From positions 27,970 to 91,969 of the forward strand of contig CACVBU010000049.1 of NCBI GenBank assembly GCA_902728285.1: a stretch of 64,000 bases of DNA, given 5' to 3'. Within the stretch, counting starts at the first letter, position 1; every line of letters starts with the position of its first letter. A program made the position numbers and the translations under genes. The notes beneath the pieces are model-generated. The model did not search any database, was not told where the DNA came from, and saw only the letters and a program-made list of their open reading frames with translations. Of this stretch, positions 1-64,000 are shown in pieces. Source of the stretch: Clytia hemisphaerica. Lineage: Eukaryota > Cnidaria > Hydrozoa > Leptothecata > Clytiidae.

Positions 1-558
1 CGTTTTGTTGAATCAAATTCGTATTGCAAAATACACTTGATCTATTGGAGAGAAGTCAAAAATTTTCAAAAAAAAATTCTAATAATTGAGGAAGATTTCA
101 AAAAAAATTCTTAAAAAATTAAGTTTAAATCCACAAAATTTTTTCTTGATCTTGCCATTTTTCGCAAGTTTCACAATATTTGCAGTTACTATATACATAT
201 ACAAAAATGATCAAGCACCACCCTTAATATACCAGTTAATACAGTGTAGTAACTGGTTTTTCAAAAATCACATGGTAGACACCAGATTTTTTAAATCTAC
301 ATCAAATTTGTTTCCTATGTTACATAGCTTCTTTATCTAAACTTTCCATCGTGTCTTTAAAATTCTACAGGAATAAAGTGATCAACTAGTTGTTAATTAA
401 GCAACCTAATATTGAGTAACTGGTGTCAAACAAATGGCTGTCGAGCAACTGGTTATCCCACTTCTTGGACAGGGCATTTGTTACGCTACTTTTACTCTTC
501 CGCAAACAGGAGCCTTTTTTGCAACATAGAAGACTCTACTCTACTTCATGACAAAGTA
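1..558. other. Noncoding, AT-rich; short repeat motif
   Basis: No supported gene. About 405-475 holds copies of a short motif (variants of GTCGAACAACTGG and CAACTGGTTATCCCAC) that reappears many times at 24200-24450, so the two stretches probably derive from one repeat family. The missing 3' exons of the HECT gene to the right should lie on this side or beyond the window edge, but I could not recognise HECT sequence here. Confidence 0.5.
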
Positions 559-1002
559 CCGTGAGTGGTCCTAAATCCGACAGCCCTGCCTAATTCCGAT
601 GGGATCTTTCAAAGATGTTAACTAAAATATAAACAAACCTTTCGCTGTGACGTAACAAAGATACCAAAGTGTCAACTAAACTGGGAGATTTGATACATTG
701 AACCCATTAAATCAAATAACATTTGTTAACGTTTTTTAAAACACAAATAATGGATTCAGAATAAAAGGTAATTATTTAATTACTAATAATTATTTTTACG
801 AGTCACACTTTTTTGATCACATCATGACAATCGACATCTTGACATTAAAGCCATCTTGTTGGATGTTTTGTTTCGAGAGTTCTTTGCAATAGTTTATCGT
901 TCAACTTGAAGAGGGAATGTTTGTAAACATAAAATTTTTTTCATATCAGTTATTTGGAGGGTCGGAATTAGGCAGGGCTGTCGGATTTAGGACCACTCAC
1001 TG
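559..1002. mobile_element. MITE with 41-bp terminal inverted repeats, TA target site
   Basis: The left arm (559-599) is repeated as a near-perfect reverse complement at 962-1002, containing CCTAAATCCGACAGCCC. Both ends are flanked by TA (557-558 and 1003-1004), the target preference of Tc1/mariner-type transposases. The 444-bp element has no coding potential, so it must rely on a transposase encoded elsewhere. Superfamily is inferred from the TA only. Confidence 0.8.
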
Positions 1003-1004
1003 TA

Positions 1005-1203
1005 CCGTAAATTACCCTAAATGATACAAAGTAAAATAATATTTTATAGATTATTGTTTCATAGTCTGATAGCGTAATAATTATGTCAGTATTTTTTTTT
1101 TGAATAAAAATGTCATTTTAAACACTTCACATATTTCAATAAGTCCTTTTTATTTTGACTGTCGACTTAAGGATGAGGGTGTCAAGATTAGGGTAATTTA
1201 CGG
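1005..1203. mobile_element. Second MITE, 16-bp TIRs, TA target site
   Basis: CCGTAAATTACCCTAA at 1005-1020 is exactly inverted at 1188-1203. The element is flanked by TA at 1003-1004, shared with its left neighbour, and TA at 1204-1205. It is 199 bp, noncoding and different in sequence from the adjacent MITE. It ends about 20 bp inside the intron that follows the last visible HECT-gene exon. Confidence 0.75.
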
Positions 1204-1229
1204 TATAAAAATAATGATGTACACAATAC

Positions 1230-4200
1230 CTGAGTAAAACTCTCGAGAAACGCCACCATCGTCAACACCAACCTCTATTCCAAGGTAATTGATCTTGATT
1301 ATATGTCCAATTTCTTTTTTGTTCCAGGACTTGTTGAAATACCTAGCAAAGTCATCAAACTCAAATCCCCTTCTAACGAACAAATCAATAGTTGGGTTTT
1401 CAATTAAAACACATTTCACAAGAGCCTTTTGGACCTCCCTTATATAGTCACTTTGATTTCTTGGTTCAAAAGTTCTTTTTCCATCCAAATCTTTTTCAAA
1501 CATTGTCTGTGTGTGATCGACAAGATCTTCAGGTGCTGGCAGATGGCCTTGCAGTTCCATTAATGGTGATTTATTTAAGCAATCATTTGCATGTTGTTGC
1601 AGATCGTCAATTGGAATTGACTGAGAACAAACTGGGCATGAACCAACTCTAGACTTGTTGGGTCTCTCATCAGCAATTGTTTTGGTCTTATCATCATCTT
1701 CATCAGAGACTGATATTACTTCCTTTGAAAAAGAGGGTCCTGCCTCTTCATCCATCTTCAGACCATTCAGAGTGCTCTTTTTATCCAGATCCGGATCACT
1801 GTCTATAGGTTGTTCTAGCAAACTTACCGCCAGACAGACAAATAGTTCTATTTTCGAATATGGTTTTCCCAGTTTAAGTTTGTATCCTTCCACTGTAAAG
1901 GGAATATTAGAAGAACCTGGAATTCTGAATGCCATGGAACAATCAGGATAACACAGTTGGTATGTGTCATATCTGCAAAAGAACTGGTCATGTTCTCCAA
2001 GTTTCTTCAGAGACTTAGCTAACACTTCTTCTCTGCCATCTCCTTTATATACTGTGACAGGGATCCTCGATCCTCTCCTTTTAGTAAGAGTTTCACTTTT
2101 GTTCTCTTCAATAATCCCAACGTTAATTTGTACTTCCTCTGTTGCTGATGTTGATGATGATGAGCTTTGTTGTTGAAGTTTCTTCTGCCTGGTTGTGATC
2201 TTTTTGGCTACTCCAACTCGTCTTTCTGAAGCCTTTTTAGTTTTGAAAAAACTGTAATTCATAACTTCTGATTTATTTCCACTGTCATCTTCTTCTTTTG
2301 ACGAGGCTTTGTTTCCACAATTTGTGCAAAATAGCTGATTCATCAGGTTTTTACCACACTTTCCACACCATGGGTCGGCCATATTGAATTTTAGCTCTGT
2401 TTTTTTAACATCGCCCAAAGGTACATTCATTACTACATTAGGCTGGAAACCGCAAGGAAAACCCGGGGCGATACACACCAAATACTGAAATCGCCCAGCT
2501 AATATTGAAACAGCACAGGCTAATAATGAAATCGCGCAGAGGAAACTTTGAAATCGCGCAGGAAATATTGAAACAGCGCAGCTAATAATGAAATCGTGCA
2601 GCAATGGATTGAAACAGCGCAGCAAATATTGAAATCGTGCAGCAAATATTGAAATCGCGCAGCAAATATTGAAATCGCGCAGCAAACTTTGAAATTGCGC
2701 AGCAAACTTTGAAATCGCGCAGCAAATATTGAAATCTCGATGGCACTTCTCGGCTTCCATACGGATCGGTACTGAAAGAAAATTATTTTGATATGATTTC
2801 ACGTGACAATGCATAAAGGTAATTTTTCGTCTCATTTTTAGCAGTGACTTATGTTACAAATTACAATATCTTATGTACGAAGTACCTCTGGGAGGATCAG
2901 GCACCAATTCTCCATCTTCTTTCCAGATACCTGAATTTAATTTATGGAAAAAAATAAATATTAAACCAACAATCTATCTTCTTATTTATCAATAGCCGTT
3001 TTCATGAGATACGCCATGTCCCACATTTAATGGTTTTCAATTAATCAGAACTCATTTTATACTTTAATTAATACATCAATCTTGAAATAACTTTTACCTG
3101 GGATGGTGTCGTATAGCATTATGTTATTTCCGTGGTACAATATCTCAACTAAATGAAAAATAAATAAAATACTTTCAATGAATACATGAATACATATATA
3201 CTTATGTATTTTTAAAAACCTATGTGTGTGTGCAAACATGAAAGATACGCCAATAAAGTTAAAATAATTTACGAAATTAAGGGTTGTTAAAATAAGAATG
3301 ACAGTTGATATGAACGAATACAAGTTAAATCAGCTATGTCTAGTCATGACTAACCATTTCTTCTTTAAAAGATAAATGAGTAAATTGAAAGAATCACACC
3401 TCCATCAGAAATAACTGGATTGTCTACAGTTTTTGAATTGGCTTTCTTTTCTGATAGTTGACATGATGGTTCTGATGGTTCTAAAGAAAGTACAAAGACA
3501 AACTTCATCAACAGGTAGGAAATAATCAGGTTTAAACACGAAGAGATATTGATCTCCTTTATATCTTAATGTCAAAAAAAGATAAGAAAGTTCAGAGAAA
3601 AGCAAAAATATTCTCCACTACTAAATGAAATTGGTTAATTAAAAGAACCAAACTTCCGTTACAAAGGTCTACATCTTTCACTGTTTTTGAACTTTCTCCC
3701 TTTTCTGACGGTGGACATGGTTGTGGTTCTAGAAATATTTAAAGTACACAGTTCATCAAAAAGCAAAAGTACAAAGACAACTTCATTAACAGGTAGGAAA
3801 TAATCAGGTTTAAACAAAAAGATATTGATCTGCTTTATGTCTAAATGTCAAAGAAGCATAAGAAAATTCAGAGAAATACAAAAACATTCTTCATTACTAA
3901 ATGAAATCGGTTAATTTAAAGAACCAAACCTCCGTTACAAAGGTCTACATCTTTCACTGTCTTTGAATTTTCTTCCTTTTCTGACGGTGGACAAGGTTGT
4001 GGTTCTAGAAATATTCAAAGTACACAGTTCAGCATAGAACCAGAAACCAGGTTCCAATGAAAAACAATGCAAATATCTTTTATTTCTTATTCCTAATAAG
4101 AAATAGTAAAATCGACTGTTTACCTTTTCTAGATGAAACAATGCCAAAGTCAACATTTTCTCCGGGTGCTGTTTGAGATTGTTGAGGCTCTAAATAAAGT

Positions 4201-4880
4201 CAAGGTAACAGTCAAAAGAAGTTTTATTGGCCTATCAGTTGCATGAGTTGCCCAATTAACCAAATTAAATCCCCGCCAAAATTCATAAAATTGGTCATTC
4301 TCCAAATTAAATCCTCGCCAAAAGTTGCATTTTTGCCGATCGCCAAATTAAATCCACGCCAAAATTAATCCACTTAAGGTAAAAAAGACAAATAAGAAAA
4401 ACTCTTGAAAAATATTCAAACCTTTGTCAGGATTGCTTTCTTCTTCTTGTTCGGTGTTAAATAGGGCTTCTTCGTCATCTTGAAATTAATGTAAATATAG
4501 CATGAGAATAGAAGTTGTTAATTCCAATTTTTAAGGTTCATTGTAAAAAATTATCAAGTTGAAGTGATATTAATATTTGATGAAAATAGTAGTCATTATT
4601 TCCACCATTTAGGGTTATTTAAACAAAACATGGAAATAACAAATGTGCAACAATATCTAAAGGGAAAAAAGTCTGATTATTTCCACTGTTAATAGAGTTG
4701 ATTGAGGAATCAATTTATTAAAAAAATCTTACCAGGCTCAGTGACAATAGACTTCATCAGCTTTGGGTCTTCTACTTCATTGCCAAACTCCTCCCTAATT
4801 TTGTTTTTCGTGCGTTCAATCCATTTGATATAATGATATTGTCGGCCAAATAAAATACAACTGACGATGATGTTGTTGGA
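1230..4880 (-). CDS. HECT-type E3 ubiquitin ligase-like gene, partial, nine visible exons
   Basis: Exons with canonical splice sites on the minus strand: 4733-4880, 4422-4478, 4124-4189, 3930-4004, 3654-3728, 3400-3480, 3098-3148, 2886-2930 and 1230-2771. The seven exons from 4478 to 2886 are short and phase 1 at both ends; they encode acidic, Ser/Pro/Glu-rich linkers. The last exon has, in order, a repeat-encoded stretch (from the 20-bp minisatellite), a zinc-ribbon-like segment (CGKCGKNLMNQLFCTNCG), a UBZ-like finger (CPVCSQSIPIDDLQQHANDC) and the start of a HECT domain, with the family's characteristic DDGGVSREFYS. It ends at a good donor (TACTCAG|GTATTG). The remainder of HECT, including the catalytic Cys, should be left of the window. 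HECT ligases transfer ubiquitin from E2 to substrate through a Cys thioester; no substrate can be inferred. An alternative start, MADPW at 2382, would skip the repeat-encoded part. The 5' end is also incomplete. G2E3-like is my closest family guess. Confidence 0.7.
2486..2750. repeat. 20-bp minisatellite inside the HECT gene exon
   Basis: About a dozen copies of a 20-bp unit related to GCGCAGCAAATATTGAAATC. Because 20 is not a multiple of 3, each reading frame is cycled every 60 bp, and the minus strand stays open in the gene's frame across the whole array, giving a 20-residue repeat of the type RDFNICCAISIFAARFQYLL. It could equally be removed as an intron; no strong internal splice pair was identified. 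Confidence 0.85.
3400..4020 (-). repeat. Tandem duplication of exon plus intron (~276-bp period)
   Basis: The block at about 3505-3658 (intron plus exon end) reappears nearly unchanged at 3781-3934. The exons 3400-3480, 3654-3728 and 3930-4004 are diverged copies of one 75-81-bp exon that begins after TCTAG or TTTAG and encodes EPQPCPPSEK-type sequence. This is a clear case of recent exon duplication within the HECT-like gene. Confidence 0.85.
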
Positions 4881-5428
4881 CTTACATAATCTTAAATCTT
4901 TTCTTAACACCAAACCCTATAATAGTCATAATTTTTGCAATATAAATGATAGCTATTTTAGGGTTTGTATGTAAACCCTAAAGTAGTCATAATTTCTTTC
5001 AAGGAATGAAAACTATTTTGAAACTATTTTAGGGTTAATTCTTGCAAACCCTAAAGTGATCATAATTTCTTTTAGATGGGTTTTTACTTTTTTGGTGTTT
5101 TTTTCTATAAACCTTAAATAGATATGATTTTTGATATAGAAATTATGACTACTCTAGGGTTTAGTGACAAAACCTAAAATAGCTATAGTTTTGTTTGCAC
5201 AAACAATAACTACTTTAGGGTTTGGTGTCCGATCGGACGTTATTTTACGATTTGGTCCGGGAAAATCCCTAAGTGTCCTAAGTGTCCGATATATACTTTT
5301 TGTCCGATAATTACAAGATAGTAAGAATCATGACTACTAAAATTGAAAGAAGTCATTATTTCTATTAACCCTAATCGAAAATTTGAGTAGCTATTATTTC
5401 TTTTTATTTTTTTCGAAAAATTTTTTTT
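4230..5428. repeat. Degenerate short repeats upstream of and within the HECT gene
   Basis: 4255-4365 has three copies of a CCAAATTAAATCC(C/T)CGCC-type motif. 4910-5240 has a cluster of units combining AAACCCTAAA with TAGTCATAATTTC, present in both orientations. The CCCTAAA element resembles telomere repeats but is never in uninterrupted tandem, so I treat it as part of a dispersed repeat. Apart from the HECT exons, no coding region was seen. Confidence 0.6.
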
Positions 5429-5588
5429 AGTAGTCATTATTCATGGAAAAAGAAATGGAGACTATTAAATAGTCATAATTCATTTGTATGGTAGCTATTA
5501 TTCACGGAATTATTCTGTCTTCCATTTAAGACAGAATAATAGCAACTCTCCGTGAATAATGACTACCATACCATGAATAATGACTACT
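5429..5588. mobile_element. Foldback element (~160 bp hairpin)
   Basis: AGTAGTCATTATTCATGG (5429-5446) is inverted at 5571-5588. A second inner inverted repeat (around GGTAGCTATTATTCACGGA and ATTATTCTGTCT) meets at 5521-5528, so nearly the whole segment can pair. No target duplication was recognised. Confidence 0.65.
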
Positions 5589-6549
5589 CGACCTAGAAAT
5601 GGAGACTACTTTTGGACCATGGAAAGATTACCCTAATCATGGTCCTAATCAAGGAGACAAAATTTTATTTTTTGTTTCCTTTTGACGAGGGATGGAAATT
5701 AGGGTTGATTTTAGTGTTAGCCGCCAAGCTAAGCATTTCAGAATCTCGGGATTTCAACATTTGGTGAGTAATTTTTCATGTACAATAAAGCTATTATCTA
5801 TCACTGAATGATGAGTTCTAGTTCTCGAGATAAAATTTAGAAAATGAGCACTTTTTTGTTCATATAAAAGAATTTGTTTCAGTAACATATTTTCCCTAAA
5901 ATTGGTCCCTAGGGACCAAATAACCGCCTAAGAAGTTGAAATTTGAAATGACAATTTATTTTAGTATGTCATTTCCAAAAAGTTAAAAGTGTTGGGTGAT
6001 TTCAACCTTTTTAGTTATAATACCTCATTTTCACCAAAATCCAAGTAAGTTGTACAATTTTATCTAATACAGTCTGTTTCGATTTTTTTGTTAGACTTTT
6101 TTCTTTAGGGTTAGGCGAGCAAAACGAAGAAATATCGATTTGTTCAGGAAGTCTTATTCACACTCTTACAAGATTATCAAAAATTTGTTCATCCAAAAGT
6201 GTCCGAATTCGTGAGTTTTAGGCATTTTTAACTTATTGCATAAAAACAATTTTTGGTGATGAAATATGATTTGTTCATATGCTATCCATCCCTAAGTTTT
6301 TTAATTGATGTAACTCGAGAAATTGCTAACAAAACCACGGAATGAAATTAATGGGCATTTAATATGTAATGTGAAGTTTATGGAAAAATCTTATTTTCTA
6401 TTACGAATCGTTTTAAAGTGAGAGAGAGAGAGAGTGAACCATCCTAGATCATTAGGAATTGGCCTAGAAAAATTAAATATTAAATAAAATATCTCTAGGA
6501 AATTACTACGCGTAATAAAGCAAAACAATATAGCACTAAAAAATAGACA
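5589..6549. other. Noncoding; dispersed repeat and (GA)n
   Basis: No gene supported. The segment 6228-6310 (containing TTATTGCATAAAAACAATTT and CTATCCATCC) recurs in the same orientation at 19337-19430. A short (AG)n tract lies at 6420-6435. Confidence 0.5.
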
Positions 6550-7457
6550 TTATGTAAAACTATTAATCATTCTACGCCATTCACAACGATCTTGCGCCAA
6601 AACAAACCAATTATCTTTACTGATATTAGCACGACGAAGTGCTTTATACATTCCACGCCCAAAAGTAAATTCAGGTGCACCCCTTGGTCTACGATTTTTG
6701 ACCCACGAAGATAAAAATTTCCTCGGCATTCTTTCAAAAGACATTCTAGACACGTGGCCGAGCCACGACAATTGCCTTTTTGTAATATAAACATCAATCG
6801 AATGGATATTTAAATTTTCAAGCAACTCATTACTACTTATCCGGTGTAAATAAACGTGTCGACGATTTATTCGGTGCATTGAACGAGCACATCTATGATG
6901 AAATGTTCGTAATTGATTATAAAGATTTTCCGTTAAACACCAAGATTCTGCACCATACAGAAGAATGGGAAGGATGAGAATACAATAGGCAGCACCTTTG
7001 GCTTCATACGTTATCGATGGGTTTGAGAATAAAGAACTACGTAATGCACCAAAGGCATTACCTGTTTTTTTGATTCGACAACATACATCTTCGCTATCTT
7101 TACAGTCGCGGGTAATCATGGTGCCGAGGTAACAGAAATTTTCAACTACAGGGAAGAAATAACTTCCACCAATATTGATATTTGAAAGATCAGTATCATC
7201 AAAAGTGGCAGCGTTTCGGTAAGATTTCTCAGGAGCGGATACGAATAGAACTTCCGTTTTCGCAGGTTTGTCTGGATGTTCTAGGTCACCTTTATGGATT
7301 TCCATACCGAAAAGATCGAAATGTTCAACAAGTAGCGGTGAGTACTCAGCCAAAGTCTCGCGAGATTCGAAAAGTACTGCAGTGTCGTCTGCATATTCGG
7401 AGTCTTCGACTGGGAATTCGAAACCTTTGGCATTGTAACGACGTTTTAAAGTGTTTC
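6550..7457 (-). pseudogene. 5'-truncated LINE reverse transcriptase
   Basis: The open frame starts abruptly at about 7457 with no upstream coding and ends at 6550. It begins inside the reverse transcriptase palm with the catalytic box YADDTAVLF, followed by the thumb/C-terminal region typical of non-LTR retrotransposons (a FCYLGTMIT-type motif, LLYGAESW, then WLGHVSRM). No endonuclease or N-terminal RT motifs are present, so this is only the last ~300 residues of ORF2. 5' truncation is the usual result of target-primed reverse transcription. The copy is open over its remaining length, suggesting it is fairly young. RTE-like or a related clade is plausible; clade is not certain. Confidence 0.9.
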
Positions 7458-8994
7458 AAACTAATGACTTTATTAAATTATGAAGCTAATTTTATAGTTA
7501 TGTGGAGGGTTTTTTAACTCGTTGAGGTCTAAAAAGAAAGTCAAAAGGTGTTTTGGAACACCGAAAAGGGTAGTTTTGGTCCCTACTGAAGTCAGTTATT
7601 CCTAGCAAGGAATCTAGAAAGTTAAACCTAACTAATTGAACCATAAGATGGAAAGCCAGCTTACAACTGTGAATGAAGGGTTTAAAAGTTTATTTAACAT
7701 GCTTAAACCTTTTCTATAACACGGATGACACCTTTTAGTTCATAAAAGCGATGACGTCATCACAAAGTTTTGGATTACCGCTGACCAGTCAAAAAGTATT
7801 CTTTATTAAAATCGCAATTAAACCTGATCAAAGAAAGTTTTTTCAATTCTGTTTTCATTTTCTGAAAGGAAAAAAGTTTGTCTTTCGGTTTTTATCTTGG
7901 TATAAATCTTAATCCGTAAAATCCATGCTGAATATGTCTCAAATTTAACAAAATTGATGACGTTATTTTTGCTGATGTCATTAAAAAAAGATTTTATGAA
8001 TTATTTGAAACCTTTTACTAATATGTTTAATGTGCAGCCATTTAAAGTTTTTGCGATTTTAAAGGTTTTTTGCTGGATTTTACAGCATGTCTTCACAATA
8101 AAGTCATAAAACCCAATGTAGTGGGTCTATGATGATAAAATTTTGCAAAAATGTTCCTTATGAAATTTTGTCAAAATGCACGGATGTTATCTCGGTGAAA
8201 TTCAGTTTGCGCATGCGCGAGTTATTAATGAAAACATTCAACAAGAAGACAAAATGGCGATCGGCCGAAAAATTGATGGCTGTAAATTTTGAAACTTTTG
8301 GCTTCTCTATGGAGAGTAATATGGAAGTTTTTGGTCTATATTTTGGGACATTGATTCTTGGAGTCGATCTGAATAGATTTTCTATTTCAAAATATCGAAA
8401 ACTCATCTTCGATTTTCTATTTTCAAGTTTTTAGAATTCTCCAATTTTTCAGCCAAAAAACAACAATAGTCTTGAAAATTCTCAATAACATTAATTTCAA
8501 AATTTTTCAACTAAGATCCTTTCTTTTTGAGTATCTCAATATGTTTTTTTGCAAATCTGTCCAATCAAAAATTTCCAATATTTTTTAAGGGGGAGTTATA
8601 GCTTCAGTTTTCATAGTTGATTTCTCCTTTAAAAAATCAGACTTGACTGTTATATTCCATCAAATAATCTCTTTTTTAGTAGCTTTCAACTGGATTCTAT
8701 GTCATAATTTTGATGATATTGATTGGCATAACTTGTAAGTAGAAAGATTCACTATTTATAACATGAACAGGCTTTTCAAAAAATGAATTTGACTTTGTAC
8801 TGTAAGTACAACAAAAATATAAATATAATTATGAATGCAAATTCAAATTTTATATATACATTATAAACAAGTGTACAATTTTGATAAAAAGTGGCTTTTT
8901 TTAAGATATATTTATAAATACTAGGAACTGTGAAGGATATTCAATGTAAAAATTAGTTGTGTTGTATAATGCTTTAAAATCAGTAATATGTATA
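7458..8994. other. Noncoding AT-rich stretch
   Basis: No coding region, RNA gene or defined mobile element was recognised. Two overlapping ORFs at about 8129-8434 on opposite strands show no family features and are not called. A GC-richer patch (TTTGCGCATGCGCGAG, about 8204-8220) could be promoter-like, without further support. Confidence 0.4.
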
Positions 8995-11358
8995 TTACTC
9001 TTCAGGTTTTTGTTTCCGCTTGCGTGTTGGAGGTATTGGAACAGTTACCCGAACTTTTGGTGCAACTCGGAGGAGATGCTGCTCGACCATGGTCTGTATT
9101 CGTTTTTCTGCAGGTTTGTGAAATGCATATGTTTTTCGAAGACTATTGAACTCTGGATGAATACTCTCGGCACCTTGTTCCCCATACATACCAAGACCAA
9201 TATGTAATTTCGTTTTAATTATTTTTATTTAATTGTCATATAAAAATCGTGCAATAAAAAAATTATATATACTCTAGTTAATTACTAATTCCATTATAAA
9301 TAGATTACGTCATTATGAAGTCTCTCGGGTATTTGAGATTTCTAATCTTTTTTATCATTCTCTGTGAGAGAGAAGTGAGGAAGAGATGAGCTCTCATACA
9401 AATTTTCAACTTCAATAAAATTTCAATTTTCAAGTTTCAGCTTTCAATTTCAAGCTCATTCAGGGATATTTATTTGGGCTAACTTGGTAAGATTTTATTT
9501 CTTTATCATTTATCATATTTATCAAAAACACTTTGTAAAAATTTATTTATAGACTCAAATGACACATGGTTTTATCAATATTTCATTTCCTATTGAATTC
9601 TCAGTGTGCTATTTTCTTGCGAGTTCATGTGTCCTTTTTTCTTTGTGCGTCTCATTTTGCTCATTTTCATTTGCGTCATTTCAGTTTAAGTATTTTATAA
9701 TTTCAATTTTCATATTTTCAAATAGTCAATCCTTGTCATTATTTACTTTTCGATTCTATAGTTTGAACCTGTCAATCGTTACAAACGTCTCAAATTTATT
9801 GTATCCCGCCACACAATACGCCGCTTTTTAATGAACTTTAGAATGTGACACTCAAGCAAATGAAGTTTGATTGTGATTGATTGTTTAAAGTTATCACGGT
9901 AGTGCACGAAGAACTTTTTGATTGCTGAATCTGAGGAAAAAACAAGGATCCTGGTAAGTGGAACTTTTACTATACAAATTTCCAATATTAATTTCTATTT
10001 TTAATCACCAACCAAAGAGACATTATGGTTGGTAAGGACAGAACTTTTAATGTGTAAAGAGGATATCCAATAATATTTAGACAATCGTACTGGATATCAC
10101 AAAAAAAAAACATACCTAGCTGCTGAATTTTTTCATCATTGAAATAATCAGATGAGTTCATGAGTCGATGACAAACACCATAATTATCCATTAATTCTTT
10201 AAATCTCTTGCTGATATCACATGCACGTCTATGGGCAGGGGTGTCCATCAAACCAAATTCATCATAAACTAGTTTAGGAATGCTATGACATAGCTTGCGG
10301 ATGTTTTCTTCCTGAAAGATAAAAGTTTTAAACATTGTAAGTGGATTTAAATTAAATTTGGTCTAACTTCACATCATGAATTTCTTAGGTACTTGACAGG
10401 ATATGGAAATTAGCTCCAGGCTAAATTTTTTATATTGCTCCACAGTAATTATATCTAAATTGTCTATTTCATGAAAAATAGCATTTTCATGGTCTTTACA
10501 CCAACCGCGATTGTAGAACCTCATCAAGTTTTCTGTAGCAAGGACCACATTTGGCATTGATTGTCAATTCATTCTCTAATTCGTCAATCTCTGCAAGCTG
10601 AAAAGAATGTGAAAATATACCTTTTTGGAACTAGCTTTTTAGTGGTTGAAAATAAAATCAAAAAATTGAATTTCCTAGGAAATAATTTTTTTCAATTTTG
10701 ACCTTTTTCGGACCAACTTAATTTTTCTAGGGGGTATGAAGAATTTTCAGAACATTTTATTTCACTGGTTCACATTTTCAAGGTTTTTCGGAAATTAAAA
10801 CAAAAGTTAATTCCCCAAAAATTGTTTTCTTATAATATAATTACAGTCGACGCTCTCTAATTCGATCTTCAAGGGGAATTCGATTTTCATCGAATAAGGG
10901 AGCTTATCAAATAAGGGAGCGTTGTTTATGAGAGTTTCTAGTTGATGGGGTTTTTAAATTTCATCGAATAAGGGAGCCTATCGAATAGTAGAACGCCGAA
11001 TTAGAGAGCGTCAACAGTATAGCTCTTTTTACCTTCTTACAGAGTACTTTATTCAATATGTCTATTCTTTCATCATAAACCTCTCTTCTTCATCAGGGTC
11101 ATTGCAAATATTGACTCTTATTGCTTCTTGGACAAGACAAATTTTGTCATGACAATCTTGGGCATTAAATTCAAGATTTTGGATTTTCTTAAGGATTTCC
11201 ACATTTTTCAAAACATATTCACGTGTGATTTCAGTATTCTCATCTTTTTCTGCCAGGTCGCCAAGGATCTCCATGTCTAACAGTCTGCACTCATCTTCAA
11301 GCATGTTGAAAATTTTAAGATATGTTTCAAGGCTGATGTGGAGTGCAGGAATGGCAAC
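8995..11358 (-). pseudogene. Decayed multi-exon gene of a multicopy invertebrate family (function unknown)
   Basis: Minus-strand exon-like blocks: 11033-11358 (after TTTTGTAG), about 10375-10597 (after TTTTCAG), 10116-10311 (CTTTCAG to GTATG), about 9825-9930 (after CCTCAG) and a terminal block 8995-9205. In order they encode VAIPALHISL, INAKCGPCYRKLDEVLQ, DNYGVCHRLMNS, FKQSITIKLHLLECHI and GEQGAESIHPEFNSLRKTY. That block order is one I recognise from a multicopy, probably transposon-associated protein family in cnidarian and other invertebrate genomes; I cannot name a domain. Decay signs: the first exon needs a frame change near 11090 to reach its donor, the second switches frame after its first 32 residues, and the last block lacks a clear acceptor. 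A pogo-like MITE lies just after the first exon. Confidence 0.6.
10844..11017. mobile_element. pogo/Tigger-like MITE, TA target site
   Basis: The ends are CAGTCGACGCTCTCTAATTCG and the reverse complement of CTGTTGACGCTCTCTAATTCG, flanked by TA at 10842-10843 and 11018-11019. The CAGT.GAC.CTC start followed by ATTCG is the hallmark of pogo/Tigger termini. The 174-bp interior repeats TCGAATAAGGGAGC, itself related to the terminal sequence. Noncoding; it would need a pogo transposase in trans. Confidence 0.8.
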
Positions 11359-13101
11359 CTACAAAAAAGAAAATAATATGTCTATCAATGAACATTGGTT
11401 GATGGGTTCCTGTGCTAATAGGTCCAGCAGCGGCGGATCTGAGGGGGTTCAAATGGTTCAGCTGAACCATCCCAACCCTTTTAGTAAATAAAAAATACAA
11501 AGAAATGGAATCAAGTAAAATCTAGTTTTCTGATCGAAGCTGATTTTTCTTCTCGTTCATCTCGATATTATTTTACCAGGGGTTGTATGCGGCGTGGATT
11601 TTCGTGATGCGTGCGACAAACTTAGCCTTTTTCAGCGAAAAAACATCTTTAGATTATGTGTGTACGGCGTGGTAATAATCAGGCAATTACTAATCTTTTT
11701 GAGGACATTTTTGGTTCAATTTAATCAGTAAATTTGAGAGAATTACACAACAATATCAATCAATGTATGATTCTCACAAAGACTCTGTGTGATGGAATTT
11801 TCATCTGCTTTTGGTTTGATTTGGTGAAGAGTGACAAAAGAAAAAGAAATGACGACTTTCATTCTGAGAGGAAACATTTTTGTTTTGGTTTATCTTTAGA
11901 GGAGAAGCATTTATACCAACAAAAACAAAACTTAAATCAATTTTTCTTGATAAATGAAGTTTGGAATTTTTTATGGGAAAGGACAATTGTGAATATTTGG
12001 TGGAAGTTTATCGTGTCTTGAATAATAAGATTTATGTTCGGCTCTTCTCCCATCATCGGGCATCGGGAATATCACGGGGAAAAATCTGCCTAGCTATATA
12101 TGGATCACGAGATTGGGTTTTTTGGGAAAATCACCCCAAAATTAGTTAATAATGACCCTCCAAAAGGGAAAAATCAAAACAAAACAGCCGAAAAGAACTT
12201 GGGAGTCAAAGGGAAAAACACAACAAAAATATTTTCAGATTAACTTTTACTTTTGGAGTTCTTCCATAAAAGACACTAAAATCAAATCTGATGAATTAAG
12301 AAATTATAAAACTACTTGAAACCACCCCAATATTTTCAGCTTTTGGTATAAAATTCGCTTATACTGTACAAAAAAACTTGAGATTCTTGAATGTTTGCCA
12401 ATAAGATTTCTCATAACATAGCAAGGGAAGTGAAATGTCTTGTATTAAACCAAATGACGAGTGATTTTTATAAAAGTTCTCTCCTAATTCTCGTTCTCGA
12501 CAAGGTACGTCCTTGAATTTTCAACTCAACAATCATTACATCTTCCTTCTAAAATTCGAAACATTTTAAAAAGCTTGACGATAATCAAGAAAGTATCTAA
12601 ATTGATTTGCTCTTGAAAAAATGTTGTTCTTTAACCATTATTACAAGCATACATTTCTATCATGGAACTCCTTTCCTCTGCTATTCTTTTGAGATTCTTT
12701 TCCATGCATCAAAACAAAAAGATAGAAAAAGACTGAATGTTATCAATCTGATCAATCCAATGATGAAGGGTTTCTTCTCTATCGAAACAATACTGTACAC
12801 CATCTGCATTTTGAATTATCAATCTAGAAACATTCAAATACATCTCTGAAAAATCTGCAACTCTTCAAAACAAAACTTCTGGATCGAAAATGATCAAAAA
12901 TGCTTCTCTGTTTTGTTTTTGTGTGAATATTTTTCGGCGGTAACATATCGAATTTTATTGTTCGAATCTAACGTTCGAATTAGATTTTCGGATAAAAACA
13001 TTCGAAACTACACAGAAGAAAGAAGCAAGGCGGAAGTAAGTTTTAAAACAAAAACAAAAAGAAATTTATATCAGGACAATTCTTTTGAGTCGACAATAAA
13101 T
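11359..13101. other. Noncoding; isolated hAT-like terminus
   Basis: No gene supported. CAGCGGCGGATCTGAGG at about 11428 resembles a hAT-type terminal repeat and is followed by an exact 18-bp palindrome at 11453-11470, but no matching opposite end was found. ORFs at 11734-12149 and 12607-13104 are short, in AT-rich sequence, and carry no recognisable features. Confidence 0.4.
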
Positions 13102-13173
13102 TAGTTATCACATGACTTCTCGTGCAATACTCGATATTTTACTCGTATTACACTCGATGTCATGCGATAACTA
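13102..13173. repeat. 72-bp foldback
   Basis: TAGTTATC..CATGAC at the left edge pairs with the reverse complement GTCATG..GATAACTA at the right edge, with imperfect pairing continuing inward (GTGCAATAC / GTGTAATAC). It may be a minimal MITE. Confidence 0.6.
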
Positions 13174-13976
13174 GTACTTAGATCAGTGCTCATGGTGTAC
13201 TCCACCTTTTGGTAATCTTTTATTTTTCCATCTTAAGAATATTGTATTTCCTTGTATGTACTATATAAATAATCTCCTTTATTTTTTAACTTGATCACTG
13301 TTTTCAAAATATTATCCATTTCTGGTTTTATAATATAAACATACTCAACATGAAAAGTTTTTGCTTGATTGTCAGCCAATTAATTCGCTACAAAGAATTC
13401 CCATAAAAAAATGGTTATAAGAATAAATTATCAAACTTTTTTACTATGTTTTAAATATTCACGAAATGAAACTGAAGTGTGCAAAGTATTTAATATTTCA
13501 AATTGTCTTATTTTTTCTTCAAACTTTTCTTCAAAACCATTTATTTGCTCTTTTATCCATGGCTTTCTTAAAAACATTTTCTGCAAGAACCATGAATATA
13601 TAAAAGAATATATACAAACAAGCAGTTTTGAGCATGTCTGGGTGTCTGTTTTATCAAAATAAAAGCTCAAACCAAAGAAATATAAAAAATATAATACTCT
13701 TATTGCGAAGCGAATTTATGAGCGAAGCAGTTTTGCTATATTGTGCACGTACCTTTAACTTCTATCCCAAGCGAAAATTTGCCATAAAATTTGCTATATA
13801 AATCACATCTTCAAACCGATGATTTTATCAAAATGACCTTGAATGGTTTGGCTTGAAGCCACGCAAACTTTCTCGGTCTGGTAGCTAGGACTGCGAAAAA
13901 TGCCGTTTTAAAATGGTGTACCCTAACAGTGAACAGCAACAAAATTACCGGAAGCCGAAGTCTGTGTACTTAGAAT
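13174..13976. other. Noncoding; dispersed repeat at 13700-13760
   Basis: No gene. GCGAAGCGAATTTATGAGCG and the following TTTTGCTAT..GTACCTTTAA recur as the reverse complement at about 44838-44900, indicating a dispersed repeat family. Confidence 0.5.
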
Positions 13977-14182
13977 CTGGGCCCGGTTGTTCAAAAGTGG
14001 ATTAGCGGCCGATTAGCTTAAGTCCGGATTAAATAGCGATTAGCGCCGATTAACGAAAATTTGTCTGTTGTTCAAAAAATATCACGATTAAAAAAGAGAT
14101 TAACTTAGACTTAAACACCCCAAAACTTAATCCTGCTCGGGAGGTGGATTAAGGAAAGATTAAGCTTAAAACAAAGTGAGAA

Positions 14183-14802
14183 ATGGCCGCCATGAACATG
14201 ATTTTATATGGAAATTTGCAAAGAAGACGTCCAAGAACATACAGACTGAAAGATTTTATGCATAACAACACTTTTTCAGATGAGGACATTCGGATGCGCT
14301 TTCGCTTTTCACGACAAGGCATTGTGTTTTTAACCAATCTTCTCAGACAAGATCTGCAAAGACCTACACAAAGAAACCACATCGTGTTTCTGCAGTCAAA
14401 AATCATTTGGATAATAACAACAACTCGATAGACGATGGCTTGGTTATTGGAGACTCTGGATATGCTTTATCACGCTACCTTTTGACCCCCTATGATAACC
14501 CTGTAACACCACGAGAAAGACGATTCAGCCGATGCCAAAAGAGAGCTAGAAGTTCAGTCGAAAGAAGCTTTGGTTTGTTAAAAGCACGATTTCCTGCGTT
14601 ACGATTTGGTTTGAGAGTCGACCCTATAAAAGCATGTCAAATAATTGGTACATGCTTTATCCTTCATAACATTGCTATTATGTTAAATGAAGACCCATTT
14701 GACGATGAAGAAGACCCAGACGACTTTGAGGCAGAACCTTATGATGGAGACGATCAAAATCGTGGTGCAATACGCGATCATATTGCAAATACATTCTTTT
14801 AA
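14183..14802 (+). pseudogene. Harbinger transposase (HARBI1/DDE_4-like), internally deleted
   Basis: The N-terminal part (14183 to about 14398) encodes an N-terminal HARBI1-like segment (DEDIRMRFRFSRQGIVFLTN). The C-terminal part in another frame (about 14407-14802) encodes the second half of the DDE nuclease: GDSGY (second catalytic Asp), the VERSFGLLKARFPAL block (catalytic Glu) and an acidic tail. The part that should carry the helix-turn-helix and the first Asp (DGTHI-type motif) is absent and the reading frame changes at the junction near 14400. Therefore this is an internally deleted, inactive transposase. An intact protein of this family cuts and pastes the element together with its Myb-like partner. 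Confidence 0.9.
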
Positions 14803-15293
14803 AAAACATGTTCAAATACATAAAATCTTTATCAAAAATATTATCAATTTACATTTTACAAACGACACAACACACCGACCACACACTTTTCAAACTTTCT
14901 AATATTATTTGTTTACAAATCTCTGAATTTTCGAATGTTTTCGTTCGTTCGATCTTGTTAAACCTGTTTAGCGAACCCGTCGAACAGGTCGCACTTGTCA
15001 ATCTCTAATCAAAACATTTTTTCAGAACAAAAGAATTTTTTTCAAAACAAAAGATTTTTTTTTCAAAACAAAAGAAGGCGAAAATTATCAAAAGAAAAAA
15101 TCGTTTTCAAGACAAAAGAATTCTCTCAAAACAAAAGAAAGATTTTTTTTTAAACAAAAGGAACTAACCTATGTCATAACAGTGTCGACAAAAATTATTT
15201 GTCAACAAAAGGGAGACAGTCAAAAACAAATGAGTGTGGTAAATGGTGTGCTGTGGAAAATAAGTTAACTGTATATTATACCAAGTTTTTTAT

Positions 15294-16287
15294 TTATTGT
15301 TCGTTATTGTTGATATTTTCTTCGGTAGGGTCCACATAAACAAAGTTTGTTTTCATTAAGGTCAATTCTAAAGCTGCCTTTTCTTTCTGGAGATCGAGCA
15401 ACTCAGCATGCCTTCGTTCATTTTTTATCTTCAATAACACTTCTTTGTTTTTCAAACGCTGAAATTTTAGTTTTGCTTTTTGAATGTTCAGCTCTTTGAT
15501 TAGACATTGTCTTTGAATAGTTAAGGTGCTTGTTTTATTTTTCTTTGAGGGTTTCTTTGACTGTAAGATGTTTTTCTTCTTGTTTATTGTTGAAGGATTC
15601 CGGCTGGTTTTAGAGGGTGGACTGAACAACATCACATCATTCTCGATGAGTTTATTTTGGCTGCTAGGTCCGGGTTGATCCAATGAAATCGAGTTGCTCT
15701 GGATATCTAAAAAGACAAGGGTGGATTAAAATATTATTTATTTTATTGGTATTTTTTTTCTTTTGTTATGTTCAAGAACAAAGAAAAACTTATTACATGC
15801 ATTGTTCTTCCCTGACTGAGTGAAATTAATATCATAAAGAGAATTATTTGTACGAATGGAATAATCGAAACAAAGAGTTTTCTTTACCTGTATCATCAAT
15901 GAATGATGAGGAGAAAAAACCATCTAGGCCTTCAAAGGAAGGGCGTCCTTCGAAAAGTGAAATTACTTTATGCTGAGCTTCAGTTGGGGGTTTTGTTGGT
16001 GGGCCACCACCAGTTCCATTGACGTATCTTTTATACTCGTTGTGAGTGATTTTTGCATCGGATTTTAGATTTTTCCATTTTGTTTCGATGTCTTTTGTGC
16101 TTCTATTTGCAACACCGAGGGCATTAACTTTCAAAGTTATGTTCTCCCATAGAGCTTGTTTAGCAGCGTTTGTTATTGAAGGGGAGAACTTTCCTTCAAT
16201 CGTGCTCTGACTAGCCTCGTATTCCTCCAAGATGATCCTGATCTCATCAGCAGTGAAGTTAGTTTTTCTTGGTCTTTTTCCTGACAT
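15294..16287 (-). CDS. Harbinger Myb/SANT-like DNA-binding protein, two exons
   Basis: Exon 1 is 15888-16287 (start MSGKRPRKTNF at 16287; donor ACAG|GTAAAG) and exon 2 is 15294-15706 (acceptor TTTTTAG). They join in phase 1 and read to a stop at 15294 without disruption. The first ~90 residues form a Myb/SANT-like trihelix domain (spaced Trp at ALWENIT and KWKNLK). The second exon encodes a long charged coiled-coil ending in EENINNNEQ. In PIF/Harbinger elements this protein binds subterminal sequences and takes the transposase into the nucleus. It is convergent with the transposase. A longer open frame upstream of 16287 lacks typical domain sequence, so I chose MSGKRPRK. Confidence 0.85.
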
Positions 16288-16561
16288 TTTGTATAGATTG
16301 TTCGATTGTTCTTGAATGAGTTTTTTAAAGTTTTTTTTATTTCTCCTTTTGTTTGTTTTGGTTTCGCAGGGAACGTTCGAAAATTGAAAAATGACGTCAC
16401 GGAACATTCGAAAAGGGTTTTCCCAGAGTTTTCCCGCGCGATTACTTAATCTGACGTTCGAACAACGGAAGTTAATCCCCGCGATTAACTAATCGAAATT
16501 TAATCGCGATTAGCGTTAATCGGGATTTAATCTAATCGATTTTTTGAACAACCGGGCCCTG

Positions 16562-17664
16562 AAGTTGATCAAATTGCCGTGCGGGGGCGGCACGCATCTA
16601 TCTAAGCAATCTAAGCAGTGGTTCTTCGGTTTTAAAGTATATTTTGCTGTTAAATGGAAAAAAATTAGTTTGAATGTTGACAGAAAGGATCTTCATCATC
16701 CCTTAACTTTTAACCGAAGGTATCAAGTATCAAATAAGGTCAATTAATGAGAGAGGTTTTTGCAAGTAGTGGGCGGGCGGGCGGAAGGAGTGCTCTTTTA
16801 GTGAACGAAACTTACCATGCAAAACCAAGTGGATATTCTATGATAAAGAAGTACGGAGGTAATCAAATTTGTCGAATTTGTCAAGAAATAAATCAAAACT
16901 GCCCATGAACCAACAAGCCATCTTTGTACATTTTTGTTTTTGTTTTATTTTTATCATCGAATAAAAAATGTTCGATCGTTCGACGAATATCGTTCGATTT
17001 TATTTAAGGCACCATTTACACTAGAATAACTAGAAGGAAAAAAAGAGCAATGCGCGGCGGGCGGCGGCGGATGTTGTGCCGCCTTGGATTATGTGGTGTG
17101 TTTGGGGCATTAAGGCTTTTACAACCCTGTCTCTATAGCGGCTTTATTAGAGGGATTTTTAGAATGTCTCTTATTTTGCTAGCAACTTGCGAATTGAGGT
17201 AGAGTCTGGATCGCTTCGCAACCCTTATACAATACGGCTAGTATTTCTTTGCTCAAACTACTTTTTCGTTTTATGAACGTTTTGTGTGATAAGATTGAAA
17301 AGAAGAAACTAGAAATTGGAAAGGGGATAGCTTGCAAATCACTACAACAGCTACTATTGTGTGCATAACCTCTCTCTGTTTGCGTTCCGACTCAAAGGTT
17401 ATTTTGCTTTCCCTCATCCAGCTGTAAAAGCAAAACAGATAGAAAAGTTAATTGTTAAATTGAGAAAATATTTCCAGAATTTTTCAATTTAACAATTTGA
17501 AACATTTATGCACCCGTGGGGTAATCGGCTCTATGTTCTAAACATGACTTTAAACAGGGATACTGAAATAATGTGTATATGCAGAACTGAAAGATTATGA
17601 TTTCTATTCTGGTTGTTTAATGTTACTAATATATGCTAATAAACTGAGAATTTCAGTAACCTTG
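16562..17664. other. Noncoding; GC-box-rich patches
   Basis: No gene supported. GGGCGGGCGGGCGG at about 16771-16785 and GCGGCGGGCGGCGGCGG at about 17054-17070 stand out against the AT-rich background and could be promoter-like GC boxes; no associated transcript start is evident. Confidence 0.4.
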
Positions 17665-18757
17665 CTAATTAAATTTCCTCAGTGTTGCCCATGTTTTGGA
17701 ATCAAAAACTCTGTTACCAATGATCTCTTTTTGTTCAAATAACGTTAAAAAATTGACAAAATGTGTTGTCTGATTTGTGCTGTCTCCATTGCTGACAAGA
17801 CTCAGTAAAGTTTTAATTGCTGCATTTCTAAACTGGATTGCACGATGACAAACATTCTTCTTGATTGCTACCGGGGTTGATACAAGAACAAGAGGCTTAA
17901 AAAGAAAATGATCTATAGTAAACAACAATTCACATTGAATAATTTTTTCTACTTTCTCTTAATAAGCTTGAAATTTTTTCCCCATTTATGTCATGACGAA
18001 AATTTTGCAATTGATAGAATTTAAAATATCAAACACATTCTGCTTTTAGCTTGCTTACCCTTGACCCACCAGTGTTAACGATATTGACTTGTCACATGAT
18101 TGGGATAGCTTGGTTTTAATTATGTGTACTGCAGCTTCTTCATAATCTCGTGGAACCTTATCACCGGTAGTTAACGAGAATATATCCTTCAGTTTGATTT
18201 CAGTAGTTGATGTGGCTGGTTTTAATCTGTTTATGATATCAATTGTTTGTTGAGAAAATATGACACCTGATGGGGAGACCAATGAAGCATATGGTCATCT
18301 TGAAGAAAGGAAGTCAATGGAATATCGTTGTAGTCTGTTTCTTTCAGAGAATCTGGAATCTGCTGGATCAAAGCAAGACTGTTGTTACGTGTCCATATCG
18401 TGGGAACTGGCGATTTTGATGGCCGGCCAACCTGCTTTTTGGTCTTTTTTGGGCGACCTGGACTGTTTCGTGAAGTATCAGCTCTTGAGCAAACCTAACA
18501 ACCATCATCAGAGTGCAAAGGCTAATTATGAGTTGATGTTTTACCGTAGAACCCCGCTTTATGATGGCATTCAGCTGGGCACAGCACTTGAGACATATAT
18601 ATTTTGGATGTTTACGATCTTCGTCTTTTCTAGTTTTTAGGTAGAAACATTGCAAAATATCTTCGGATTTGCTGTCCACCAAAACTCCATCATTAAGAAT
18701 ATTTTCTCAACAAATTCTACTCAATTTTTGTAAATTTTCTTGATGAGGATCCGCCAT
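17665..18757 (-). pseudogene. Broken gene with CxxC and GRPKK motifs (unidentified)
   Basis: Reading minus from the start codon at 18757 (MADPHQENLQ), a TGA at 18707-18709 interrupts an otherwise sensible frame that continues through [10 protein letters not shown]. Near 18440 the plausible coding shifts frame and gives [19 protein letters not shown], two AT-hook-like GRP motifs, and then [15 protein letters not shown]. Further blocks are 18055-18280 ([15 protein letters not shown], to GTAAG-type donor) and 17665-17900 (PLVLVSTPVAIKKN, ending TWATLRKFN). It resembles a multicopy invertebrate family with an N-terminal zinc-binding Cys cluster and AT-hooks. At least one nonsense mutation and one or two frameshifts indicate a pseudogene. 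No function can be assigned. Confidence 0.55.
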
Positions 18758-20758
18758 TTTTCACAGCAAAGCGAAAGTGAAAGTATGGGTTTTGTTTTGG
18801 TTGATAACTTGTCTAAAAAAATGTTAGGAATATAAAATATATATTTTTGAAAAGCCAAAAGGTTGTTCTTTTCATCTCAAAAAAAATTATACAAGAAAAA
18901 ATTTCCTATCTTTTGTTTTTGAGAGTTGAATAGGGTAAATTTTGGGTTGTCAGAGTAGGGGGAGGAATCAAGCTTGTATTTATGTTTACATGATCTCTAG
19001 GATACAAAAAGTAATATAAAAACAAACCTTGGTCGAACTGCTTCAAATAAAACAAAAATAACTCGAGCTAAAGCCAATCCACAGATGTAAACAAAAAAAT
19101 CCAGCTCCCCATCGCTTCTGAGAAGGATGAAAACCACTTTCGTTTTCTCGCGCACGCGCAAACTGAGTTTCGTTTTCAGCGCCCAGGTTAACACCCGTGA
19201 ATGTTCAGAGTCTTAGAAAAACTTTCAATGGGGCTATTGCAAAAAAGACAATCCTTGTGGATTCCGCCCTCTGGTTCTAATAGGGCTAACACAAATCAAC
19301 TCTGCCGTTTATTTCTCGAATCCTAGTTGAAACCCCAGTTAAGTTATTGCATAAAAACAATTTTAAGGGATGAAATATAATTTGTTCCTATGCTATCCAT
19401 CCATAAAAATTCAAATTGATTTAAACACAGGAAAAATTTTCGTTTTCCAAGGTTGGAAATTTTAAGTTTTCTTAGTTGGAAAAAAAGATAAAATCCAATG
19501 GAAAATCCAACCTGGAATGTGGGACACTCTCCAAGGATCGAAATTTTGCATTTTCCATGGCTTGGAATTTTCAAAAATCCAAATTTAACAAGGTTTTCGA
19601 AAATCCAGGTGGAAAAAAGCCAAAATCCAAAAAGTTACAAAAGGTTACAAAAAAGGCACCCTTAACGGCGGCACATACCCGTATCCTTCACTTGCCTAAG
19701 TACCCCCCCCCCCGGGTTGGTCGGGCCAATAGAAAAACAAATTTGATTTGTTCAGTAAAAAAAATTACCATCGGTATCCATCAGGGCACGTGTGTAATTC
19801 CATATGCATCGGATTTTAGCACGTTGGGCAATCTTTCCGAACGGAGATCAACCCTCTTGCTTGCATAAAATGAATTATGGCTGCCTTGTCAGGCCCAAAA
19901 AGCAAAATTCCCCATTGTTGTAAAAACCCTCGTTGTAATCGTCGTGCGGCTGCGGCCATTTTCAAAGAACTTTCCCTATAAACACTCAAACACTGATGTT
20001 GTCACCAATCACGAAGCAGTCTTTCTTGTTATGCGCTCAAAGTGCAAAATATTTTTTCTTAATATAAAGAAAGGTTATTGTCCTTGTGTATCAAAACATC
20101 GAGAGAAAAAAGATGCAATTTTGAAAAATCTTTTCTTCTCTTCACCTTTTGACCTTTTTCATCGACGGAGGAGGGAAAATATATTAATAGTATAATTACG
20201 TGCTTTTTATAAAAACATAAGAACAAAGTTTTATAAAAACATTTTAAGGCTTCGCACCCAGAGATTTCATGATCATTGAAGAAAGTATCTAGGGATTTGT
20301 GGGTTGTAGAGCATGTGATTTATGATAAAGTTACACCTACTCACAAATTGCTAAAAGGAAGAATATTTCAAAACATTTTAAGGCTTAAAACCGAAAAGGT
20401 TAAGAACATTCAAAGGCTTAAAAAAAAAAGTTCTTATAGAAACGTGCATTTTAACAGGGGCGATAACAAAAGAATAAAGGACAACACTACACACCCTATA
20501 TTATTCACAGTTTTCACATGACTTCTAGAATAAAAATATTAAGAACATTTTAAGGCTTTGCAATCTTGAGAACAATTTAATTTCATAGGAAATGAATGAG
20601 ACAAAATACACAGAAAATGCTGAACATAAGAACATTCTAAACCTGAAAGGGTTTTTGGGGCTTTTTGACGTTCGCATAAAAAAACCTCAAAAATAACATG
20701 TGTGAAAATATAAAAGGCATTTTTTTCTTCCGAAAACAGGCAAAAATGATAACATACA
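18758..20758. other. Noncoding; dispersed repeats
   Basis: No gene supported. 19337-19430 matches 6228-6310. 20220-20640 contains at least five copies of a short AAGAACATTTTAAGGCTT-type motif. 19040-19200, upstream of the neighbouring pseudogene, has GC-richer sequence (TCTCGCGCACGCGCAAACTG) that could be its former promoter. Confidence 0.5.
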
Positions 20759-20764
20759 GATATG

Positions 20765-21912
20765 TATGGTGGCCCATAAGTGCCAAATAATTTTTTATTG
20801 AAAGACTCAAAAAAAAAAAATTTATAAATGAAAATAACTTTCCTTTTACAATTTAAATTTACTTTCATTTCAAAATCAATTTAAAAGTAATTTCGTTTTC
20901 AAAATGACTTTAAAAACAACTTAAAATACGACCCAGCAAGGCCATACACAAATGATTTAAATTTTGTTTTAATTCTCATTTACTTTTCGATATCATTTTA
21001 AAAAGCATTTTGTTTTTTTATTTTTAAAATCACTTTTCTCACGTAGCCCATCAGTGCCAAAGACAGCTTTGCCTCCAGACCCCTACAGGCTTAAAAGATT
21101 GAAGTTACTATGGTTACTTATTGGTTTGTTGACAGTCCACGGCCCATCAAGGCCAAAACAACTTAGTGCTTAGACCCCAAACATTTTTACAAATGTGTAG
21201 GAGAGTATAAAATGATATCCTTTACTCCAGTGTTCTATGTTACCATAAATGAGAGATTTTTTCTCCGTCACAGTGCTTTTCCTTTCTATCGTTCTTTGTT
21301 TGGCTGGTGGGTTGTATTGTCTTGAAAAATTTACTTCTTTTTGCAGACATAATTATTCATCAAACAATATAGGCAACATGAAGAGCCTTTGTTTTGATGT
21401 GTAAATAAAGAGTCGAATTTCTTCTTAGTATGCAGCATGCGAGCATGAAAGGAAAAATGTTGAGAGAGGAAATAGGAAGGAAGTTTTATTTACTTTCAAC
21501 CCCTTTCATGTTGCCGCCATATGCTTTAATATTTGTGGCTCCGAGGAAACCCCAATGTGACCCCCCCTAAAACAAACAACTGGTTCGTTCTATTATCAAA
21601 AGAAACTTTATCTGTTGAAATTTACTCATTTATATGAATGGCCTCGATGGGCTGTCAGATCAATTCATTTTATAAAGTTTAAAATTGATTTTAAAATGAC
21701 ATGGCCTCCATGGGCTTAGTTGGAAAATGTTTTTGAAAACTAACCCGTTTTAAATTTGAAACGAAAATAGAAAGTAAATCAATTTTGAAATCAAAGTTTA
21801 GTTCAAAATTAAAATTAAAAGCTATTGCAAAAATGAATGTGAAAAGTAAATTATTTTGAATTTTTTTTATAGAAATGTCAAAATAATTTAATTTGGGCCA
21901 TGGGCCACCATA
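20765..21912. mobile_element. Non-autonomous inverted-repeat element, 6-bp target duplication
   Basis: The left end TATGGTGGCCCAT is inverted at the right end ATGGGCCACCATA, with flanking GATATG at 20759-20764 and 21913-21918. The interior is a long imperfect inverted repeat of AT-rich sequence with GGCCCATCAAGGCC / GGCCTCGATGGGCTG motifs repeated in both orientations. No ORF of note. Superfamily unassigned: a 6-bp duplication is uncommon, and if the outer TA is read as the target the element would be a TA-type MITE instead. Confidence 0.7.
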
Positions 21913-21994
21913 GATATGAATGGCTCTTTTTTAAATATAAAGATTACGTTCGTAATTTGTTTGTTTTTCGTATTAAAAAAAAAAGAATTACATT

Positions 21995-22760
21995 GGGCAG
22001 GTCTAAAACGCCTAATACTTACTACCTAATACTTAATATTTACTAAAATAGCATGCCAAATATGACCAAATCTGAAATTTTGGTGTAACAAAAATTTCAA
22101 GTTTTTGTCTTATAGCGTTTTGAAGACATGAAAATATTTTCTCTTTTTTTTTCTCTTCACTTCATTTTCCCGCGCTTTTTCTATAAAGTTTACAGACTAC
22201 ACACATCTTGTCGAGACACGCTTTTTCGTAGGAGAAAAATATTTTGCTTGCTCATTCATATTTATTTTAATTATAAGAATCAGTTGAGATGATAAAGCCC
22301 TACAAACCAATCTCAAGAAGTAGTACTTGATATGATGCAGATAAATACAAAAGGATACAATTAAATGACCGCAAATAACGTTTTAGCCATTTGGATCTTT
22401 ATAAAGGAGACAGGGTTGTATAAAAAATTACTGTTTTAGATATTTGCACATGTGTTCTTATAATTAAATCAAAGTAATAATAGAGGGAGCAGTAAAAGGA
22501 AGAAAAACTAGATAAAAATAATAACCTTTTGCTTTGTACTTATACGAGGCGAAGAAAATATTTACTTTAATATTCAAATATTCTTTTAGATAACGCATTC
22601 CATGAAACCAATCTTCTTAGAATAGAGATTTCGAACAGGCAAAGGAGAGCCAGGTTCTGGAAGATCTGGTCTGTAAAGTATCCAAACGGATTAAGTAGTC
22701 AGTATTAAGTATTCAGTAGTAAGTATTAAGTAGTAGGTATTAGGTGTTTTAGACCTGCCC
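21995..22760. mobile_element. Non-autonomous element with 10-bp target duplication (Mutator-like?)
   Basis: GGGCAGGTCTAAAACGCC begins the left end and the right end is its inverse with one change; both are followed inward by repeats of TAATACTTACTAC. A 10-bp direct repeat, GAATTACATT, flanks the element at 21985-21994 and 22761-22770. Duplications of 9-10 bp and long TIRs are typical of Mutator-like elements. No coding capacity in 766 bp. Confidence 0.8.
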
Positions 22761-23521
22761 GAATTACATTACAATAAGACAGTCAGTCTATTTTTTTCTT
22801 TTTATGCATGAACCATAGTCATTTCACGCTCAGATGTTATGTCATTGAAGGAATTCGCCTTCATAATGTCTCCCCAGCGAAACAATAAACCTTTCACCAA
22901 AATGTACTGGTTGAAGTAGACTGGCACGCCAGTCGGGCTGGAACGGTATCACGCGAGAAAAGTGAACGTAGGAGTTAGGTAAGCGTAGGAAAAAATTTTG
23001 TCGGTGGGAAGGGCTGAAAGCCCGACTGGAGCGAAACCCCAGGAAGGAAAAAACGACTGAGCTGAAGCCCCAACCTTACAACGCCAGATTTCTGCGTTGT
23101 AGAAATGAATGAACTTTGAGAAATGAAAACTTCCGTCAAAGTCGCAGATCGTGTTGTTTTGATTTTTGAGGAGTGAGCGATTGGAAAAAATGGCTGACTT
23201 TAAGTGGAAATTTTTATTTGAAAAGATGTTTTGTCTCTTGTTTCTTATTTGATGAGTCTCCTCTTTGTGTATATGTCGCTTTTCTTCATGGTTCTCTGCA
23301 TGCAAAATTCTTTGGCTCATTTTTGGTTGTTTTTTGTTTGGATTTGAGAGGCAAGAGAAGATGGAAAATCTTGTAACATCGGTTATCAGAAATTGTTGAC
23401 TTGTTATCTTTTCCTATTCATAACTCATTCAGTTTTAGGAATGGAGTATTCAGATTGCAAACACTATGGACTCTGAGTTTTTTTTCATTTCAGCTTTCTT
23501 TTTCCTAGGTTTGCATGTGGT

Positions 23522-23745
23522 AATCAAAGGGATAACCCAGGTACAGTAGCTAACAATTGTTTACTGACATTTACAAACATAAGACTTTTTAATTTTCCAG
23601 GACTCACAAGCTGACAAGTCAAAGGTTCTTTATCAAAAATATATGAGCCCGGTATATGAGACTACTACAAGACACTGACACAATGTCGTACGTATTGGAA
23701 GTGCTACAAACTTTTGTGAATATCTACCTGGTTATCCCTTTGATT
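23522..23745. mobile_element. Small inverted-repeat element (MITE)
   Basis: AATCAAAGGGATAACCCAGG at the left edge is inverted at the right edge (TACCTGGTTATCCCTTTGATT) with one base difference. About 224 bp, noncoding. No convincing target duplication at the edges. Confidence 0.65.
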
Positions 23746-24873
23746 TGAGTAGTTGAATACGTACCGTATCTATCCCTATGATAAAATTACATACTTTTGA
23801 GTAGAAATAAAGTTATGGTAAAGCAGCACTGACAAATTTCTCCAAAAAATATTTTCTTTCAAATTATGAAATATTAAAAGTCTTCTTACAACATTACAAC
23901 TTTTAAAAAGGATTAAATTTTTTCACCATGCTTATGTTTTACTCAATTCTAGTATTTCTTCCAAAACTTATACTTACGTAGAGGGAAATTTAGCAGAATT
24001 TATGGAGAAAAATTAAGAATTCTCAGTTTGGCAACAAAAATGTACTGTACTATAACTTTACTTTAAACTTTTACATATTTTAAAATTGCCAGATTAGTGT
24101 GGCAAGAAAACTCTAAATAAATTTAGCCATAAATCTTCAAGTGTAAAGTTAATTTTATAGTACACAATACTTACAATTTACAGAAAAATGGGTGATATAT
24201 ATGTCACATGTTCCACAACCCATTTTTTCCACATCTCAGTTGTTCAACAAATTCGAACAAGTGGGTTGTGGAACAAATGGGTGCCAAAATAGTCGACAAC
24301 CCAGTTCATTGACAATCCACTTGTTCGACAATCTATATAGTTGTTAGACAGACCAGTTGTTCGAGAAAAGAGTGTCGAACAAGCAAATGGGTGTCGAACT
24401 AATAACTGTCAAACAACTGGTCTAACAAATTTACCGTCGAACAAGTGGGATTTCCCCCAAATTATAGTTGTACGTAGATGAAAATTTGTCAGAATTTATA
24501 TTATGGTGAAAATTAACAACAAAGATTTCTTGAATAGTTAACTTTAATTGCCCCGCAGGGGCTTTTGTTGCTTCACGTAGAGGACTTGCTCGCCAGAAAA
24601 ATATTCATGTTCATGATTCAGATTCATGTTGTTTCGTTCGATTTTTTTCGTGATATTTTTTTAACTTTCGTGCATTTTACACAGAGCATTTGTGAAAGCG
24701 AGAAATCGAAAGTCCCGTCTGCACTGCCAGTCCACACAGCTAAGCTTTCACAAACAACAAACAGCACACAAGATTTCTGCTTGGTTAATATCTTTTTAAC
24801 GTAGTTGCTCAACTGGATTTACTTGAGGGACATTGTTTGCTACTAAATGAATAACTATCAAACTACTGATATT

Positions 24874-24960
24874 GGATCAAACCCACGATTGTCAGAATGG
24901 ACGACATCTTCAATGACAGTAGTGTGCTACACACACCCAGTTATGCGCTGCTCTACCGAA
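24874..24960 (-). repeat. Possible tRNA-derived SINE head or tRNA relic
   Basis: On the minus strand, CGGTAGAGCAGCGC (A-box/D-arm-like) at 24945-24958 is followed by GGTTTGATCC (B-box-like) at 24874-24883. Their spacing of about 65 bp is longer than in a normal tRNA and no acceptor stem pairs, so this is not a functional tRNA. It may be an internal pol III promoter of a degenerate SINE. Confidence 0.3.
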
Positions 24961-25932
24961 ACCCTACTGATATTATAAAGGCATAGAAAAAAGGGAAATT
25001 GAAAGAAACAAAGTTCAGATCCAGTGAAATGTTATCCAACAAAATGAGTGATGTTGTATCATGCAATTCCTTGGTTAGTTAACTTAATCATGCTGTCTCT
25101 GTATATTAACAGGAAAAAAATTGAAGCAACATGAGCGATGCTCTATAAGTAGGACTAAAGAATTTCCAAGAAAGCTGTAAGTTGTAAGTTAGAGTTGGTT
25201 GATACCATACAAAAGGATTCAATTCCATTGTTGAGTTAATTTACATTATTTCATTAATTTCTTCATTAGTAAGTTCTAAAAAAAAACAATGAAAAAATTG
25301 TTAGTTTCAAAATTTACTGATCTGAGTTTCATAAAAAAAAAATTAAGAAAAGTCTACAATCAATGTTATATTCAATGTAGTCCAATGTACACTGAAAAAG
25401 GAAATAATTGTTATTAATTTGTGAAGAACCATGAAAAGAAACTTTGTTTTCAAATATAATATTTCTTTTTGGCATAACATAAAGTAAAATGTACAACAAA
25501 AGCTGCTTGAGGCAAAACTGTTTGCAAGTAAAATGAAATACAAAGCAAAATAATTCACAAGAATTACTAACTTAACAAAAAAGTAATAAAAACAAACAAA
25601 GAGACCTTTTGATTAAACAACAAAAGAAGTTGCAAGCTAAAACAAAAATGTATCTAAAAATAAAATTTGCAAAGCTGTTCAAGATTTGTGATTTACTAGA
25701 CTTAAAGTAGATTGTTACGTTGCTTTTATATTCCTAGAGAAAATAATCAAATACAAAATAGAATAAATCTTGAGGTAGGATGAGAACATGAGGGTCAAAT
25801 AAATGTGAACAAAAAGAACTATCCATGCTATCGAAACAATGTATGAAATTCAAACAATGAAATACAAAATTTTGTATCTAATAACAGAATGTAATAAGAA
25901 CAAATTTCAACCCACAAAGTTTAATATAAATG

Positions 25933-26937
25933 TTATTTCTTACTTTCTGCAATTTTGGTTACTGTGTCATTGTGCAGAAAAATATCAAAGGTGCGAATCT
26001 TCAAAATTTTCTTTGGACCTCCAACAGATTCCACAATTTCTTCAGTTATAAAAAAATCCTCAACATTGTTGTTTTCATCAAGGGTGGTGACAACGACTCC
26101 TTTATCTTTCATTGTCTCGGCTGACAGTTTTTTACATGTTGGATACGGGCACGTATAAATTCCATCTTCGTCAATAATGTCAGTGGAAATGTTCCCTTTG
26201 CATGCGATACATTTCAAATCATCTAACAAATTGATAGACTGGATAGTGACTCTTTTTGAATTGACAATTGGAATGGTTTTCTTCACTACAAAATTTTCGT
26301 TTCTTTCAATCACGGTGGTCAGCATTGCTTCCACTTGTCTGTTTTGGTTGAAACTTGTAATTTTCACATTATGGATGTTGTATGAATTCTTTTCCATGAT
26401 CGGAAGTTGTTTGAAGGAAATTAAGTCAATTATATTAGAATTGTCATTAATAGTGTATGTATAAATTGTTGAATTTGAGTTTTCCTTGACACTGTGATTA
26501 ACAACAGTGCCCTTTAATGATGTAACTTTTTTCAATTCCAATTTAAATATGATGTCATCAATTTTCACGATTTTTCCAACAGCTTCCTTAAACGGTGCAT
26601 CCAATTTTTCTTCTGAAATAATTGTTGAAATGGCATCTAATTTCAATTCCTTTGTTGCATTATTAGAAAGGACATTGCCCATTTTCAATGCAGTTGTAGC
26701 TTTATTGTTTGCAAGAAGAAGTTTCTCTCTCAAAGGTGGGAAAAATGATACACACCTTTTAGTTGTGTCTTCTTGAACAGCCGCAAATTCAAACCATTTA
26801 ATTGAAGATCCATGACTGTTTTTTTTCGGCGATGTTATCACTTTACTCAAGTTTTTAACTGTGAATTTGGTGGTTATTCTTTCTTGATCATCATTATCCA
26901 ATTTTCTTCTTTTAGGAGGGGTTTTTGAATAATCCAT
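25933..26937 (-). CDS. RPA-like single-stranded DNA-binding protein of the Helentron
   Basis: A single intact exon of 334 codons starting MDYSKTPPKRRKLD, an N-terminal basic patch that could act as a nuclear signal. The middle is beta-rich, low in Trp and consistent with tandem OB folds. Near the C-terminus Cys243, Cys246, Cys263 and Cys268 form a zinc-ribbon arrangement comparable to the C-terminal OB/zinc domain of RPA1. In Helitrons such proteins are thought to coat single strands made during rolling-circle replication. It is on the same strand as the Rep and helicase ORFs, 1.5 kb downstream, which supports co-ownership. The OB-fold call is by pattern, not by alignment. Confidence 0.65.
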   Translation of the reverse strand: MDYSKTPPKRRKLDNDDQERITTKFTVKNLSKVITSPKKNSHGSSIKWFEFAAVQEDTTKRCVSFFPPLREKLLLANNKATTALKMGNVLSNNATKELKLDAISTIISEEKLDAPFKEAVGKIVKIDDIIFKLELKKVTSLKGTVVNHSVKENSNSTIYTYTINDNSNIIDLISFKQLPIMEKNSYNIHNVKITSFNQNRQVEAMLTTVIERNENFVVKKTIPIVNSKRVTIQSINLLDDLKCIACKGNISTDIIDEDGIYTCPYPTCKKLSAETMKDKGVVVTTLDENNNVEDFFITEEIVESVGGPKKILKIRTFDIFLHNDTVTKIAESKK

Positions 26938-28410
26938 TTTGAAAGTTCTAAAATTGGAAACTGTTTTGAAGCTAAAAAATTACACATAATTTCTATAAAA
27001 AAGCTATTAAATCTGGACGTTATCTTTTAAGGTTTCAGGAATTCAAAGACAATCATTACATAGAAAAATAGTAACACAGACAGTCTGACTACAAAATATT
27101 TTGACCGCATGACTGCCCACCACAATATCTTCTTCGAAAGTGGCGCGCGTGGTCATTGCTGAATGAATAAAATTATATTTGTCAACAGCGGCGTTACCAA
27201 CAGATCATGTGATACACACCAAGATACGCCTTGCATTCAATCAAATCACGTGATTTGTTTGCACAAAATAGCTGAAAACATTTCGATATTTTTAGTGACC
27301 TGCGCACTTCAACTTTTCCCGATCTATTCATAATGGCGGATTTACCATTTCAGTTTTCGTGTAGCTAGAGCCTTAACAAATAAGGGCGGGCACTTAGAGC
27401 TTTTGATAGACTGGATGAAGCTGATAAGTGGCCCGGTGGTTTTCGCCCATGACCAAATTTTGTTTTGCCTGAAGTTGTAGCTGAGACGCACAACTAAAAT
27501 TTGGAGAAAAACAAACTGAAAGCATTTGCATGACCATTTTTTGCAAATAGGAAGGAAAGGAAGTATTTTTATTAGTATTTGAGTTTATCCAGTGGGATTT
27601 TTAAAACCTTTTGTTGTTTGTGTGTTGCATGGGAAAACTTTTCAAAATGGCGACCCTGGCAATATCCCCTAGTCTACTCCACTGAACTCAGCGTCATCAA
27701 AAATTATCAGAAAGCAAAGTTCAGCCAGGATTAGACTCTATAGTCTAGTTGTGTGACAGATATCTTATATAATTACAATAGATGAAGCTTCTTTGACCCT
27801 GCCGAATCAAAATTACGGGCCATCTTTAATTAAGTGACGTAATGATTTTGCTAACGAATGGCGAAACTTAATGAGAAAACTCTCAAAAATACCTTTTTGG
27901 CATTTTAGGTTTAGGTTGACAAAGGTCGGTTAAAAATTAATGAGCCGATCCCAGAAAAAAGCTGTTATTAACGAAGCAACGAACAACCGAATAGAGGATA
28001 AACCTCAAGGAGGATCCAAAAACAAAGGTGACAACAATCAGTCAGAAATACAGCGTCAAGGAAAATGTGTAACGCATTGAACATTCATCATTGACTGTTG
28101 GGGGAGAAGCGGGAGGGAGAGGGAGAAGAGAGAAGGGGAGTAGGGGGGAGAAAATGTGGGTTAAACTGATAAATATTCGCAAATTTACGTAATAATTATT
28201 GTTTTTGTTATATTATACAATACATTAAAATTATTCATTAAAAAGCAAAATATTATTGGATTGACAACACAAAACACAAAAATTTATTAACATTATTCAA
28301 AGGAAACAAATTCTTCTATTATTACATGTACATTATTAAAACATAATTTTTATTTACAATTTGATCAATACATTCAATTTTCTAAATTATCGTGGTTACT
28401 ATCTATAAAC
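26938..28410. other. Spacer between RPA-like and helicase genes
   Basis: No coding region. 27712-27750 (AGCAAAGTTCAGCCA and a following TAGACTCTA..AGTCTA) recurs at 63880-63915. 27932-27965 (AATTAATGAGCC..ATCC..GAAAA..AGCTG) is a diverged copy of sequence at 38540-38570. 28100-28155 is a purine-rich tract of GGGAGAG-type repeats. The far right is AT-rich and could hold the helicase 3' UTR. Confidence 0.5.
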
Positions 28411-30641
28411 TCAATCGTAGAGTGCCAAGTTAACAAAAACGGTAAAATGATCACTGTAAGGGGATGGCATCCATTCTGCAGGTTTATTGCAACGATCATC
28501 AAAGATAAGGTCTAACGTATTCCCATCAATATGAGTCGGATCTTGACAACGCTGATAATAAATGTTTGGTGGCAATACTTCATTGAGGTCATTTCTGTTA
28601 TCAGGTAGATTGAAATCACCAAGAATAACAGTTGAGTAGTTTACTGGGTCAATTTGTTGCCAAAGTTGATCAAGCTCAATTTGAAGTGATTGTATGAACA
28701 AAGGTATAGAGCTTGTTGGTGGTCTGTAAAGCAAAACAATCAAGTAAATTGTGTTTTTTACGGCAACCAAAACTGGAAGTAAATCTAAGTCACTAACGGT
28801 ATTCAATGTTTTTATGACATTCACATGCATCGCATCATAACTAATAGCTAACCCATGAACAGTTCTTTGATGAATGGTTTTCCAGTTCCGTAGTTTTTCA
28901 TCATCATCTAGTTTTTTTCTGATGTCATTACCGGTCTCTGTAAAGCATAATAAACAACATCGAGACGTATGTAGGCTATCTGATAGAAAATGATTGATAT
29001 GCAAATTCCATGATCGAATATTGAAAAGGCACAAATTTTGACCATTCATTTTTTCTAATGGATGCATTATTGATAAGACTTTATTGGTTCTCATTTCTTC
29101 CATTGCTTCTTTTGCTTTGGAGTTGACAATTATGTGCTTTTCGTGATTGAAGTTTAGTAAATGTATTTTATCACTCGATGTTGCACGAGAAAGAAGAGTA
29201 TAAAGCAGTCCTGGTCCAACTGGTGCTACTCCTTTTCCACTTCTAGTAGATTGGTCTAAATTTCCACTAGCATATTCTAATGTACTTCCTTGTGCTTTGT
29301 GAATTGTGGTTGCAAAAGCGACAATCAATGGAAATTGTTTTCTCGTCACAAATATGCCACCTGATGTTTTAAATGTTTTTACTTCTGGTAATATCGGTAC
29401 GCATGTTTTAGCTCTCCTCGTAGTCTTGGGTCTTTCAATTTATTACCTGAGGAAGGGTTATCAAATTTAACGAATATAACTCCTGAAGGCTTGTTGTTTC
29501 GGATTCCTTGGATATTTTTGACAATACCAGTTGATCCATTTATTAATTTATCCTCTATATCTTTGTTAATTGTAAGCATGACTCTAGCCCCAACACATAT
29601 CGTTAGTTCTTTTGTAAGTCCTGCAGTTTCGTTAATCGGAACAAATTTATTTAGGGATACCTTAGTTCTTGACTCATCTTTCGCTATTGAAGTGCGTTTG
29701 TTAGTCCAATCATCACATCTTCTCAAACACATATCATTTTGTTGGTCTTTCATATGGTTTGTGATGTACATTTTTACAAAATTCTCAGGCCAGTCACTTG
29801 TATCAGTATGCTCAAACGATTTGATTTTTTCAACGTCAGCTGATGTATGGTTACCTTCACGGAGTCTGTTAAGCAATGCTGCAAATTCTGAATCTCCACT
29901 TTGTCTCACGATTTCATCTAATTCATACAGATTAAATTCTTCCCAAGTGAAATCAAAAGGTTTTGGCTCGTAAATTGAATTTTGTCCAACAGGGACTAAT
30001 TGAAAGAAATCACCAATCAAAAATATTGAAACTCCGCCAAATGACTCTACGTAGTTTTCTTTTATCTCTTGTAACCTCTCATTTAGATCTTTGAAAGTCT
30101 TTTCACCTGTCATTGATATTTCATCGATCAATAAAATTTTTAAATGTTTTTTGAATTTTATTCTTAAGTTGTGCAATTCGTCACCACTCAATTTCTTTTT
30201 TATAGAATAAGAACCTTTTCCATAGATTGGCAGTTTAAAGGCTGAGTGCAAAGTAGTTCCGTCAACATTTGTTGCTGCTTTTCCAGTTGATGCAGTTACA
30301 AAAACAGATGGTTCTTTATCATTATCCTGTCCTGGTTCTTTGAGAATCTTTTTCATTTGCTCTGTCAATGTTCGTACTAAAAAGCTTTTTCCTACACCTG
30401 CACCACCGGTTAAAAGAAGTCTAAATGGATCTGGTTTTTCGAGTGATGAATTTTTGTCGGCAAGTTTAACAGTTAATACATATTTGAACAGATAATTGAA
30501 CAAGTTTCGCTGTTTTTTATTGAAGTTAGAACACATATCGTAGAACAAATTAAGAGGCATGTCAGGGTTTCTGTCAGATGTCGTAAAAGGAGCAGATGAT
30601 ATTTCGTTTGTTGAGTTATCGCCTTCATTTTCAAATAACAA
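28411..30641 (-). pseudogene. Helentron Pif1-like helicase plus EEP endonuclease, one frameshift
   Basis: The first part (30641-29379) is a superfamily 1 Pif1-like helicase with Walker A GGAGVGKS (residues 79-86), Walker B LLIDEIS (about 170-176) and downstream motifs. The frame breaks at the T run 29406-29409 (an A run in the coding sense). One base appears to be missing there, and the alternative frame continues seamlessly as ILPEVKTFKTSGGIF into the final helicase motif (TTIHKAQGSTLEY, then LLYTLLSRA). The C-terminal part is an exonuclease-endonuclease-phosphatase domain: FTET, LYRPP, ILGDFN, NTLDLIF and the YSDH box. That fusion is typical of Helentrons and is thought to assist target cleavage. 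The frameshift may be real decay or a sequencing error in a homopolymer. Confidence 0.88.
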
Positions 30642-31176
30642 TAGCGTTCAGTTTGAGGTCGTTGTTGTTATTTTCTGCCCGCGCAGTTTGATTATTAGCC
30701 CGAGAGTGTCATTTGGGCCCGACGCGAAGCGGAGGGCGCAAATGGCACTAGAGGGCTAATAATCAAACTGCAAGGGCAGAATTAATGACGACAACGAACG
30801 AAAGCTTAACGCTATTACTATTATTATCCATATCAGAAATTCAAACAACGTTTTTTTCTAGCGTCAGCCAAGTCTTTTCGCTTCAATGCAATGACTTCAA
30901 CAAGTTTTGAGTACCCTTGCAAGCGGGCCGCAAATGACCAAAAAGTGTTTTTTTCTAACGTCGGTTTAGTCTCACCGCTTCAATGCAACGACTTCAATAA
31001 AGTTCCGAGCGGGCCGCAAATGACGTTATCGCCCTATAACCAGGGCGGTTAATGATATTTCAGCCCTCTGAAGCACGACGCTTTAGTTTTCTCAGCGCGG
31101 GTATGACTATTTGAGTCATAGAACCTTTCAATACCGCCCGCCGTTCGAATCTTTAATGGCTTACTTAATGACCGCT
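30642..31176. mobile_element. 0.5-kb repetitive insertion splitting the Rep-helicase gene
   Basis: The Rep ORF ends at a TAA encoded by the insertion's first bases (AGCGGTCATTAA on the minus strand) and the helicase ORF resumes at its other side in a different frame. Ends are weakly inverted (AGCGGTCATTAA versus AGCGTTCAGTTT). Inside is a 165-bp hairpin (arms about 30645-30705 and 30762-30818, with GCAGTTTGATTATTAGCCC) and a ~95-bp tandem duplication (30849-31024) ending each time in GCGGGCCGCAAATGAC. Unlike the rest of the locus it is GC-rich. No clear target duplication was seen. Confidence 0.7.
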
Positions 31177-34100
31177 ATATGGATAATAATAATCCATATC
31201 AATCAAATCTGGATGAATATTGCGGTAGTCATTCTCTAGTTCATCACCACTACTATTTTCAGAATCGGAACTGTCGTAAACAGGTATATCATTTATATCG
31301 ATTTCATTCACTGCTTCAAAATTAGGATCATGTTTCAAAATATTTGATCTAATATCCTCTTCAACTTCGAGATATCTTTCTTCAAATGTTTCACAGTTTT
31401 CTTTTAAATTATCTTCATTTTCCCAGGGCATGTACAATTGTAATAGCACCATGTAATATTCGTTTCTATTTTTGAGTTTACTAACTTTGTGATAACGTAT
31501 TACGCATGGACGAGTTCTTTTCTTCATTTTGCCCATTCCGTTTTTCAGTGTAATTGACTTGGGTAAATCATTGTTTATTTCAAGAGTTTCGTCAATCTCG
31601 TCATCTGTTTCATTTGCTCCCACTTCATTTTCTGTATCTTTCTTGGGATATGTGTAAGTAGAAGCAAAATCTGCGTAGCACATGTTTTTCAATTTCCTGG
31701 GACGATTTTCATACTTATCAATCATATTCTTTTGGTAAACATTTTTGGAATCGGGGTCAAGTTTAGCTAGATCAGACGGATTTTTCAATATTCTCGTACG
31801 TTTCTCTTTAGGCCCTGTTGGAATGTATTCGACATTGATATTTGACGTTCTCATTTTCAGAGAAAGTGTTCTTTCGATGGCTTCATGAGTTGAAACTTCA
31901 CGCTTCGTTAAAAATACGTTACCTATTGCACGTAATTTATCTTTTACAGCTTTTCCTGTTGCCTCTTTATGTGCCTTTTTCATAAGTTCACTCATATTCC
32001 TTTCAGGCTTGCACATGTAAGAAGTGATATATGCTAAAACTGCATACATATTTGTAACATATTGAATATTCATGTTGGACTGTAATATACTAATCATGAC
32101 TGTGTTGTATGGACCAATATTGGTTTCGTTAGGCGTTCTTTTATACAGTACAGTGAGCTTCTTTTGAACTGTATCTAATGCAGAAAAATAGCCGTCTCTT
32201 GAAAGATCACATGATTGTAACAAACCATCAAGGGTAACATCTTGGAGATCAGTACTACAATTATTGATTTGGTCAAGAACTCTATCCAGGACTTTTTTAC
32301 TTGCTCTATATTCGTTTTTGTCGATTTGTTTACCTCGAATAATGCGAGTTTCTTCACATGGTGGCCATGGAGCCTTAAATCTACATCTCGATCCACTTTT
32401 CTTTCTACATGTTGTTGTATGATGATGCTTTTGAACGGTATTGACTAATGCATATAGCTTTGGGTATTCTTTTTTATCTGGCAATGAACAGGTAATATAT
32501 TTGTCGATAAAATCAACAACTTCGTTGTCTTTATTGGAATCATTTTCATCAATTTTAGGCGCATCTTTGATATGCACTTGAGCGTGAACGTGCTCTAAAC
32601 CTGTTCGATGTTGAAATTCTCTACGGTCATCATAATTTAAAATTTGTCCGATTGGATGCATACCATTCATGAGCATTTTGGGGAAAACCTTATTGAAAAT
32701 ATGATCAATTTGCCTAGCTACTGTCACAGGGTTCCTTTTGAAATATTGAACTTTTTCACTCCAGTTCATATTATTGACATCTTCATCAGTTAAATTCTCT
32801 CCGTATTGCATAGCAACTACTTTGATAATATTTGTCCACTTAAATAGTGCAGCTGTCCATGTAAGAAAGTACGTGCTAGGTCCAAAAACTCGACATTTTG
32901 CTAAAACATCTAACATCATGTTATGACACCATTGTGGGGTTCCTCTAATGTTCTTAAACGAGTTTTGAAAAATTTGATCATCAGATATCATTTGTCTGAC
33001 ATTATCAGGATTCGTTAATCTTCCAGCCGATATATCGCTTTGAAAATGTTTTTTTTGAGAGAAACTAATTGCACTGGCAACATTTGCGCTTTCAGTCCAA
33101 TGTAATGCATTGAAAATATATTGTGGATCAGAAGCAAATCGATCATCTGAAGATTTTAATCTCGCATGAACATATTTTGATGGAGTTATGTTTCTTTCTC
33201 TGGGTGAATTAAAATAATTTTTGGCATCAGGATAATGACCTGGAAATGCTAAAGCTTCCCAATCAGGTTCAGAATAGAATGACACTGGTATTTCATTTTC
33301 GCAAGGAGCAATATTGACTATTTGGTCAGACGATATTTCAGAGGTAGATTGTTTATGAGCAATTTCAATAGCTTCTTCTGAAGAGATTGTTGCACCGGTA
33401 ATGTTATACAATAAAGTTGGCTGAGAAGTGTTATTATCTTTTATCTGTTTTTCAAGGTCATGATCATTTCCTTCGATATTATCATCACTATCACTTTCAT
33501 CATCCTGAGATTGAGCATTTTTGTCTGTCAAAAGTGACCATAATTCTGGGTCTGATCGTAAACTTTCATCTTCCCATCTAGCATTTGGTGCAACGTTTTC
33601 ATAGAATTGATTGATTTCAACTAATTTTTGCAGTGCCTTTGTTACAAAAGCGGGTCGTATGTTTTGCTTATTAACAGAACTTTTATCGGAAAGGCGTCGT
33701 TTTAAAGCAAGAGAAATTAAAAATTCGTCACTACAAATTCTCGGTAAGACCTTTTGAATTTTGTCTAAATTTGCAGGTACCATTACGCACTGTCCTTTTA
33801 AACCTTGTTGTCCTCCTTTATGCTTTGGTACAATAAACATAAATGGAATTATTTGGGAAACTAGCATCATTTCGATTGGACATAATTCCTCTAATTCCGG
33901 AAGTTTTGGCGATAACTGAAGGTTATTAGCTTGGGCTCGTACAGGCAGTTGTTCCTTTTTTATAGCTTTATCACATGGGTGGCAAATCCAGTAAATTTCT
34001 TCAGGATCACAATCAGTATTAGATACATCACACAATTCAAACATGGTCAAACTTTCATACTCCTTGTGAAGAAACCTTTTGCCGTTTCCTTTATACTCCC

Positions 34101-36222
34101 ATTTTATGCAAATATGACATTTATTTGTAGGACCTTCTTTTATCGCACATTCAAAGTCTCGCTGAACAACTTCAAATGCTTTAGTTAATGTGATGGATGG
34201 ATCAACCATACTTTGACCTTGCACTTTATAAAATTCTTTTTCCTTTTCGGATCTATTTAGAAGCCGGTAAGTTTTTTTCATCGTTTTATCTTGTTCTCGA
34301 ACAATTTCTTTGTCTGATTCATCTTGATTTTTTCTCAAATTTTCCATTCTTTTTGAAGCAGATTTTCGATCTTTAGCTTTGTCTGATTCTTCTTGATTTT
34401 TTCTCAAATTTTCCATTCTTTTTGAAGCAGATTTTCGATCTTTAGCTTTGCCTGATTCATCTTGATTTTTTCTCAAATTTTCCAATCTTTTTGAAGCAGA
34501 TTTTCGATCTTTAGCTTTGTCTGATTCATTTTGATTTTTTCTCAGATTTTCCATTCTTTTTGAAGCAGATTTTCGATCTTTAGCTTTGTCTGATTCATCT
34601 TGATTTTTTCTCAGATTTTCCATTCTTTTTGAAGCAGATTTTCGATCTTTAGCTTTGTCTGATTCATCTTGATTTTTTCTCAAATTTTCCTTTCTTAATT
34701 TGTCTGATTTTCGAACTACTTCTTTTTCAATTACGTCTTGGTTTTCCCTCATATCTTTCTTTCGTTTCCTATCAGTTTCTCGAAAGAGTTGTTTTTTGAT
34801 GCCATCAAGATTATACCTTGATTTTTTCATTGCAGCTTCTTTTGACACAGCCGTGAGGTTATGCTTTCTTTTAACAGGAGTAGACTTAACAATTTCAGAC
34901 TGTTGTTCTTTGTTTCTTGAAGCTGTGACTTTATGTTCTTGATTTTCTATTTCTTTAAGAAGAGCTTTTTTCATCATTTGTTCTGGCTTCATATTAAGCG
35001 ATTGATCAACATTAAAATCAATTTTATTTAAGTCGTAATTAATATTTTTTCCTTCAGTTTCATCTATTAATTCAGGTTCAATAAGAGTGGAAGTGAGATT
35101 TTTAGAGTCGCCCTTAGAGATTTGCTCATTAGGATTAATATTTCTATTCACAGGCATAGGTTCCATTTCTCCATTAGATTTCTTGAAAATCAATAAGTAA
35201 GGAACTGTTTGATCATTAAGTTTGCAGTTAAAATCATCACCTTCAAAAGGGGTAACACGCTCGTCATTCACCGAATACCATTGTTCGTTATATTTCACAG
35301 CGGATGTATAATGCCCACTATTAGGTGTATCTCCTTGGTGATAAACAATTGCTTGTAATTTTAGACTCCCTAGAAGAACGGTTTCTATTTCTGATTCAAT
35401 AGTTATATTAGGAACTAATTTTCTCAATACCCCGTGAGTTTGATCATAACGGAAAATGACAAGTTGAACGATCAAGGCATCAGAAACGTTGAATAAGGTT
35501 CTACTTTTTGTCGCATTTGTTCTTGTTGGGCAATGAAAGCAATTGTAGTCTTCGATGAATTCACCGTAAGGGTCGTTAGTCAATTTCTCAATGTAACTTT
35601 TTACTGAATTCTTAGGATTATAAGGATCAGGAAATTGAATCCGACACATATTGTAATATTCAGTGCGCTCAGATGGATTATTGCAATTTTGGCATAAAAT
35701 TGACTCCAAAAAAGACAGTCGAAATGCACTTTCTACAGGAATATCATTTAGAATAACTTGATATACGTGATTCAAAATATAATTTATACATTCTTGAGCA
35801 TCAAATTGTTGTCGTTGTTTATAATCATACCCCGGAAGAACTATTGACTTTATGAATTCGTATGTTTCTATGGAAGATTCAGAGCTTTCTATTATTGAAA
35901 ACAATTCTTTTATTGCTAAATTACTAGAGTTATTATATTCATTATTTTTGATAAATTCTCGGAAACTGTCAATGGTGTATAATGATTGAACAACTGAGTT
36001 GAAGAAACAGACATTTTGACCTAGGTTTTTCAATCCTATTGGTTTATTTTCTCTCGGGCAATTTGCAGTATCAAAATTTGACTTATTTGGGGTTCCTCGA
36101 AAACACTTTTTCTTTTTCGGTCTTCCTTTTGGAGATTCAATTGAATTATTGATAGGCCCTGGATTTAATTCTACATCTCCATCTAAAATAAGCTTACTGG
36201 CTTTTAAAAAAAGTGGTATCAT
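31165..36222 (-). CDS. Helentron ORF: 2A-like peptide, ubiquitin-specific protease, Rep nuclease
   Basis: 1685 codons. Residues 1-23 form a hydrophobic leader ending in GDVELNPGP, an exact match to the 2A ribosome-skipping consensus D(V/I)ExNPGP. Residues 60-347 are a ubiquitin-specific protease domain: Cys box GLKNLGQNVCFFNS (Cys72), QQFDAQE (141-144), paired CxxC (177/180 and 228/231) and His box NSGHYTSAVKY (His304). A Lys/Arg-rich linker includes six 23-residue repeats (KSASKRMENLRKNQ-type, about 505-640). Residues 1010-1550 are the Helitron N-terminal Rep region, with NPVTVARQ, the HUH-like LEHVHAQVH (about 1209-1217), CRF.APWPP and the Tyr pair AYITSYMCKPE (about 1395-1403). A tail of acidic residues ends at the insertion-derived stop. 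The frame is open upstream to 36408 but has no ATG there, and a 68-codon ORF from 36400 overlaps the start. The protein would nick and rejoin transposon DNA. Confidence 0.92.
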   Translation of the reverse strand: MIPLFLKASKLILDGDVELNPGPINNSIESPKGRPKKKKCFRGTPNKSNFDTANCPRENKPIGLKNLGQNVCFFNSVVQSLYTIDSFREFIKNNEYNNSSNLAIKELFSIIESSESSIETYEFIKSIVLPGYDYKQRQQFDAQECINYILNHVYQVILNDIPVESAFRLSFLESILCQNCNNPSERTEYYNMCRIQFPDPYNPKNSVKSYIEKLTNDPYGEFIEDYNCFHCPTRTNATKSRTLFNVSDALIVQLVIFRYDQTHGVLRKLVPNITIESEIETVLLGSLKLQAIVYHQGDTPNSGHYTSAVKYNEQWYSVNDERVTPFEGDDFNCKLNDQTVPYLLIFKKSNGEMEPMPVNRNINPNEQISKGDSKNLTSTLIEPELIDETEGKNINYDLNKIDFNVDQSLNMKPEQMMKKALLKEIENQEHKVTASRNKEQQSEIVKSTPVKRKHNLTAVSKEAAMKKSRYNLDGIKKQLFRETDRKRKKDMRENQDVIEKEVVRKSDKLRKENLRKNQDESDKAKDRKSASKRMENLRKNQDESDKAKDRKSASKRMENLRKNQNESDKAKDRKSASKRLENLRKNQDESGKAKDRKSASKRMENLRKNQEESDKAKDRKSASKRMENLRKNQDESDKEIVREQDKTMKKTYRLLNRSEKEKEFYKVQGQSMVDPSITLTKAFEVVQRDFECAIKEGPTNKCHICIKWEYKGNGKRFLHKEYESLTMFELCDVSNTDCDPEEIYWICHPCDKAIKKEQLPVRAQANNLQLSPKLPELEELCPIEMMLVSQIIPFMFIVPKHKGGQQGLKGQCVMVPANLDKIQKVLPRICSDEFLISLALKRRLSDKSSVNKQNIRPAFVTKALQKLVEINQFYENVAPNARWEDESLRSDPELWSLLTDKNAQSQDDESDSDDNIEGNDHDLEKQIKDNNTSQPTLLYNITGATISSEEAIEIAHKQSTSEISSDQIVNIAPCENEIPVSFYSEPDWEALAFPGHYPDAKNYFNSPRERNITPSKYVHARLKSSDDRFASDPQYIFNALHWTESANVASAISFSQKKHFQSDISAGRLTNPDNVRQMISDDQIFQNSFKNIRGTPQWCHNMMLDVLAKCRVFGPSTYFLTWTAALFKWTNIIKVVAMQYGENLTDEDVNNMNWSEKVQYFKRNPVTVARQIDHIFNKVFPKMLMNGMHPIGQILNYDDRREFQHRTGLEHVHAQVHIKDAPKIDENDSNKDNEVVDFIDKYITCSLPDKKEYPKLYALVNTVQKHHHTTTCRKKSGSRCRFKAPWPPCEETRIIRGKQIDKNEYRASKKVLDRVLDQINNCSTDLQDVTLDGLLQSCDLSRDGYFSALDTVQKKLTVLYKRTPNETNIGPYNTVMISILQSNMNIQYVTNMYAVLAYITSYMCKPERNMSELMKKAHKEATGKAVKDKLRAIGNVFLTKREVSTHEAIERTLSLKMRTSNINVEYIPTGPKEKRTRILKNPSDLAKLDPDSKNVYQKNMIDKYENRPRKLKNMCYADFASTYTYPKKDTENEVGANETDDEIDETLEINNDLPKSITLKNGMGKMKKRTRPCVIRYHKVSKLKNRNEYYMVLLQLYMPWENEDNLKENCETFEERYLEVEEDIRSNILKHDPNFEAVNEIDINDIPVYDSSDSENSSGDELENDYRNIHPDLIDMDYYYPYSGH
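34300..34710 (-). repeat. 69-bp coding minisatellite (six copies)
   Basis: A 69-bp unit repeats in frame six times in the protease-Rep ORF, each encoding 23 residues around KSASKRMENLRKNQ and DESDKAKDR. Copies differ at only a few bases, so the array expanded recently. The peptide is highly charged and probably helical. Confidence 0.95.
36154..36156 (-). other. Predicted 2A skip point (Pro codon)
   Basis: The motif GDVELNPGP occupies residues 15-23 of the ORF starting at 36222. In the 2A mechanism no peptide bond forms between the final Gly and Pro, here residues 22 and 23. If active, it would release a 22-residue leader and start the protease-Rep protein with Pro. Activity is inferred from the motif alone. 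Confidence 0.6.
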
Positions 36223-36408
36223 AAGGAATCGGGTTATTTGAATTGCTTTGTAACTTTGAGTGGCGTTTATAATGGTCGTGCCTTGATTGACCTTCGCAAT
36301 GGCAATTATAGTCCTGCCAAGGTAGTAAAAGAGAGTATCTCTTGCTACCTTGACGGTGCCTTCGTGGACTTTGGCTGTTATCAGCTCTTTTAATGGGCAT
36401 TTTTTTAT

Positions 36409-37240
36409 TTATTTTTTGTTTTTTTGTTTTTTTGTTTTCTATGTTTTTTATGTTTTTTTTTTATTTTATTTTTTTTGTTTTTTTGTTTGTTTTTTTGTTT
36501 TCAATTTTTGATGCCTCTTTTTTCTTTTTTTTTGACAACAAGAAGTTAACAAAATTGCCCTAGTAAAAAATTCTTTCTTCGATCTTCGTTTTCTTCGGTA
36601 AACAGATTGATTTTGGTGTTTGACTGCCAACAGGATTACAGCTTGTGAAGGTATCGAAGGTATATATGATATTGATGTTTGAAGAGAACCGCAAAAACCA
36701 TCAACTGGGATATATTCTACTGGAGATGCTACTAAGACTTGCTTTATAACTTTTTTTATTTAAAACATTTATTGATTGAATCTAAAAAGAAGAAGAAAAT
36801 TAAGAAACATTGCAATGTATACAACGCTTATTAAAAGTCTCACCCGCTCAGCTCAGACGTTTTCTACATTTATCACACTCAAACGCTCATTTATGAGAGA
36901 TGTTATTATGCCATAACATATTGAGAGACCGAGAGACAAAATTTGTCTTAGTATTTTCTTCTCTCACCCTCAATCACAGTGCGTATTTTATCTTTTATTA
37001 CAAAGAGGGGACTCGTTAAAAAAAGAGGGAGAAGTACTGTGATGGAGAGCAAAAGAAAAAAATATTAACAGAATGAATTATTGATGACTCTGCATTGTAA
37101 AAACGCGGGAATAATTGTTCATTCATTCGATTATTTAATTTACACATTCCAGCGTAATCCCTCGTTCAACTTTCGATGCCCTTACGTGGCCCTTATTTCT
37201 CAATTTTCTTTTTGTAGGCTACCCGTATCGATCTCGTGAG
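36409..37240. other. Noncoding; T-rich low complexity
   Basis: 36403-36540 is almost pure T with interspersed G (TTTTTGTTTTTTTG). The rest is AT-rich without features. The 5' end of the Helentron probably lies in or near this stretch, but no terminal motif was recognised. Confidence 0.5.
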
Positions 37241-38706
37241 GGGTCCACTTCGGCCCTTTGGAGGTAAGACCGTATGAACCTCGGCTAGGCCCGCGACTCC
37301 CGTGGTCCTTTTTAACTCAAAGTTTATACGAAGTTTATATGTATATCACTATACGACATAAAACGAAAACAGCTGTATATATATTTTTAGAAAACATAGT
37401 TTGCTATATTTATACCAGATTATTTGGTGATAAAAGAGATTTCAATAAAAAACAAGAGATGAAAATTCGAGGAAATGTCAAAAAAACGGTTTTTCCGGCA
37501 TATTTCCGGCATTTTCGGCTGGAAAAAAATGTTTTTCGAAAATCGAGCTCCGTCACATTTTAGGTATTGTCATTTTGCATCAGTGTGAAAAATTTCATAA
37601 AAAAATATAAAGTACAGCTCGAGAAATTCAAGAAATACTGTCTTTCCAGCGAAAATAGGTTGTTCCGGAGATTTTTAAATAGTTCCGGCTTCAAAATTCA
37701 ATTTTATTGAAAATTGAAACATGCTTGATGGTGGGCATTGCTATTAATAATGTGTTTGAATGAAAAAACAACCATTTAGAAGGAAAAAGCCCAATGAAAA
37801 CCAAGAAAACAGCGATTTCCGGCATATTTCAGGCATTTTCCGCCGGAAAAAATTTTCTCAAAAATCAGACTCGGTCATGTTTTGGGCATTGTTAATACGC
37901 ATCTTTGTGCAAAAAATCAGAAAAAACTAATGATAAAATCTCGAGAAAATGCCAAAAAAACAGTATTTCCGGCATATTTCCGGCTTTTTCGGCCGGAAAA
38001 AAATGTTTTTCAAAAATCGGGCTCTGTCACATTTTAGGTATTATCATTTTGCATCAGTGTGCAAAATTTCATAAAAAAATATAAAGTTCAGCTCGAGAAA
38101 ATCAAGAAATACCGTTTTTCCGGCGAAAATGGGCTGCTCCGGCGATTTTTAGAAAGTTCCGGCTTCAAAACTCCGTTCTATTGACGATTGAACCGTGCTT
38201 CATGGTGGGCATTGCTATTAATAATGTTTTTGTGTGAAAAAACAACGAAATATAAGGAAAAAGTCCAATGAAAATCTGCAAAAATGGCGATTTCCGGCAT
38301 TTTCGACCGGAAAAGATTTTTTCTCAAAAATCGGACTCGGCCAAGTTTTTGGCATGGCTAATACGCATCTTTTTGCAAAAAATCAGAAAAAACTAAGGAT
38401 GAAATCTTGAGAAAATGCCAAAAAACCGGTTTTTCCGGCATATTTCCGGCATTTTTGGCCGGAAATGATTTTTTTTCGAAAATCGGGCTCCGTCACATTT
38501 TGGGCATTACCATTTTGCATCATTGTGCCAAAAATAAAAAAAAATTAATGAGCCAATCCTGAGAAAAGCTGGTAACAGACGGACGAACGAACGAACGAAC
38601 GAACGAACGAACGAACGAACGAACGAACGAACGAACGAACGAACGAACGAACGAACGGACATGGGTTAATTTATAGGACCTCCACCGGGGCACCCGGAGG
38701 TAGGTC
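37241..38706. repeat. ~470-bp tandem repeat ending in a (GAAC)n tract
   Basis: A unit beginning near TTTCCGGCATATTTCCGG starts at about 37480, 37950 and 38417 (period near 470 bp, just over two copies). Units contain repeated CCGG-centred words (TTCCGGC, GGCCGGAAA). A (CGAA)n tract of about 19 units follows at 38581-38657, then a conserved terminus GGTTAATTTATAGGACCTCC ending GGAGGTAGGTCC. The terminal part recurs inverted at 48757-48940, which marks this as a dispersed, probably transposable, element with an internal satellite. The left border is not defined. Confidence 0.8.
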
Positions 38707-39215
38707 CAAAAAGCAAAAAGTATTTAGGTGGAACCAAAATAGAAAAAATATATCTTACCTTGAATGAAAGAGGCTAGCAAAAAGCCCCAAAAGCACAACA
38801 TATACCACCAACCTGCATAGGTAAAACTGAATAATCCTTGTAAACTTTTGATGATTGTAGAAAACTGAAGCTAAAATGCAAACACTTACCTTTCTCAGAA
38901 TGTATGAATAACAAAAACAACTAAGATGTAACCTTTAAATTTTCAAAGCTTGAAAAGTTGCTCATTCTTTAACACCCAAAATTCAAAACGAAGTGGTCTG
39001 TCGGCTTTTCTCCCTCCAAAATTTAGGAAAGCACTCCTCCGTTCTCAGAACCTCTAAAATGAAGCCGTGGCAGAATGTTCTAGTCTGTTAATCAGCAGCC
39101 TCTCACCAACTTTTGCTCGTTCTCCTATGCAGCTCCTATTCTAGCAAACGACCGCCGCCTTTATGTTCCCGCCCTCTGACATGATTAATTAACAGACTAG
39201 TTTGCTAGTCTATGC
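38707..39215. other. Noncoding
   Basis: No coding region, repeat or RNA gene recognised. Confidence 0.4.
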
Positions 39216-39700
39216 TTAAAGCTGGAAAAACCTAAAGTTGTACTCGCCCAGATAACCTCCTACTTTACTACAATGGATGCCATACTTTTTGCGAATCCAC
39301 TCCTTCGCATGTCGTTCTGGTTCTGTATCTCCCTGATACAGAGCGACATTACAAGAGAAAGCCACGTTGGCTGGAACGTTGTATTGTTCAGTTGAAAAAA
39401 CAGTGCTTCCAGGTGGCACCACACTCTCTTCCCTGCTCCTTTATAATAAGGATGTCATACAGATCCCTTCAACACAGTTTCAAAATGTCAATACGTAGAT
39501 GTCGTCCAGGACCACTGATGGCCGGAGGGTTGGTTTCTAAAAAGGCCTGGCACTGCTCCCTCAAACCTTTGATCATCTCGATAACGGTTGTCCTTGATGG
39601 TGGCACGTTGTTAGCAATGTCCTGTAATGACAAATATTGGGACCATATTATATCTGTCATACTTAGATACGAGGGGTTAAGTACTGAACAATACAATTCG
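39216..39700 (-). pseudogene. Unidentified coding fragment
   Basis: Two minus-strand frames look coding. The first (about 39621-39470) reads DIANNVPPSRTTVIEMIKG and ISGPGRHLRID, possibly after an acceptor TCATTACAG, and stops at TGA near 39470. The second, overlapping in another frame (39422-39216), reads STEQYNVPANVAFSCNVALY and EWIRKKYGIHCSKVGGY to a stop. A frameshift or an intron must join them. I do not recognise the family. The GC-richer sequence at 39830-39930 (CACGTGTCCGGTC, AGCGGCCCAC) could be an old promoter for it. Confidence 0.35.
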
Positions 39701-39719
39701 TACAGCCTTTAAAAAATCA

Positions 39720-40659
39720 CAAAAAAAATCACGAAAAATCAAAGAAGAAAATAAAAAAACCCTAAAAACGGACAAATAAAATCACAGAAGTCAAAATATA
39801 CTCATCGCAAATAAGCAATTTCACTTTCGTTTTCGCCGCGGTAGTTTTAGAAAATATGATGTCACGTGTCCGGTCAAAACTTATATTACGGAAAAAACCT
39901 CAGCGGCCCACTTTCAGCAAATGGCGGGTGTACCGGTAACGGTCTGTGAAATATTGATTATCGGGAAAATGATTCACATTCGTAAAAACAAAATCGCGAT
40001 GGATTGACCCTCAGGAATGGAGAATCAAAGCTTGAATTATATCCTCATAATCCAACCTGAAGACTTTTCAAAGACCTTCTTCCTTTACAGGATTAGCTGT
40101 GCAAACTATCTCAAGGTAAATTTTGACAGAATTTGTAAAAATTTGTTTCTTATTGTTGTTCTACAATCCTCATATTTGAAAGGTCTGTTATTTCCCTACT
40201 ATTCTGCCAAAATGCTATAAAAGGATTCGAGCCATAAACATCATATTGACATGACAAAGAAAGAAGAAGAACAAGATAGATAATAATTTCTACTTTGTAG
40301 GGGATCTGTGTTAAAATTGTTTTTCCCGTTGCAGGTTGGATTCAGAATTTTTGTGGGGATTGCAGATTATTCTCATTAGTTGTATATTAGTCAATGATGT
40401 TACAATAAGTTTCATTCCTATTAAGTTTTATAAGCTTCGATATTGATCACCACATTTTTCTAAAAAATGATACTTTTTTGAAGAAATTTTTTTTCGAATT
40501 TTCTTCATAACTTTTGAATACGAGAAGCTAATTTAAAGTATGATAGCTCAAAATTTAAGTTGGCCTTTCTTCTTTCTAATGGTGAAAAGTTTCTCATTTT
40601 TTGGTTGAACCGTTGGTTACTTGAACTGGAAAAAGATAAAGATGATTAAACTATCTTAC
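39720..40659. other. Noncoding; possible promoter-like patch
   Basis: Mostly AT-rich. A short plus ORF begins at an ATGGCGGGTG at about 39921 (27 codons); nothing supports it beyond the start context. No repeats defined. Confidence 0.35.
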
Positions 40660-43303
40660 TATTGTAATTTCCAATTTCTTTAAGTGGCTTTCTTGTATTT
40701 GACTGATCAGGCGCTGAAGAGGAAAGGAAAACTTAGTTAAAATACATGTGAAATAATGACTTATAGTTTACTCAGATCTTCTCTTCAAAAATTCACACTT
40801 TAAAAACTGAGTGATTTACCTTGACAATAATTTTATTTTTGTGTGTTGAAAATCTTTTATGTAAAACATGTTTTTATTATACATAGCAATTGTCAGTTTC
40901 TATAAATTGGGTACTTTTTTGTGCTTTATTGTAGTGGGGGGAGAAGATGGTCATATTGATGAAGTGATATTGTGATTCCGCTTGAAAGCCCTAGGGACTG
41001 CTGGGGAAGAAGTTTTAGCACTTTTCAGGAAAAACTCAAATTGGGGGTTCATTATGAAATAATTTCAGGGTGAAATTTTTGAAAAAATGCAAAACCACCC
41101 CAAATTTTTCAACAAAAAGGACTTGAAAAAAGTTTGAATAAAGAAAGAAGACTGATTTTGCAGAGCAACAATTGTTTAAAGTGTTACAAACGAAATACTA
41201 ACAAAAATGTTGATAAAAATAGTGAAAAATTTAGATTATTCTTTATCATCAGGAATTTTGTGAATTTGTGTTTTTGAAATATTCAAACAGTAGGTTACCT
41301 AAAAGATTTGCAGAATACAAAAACATCAGTGTTAATTATAAAAAGAAAATAAAGAATCGAAATATAAACATGAGTTGAAAGCTGTGTGATTTACTATTTT
41401 TGTAAACATTTTGGGATTTTTGCTACATGAAAATCAAAAAACTTACTTTTCTTAGTAGAGAAAGATTTCTTCTTTCTTTTTGCATCTTGTGAAGCTGAAG
41501 CAGCCTGTTCTGACTCTGATAAAGATTCTGTTTCGACACTATATTGATTCTGCAGGTCTGGTAAAGAAAAGCAAACAAAATGTAATACTTCATTGCAGAG
41601 TCAAGATGATTATTCTTGAAAGAGGGGCTGAATTTTACACAAATCTCAAAGGTGGTGGTCAAGCTTTCTGAAAAGATCTGTTTCTACAGATTGTAAAAAT
41701 ATCAAGCCTTAAATCTGAGCTTTCTTACGCATTGTCTTTTTTTCATTTTTGTTTTTTTCAGCCTGCATGTCCACATCAGTTTTTACTGCCAATTTATATG
41801 GCATTGTATATAGTTTTGTATATAAACCTGATCTGTGTTGACAAATTTATTAATATAAATAATTAATCAATGATAATGATGAAAATAATAACAATAAAAA
41901 TTACAATTTAAAGTTAAAGTCTGGAAGAGTTAAATGTCTGATAAAGGATGAACATAATGTCTCACCAATTCCATCTTGCTGTGTGTCCCATGCACATATA
42001 ATTGAGTCTAGAAATAAGTAAACTTAACATAATAAAGTCAGTCTCATTTTTAGAGCAAACTCCATTGCTGCAGGTCTTTGCACGGGGTACCAAGGCAGGG
42101 TACTAACCCATAGGGTCCTTTAACTTGATTTTTTACTCAATATTTTAGTACCACCCAACCATATTTTCATCACACACTTCTTAACCATTTTGGAAGTTTT
42201 GTGTTCAAAAAAATCTAAAAATTTCTCAAAAGAGTTTCAAAAAGTCAATATTACAACAAACTACTTTTTTAAATTGAAAAACAGCAAAATTCTTTAAAAA
42301 AGTACCCAAATAGTACCCTTTGCTTGAAGAATGAAAAATACACACCCCCCACACCCAAAGTGGTACTGTACCCTGCTGTACCGGGTACTAACTCTTCTGA
42401 AAGGCAAAAATAGACACAGCCACCTGGCTATAGGTCAGTACCCTGTGTCTGTACCCCCCCCCCTGGTCTTTGAAACCTTGAACAGTTGATCAAGTCCGAG
42501 TTATTTTTCAATATTTTTAGAATTTCTTAAAAAATTGTGGGCAGATTGCATACAAAATAATATCTATCTTAATAAAGAAATGGAAATGGAAGACCAAAAA
42601 GCAAATGAAATGAAAAGCAACAAAGCCAAAATTGTGTTAGAAGTTAACATTTTTGCTGTTTTGTACACCACCCCCTGATAAGGGGGTTGTATTAATGTTC
42701 TAGGTCAAGGTGAAATTTTTTAGTTAAATCAATAAGCTGGAGACACTTATTATGTACCAAAGACTGCAATAAGCTGCAATAGGCTGATATGCAATAGGCT
42801 GCCACAACAGCATAAGGAGTATTAAATCAATAAGACCCATTCTTACACTAACGGAACTAACTTTTGCAGGAACTAATTTTAGCAAAACTAATTTGATCGG
42901 GTGAGAAAAAATGCAATAGAACAATAATAACCTTTTTTAACCGTCCTTTGTTTACCAGATGACAAAATTGATCTTTTTGTGGGATTTGGATCTATCAAAG
43001 ATAAGAAAGCAAGTTGATAACTAAAAAACAAATTTAATAAATTTCAATGTTCGACCGCATCTTCTTTAAAGGGAGCGACTAAAAAGTAGGACCTTTAAAA
43101 TTACCCATTACAGGGCAAGAAAAATTGGCTAAATAAACCTATGGCCATGGTGCAAATTTTCAAAATTTTGCCAATTTACTACAGGCCAAATAGTTCAGTG
43201 TACTTTCTGAAGCCTGAAAATTATTACTCTTTTGGTTTGAGTCAACAACGTCAAGTTAAAATTCAAATTGAAAATATAAGGAAATTGGAAGTCTTAACTT
43301 ACT
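40660..43303 (-). CDS. Candidate short-exon gene, all phase-1 introns (unidentified)
   Basis: A string of short minus-strand blocks with good splice signals: one ending at 43303 (PDELLFIPASP, donor GTAAGT), 42932-42991 (DPNPTKRSILSSGKQRTVKK), 41966-42007 (DSIICAWDTQQDGIG), one ending at 41729 (KLAVKTDVDMQAEKNKN), 41447-41557 (SVETESLSESEQAASASQ, then basic) and 40660-40713 (APDQSNTRKPLKEIGNYN). All can be read in phase 1 and stay open. Composition is charged and Ser/Glu-rich, like the linker exons of the HECT gene at the left edge. No domain is seen and both ends are missing, so it may be the 5' half of another ligase-type or transposon-derived gene. A hAT-like MITE sits in one intron. Confidence 0.4.
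42081..42464. mobile_element. hAT-like MITE, 8-bp target duplication
   Basis: GGTCTTTG is duplicated at 42073-42080 and 42465-42472, the 8-bp size typical of hAT. The ends are imperfect inverted repeats of about 30 bp (GGGGTACCAAGGCAGGGTAC versus GGGGTACAGACACAGGGTAC). Noncoding, with several GTACC-containing words inside. Confidence 0.75.
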
Positions 43304-43783
43304 TGGACTAGCAGGAATGAACAGCAGTTCATCAGGTGATTCCACAATGAAAGCAAGAAAAAAACTTCGTTGTCAGTTGTTGTGTGTAGAAGAAAAAGAT
43401 GTTAACAGTCAGGAGCACACGCGTTTGGCATTTGGCGCCTTATTCAACCATTTTTTACTTTCCCGGTATATTTTATGAAGGTCCGGTCAACCTTTCACTG
43501 ATTCTGCGATCCTATTGGCTGATTTACAAAATATGATCGGAATTCATTTAAATTATTACGGGCACCTTTAATTGTTGTGGTGCCCAGTTTTCTTCTTCGT
43601 CTTCATTTCGATCGATCTACTAGTCTAGGAGGTTGAACCAGTCTAGGAGGTCATCAAGTACATATTAAACATTTTTACAACACGTGAGAAATTTTACAGC
43701 ACAGTCGACAGTACACTCATGAAGCAAAGTCTTTGACTTTAAAACCTTAAATATTTTCAGTTTTTTCATTTAAAATAATCAAC

Positions 43784-46700
43784 ATGTCATCCAATGAAGA
43801 GAGCTTGAGCACCGATACCACCAGTGATGTTGATGAAAGTGAATGGGACTCAACTTTAGTTGAAGCAATGAAGTAAGTATTATATTTTACAATCACATTT
43901 ACATTTACATACAAATACCACTGGCACTGCACCTGTATACACCACACCTATATAATGTTACACAAATTTACTTGACTTGAGAGATATACAAGCATCATTC
44001 AAGACATCCATGTCATTCAGAAAGGTCTACCGTGCGTGAGATAGGCGCCGATCAGGTAACTTGCATCCAGTGGAGGCCCAGTTTTCAGATCGTGTCATGG
44101 CTGCTCCCAAAAAGAGAAATTATAACATTGAAATCCTGCCCCTAAACTTTGTGTACCCTCCCAAAAAACCTGTTAAAAAGCCAGAAAAAAAGTAACAAAA
44201 TAGTCCAATTTTCAGTGGTTTCCCCCCCTGAGACTAGAAAATTATCAAATTTTTACTCCTGCCCTTGAAAATGGACAAACTCTGCCCCCTCTAGAACAAT
44301 CTTTGGGACACACATTAATTTATTCATTCCTACTTTGCATCCCCTACTAATCTTTTGCATCATTTCTGAGGTTTACTCAATACTCCTATTCATTTTGTAT
44401 ATCAATAAAAAAAATTAATAATTTTGATACAATTTGTATATATAATGACAATAATATTCAAATTTTAAATTTTAGATTATATATGTGGCGAGTATTATAT
44501 AGGCTCACACCTTATGTGTGATAGATGGATGGATAGATAGACAGTCTCGTTATCTTGCTCTTTCCAATAGACCTTTTTCAAAGAGGCCACCCTGTTGAAT
44601 AATTATGTAGTCCAGCAGAAAAACAATGATAAAACCATACATAATTATTACAATATGCATGATTTGAAAACACTTTTTGAAAAAAACGAATTTAACCATC
44701 CGTAATTCCAGGTCTCTCCACCGCGATTCTAGGTATGATCTAAGGAAGGGCGGACGGCTTTCTCAATCATTTCTGCGTTTGAAAGATTGGATATATATAG
44801 CAATTTTCAATTTGCGCTCCCCAGCGTAGGTGAGATTTAAAGGTACATATACACGATAGCAAAATTGCTTCGCTCATGTATATTCGCTTCGCAAAAATAC
44901 CAGGGGCGCCAATTTTCATAGTTTGCACCACCAAGAAAATTAAGCTATCCCAAGGTAGAAATTTGCAGTAGGAAAATACTACAAAGAGCTGTTTTAGAGG
45001 TGTCAATTTGACCATGTCAAAGTATTGACGAAATGAAATTTTTGATAAAAATATTGACACAGTTATTGAATATTAAAAGCTTTGCAAACCAACTCCAAGA
45101 AATATTTTGGCACCATCTCAAGTGAGTTACGGCATGTCCGAAGTAAAAGTGAAGCAGTTCCACTCACTTTCAAAATGCCAATTATAGCTGGAAAGAAGCG
45201 CCTTATGATGTAGATTAACGCGATAGCTGTATGAAAAATTTAACTTAAAGCTATAAGAAGTTATAGCCCAAAAACCTCTATTATGACGTCATAAACATTA
45301 CGTAACATTACGTCATTAAACTAAAAATTTGAATAACTCAAAAACTGTTTATGATATCAATAGCGAGGTTAAGCAAGAAGCTATCTATTACGTACGGAAT
45401 CTATTACGTGAGATTCTAGGCTGGATCCGAGGCGTTTTAGCCTGATTCCTTTTCCAGCTTTCTTGTTGGTGGTTTGGTCTATAAAATCCCCTTACTTTCA
45501 ATCTTAATCTACTAAGTTTTTTCCCAAGACAAATGTTTTCACAAAAATTAAAACTAGACAAGCATAGTCAGAGTTTTCTCTGTATTACTTTTACTATTTT
45601 TATTCAACATTTTTATTAACAAAAAATATGACTATGACTTATCATTTCAATGAGTTCTTAACATTGCAATAGAAATATATAATTTCATAATTTCATTCCT
45701 AGTTTACATAGGTACCAATCAAAAATTACAGCTTTATTTATAAACAAAAAAATAATCTGTAAGAGCATAGTGTATACAGTCTGTCATCCTTATTTAGCTG
45801 CATTTCTATAAAATTAGTTACTTCATTTAAGGGTATAGCAAGAGTGTCTTTCAAATTTTCACTATGAAATTGTCTCTCTAATCTATTAGTCCGGGAGCCA
45901 AACCCAAAAAATAGCATTTTGCTTAACCCAAGATTCTACAGGATAAACTATACATTTTTGGAATCCTCGACTATCCTAGTTTTGGAAATGGTCGGTCCCC
46001 AAAGCTAACTCCTGGTCAATTTTTCATACTGGGCCCGAGTTTAGGGGGTACTTTTTACCCTTTGTAAGGATTTGTTAAGGAAAATGCCATTCCAGGGATG
46101 ATATAACTTGCTGTATCTAGTCAATCAGTTGACCAATTGCTTTGAAACTTTGCAAAAAGTTTCAAGGTAGGCTGATGATTATTTTCGGCAAAAGATTTTT
46201 GTGAAAAATTATTTTTTTAGGTTTGCCTGGGGAAAAAAAGGGAAAATTTGGGTATTTTAACTAAATTTTGACCCTTTTTAAGTCTGGGACCTACCCAAAC
46301 AACTTTTAATGAGACACAAACTAGGTGCTATGATAGACTTTGATGCAATACATCAGAAAAATTTCAAACAGACAGTATTTAGTATTATTTCAGGGCTGTA
46401 GGGGGTAAAATTGCCCATTTTTATGGGTTTTTACCTTATTTGAGCAATTTTCACCACTAATCTTGGTTAAAACGTCATCAAAAATAGTTTTAACTTGATT
46501 TTTGTGTAATATATCCTGAAAGATTCCAATGCTGACTTAAAACTAACAAAACCAGGGCTCAAATGGACAAACCAGGGGGTAAAAATGCCCATTTTAGGCG
46601 ATTTTTATCGTTTTTGGACCTATTTCACCCATAAAGCGGTTTTATGGTGTACCAATTTTATTTCTGACCACTGAAACAAGGATAATTTTGTAGTAGGAGC

Positions 46701-49700
46701 AATGGGAAAGTCATTTGTGGTTTTCATTGTCTGTAATCACGGTCAAGGTGGGCAAATCAGGGGGTAAATACACCACTTCTTGGTAGTTGTTGCCTGAATT
46801 TTGATGTTTTTCATGGCTCCGCCCCCCCCCCCTTATTTGGGGGGGGTGTAAATCTCTAATTGGCTTAAAAGTGGGTGGGAGCTGTCTCATTTTTTAAACT
46901 CAGGGGGGACCTAAAAAAGTGGGGGGAGCTGAAGGGCTACAATAAAGTTCTGGGGGGCTAATCAGGAAACTGTAAAATATCCCCTCACTATTGTTTTGGT
47001 TAATAAGTTAAGGATTTTTCTATTGAATTTATTATCTCTTACATTCTATCAAAATGTGGGCTAAAATGGCAGATTTCTACCCTTAAAATTCCAAAATTTT
47101 CTTGTTGCCCAACCATGGTGGGCAACATTTATTTAAATTTTCAATTTGGACCCCCAATTTTTTTTAACCCCGGCATTTTTTATGATGATGTACATGAATC
47201 TTTCTTCTCTTCCTCAGTTGGTTNNNNNNNNNNNNNNNNNNNNNNNNNNNNNNNNNNNNNNNNNNNNNNNNNNNNNNNNNNNNNNNNNNNNNNNNNNNNN
47301 NNNNNNNNNNNNNNNNNNNNNNNNNNNNNNNNNNNNNNNNNNNNNNNNNNNNNNNNNNNNNNNNNNNNNNNNNNNNNNNNNNNNNNNNNNNNNNNNNNNN
47401 NNNNNNNNNNNNNNNNNNNNNNNNNNNNNNNNNNNNNNNNNNNNNNNNNNNNNNNNNNNNNNNNNNNNNNNNNNNNNNNNNNNNNNNNNNNNNNNNNNNN
47501 NNNNNNNNNNNNNNNNNNNNNNNNNNNNNNNNNNNNNNNNNNNNNNNNNNNNNNNNNNNNNNNNNNNNNNNNNNNNNNNNNNNNNNNNNNNNNNNNNNNN
47601 NNNNNNNNNNNNNNNNNNNNNNNNNNNNNNNNNNNNNNNNNNNNNNNNNNNNNNNNNNNNNNNNNNNNNNNNNNNNNNNNNNNNNNNNNNNNNNNNNNNN
47701 NNNNNNNNNNNNNNNNNNNNNNNNNNNNNNNNNNNNNNNNNNNNNNNNNNNNNNNNNNNNNNNNNNNNNNNNNNNNNNNNNNNNNNNNNNNNNNNNNNNN
47801 NNNNNNNNNNNNNNNNNNNNNNNNNNNNNNNNNNNNNNNNNNNNNNNNNNNNNNNNNNNNNNNNNNNNNNNNNNNNNNNNNNNNNNNNNNNNNNNNNNNN
47901 NNNNNNNNNNNNNNNNNNNNNNNNNNNNNNNNNNNNNNNNNNNNNNNNNNNNNNNNNNNNNNNNNNNNNNNNNNNNNNNNNNNNNNNNNNNNNNNNNNNN
48001 NNNNNNNNNNNNNNNNNNNNNNNNNNNNNNNNNGCAGCCCTGAAAATACTAAATACTGTCTGTTTGAAATTTTCTGATGTATTGCATCAAGTATATCATA
48101 AACCCCCTAGTTTGTGTCTCATTAAAAGTTGTTTGGGTAGGTCCCAGACTTAAAAGGGTCAAAAATTAAAAAAAACCCAAAATTTTTCCCTTTTTTTTTC
48201 CCCAGGCAAACCTATAAAAATAATTTTTCACAAAAACTTTTTGCCGAAAATAATCATCAGCCTACCTTGAAACTTTTTGCAAAGTTTCAAAGCAATTGGT
48301 CAACTGATTGACTAGATACAGCAAATTATATCATCCCTGGAATGGCATTTTCCTTAACAAATCCTTACAAAGGGTAAAAAGTACTCCCTAAACTCGGGCC
48401 CAGTATGAAAAATTGACCAGGAGTTAGCTTTGGGGACCGACTATTTCCAAAACTAGGATAGTTGAGGATTCCAAAAATGTATAGTTTATCCTGTAGAATC
48501 TTGGGTTAAGCAAAAGTGCTTATTTAAGGAGATATAGGATTTGGCTCCCGGACTATATATACATTTGTTTTTTTGGACTGACTTGGAGATAATTATGATA
48601 AAGCGTAAATGGAAATTGATCAAGTATATTAAAGTACCGCTCCTATGTGAATTTGAGAAAGACCAAAGTTCTTGATCAAATTATTGACGTAAAAATGATT
48701 TTTTCTAGACTTAAGTTTTCACTGCGATTTGAAAGCAGACACTTGCATTTGTTGGACCTACCCCGGTGGGGTGGAGGTCCTATAAATTAACCTTTGTCCA
48801 TTCGTTCGTTCGTTCGTTCGTTTGTTATTAGCTTTCCTCGTGATTGGTACATTTGTTTTTTCTGATTTTTTGCACAAAGATGTGTAACTATAAACCCTCG
48901 AATGTGACGGAGCCCGATTTTCGAAAAAAAATTTGGGGGGCAAATTTGGGCCAAAAAACGGCTAAAATTCTCACCCTAGAGACATTCTTTAGGTATTCTT
49001 ACAATTTAGTCCATTATCACACTGATATATTCTTATAGACACTATTCTCACAACAAAGTGTTTAGTTCATATTTGTAACTTTTCTTTACTTTAGTGAAAC
49101 TCCAGAAGATTCTTGGCTGAAAAAGTCGTTAGAGAAGAGCGAAGAAATCGATCCGGACTTTGACCCAAATCAAAAAGATTCTGATGGAGATGATGATGAA
49201 CCTCTGCTGTATCGTGCATCGAAGATACCGTACAATTTTAAGAAAGATCGAGTTCTCTTTGTGTATGAAAGTCAATTGAAAAAGCTGATGAAGACTTGTA
49301 TGAAATGTGACGAAACAGTAATCAAACATGAAGTTTCAGAGTTACAAGGCACGCAGTACAACGTGAAAATGGAATGCTTGAACGGCTGTTTAACCACGTG
49401 GTCCTCACAACCCAAAGCTAAAAGTTTAAAAGGTATGTTTTATCCAAAGAATTTAATCAGGTCTTTATTCACTCAAGAAAAAATGTCAGCTAAGAAAATC
49501 ATGAAACCTTTTTTAAATATCTTTGTCAACGTCCATAAATTTTTCTTTTCAGGAATAGGCAATCTGATGGTTACATCTGCTATCGAATTGTCCGGGATAT
49601 CATATCCCAAATTCAAACGATTTGCACATGCATTGAACTTAAAAATAATGGAAAAAACTACCTTCTTCGATCTGAGGGGTAAGAATTTTTTTGTTGCTGA

Positions 49701-51323
49701 AATTCTTTGGAACCTAACAATCTTGTCTCTTGACAATAAACATATCACAATCACTCATTCTCGGCAGAACGATTGACAGAATACTTTTCTTTTTAGGTAA
49801 ACATCTTTTCCCGGAAGTGCATGAAACATGGAAAGAACATAGAGGGAATTTGGTCGAAGAAGTTAACTCTAGAGGAAAGCCTGTTTCAATTAGTGTGGAT
49901 GGACAGTGTGATAGCCCTGGATATAATGCCACATATTGCACCGTTACGTCGATGGATGTAGACACAAACAAAATTTTGGATTTCAAGGTGGAATGCAAAA
50001 ACTCGCAAGGTTATAACAAATCTAGTTTTCAGAATAATTATTGTCTTAATTTTTGTGATGTAAATTCGTTTTAATATCTTCAGGTAGCATTGAAATTAAT
50101 TTTGATAGATAGCATATATTCACTAAAAGTTTATTTTATTTTCAGGGATGGAGAAAGAAGGATTTATTAGATCAATTGTACAGTTGGTAGAAGAACTAAT
50201 CGATCTCGCTGTGATTTCAACTGATCGACACACGCAAATCAAGAAGCTTATGGCAACTGATCCCCTTTTCAATTGGCTGATTCACCAATTCGATCCATGG
50301 CATATGGCTAAAGGATTGTCGAAAAAAATCATCAAAGCTTCAAAGAAGAAAGGTATTCTTTACTTAGACGCCAAATGACATTCCATGCTTAGATTATCAC
50401 TCAGCCGCCAAGAGATAGGTAATTAAGGTTAATCAGAAGGGTAATAGATACGTCGTAAGGATCAAATGTACTGTCTACTGGATACAAGATTCTGCCCTGT
50501 ATTCTTAGATTTTGTTTACGTACATACCAACACATACACGCTTCAGACTGCAACAATCCTAGTGTTTAATCTCACTGATACAACTTTCAATATATATAAT
50601 TTCTTTCCATCTACAGGATACGAGAAGCTGGCAGATTGGGCTACAATGATAGTCAATCATTTGTATTGGGCGGCTCAAAATTGCAACCAAAACGGAGAAG
50701 AGCTGGCAGAGCGGTTTAACAGTGTGATTCATCGCATTGTTGACAGACACGAATTTCCTGGAAACCACTGCACAAGTTGCCCTCCCCATGACAAATCACA
50801 TCAGTATGATTGGCTAAAGGCAGGATCCAAACCGCACGAAGCCTTGAAGAAGATTATCTTTAACGCGGAATTCCAAAAAGATCTTCGCAAGCTCAATTTA
50901 AACGTTTTTACAACGCACTTAGAGGTTTTCCATGCACTGAAGATAAGGTACCTGCCCAAATCTATTTTTTACGAGCAGGATAAAATGGAATGTGGCATGA
51001 TGCTTGCTGCCCTAGACCACAACCTTAATATTAATAGGGAACAAAAGCAAACGCTCAAAGAGGGAAAATTGGTAAGGCGATTCAAGATTGCCTACCACAA
51101 ATACTCTAAACGGTTTGTGGCAAAGCAGGTCAAAAAGGATAAATCATACGACTTCCTTCGAGACATTGCTGTTAGGTGCCACCACACAGTCGCAGCTGGA
51201 AATAGGAAGTTCACGACAAAGAGAAAGCGGCTTTACGTTACACCTGCTGAAAGGCCTGCTAGAGAAGAAACTATCGAACGCTCTACAAAGTTTTCCAGAA
51301 TGGCAGTGAAAGATAATCAATAG
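43784..51323 (+). CDS. DDE-transposase-like gene, six exons
   Basis: Exons: 43784-43872, 49095-49432, 49553-49678, 49797-50009, 50146-50352 and 50617-51323; joined frame of 559 codons with a phase-2 first intron and phase-1 others, all GT-AG. Start MSSNEESLST is the first ATG of an acidic N-terminus. A Cys cluster (TCMKCDETVIKHE then MECLNGC) looks like a zinc-binding domain. It is followed by SVDGQCDSPGYNA (candidate first Asp), STDRHTQIKKLM (candidate second Asp), HQFDPWHMAKGL, and a large C-terminal exon with CTSCPPH and a THLEVFHAL motif (candidate acidic third residue). I recognise the block order from a multicopy family in cnidarians and other animals; RNase-H/DDE chemistry is inference. 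The 5.2-kb first intron holds other elements and the assembly gap. All exons are open, so the gene may be functional. Confidence 0.75.
43873..45888. other. First intron of the DDE-like gene, left part
   Basis: Noncoding. A GATG/GATA microsatellite-like patch lies at 44522-44542. 44838-44900 is an inverted copy of the repeat at 13700-13760. 45270-45330 repeats ACGTCAT/ATTACGT words. No exon was recognised. Confidence 0.5.
45889..48553. mobile_element. Element with ~510-bp terminal inverted repeats, TA target, contains the gap
   Basis: The left arm (45889 to about 46400, starting GTCCGGGAGCCAAA) is a close reverse complement of the right arm (48034-48553). TA flanks both ends (45887-45888 and 48554-48555). 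The visible interior (46400-47223) is noncoding and has G-rich runs (GGGGGGGG near 46840). The right arm begins directly at the end of the gap, so the assembler probably stopped at the palindrome. Foldback-type or a long-TIR TA element; any transposase would be hidden in the gap. Confidence 0.85.
47224..48033. other. Assembly gap (810 N)
   Basis: Run of undetermined bases within the long-inverted-repeat element. The two N-spanning plus-strand ORFs around it are artefacts of translating N. Confidence 1.
48757..48940. repeat. Inverted copy of the 38.5-kb repeat terminus, with (TTCG)n
   Basis: GGACCTACCCCGGTGGGG, GTGGAGGTCCTATAAATTAA, a short (TTCG)n run and the following AGCCCGATTTTCG match the reverse complement of 38466-38706. 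The microsatellite is only about 5 units here versus ~19 there. The copy lies in the first intron of the DDE-like gene. Confidence 0.8.
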
Positions 51324-51377
51324 ATTTCATTTTGTTTTTTTATTCCATGAAAATTTGTCTAATATAATTCAGCTTTT

Positions 51378-51998
51378 TTATTCATCGAGTTCTTCTTCCT
51401 CTTCGACTAATCTCCATGATGACATACGGCTCTCTGCAGTAGCTACCCCTGCCTTGAATCCTACGTATACACCATCAGGAGCGGGAAATCGCTCCCTTAT
51501 AGTTCTTAGCACACAAGCTGGTAATCTTCTGCGGACATTCTTTTTTCCTTTGCTATTAGCCCACCAAGTGAAATGTCTATACGCGGCATATCGATAATTT
51601 CTTGTAGTAGCTTTGTCACGTGGAGGCAAGTAATCACTGAATAAATCATGTAAACTAACCAAACCCATGTACAGATAAGATTCATCAAGAATAAATTTAG
51701 TGAAATCAGGATGTTGAGTTGCGCATTTATTTCTCTCCGTAGCATAATATGGATCGGCTTTCTTAATTATCTCGTGGCAGCAAATACATTCATCCTCCTC
51801 CAAGAAACCGTAGGCGGTCATAACACTACATCTATCACATTTACACCAATCATTTCTTTCAGATCTCCCTATTATTTCTGACTGATCTTGTTGATTTGTC
51901 CTATTTTCTGGTGTAGTCAACGATTTACTAGTGGTAGTCGTTTTCTCCCCGCTTCGAGTTGGCTGGAACTGAAAACCCATTATTTTTCTACCTTCCAT
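51378..51998 (-). CDS. P2X7 cytoplasmic (ballast)-like domain protein
   Basis: A single exon of 206 codons. After a polar N-terminus, residues 51-181 match the zinc-binding ballast fold known from the P2X7 C-terminus: WCKCDRC (Cys52, 54, 57), ECICCHE (Cys71, 73, 74), KCATQHPDF (Cys92), then YRYAAYRHFTWW and RLPACVLRTIRERFP (Cys162) with YVGF. There are no transmembrane helices or ligand-binding ectodomain, so it is not a channel but a free-standing soluble domain, as seen in many invertebrates. It ends with an acidic tail; an AATAAA overlaps the stop codon. It is convergent with the DDE-like gene, 54 bp apart. Start at 51998; a second Met six residues on (MGFQ) is possible. Role unknown. Confidence 0.85.
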   Translation of the reverse strand: MEGRKIMGFQFQPTRSGEKTTTTSKSLTTPENRTNQQDQSEIIGRSERNDWCKCDRCSVMTAYGFLEEDECICCHEIIKKADPYYATERNKCATQHPDFTKFILDESYLYMGLVSLHDLFSDYLPPRDKATTRNYRYAAYRHFTWWANSKGKKNVRRRLPACVLRTIRERFPAPDGVYVGFKAGVATAESRMSSWRLVEEEEELDE

Positions 51999-51999
51999 T

Positions 52000-52369
52000 T
52001 TCCTAGGATAATATTTTTGACAAGGAAAAGTTTCAACCGTTCACAGAAGGGAGAAGAATTGAAAGAAAGATAACATTTCTCACTAGACAAGAAAAGAGAA
52101 AAAAGACTTGAAAAATCTGAAGCTTTCAATTCTGTTAAGCAAATTATAAAAGAAGAGAGGGCAACAAGTGACGTCACATACACACCATTTTGATTCAGCT
52201 GATTGGAAGGGAAGGTCGAACAGATAATCTTTTTATGAAGTTTCGACTGTTTTAAAATTTCATTTATGACTCTATAATAGATTTTTACGTTTTATGAAAT
52301 AGATTTTCCTTCTTATATTCATAAAACGAAACTTAAAAGCCAAACTTAAAAAATGACCGGAGGATCCCT
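52000..52369. other. Upstream region of the ballast-like gene
   Basis: Noncoding; should contain the promoter of the minus-strand gene (GTGACGTCAC at about 52168 is a CRE-like palindrome). The last bases form the proposed right end of the transposon. Confidence 0.4.
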
Positions 52370-52373
52370 TTAA

Positions 52374-52743
52374 AAACCCTAAATTTCTCATTAAATATCA
52401 TGTTTCTGACTCAGAGGGTAATGATACATGTATTTCAAACCTTTATGAGGACTTTCTAAGTGGTGACTTGATTCTTGCTAGTATTGTTTCCTCAGATTTC
52501 ATTGATTCTAAAATACAAGTCCTTTATGAGGAAGACAACATTGATAAATGGTGGGAAGCTGGAGTTGCTGATATTGATTTCGAAAGTAAAAATTCTGCAC
52601 CCCCTGATTTCTTTGTCTATTATGAACTGAATGAGGAGAGTGAAGATGAGATTGCAGAGAAAGAATATTTCTTAGAGCCTTTGATAGAATCATATTTGAA
52701 TGGGCGTGTAAGGTTTCTTGAATGTGTAGTGAGGTTACAATAA
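52374..52743 (+). pseudogene. C-terminal exon fragment at the transposon edge (unidentified)
   Basis: An open frame runs from about 52354 through NPKFLIKYHVSD, VLYEEDNIDKWWEA and an acidic stretch, to LEPLIESYLNGRVRFLEC and a stop at 52743. The pattern 'bulky YEED ... W ... acidic ... YLNGRVRF' recalls C-terminal exons of multicopy invertebrate transposon-associated proteins; no domain name is certain. There is no acceptor at its left side, and the frame starts essentially at the TTAA at 52370, so it is probably an exon cut by the neighbouring insertion. Confidence 0.45.
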
Positions 52744-53249
52744 TGAATTTCTAAATTTGGTGGCCACACACAAGTTTTTAAAATATTTGAAAAGGGAACC
52801 ATTTTATCCCACCAACTCAGTCATTTTGGTTTCTCTATCATATTTTCTCTGTAAAGAGATACAAATAAATGAATCTTGACTTTCTTTTAAAATCACCTAT
52901 GATTAAAGAAATAAAAATACATTAAGCAATGCTTGTCAAATTAACAAGCAATAATGATTCAAATTTCATGGTGATGTCATGGTGAGCTCTTCAGAAAAGC
53001 AAGGTGATACTTTAAAATAGATTTTTAAAAGTATCGATGAAATAGAGATCCATCTAAAGAGGAGTTTGGTGCATAACATTCATACAGTATTTAAACACAG
53101 CCCCAAATTTTGTAAATTCATTGTTAATCCCTACCACTTTAACCCTACCTGAAGGACCACCAATAATTTTGTTGGCGTGGTGGACTAGGGAGCTGCATGG
53201 AGGGGCAGTTTTCTCATGTTTTGGTCAACTAAGCTCGATGTCATTTGTG
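52744..53249. other. Noncoding
   Basis: Likely 3' untranslated/intergenic sequence after the exon fragment (AATAAA-like words at about 52862). No repeats or genes defined. Confidence 0.4.
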
Positions 53250-54813
53250 ACTCCCCAAGCGATTTGAAGTACACAAAAGTCCGATCGGCTAAAGCGGGTA
53301 AAAGACCGGTCTCGGGCGAAGTGAAATCTCAAGCGGCCTAACATTTTAGAAGATCGACCATGAAGCGGCCAAGAGGCTTTTTCTTGATCGAGAGACCGGC
53401 CAAGCGGCCAGCGGTCTATTTAGCGGCCAGCGGCCTATTTAGCGGCCAGCAGCTTATTTAGCGGCCAGTGGCTTATTTAGCGGCCAGCGGCCTATTAGCA
53501 GCCTTCTTTAGGGATCTTCTCAAAAATATAATCGATTTTCGTTTATGAAGTTCGATTAATGATTCGACTATTTAATTTCCTATAGTCGATTATTTTTAAT
53601 CTCCCATATTCGATTATTTAATCCTTGTATTTGATCAATTAATCCTTTTTCGCTTATATCTTAGGGATCTTCTCAAAAATATAACCGAATTTCGGTTAAA
53701 TGGTTTCGGTTAAATTCGGCTGTTTAACCGAATCGCTTCGGTAGAAAGTTTAACTAAATTCAGTAAAAGTAATTATTGAATTTGGCTTAAGCTTGTGGAA
53801 TTCAGTTAAAGTTTTACCAAATTTCGGCTATAAAGAATTTTACATTGTCTAAAATAAAAATTGAGAATTCCACTGACTGAGACGGGGATATTAACAAAAG
53901 GATCGTTCGTGGTGAGACAGGGTTATCCTAAAAAAATTGTTCCTTTAACTACTTACAGATTCTGAATTTGTTTATCTAGTATTTTTGAATAGCGAAATAC
54001 TTTGCTCTCTTACATTTCTTTTCAAATCATAATATAGATTTGGAAAGCAAGAAAAATGTCTCGAGAGACCAAATATCTCGAGGTTCAGCCAAGCCCAGCA
54101 TGACCCACAACGAAACGAAGCAGAGTGCAGACATTTACTAAAACTTTGTTTACATTGAGCTCCCTCTGCTTGCTTTCCTTCGTGTTATCACGTGAACTTT
54201 TACCAACTTTTACTGAACTTTTTTTTTTTCTCTCGCATTCTAAAAGTTGCATCAAACATTCGAAACGTCACAGATCAGGAGCTTGTGACAAATCAGGAGC
54301 TTATAAGAAAGCAAAGCCTGCGAGATGCCCTTTTGGAAGCTTTCCCTCTCCTCTACTGGGGAAGCAATCATTTTATTTTATTTACAACATTTGATGGCTT
54401 CTTAGGTCCTTTTTATTTTGAGCGCCCTTCCTTTATCTTTTTTTTTGTTTTGCACTTTTTGATCTCTGAAAAAATCTTTCTTTGTTCCAAATGTACTTGA
54501 AAATGAAAGTAAATTGAAAAACAAAGCTAAGGGCCGCTAATGGCCGCTAATGGCCGCTTAGGGCCGCTAATGGCAGCTAAGGGCCGCTAATGTTCGCTAA
54601 GGGCCGCTAATGTCCTCTAAGGGCCGCTGTTAGCGGCTTAAAACTTACTATGTGGCCGCTTCACTGTGGCCGCTTTTAATAAGCGTCCTCGCATCGGCCT
54701 TCTTCAATATCCGAGCGGCCCAAAAGGTCAAAAGACCGGTCGAGTAGAGGCCAAAGAAGATAGGTCTTTTTACCGATCGGACTTTTATGTACTTCAAATC
54801 GCTTGGGGAGTCA
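53250..54813. mobile_element. Inverted-repeat element with GCGGCC minisatellites, 8-bp target duplication
   Basis: GACTCCCCAAGCGATTTGAA at the left end is exactly inverted at the right end, continuing as AAAGTCCGATCGG. CATTTGTG flanks it at 53242-53249 and 54814-54821, an hAT-sized duplication. Inside, 53340-53510 repeats AGCGGCCAGCGGCCTATTT, and 54530-54640 repeats GGGCCGCTAAT about ten times. 53512 and 53664 begin direct repeats of GGGATCTTCTCAAAAATATA followed by alternative TCGATT/CGGTT-rich stretches. Short ORFs inside are not convincing. Confidence 0.75.
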
Positions 54814-56386
54814 CATTTGTGCTCTCTCTCTCTCACCATCTCTCTCTCTTTCTGGTTTAGCTTCAAATCTAATTGAGCCTTAAATTCTTTGTCTAGTTAT
54901 GTGTTAGTCTCATTCATCCTACTTTTTTCCTTCATTTCATAGCAAGATAAATAAATATATGAAAACAAAAATGGCCAACAGGATCCCCCCATCTGGAAGT
55001 ATTTTGGACCAACTACTTGGGTTAAATATCCCACCACCACCTGCACCACCTGCATCACCGGCAGATTCTGATGCCACCGTGGCATATGTTAGTATTTTTT
55101 CATGATTCTCATGGCCCATGTACAATAATTAGGACTAGCCGGTACCCGGCGTCGCACGCCGGTTTAGCTGTTTGCTGAACGCATTTAAAGTCCTTTGGAT
55201 GTTGGGAAGGTGGCTTTAACACCCCTTAAACACGATGAAATCAAAATTAAAGGGAAGAATTCTCTTCAAAGTTTGACTCTATCCCTCCCGGGTGACGTAT
55301 CTTTTAACCATATTTTGAAAAATATTTTTGTGGCAAAAATGATCAGAAAGCAGAAAGGGCGCCATTCCCAAATTACACCATACCGGCGACCAGCGACGTC
55401 CGAGACGGCTCTGCAATTAGATTTTTTTTCTCGCTTCGCTCGCGTTATATTTGCCGTATTTCTTGATGTTTAGGAAAACTTTGATGTCAAGATAAGCGGA
55501 GTGAAATAATAGACATGACACACGATTCGTCGAAAAAAGGCAGCCCGGGGGGTGCTTAGGCAAGAGAAGGAAGGGTATTGGTATATGCCGGGCTTAAAGG
55601 TGCCTTTTTTGAAACATGGCAGTTTGAAAAATCGGAAAATCAAACTTCAGTCCCACTAAGAATCGGAAAAATAGGAAAATTTTAACTTTTTGCCCCAGAA
55701 AGATAGAAATTTGGTGAAATTAGTCCCAAAAAGTGAATTAAAATTCACACAATATCCCTTGTTTCTTCTCCTCTTTATTCTGCTAAGGGTCCAAGGGGCA
55801 GGGCCGAAAGTCAGCTCGCAACCATAGTCCCCCCGGAAGGCAGCAATTTTATGGTGCTTTTTATAAAATAACTTCGTCATAACTTCGATAACTTTTCAAA
55901 TTCAACAATGACTTAGATTTACAGCAAAATAATTATCGACATAGATGTTTAAAGGTCCTTTTTTTACGAAGAAAGAACTCCAGTTTTTACCGCCTTTTGA
56001 ATGTATTTTTAATGTTGCTGTTGTTCTAACAAACTTGTCTTGTGATTCTTATGTTTTATTTTATATTTGTTCTTTTCTTTAACAGATTCTGTTTAAAAGA
56101 TTTTCTTTTGTTTTGAAAAGAATTCGAATGTCTCAAATCAAATAGGTCGTTAATTACATTCGAAAATATAAAACAAAAGAAAAGAAATAAAAAAAAGAAA
56201 AAGTCTAATCTATCAATCAAAACAAAGTCTTTATAAAACGGCGCGAATCTGATTTAACACATTTGTGGAGCAAGAAGCAAAAGTCATCTTTTAAAAGAAC
56301 AAAACATTGCTTGCGAAATCGAAAGTGACACACAGACAGAAAACAGAAAACAAAATGACATACGCGTTATACTATTAATATAAAGA
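54814..56386. other. Mostly noncoding; small Pro-rich ORF and repeat
   Basis: A CT microsatellite lies at 54822-54855. A short plus ORF at 54971-55102 (MANRIPPSGSILDQLLGLNI, then PPPAPPASP) may be a first exon but has no confirmed donor. 55140-55170 contains GTACCCGGCGTCGCACGCCGG, a small palindromic start of a GC-rich dispersed-type repeat extending to about 55470. The rest is AT-rich. Confidence 0.4.
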
Positions 56387-57124
56387 TTGAGTTTCAAAAT
56401 TCAAGCAAAGATTGAGTTTCTACCACCGTTATCCGGTAGCAGAAAAGTTCTGGAAATTTGCCTGTCTACAGATTATTTATTAGATTTTCAGAAAACTTTG
56501 AATTTTTTCTTACAAAAGGCTGGTGAATATGAACCGGAAGGGGTGACAGCGGAGATGGTAATTCAGGAAGACGTATTACTATTTGACAATCCAGGAGGAG
56601 ACGATTTAGACGATTTAGACAATGCAGGAGGAGACGTATTAGACAATCCAGGAGGAGACGATTTAGACGATTTAGACAATGCAGGAGGAGACGATTTAGA
56701 CGATTTAGACAATCCAGGGGGCAATCCAGGAGGAGACGATTTAGACGATTTAGACAATGCAGGAGGAGAAGATGATGAAATAGCAGGTGGCAATCCGCAG
56801 GTCGGAAGAGGTAGCAATCCGCAGGTCAGAAGAGGTGGCAATCCGCAGGTCGGAAGAGGTGGCAATCCGCAGGTCCGAAGAGGTGGCAATCCGCAGGTCG
56901 GAAGAGGTGGCAATCCGCAGGTCGGAAGAGGACACCCTTATGCTAGGCGAGGGCGTGGTCGTGGAGGGCGTGGTCGTGGTCAAGGTGGTAGAGGAAACTG
57001 GCAAGCAAATGGGCGTGTTGGTATGATGGGAGAGCAGCTGCGCAGCTGCAGACATTCAACAATCTATAATAATTTTTCCTGTTCTGTTTGTTTCTGTTCA
57101 TTTGTTCATTTTTACTGTACTTAA
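56387..57124 (+). CDS. Asp-rich / RGG-box repeat protein, probably one exon of a larger gene
   Basis: The open frame has its first ATG at 56555 (MVIQEDVLLFDN) but is open further upstream and could start after an acceptor such as TCTACAG near 56475. It encodes an acidic repeat of DDLDDLDNAGG (33-bp unit), six copies of an 8-residue GGNPQVGR (24-bp unit) and an RGG-type tail (GRGRGGRGRGQGGRGNW). The last ~30 residues (CRHSTIYNNFSCSVC) look like read-through of a 3' repeat. RGG boxes bind RNA or DNA in many proteins; nothing here tells which. The GC-rich repeats leave most frames open, so coding status rests on codon-sized periods (24 and 33 bp). Confidence 0.5.
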   Translation: MSFKIQAKIEFLPPLSGSRKVLEICLSTDYLLDFQKTLNFFLQKAGEYEPEGVTAEMVIQEDVLLFDNPGGDDLDDLDNAGGDVLDNPGGDDLDDLDNAGGDDLDDLDNPGGNPGGDDLDDLDNAGGEDDEIAGGNPQVGRGSNPQVRRGGNPQVGRGGNPQVRRGGNPQVGRGGNPQVGRGHPYARRGRGRGGRGRGQGGRGNWQANGRVGMMGEQLRSCRHSTIYNNFSCSVCFCSFVHFYCT

Positions 57125-58740
57125 TTTGATGATTGATAACTCAAAAGGATAGAGAAGTCTCTTAATAATTTTTGAACTTTTCCAAAAAATTATTTTCTGA
57201 AGATGACTTTTCAAGGGATTTTAAGTGGTATTTTTGTACTTTCTATGTACAGTTTAAAAATGAAAATCTTGAGTCATGCATTGTGCCTTTGCCTACTTGA
57301 ATAATTGAGTCGTTTTACTATTTAAATTATTATTATATACATTACATATTATTATGCAGACATTCAACAACCTGCAATTCAGTTTTTTCTGTCTGTTTGT
57401 TTCTTCGTTACTTTTATTGTACCTAACTTGATTACATGTTCTTTTAATAATAAAGCTTTACAGGTTTGCAGGCCACCGTGAAGACACATGGGCCTCTATA
57501 AACCGCTCGTACTTTTTACAATGATCTTTTTGAAATAGAGTTTTTTTCGCGGGCTCCCCCGGACTTTCCATTTTGTGCTGTCTTCCTTGATTTTAGCATT
57601 CATTTTTTCGGCTTCCTTACACCATTCTTTAATTATCTGTCTTTCATTTTTGGTCAAATCCTCTGTCACTCGGTAAGGAAAGCCTTTTTCTTTTGTTATT
57701 GCTTGCAACACTGTGTTCTTGTCCTCTTCGTTCGTAAATGTGACTTTAATTGGTCGGTATCTCGCTTTATCTTCTCTTTCTTTCGTAAATTTTCCAATCC
57801 GCTGCGTCTCGGTAATCTTTATATTCCTCAGATGGAGCCGCTGACCAATAATTTTGTCATGGATAAATTCTTCGTCCTCGATTTTTGTTTCTTCTTCAGT
57901 TTCATCTGTCGATTCATCAATCCCATGAAAAATTAGGTTGCGTGCTGTAGATCGAATCAGCTGCTCCTCCTGTTTTTCTTTTCGAATCGCATCTCCAATG
58001 TTTTTCTCGATGTGTTTGGATGTGATTTTAGCGTAGCTCATTGGTGGTCTTTTCTCTTCTTTCTTTTCGACGATGCTTTCAATCTTCTTTTCAAGCGTGG
58101 TTATTCTGGTGTCGATATTTCCTTTCATTTCGTTGACCATAACATTGACGTCTTGTGCTTTGAAATGGTTTATTTCTTCGTCCTGCCTTTTCATTATATT
58201 CTCACAAGCTTTGATTTCGTTTTTGAATCCTTCAATTTTTGATGTTTCATTTGAATTATACTTTTCCATTACCTGTGGTGCGATTTTGGTGCAGTTTTGA
58301 CACTGGAAACTTCTTGATTTGTATGACAAGCATATCTGGATCTAGTAAAGTGGCAGTTCTGTACAAAGATAATGGACTAAACGGTGGCACTTCCTGCATT
58401 GTAGGGTATCTTTTAGTGCGTTTTCTTCATTTATGATGCACTTTGACGGGCTGCAAAAGTCGTTTATTGATGGTGATTTTTGATTATTTTCTTGAATTTT
58501 TTCCGCCATCTTTGTGCATTTTTCAGACGACAACCGTCCAGTTTTGTATTTGACGTCAATGATATAAAGCCCATTCAACTCAAAGGGATGGAGAAGTCCT
58601 TAATAATTTTTGAACTTTCTTAAAAAAAATTTCTGAAGATGACATTTCAAGGGATTTTAAGTGGTATTTTTTTACTTTCTATGTACAGTTTTAAAATGAA
58701 AATCTTAAAAGTTATGCGTTATGTCTTTGCCTACTTGTCT
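57040..58740. repeat. Repeated 3' sequence split by a retroelement
   Basis: 57135-57297 and 58575-58735 are direct copies (containing AAGGGATTTTAAGTGGTATTT and TTCTATGTACAGTTT). 57041-57120 and 57354-57440 are another pair (CAGACATTCAACAA with CTGTCTGTTTGTTTC). Thus a ~310-bp unit was tandemly duplicated, and the LINE ORF1 remnant now lies between copies. Confidence 0.75.
57496..58578 (-). pseudogene. LINE ORF1 remnant (PHD-like finger, coiled coil, RRM-like) with one stop
   Basis: Two segments in one frame, 58578-58342 and 58338-57496, are separated only by an in-frame TAG at 58339-58341. The N-terminal part has a PHD-like Cys/His pattern (LQCRKCHRLVHYLCTELPLY, then SFQCQNC), followed by a coiled coil (TRITTLEKKIESIVEKKEEK) and an RRM-like/C-terminal region (RNLIFHGIDES, RIGK, YRPIKVTFTN). 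That is the layout of non-LTR retrotransposon ORF1 proteins that bind element RNA. ORF2 is absent: the sequence returns to non-element repeat shortly after the stop. Loss of the 3' part is unlike normal 5' truncation and suggests a deletion or another mechanism. Confidence 0.85.
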
Positions 58741-59478
58741 ATGTCATTTTACTATATAACATAAAGTTTTGAATTTTATATATTATATTTTGTTATATTG
58801 TGTTACATTATTTATTGATATTTCAAGAGATTTTTAGAAAATATTTTTTGCAGCAAAAACATTCACATATCGTAATACTAATGTTTCTTTCTGTCTTTTA
58901 CTCTTAAGATGCTTTTTAAATGGGACAAAATGCTTATGCTTTTTATGGGGTAATTTTTGAACACTTCACAAATTAAAAAAATCTTGATTTAAAAAGTTAA
59001 TATACTAGAGTGATTATTTTGAACACAAAGCTAAAACGTTTTGACCTTCATTTCGATTTTTCACAAAAATAAACAATTGATTCTACAAGTTCTTTATTGA
59101 TATGTTATAATGCACTTTTTTCATAATTTGTTTTTAGAGAAAAAATATAACTGAAATGGAGTACATGATGGATGTGTTGAATTAAATTCATTCAATCATT
59201 GCTGGAGAAATGGTTTATCAGTATTGCATGAACACTTAGTATTCCTATTATTGTGCTGGACCAGGATCCTGAAAATTAAATAAAGAGGTGATTAGAATAT
59301 AGAAAATACAAATTAACGGGAGCTTTCTTACACAAGATGTTTGTTTTATTCATTTTGCTTTTATAGAGCTATTCTGGAATTTTAAGAGAAAAGCAGTCAC
59401 TATAGCAAAGGTTTGAGTAATTTTTTGTTTTTGCCTAAATTACACATAATTTAACAAGAATGTCCTAATAGAATATGA
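58741..59478. other. Noncoding AT-rich stretch
   Basis: No coding region, repeat or RNA gene recognised. Confidence 0.4.
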
Positions 59479-60070
59479 GTGTAAAGCGGGCAGCAGAACT
59501 GAAATTAACTTCATTTTCTTATATTTCGCATAAATTATCTCCTAGAATGTCGTTTTGCGTTAATTAATGGTGATTTTTTGTGTGAAAATGTTTCTGTGAG
59601 AAACCTTTTAGGTATGTGAAGCATCTCTGAAAATATGGGTGTAAAGCGGGCAGCAGAACTGCAATTAACTTCATTTTCTTATATTTCGCATAAATTATCT
59701 CCTAGAATATCGTTTTGCGTTAATTAATGGTGATTTTTTGTGTGAAAATGTTTCTGTGAGAAACCTTTTAGGTATGTGAAGCATCTCTGAAAATATGGGT
59801 GTAAAGCGGGCAGCAGAACTGAAATTAACTTCATTTTCTTATATTTCGCATAAATTATCTCCTAGAATGTCGTTTTGCGTTAATTGATAGTGATTTTTTG
59901 TGTGAAAATGTTTCTGCGAGAAACCTTTTAGGTATGTGAAAATATGAGTGTAAAGCGGGCAGCAGAACTGAAATTAACTTCATTTTCTTTTATTTCGCAT
60001 AAATTATCTCCTAGAATGTCGTTTTGCGTTAATTAATGGTGATTTTTTGTGTATGTGAAGCATCTCTGAA
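59479..60070. repeat. 160-bp tandem repeat, four copies
   Basis: Copies begin GTGTAAAGCGGGCAGCAGAA at 59479, 59639, 59799 and 59948. The first two intervals are exactly 160 bp; the third is 149 bp because an 11-bp part is missing. The last copy is truncated after TGTGAAGCATCTCTGAAAAT. Copies differ by only a few bases, so the array is young. Confidence 0.95.
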
Positions 60071-62526
60071 AATTTATACAAAAAACAGTCATCTTAAATG
60101 AAGTTATAGCCATTTTCCTGATTTTTTATTAATTTTTTTAATAATTGAACTCATTATTCCATAATTTATGCACTTTAAATATGCTTTGAATAGGTATTGA
60201 TTACAAAAAATCTACAGGTGAAATAGTTGAGGAGCTCCTGAAAATTTGAGGTCAAAAGCTTCATTGGATGGAAAGATCTATTAATTTTTGTATTGAATTG
60301 AATTTGTAGAAAGCTTCTTTTGGCGCCGTTCTATATTGGGGTTTGGCTTATAAAAGGTTGTAGACTTATTCCTAAATTGTACCAAAAAAGCAAATTTTAG
60401 GCAACTTTGAACAAGCATATCTTGAGAACCGCTTGAGCTATGAAGTTGGGTGACCCCTCATTGTTTTTCTAACGGAAAGGGCTTTTAGAAAAACCTGGTT
60501 TCATTTGGATCAAACCAATTTAAAATTTCCACTGGCCCCCCTACCATATATCATCTTTTATCTGAACAGTGGGTTAAGCAAATACTTTCCTGAGTTTGCT
60601 ACATAAAGGTGTTGTTAGGGAAAGACATCTTTTAAAGGTTATTCCAGAAAGATTGCTAACTTGGCCAGGTTTCTATGGGCAGTTAAAATTATGTCCCGTC
60701 CGCAATGAAATGACCTGTCCGCAATGAAATGACCTGTCCGCAACACCATTTTTTTTAAAGGTCTGAAAAGGGGTTTGATGGTTTCTTTAGATACCTACAT
60801 CTATTCTAATTTCCCCAGGATTGTTTTTGATAGAAAAGCTACCTTTTATTGAATTTCAGGCTTTGAACTTTAGACAGGTATCAAATATTTGAGCTGAATA
60901 CCCTTAAGAAAATTTTTGCAATCCACAGGTAATCTGCTAGTAGTCCACAAAGTGCCAAACTGCAATGTTTCATTTGCAACCTACTCTGCAGACTACATGT
61001 AGACTGTTTTGCAGATTGTTCTGCAGATAGGTTTGCAGATTGTTCAGCGGATCGCTTGCAGATTGTTCAGAGGATTGCCTGCAGATTGCCTTTTGTCGCA
61101 GGTTGCTTGCAGATTACTTTAGTCTGCAGACTGCTTGCAGATTAGAAAAGTAGTCCTCGAATGAAACAGTCAACAGTCAACAATCTGAGCTATGCTCAGA
61201 GAGCGTACGTGGTGAAATCACAGTTTTTCACCTATTGGAAAATATAATGTTTTATGTTGATTCAATTGAGTCGATTCTCGTTTCACCAAGTTTGGATTAA
61301 AGGTTTTGTTGGCAGTGGCCTGCCTTTACAATTTCGATTATAAAGAAATAAAAGATTTATCATTCTTAAACATTGTTAATAATTTGAAAATTTTGAATGC
61401 TATTTTAAAAGATTTATAGACTTCTGATTTCAGTGTAAATAATGACTAAATACGTAATTTGGCCCCAACATTTTTTAAATATATAGCAGTTTTCTAAAGT
61501 TTCTTCACTTTACATATGTAGGGTAGGCAAAAGAACTATTTTCGGATAAAATGAATAGTGGTTGGTGTTAAACATCAGTAAATTATCACTATTTCCAACC
61601 CCTTTATCACCCTCATACTGTTGTTTGAGCGCCTTTTTTACGACTTTTTTTAAAAATAGTTTTCCCCTTTAAAAGAATGTTTACAAGAATAAGATTTTGT
61701 TTATTAAATAATCTTTTAAAAGTGTTAATTGATGCGTGAGGCCTTTTCGTTAAATCTACAACTCTGTCGGTATTTCTTTGAAGTGCATAGACCAGAAAAA
61801 CAGGTTTTATTAGACTGTATCAGAGAGATCGTAGAATAGAGGGAAAAGAGAATTTTCGTTTCAGAACCACTTACAGGGCCTGAGTTAGACAATGTTACTT
61901 TTTTGAGAGCTTTACAAAAATGTTGACTAAGTTTAAGATAGAATATATATGTGAAAACAACGGCATTTCAATAAGCTACTGTGAATTCAACAGATAACCC
62001 ATAAAACTTTCACAAAATCATTGTTGTAATTAGTGATTGCCTTTTTAAGTAAACTTGAAAAGTACCAGAAAGTACCTCTGAGAGATTTCTTATAAGTATG
62101 TTCATCTTGTTGTGTGTCCTTCAATGTGGAAAAGTAGGTGAAAGGAAAGGACTTAAAACTTTCAGATCAAACTTATAAATAAAACTCAAAATGCTAAAAC
62201 ATCGTTCATGATAATTTCAAAATCTGGACAATTCTTTAAATAAGAAATATGACATAAGTTTAAAATATCCCTATTACAATGAAAAATAAATGTCATTTTG
62301 AAAAATAAAAATTGATCACAAGTTTTATTTCTGAGATTATATTTTTCCTTACAAAAGATAACTTGTATCAAAATTTTGAAATGTACTATGAAAATTTATG
62401 TTTGTGGCACTTTGATTTGTCTAGGTTCTAAAAAGTCTAGAAAAAGAGTTAGTTGATGTTTAAGTCATGTAAGTCAAATACTAAATCATCTTATTTTTCT
62501 ACAAACATTTATTTGCATAAAAATTC
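60071..62526. other. Noncoding; minor tandem repeats
   Basis: 60690-60745 has three copies of CTGTCCGCAATGAAATGAC. 60950-61150 is a degenerate array of TTGCAGATTG(T/C)-type units. The rest is AT-rich and without supported genes. Confidence 0.5.
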
Positions 62527-62808
62527 TTGAAAGTTAACAAGCATGCACCCAACAAATACCAACTGCGAAGCCATTTAAATGAAGAGGGTAAATTTCAATG
62601 TAATAAATGTTCTATTCAGGTCAACAAAGTGTTTGCATTAGTCAAATTATCCATGACCTTGCCGGCAATGAACATTGAAACAAAAGAGACCCTTGTTTCC
62701 GACTACCACGATACTTATGAAAGTTGTTTTTTTTATGAGAAACCTGATACAATAAAAGTAACCTTTGATCCAATGACAAAATCAATTTTGAAAGTTGAAG
62801 GAGTCTGA
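62527..62808 (+). CDS. Possible terminal exon with CxxC motif (unidentified)
   Basis: The frame has no good ATG at its left edge, and a likely acceptor-like AAG precedes VNKHAPNKYQLRSH. It reads through GKFQCNKCSIQVNKVF, a CxxC pair, to TVTFDPMTKSI-like sequence and a stop at 62808. The placement of one CxxC with following hydrophobic beta-like sequence resembles the C-terminal zinc ribbon of RPA-like proteins such as that of the Helentron in this window, but only weakly. An ATTAAA near 63308 could be a polyadenylation signal. Confidence 0.35.
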   Translation: MKVNKHAPNKYQLRSHLNEEGKFQCNKCSIQVNKVFALVKLSMTLPAMNIETKETLVSDYHDTYESCFFYEKPDTIKVTFDPMTKSILKVEGV

Positions 62809-63371
62809 CTGCTTCTGATGTAAAACTGCACTTTTAAAATGTATATATTTTGCTTGTACATACTTCAGTTTCCCTTTTTGAGTAGGTATTCTTGTATATA
62901 ATGTATTTTTATAATTTTTGACTACTTTCAGCCAAAACATCAAATTGCAACTAGGAAAGATTAATAGGTTATTAGATTACAAAGAAATTACTAAATATTG
63001 GTCCTTTTCATTGTCACTTTGTTTTTGTTGAAACATTATGCATTTATTCTGAGGATGAGATTTAACTGTTAACAGAAGCCCCACATTACTAAGAAACCTT
63101 TTTTTTTCATAGTTTTTTATCATTTGTTACGATACTTGTTTTATAGATTTTTATCTTAACTGTACATTTGTTCATGAAAACTTTAAGTTAACCTAGTAAG
63201 GTTTTTCATTATCTTTTGATACTATATTATTTTTCCAACACTACGTGTTTTACTTTCTTTTGTTATTTTGAAGTAATACCGGTTGTTACTTTTATTTTGT
63301 GTTAATATTAAAGTCTAAAAACTAAAAAACTTCGTGAATTTCTTTTAGCACAGTGGACTCCTTCGAACTAT
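62809..63371. other. Likely 3' UTR / intergenic
   Basis: AT-rich sequence following the exon-like ORF, with ATTAAA at about 63308. No other feature seen. Confidence 0.35.
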
Positions 63372-63758
63372 CACTACTAGGTCAAAAAACATTGATTTGG
63401 CCCATGTTCAACGCTTTTAATTGACTGTCAGCAAGTTTTATTGACTGTTAAAATAAAATTATTGACAAAAAATACTTAACACTGACTGTCAATCAATTTT
63501 CTTGAAAACCAAAAGAATATATTGACTGTCAATATTGACAGTCAATTTTTTGCATTGACCATTCATTACTTACATTGACAGCTGGCAACAAAATAATTGA
63601 CTGTCAATACAAATCATTGACTGTAATAAAGGAAATATTGATGGTCAATGCAAACAATTTCTTGTCAATAATTTACAATTGACAGTCAATAAAACTTGAT
63701 GACAGTCGAGAAAATACATTGAACATGGGCCTAATCAATGTTTTTTGACCTAGTAGTG
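63372..63758. mobile_element. CACTA-like MITE, 3-bp target duplication
   Basis: The ends are CACTACTAGGTCAAAAAACA and its reverse complement, extending about 40 bp with one mismatch, flanked by TAT at 63369-63371 and 63759-63761. A CACTA start and a 3-bp duplication are hallmarks of the EnSpm/CACTA superfamily. The interior holds more than ten TTGACTGTCAAT-type motifs in both orientations, like the subterminal transposase-binding repeats of CACTA elements. Noncoding, 387 bp. Confidence 0.85.
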
Positions 63759-63761
63759 TAT

Positions 63762-64000
63762 CTAGCCGTACTGCCCGGGCTTTGATACAAAATTCAAAAA
63801 ATATTTTCTTGATATAGAAATAATTTATGAATTTTGTGTTGATTTTGACAATATTTCATGAGCAAAAAAAGTTAGGTCAAAAAGCAAAGTTCAGCCAAAA
63901 ATAGACTCTAGTCTACATAAAGCCCAAAGGCTAGTTGGCGTGCATTAAGCTTTTCCAAGCAAAAAAGTGGATATTGCAAAATATATTGTTTTTTTGCTTA
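63762..64000. other. Noncoding; dispersed repeat
   Basis: 63880-63915 (AGCAAAGTTCAGCCA, then TAGACTCTAGTCTA) matches 27712-27750. No gene. Confidence 0.5.

Follow-up and report, generated by a model that had tools for sequence, protein, structure and literature searches.

A 2A-type motif ahead of a ubiquitin-specific protease in a broken Helentron of Clytia hemisphaerica

The window, that is, the whole 64,000-nucleotide stretch of Clytia hemisphaerica DNA that was analysed, contains an old, broken copy of a Helentron. Its family encodes a leader, a 2A (StopGo) motif, a ubiquitin-specific protease (USP), a basic repeat array, DUF6570, a Rep domain, a PIF1 helicase and an AP endonuclease, with a putative RPA-like second ORF. 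The 2A and the USP are conserved together in sibling copies, and the order of leader, 2A and deubiquitinase (DUB) recurs in other Helentrons of the genome with a different enzyme, VTD. The preferred reading, to which a probability of roughly 0.7 is assigned, is that the leader of this family is released by StopGo from a head that carries the USP, and that the USP spares the transposase from the proteasome. The ribosome would free the leader at NPG/P and continue translating. The long DUB-Rep-helicase-endonuclease chain would then be made without the leader and with Pro as its first residue, and the USP would strip ubiquitin from the transposase or its partners. For VTD, a role of this kind has been put forward in other Helentrons (PMC9741609). 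The initial annotation had suggested much the same, with skipping freeing the protease-Rep protein and the deubiquitinase protecting it, and the layout would suit this.

The ORF with the 2A and the USP lies on the minus strand. It has 1685 aa, from the ATG at 36222 to the stop at 31165, and counted between stops it extends to 36408. The features of the element are as follows.

38676..38707, minus strand: 5' subterminal palindrome of the Helentron; the 5' end of the element is at about 38709, and T's precede the palindrome
37447..38567, minus strand: 152-nt units repeated in tandem towards the 5' end of the element (TRF); homologous stretches in L042, L033, L024 and L025
36184..36400, minus strand: remains of the family leader, ATG 36400, MPIKRADNSQSP..., with a frameshift before the 2A in the window copy
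36154..36180, minus strand: 2A / StopGo motif GDVELNPGP, residues 15-23
35188..36039, minus strand: USP (peptidase C19, Pfam UCH PF00443), residues 62-345, E 1.2e-27
34308..34696, minus strand: array of basic repeats (TRF; 69-nt unit, present in 5.6 copies)
33589..33954, minus strand: DUF6570, residues 757-878 (Pfam, E 3e-15)
32581..33174, minus strand: Helitron_like_N (Rep, PF14214), residues 1017-1214, E 1.7e-11
about 30634..31188, no strand: 555-nt insertion; the sequence is uninterrupted in the siblings compared
29379..30641, minus strand: part of the PIF1 helicase (Pfam, E 1e-25)
28411..29349, minus strand: helicase C-terminus and AP-type endonuclease (Exo_endo_phos_2 at 0.0011 and Exo_endo_phos at 0.0017; neither reaches the curated Pfam cut-off)
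25933..26937, minus strand: second ORF, OB-fold/RPA-like; the sole profile match is weak (POT1, E 0.42)

The Rep match, the PIF1 helicase, the weak AP endonuclease, the putative RPA-like ORF and the shared 5' palindrome point to a Helentron, as the initial annotation had proposed. That annotation had also described GDVELNPGP, a USP, a basic array and a Rep domain in one frame between 31165 and 36408. All of these were found, and the profile searches recovered both the UCH and the Helitron_like_N domain. The ORF of this span is real, but it lies on the minus strand with its ATG at 36222, and the helicase, the endonuclease and the RPA-like ORF lie outside the annotated range. The HVH that starts at residue 1211 and the YITSYMCK at residue 1398 are presumably the Rep catalytic motifs (HUH and two Tyr). 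GDFN and SDH boxes, which we take to be endonuclease motifs, are visible in the endonuclease ORF, and in sibling L033 a relative of this endonuclease occupies the same frame as Rep and helicase. Rep and the PIF1 helicase are thus fused in one frame in L033, while this frame is cut in the window. The palindrome, read from 38707 to 38676, is common to three sibling elements on contigs C928 (L003, L033), C654 (L004) and C633 (L042), and it folds as a hairpin of -12.6 kcal/mol (z -3.57 versus shuffles). The RPA-like ORF follows 1.5 kb behind the endonuclease, and its relatives on C65 and C633 lie 2.5 and 2.7 kb behind on the same strand. If this ORF is part of the Helentron, the element would be about 12.8 kb long or more; its 3' end was looked for and not found.

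The window copy has two lesions. The Rep-helicase frame is interrupted by the 555-nt insertion, and the stop at 31165 results from this insertion, which is absent from the siblings compared. The 189 nt at its 30634 end (30634-30822) give an inverted self-match. At the other end of the protein, the conserved ATG of the family (36400) and the Asp codon just ahead of GDVELNPGP are 217 nt apart; this ATG is out of frame with the 2A, and its frame meets a stop first. In six aligned siblings the same distance is 186, 228 or 231 nt and in frame in each, giving leaders of 62, 76 or 77 codons that begin at the conserved ATG. Upstream, a TTTAG that may be a splice site is conserved as well. When the genome was searched with a sibling leader, the query hit the window in two frames, with query residues 1-71 in one and 68-109 in the other. 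The statement that the protein starts with a 2A therefore applies to the damaged window copy alone. Because a frameshift separates the family leader from the 2A, the 14-residue leader is an accident of this copy, and a family protein beginning 14 residues before the 2A was ruled out. The leader search returned 21 rows, with ten loci open over the leader, the 2A and the following 22 residues (C341, C933, C545, C633, C443, C780, C65, C875 and two on C643; frames of 165-2010 codons). The leader loci that are not open comprise a partial one on C539, split or stop-bearing ones on C624, C408, C332 and C517, and the window itself.

The USP domain of the window retains Cys72 and His304, in agreement with the initial annotation, as well as N319-D320 and a CxxC...CxxC finger. 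Its nearest solved structures by PDB profile are USP46 and USP12 (1.6e-17 to 1.9e-16, with USP46 at 1.6e-17). At least 133 matches to the domain exist in the genome (132 of 304 candidates scored), at identities of 33-100%, and some of those outside the window's own subfamilies sit in frames of 2000-2247 codons. Nine aligned copies show no variation at the catalytic Cys and His, at the D following N/D or at the four cysteines of the CxxC..CxxC finger; the USP alignment has fifteen rows, among which L010 and L013 are the same loci as L025 and L024, respectively, and L011 and L012 are partial. L029 has three residues missing ahead of the finger's first cysteine. In six copies, pN/pS across the 300 codons that follow the 2A is 0.33. 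Additionally, L033, a USP element without a 2A, consists of one stop-free frame of 2461 codons with UCH (3.4e-23), DUF6570, Rep, PIF1 and endonuclease. Rep, helicase and endonuclease are not kept in one frame in L031 and L032, the 2A-bearing USP siblings that were read whole. Given the number of matches, the invariance of the catalytic residues and the pN/pS value, the USP is an old and maintained part of a Helentron lineage.

Searched as DNA, GD[VI]ExNPGP has 349 matches (185 + 164) in the 417-Mb genome, and the reversed pattern has none. Because of this difference, and because the motif has an identical position in the siblings, a chance origin is excluded. The 2A stands at the same place in L002, L008 (as GDVESNPGP), L024, L025, L026 and L029, so that the pair of 2A and USP is common to a sibling clade and no peculiarity of one copy. 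The D-V-E-x-N-P-G-P octapeptide is kept in all seven USP copies read, the window included, which are copies recognised by that motif; L008 retains it though its USP region is 65% identical to that of the window. Since the loci were recognised by the motif, the 2A core's very low dN/dS was not accepted as proof of selection. Against the refuting condition named in the initial annotation the siblings give a mixed result: the USP catalytic residues are invariant, but the 2A is absent from the USP sibling subfamilies L003-L005. On contigs up to C261 there are 33 USP hits with a match that begins no later than query residue 20; a 2A lies within 600 nt upstream of two of them and of none of the other 31, and on these contigs the 2A is confined to one USP subclade; for USP copies beyond C261, the 2A was checked at the loci read and at leader-search hits. 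A 2A as a fixed part of USP Helentrons was ruled out by L003-L005 and the 31 hits. The DVELNPGP of the window fits the 2A core (D/G/C/N)(V/I)ExNPGP of PMC12846837, which also gives upstream classes that are rich in L and have (A/S/C)G at their end, and describes an L-rich context as belonging to a StopGo class functional in vitro. The six residues upstream of the octapeptide in the USP family, RLIVDG, KLILDG and QGIIDG, fit none of the motif classes described there neatly. The G directly ahead of the octapeptide is common to them, and the D in front of that G is also present in the DLTxDG class.

Beyond what the initial annotation described, many further Helentrons in this genome have a 2A in front of a different DUB. 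This enzyme is the VTD (herpes-tegument-type, PF04843), to which the genome has at least 100 matches. The cross-counts use the first 100 of the 349 2A matches listed, which cover contigs up to C261. Within these contigs, a same-strand 2A stands 13-103 nt upstream in 20 of 34 VTD hits and is absent in 14, and the strand-swapped control gave 0. For the distant helicase/endonuclease hits, a 2A lies 5.2-9.2 kb upstream in 18 of 22, again with 0 in the strand-swapped control, compared with two of nine near, USP-family endonuclease hits. Altogether, 28 of these 100 2A places could be tied by coordinates to Helentron parts. In L034 and L037 a single frame holds the leader, the 2A, PF04843 (1.4e-8 and 3.1e-7), DUF6570, Rep, PIF1 and the endonuclease. 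The frame of L036 has the same order with PF04843 at 5.8e-7, and it opens in mid-leader because a stop cuts the leader. These three frames comprise 2168-2257 codons. The head of L035 is of this kind too (PF04843 5e-9), and its Rep and helicase lie in a second reading frame. The endonuclease is sub-threshold in L033, L034, L036 and L037 (0.0057 to 0.00056), yet it occupies the same position behind the helicase. The upstream context ends in the hexapeptide TLLLSG in L034, L036, L037 and L047, which fits the L-rich class of PMC12846837. Five 2A loci not linked to a Helentron by coordinates were also read (L048, L046, L047, L039 and L038). In L048 and L046 the 2A is followed by a tegument-type match (7.9e-6 and 5.1e-4, the latter below the cut-off), while L047 has no Pfam match and a leader 65% identical to that of L034. 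The figure of 28 in 100 is therefore likely an undercount.

A small tree built from 16 Rep rows separates the USP from the VTD elements with 100/100. The 2A-bearing USP rows group together (83/99, below the star limit of the tree), with L003, L005 and L014 outside, L014 being scored as lacking a 2A from 186 nt upstream of its USP match. L044 and L045, close VTD relatives of L034, have no 2A at the loci read (PF04843 2.5e-11 in L044) and stand beside the 2A-bearing L034 (99/94). The 2A appears to have been gained or lost more than once. It is also dispensable, because it is absent from L003-L005, from 31 of the 33 USP hits, from 14 of the 34 VTD hits and from L044 and L045. The DUB slot behind the 2A appears exchangeable, occupied by either USP or VTD, and this points to selection for a deubiquitinase at that place and not for one enzyme family. 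Whether the leader-2A-DUB head is a standing part of Helentron replication proteins, with skipping as a common device, a swappable DUB cassette and several gains and losses of the 2A, is an evenly balanced question. A single scan of viral contigs turned up no relative.

The leaders differ between the two types. Five whole VTD-type leaders (L034, L035, L037, L046, L047) start with MISIxxYRxxIGxF, are 62-111 aa long and contain a 17-residue hydrophobic stretch with a mean Kyte-Doolittle value of 1.91-2.14. Judged by substitution rates, the VTD leaders look constrained: dN/dS is 0.22-0.36 in eight of ten pairs, although five of these are near silent saturation (differences of 0.67 or more), and two pairs are saturated. 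No resemblance to them is evident in the USP leader, whose constraint is weak (dN/dS 0.40-0.81 in differing pairs; pooled ratio 0.56). Its weak constraint, the restriction of the 2A to one USP subclade and an upstream hexapeptide that is atypical against the classes of PMC12846837 would suit a history in which leader and 2A were acquired once and do little, the GDVELNPGP of the USP family being a poorly working or dead remnant and USP, Rep and helicase alone being of importance. This is doubtful but deserves consideration, as the octapeptide is kept in the seven copies read, albeit motif-recognised ones, including the diverged L008, the indels in the leader (42 and 3 nt) preserve the frame, and ten open loci were found through the leader itself.

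The hydrophobic stretch of the five MISI leaders raises the matter of dual targeting, whereby the leader would act as a signal or membrane anchor, the unskipped fusion would enter the secretory route and the skipped DUB-Rep protein would remain in the cytosol, from which it can reach the nucleus. Such an effect has been shown for N-terminal 2A signal sequences of sea-urchin NLR proteins (PMC4981915). It is rather unlikely here, since the best 17-residue window is low in the USP family (0.81, L024) and in the truncated frames of the VTD elements L036 (0.25) and L048 (-0.26), and a secreted transposase has no evident use. Helitrons frequently capture pieces of host genes, so the USP might also be a host fragment carried by chance and lying outside the transposition machinery. 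The at least 133 matches at 33-100% identity, some within frames of 2000-2247 codons, the intact frame of L033, the pN/pS of 0.33 and the catalytic residues invariant in nine copies make this highly improbable. The preferred reading remains that of a leader released by StopGo and a USP that would protect the transposase.

A DUB in Helentrons is in itself already known, and what seems new here is the USP and the order of 2A and DUB. Helentrons with VTD and OTU deubiquitinases have been published (PMC9741609; PMC4067079), and for the VTD DUBs found in zebrafish Helitrons activity in vitro is on record (PMC9741609). With these elements the window family shares Rep-PIF1-AP endonuclease, a putative RPA-like ORF and an element-encoded DUB; the published Helentrons may have OTU besides or in place of VTD, whereas the DUB of the window is a USP (C19) preceded by a 2A. 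The main text of PMC9741609 contains none of the terms NPGP, skipping, 2A peptide, 2A-like or USP domain, and it mentions ubiquitin-specific proteases in the introduction and a reference only. The initial annotation had regarded the combination of 2A and USP in a rolling-circle transposon as one not known to be described. Among the search results listed on Helitrons and Helentrons, a coverage that lies outside the main 2A survey (Rao 2025) and Repbase, none names a 2A or USP in Helitrons, but DUBs in Helentrons were already on record. As in the sea-urchin NLR proteins, the 2A closes an N-terminal leader; unlike those host proteins (PMC4981915), the present one is encoded by a transposon and its USP-family leader is not strongly hydrophobic. 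According to PMC12846837, 2A skipping is frequent among RNA viruses and seldom occurs in cellular genes. The 349 motif matches, with 28 of the first 100 tied to rolling-circle transposons, would shift this boundary. If a leader-2A-DUB head is a standing part of Helentron replication proteins, ribosome skipping, which apart from RNA viruses and some retrotransposons is held to be rare, would be widely used for gene expression by rolling-circle DNA transposons. The pairing of the 2A with unrelated DUBs also raises the question of whether very large Rep-helicase proteins must resist ubiquitin-dependent removal, and the genome holds natural pairs with and without the 2A (L034/L044 and L002/L003).

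APE-type non-LTR retrotransposons reportedly carry a 2A in frame with their enzyme. The window family resembles them in this arrangement but differs in that they are reverse-transcribing elements, while the window family consists of rolling-circle DNA transposons. One such non-LTR element is L039, in which YRACIGFF near the Met is followed by SGDIEVNPGP and then by an endonuclease; its reverse transcriptase was recognised by eye. The best leader match of the L039 head is L047, with seven of eight residues (E 5e-4, uncorrected, from a small comparison), and the other leaders gave 0.015 or worse. This likeness hints, and no more, at a head shared between transposon classes.

Among the 2A loci elsewhere in the genome, one non-LTR type element (L039) has a leader motif similar to that of the VTD Helentrons, which carry a herpes-tegument-type DUB (PF04843) instead of a USP:

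C49:721000-726000, non-LTR type element, in the order leader YRACIGFF, SGDIEVNPGP, endonuclease

At a further 2A locus, L047 (C133:880689-881389), the 2A is followed by a stretch judged by eye to be tegument-like, and a Pfam search of the region behind the 2A returned no match. Because the QC box of this stretch reads SADKQS, its catalytic Cys may have been lost.

The leader of the window copy (36180-36400) contains an inverted repeat, CAAGGTAG...CTACCTTG, spotted by eye only, and a 42-nt stretch at this site is absent in the 2A-bearing siblings L002, L025, L026 and L029. The Helentron 5' end is present again on the + strand at window 48749-48934 (GGACCTACC...GGAGGTCCTATAAATTAACC), and this second copy is perhaps a non-autonomous relative. 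In L033, a USP Helentron without 2A, a MACPF (perforin-type) domain (L033:9161-9583, E 5.7e-11) lies ~400 nt behind the intact ORF and may be either a host gene or captured.
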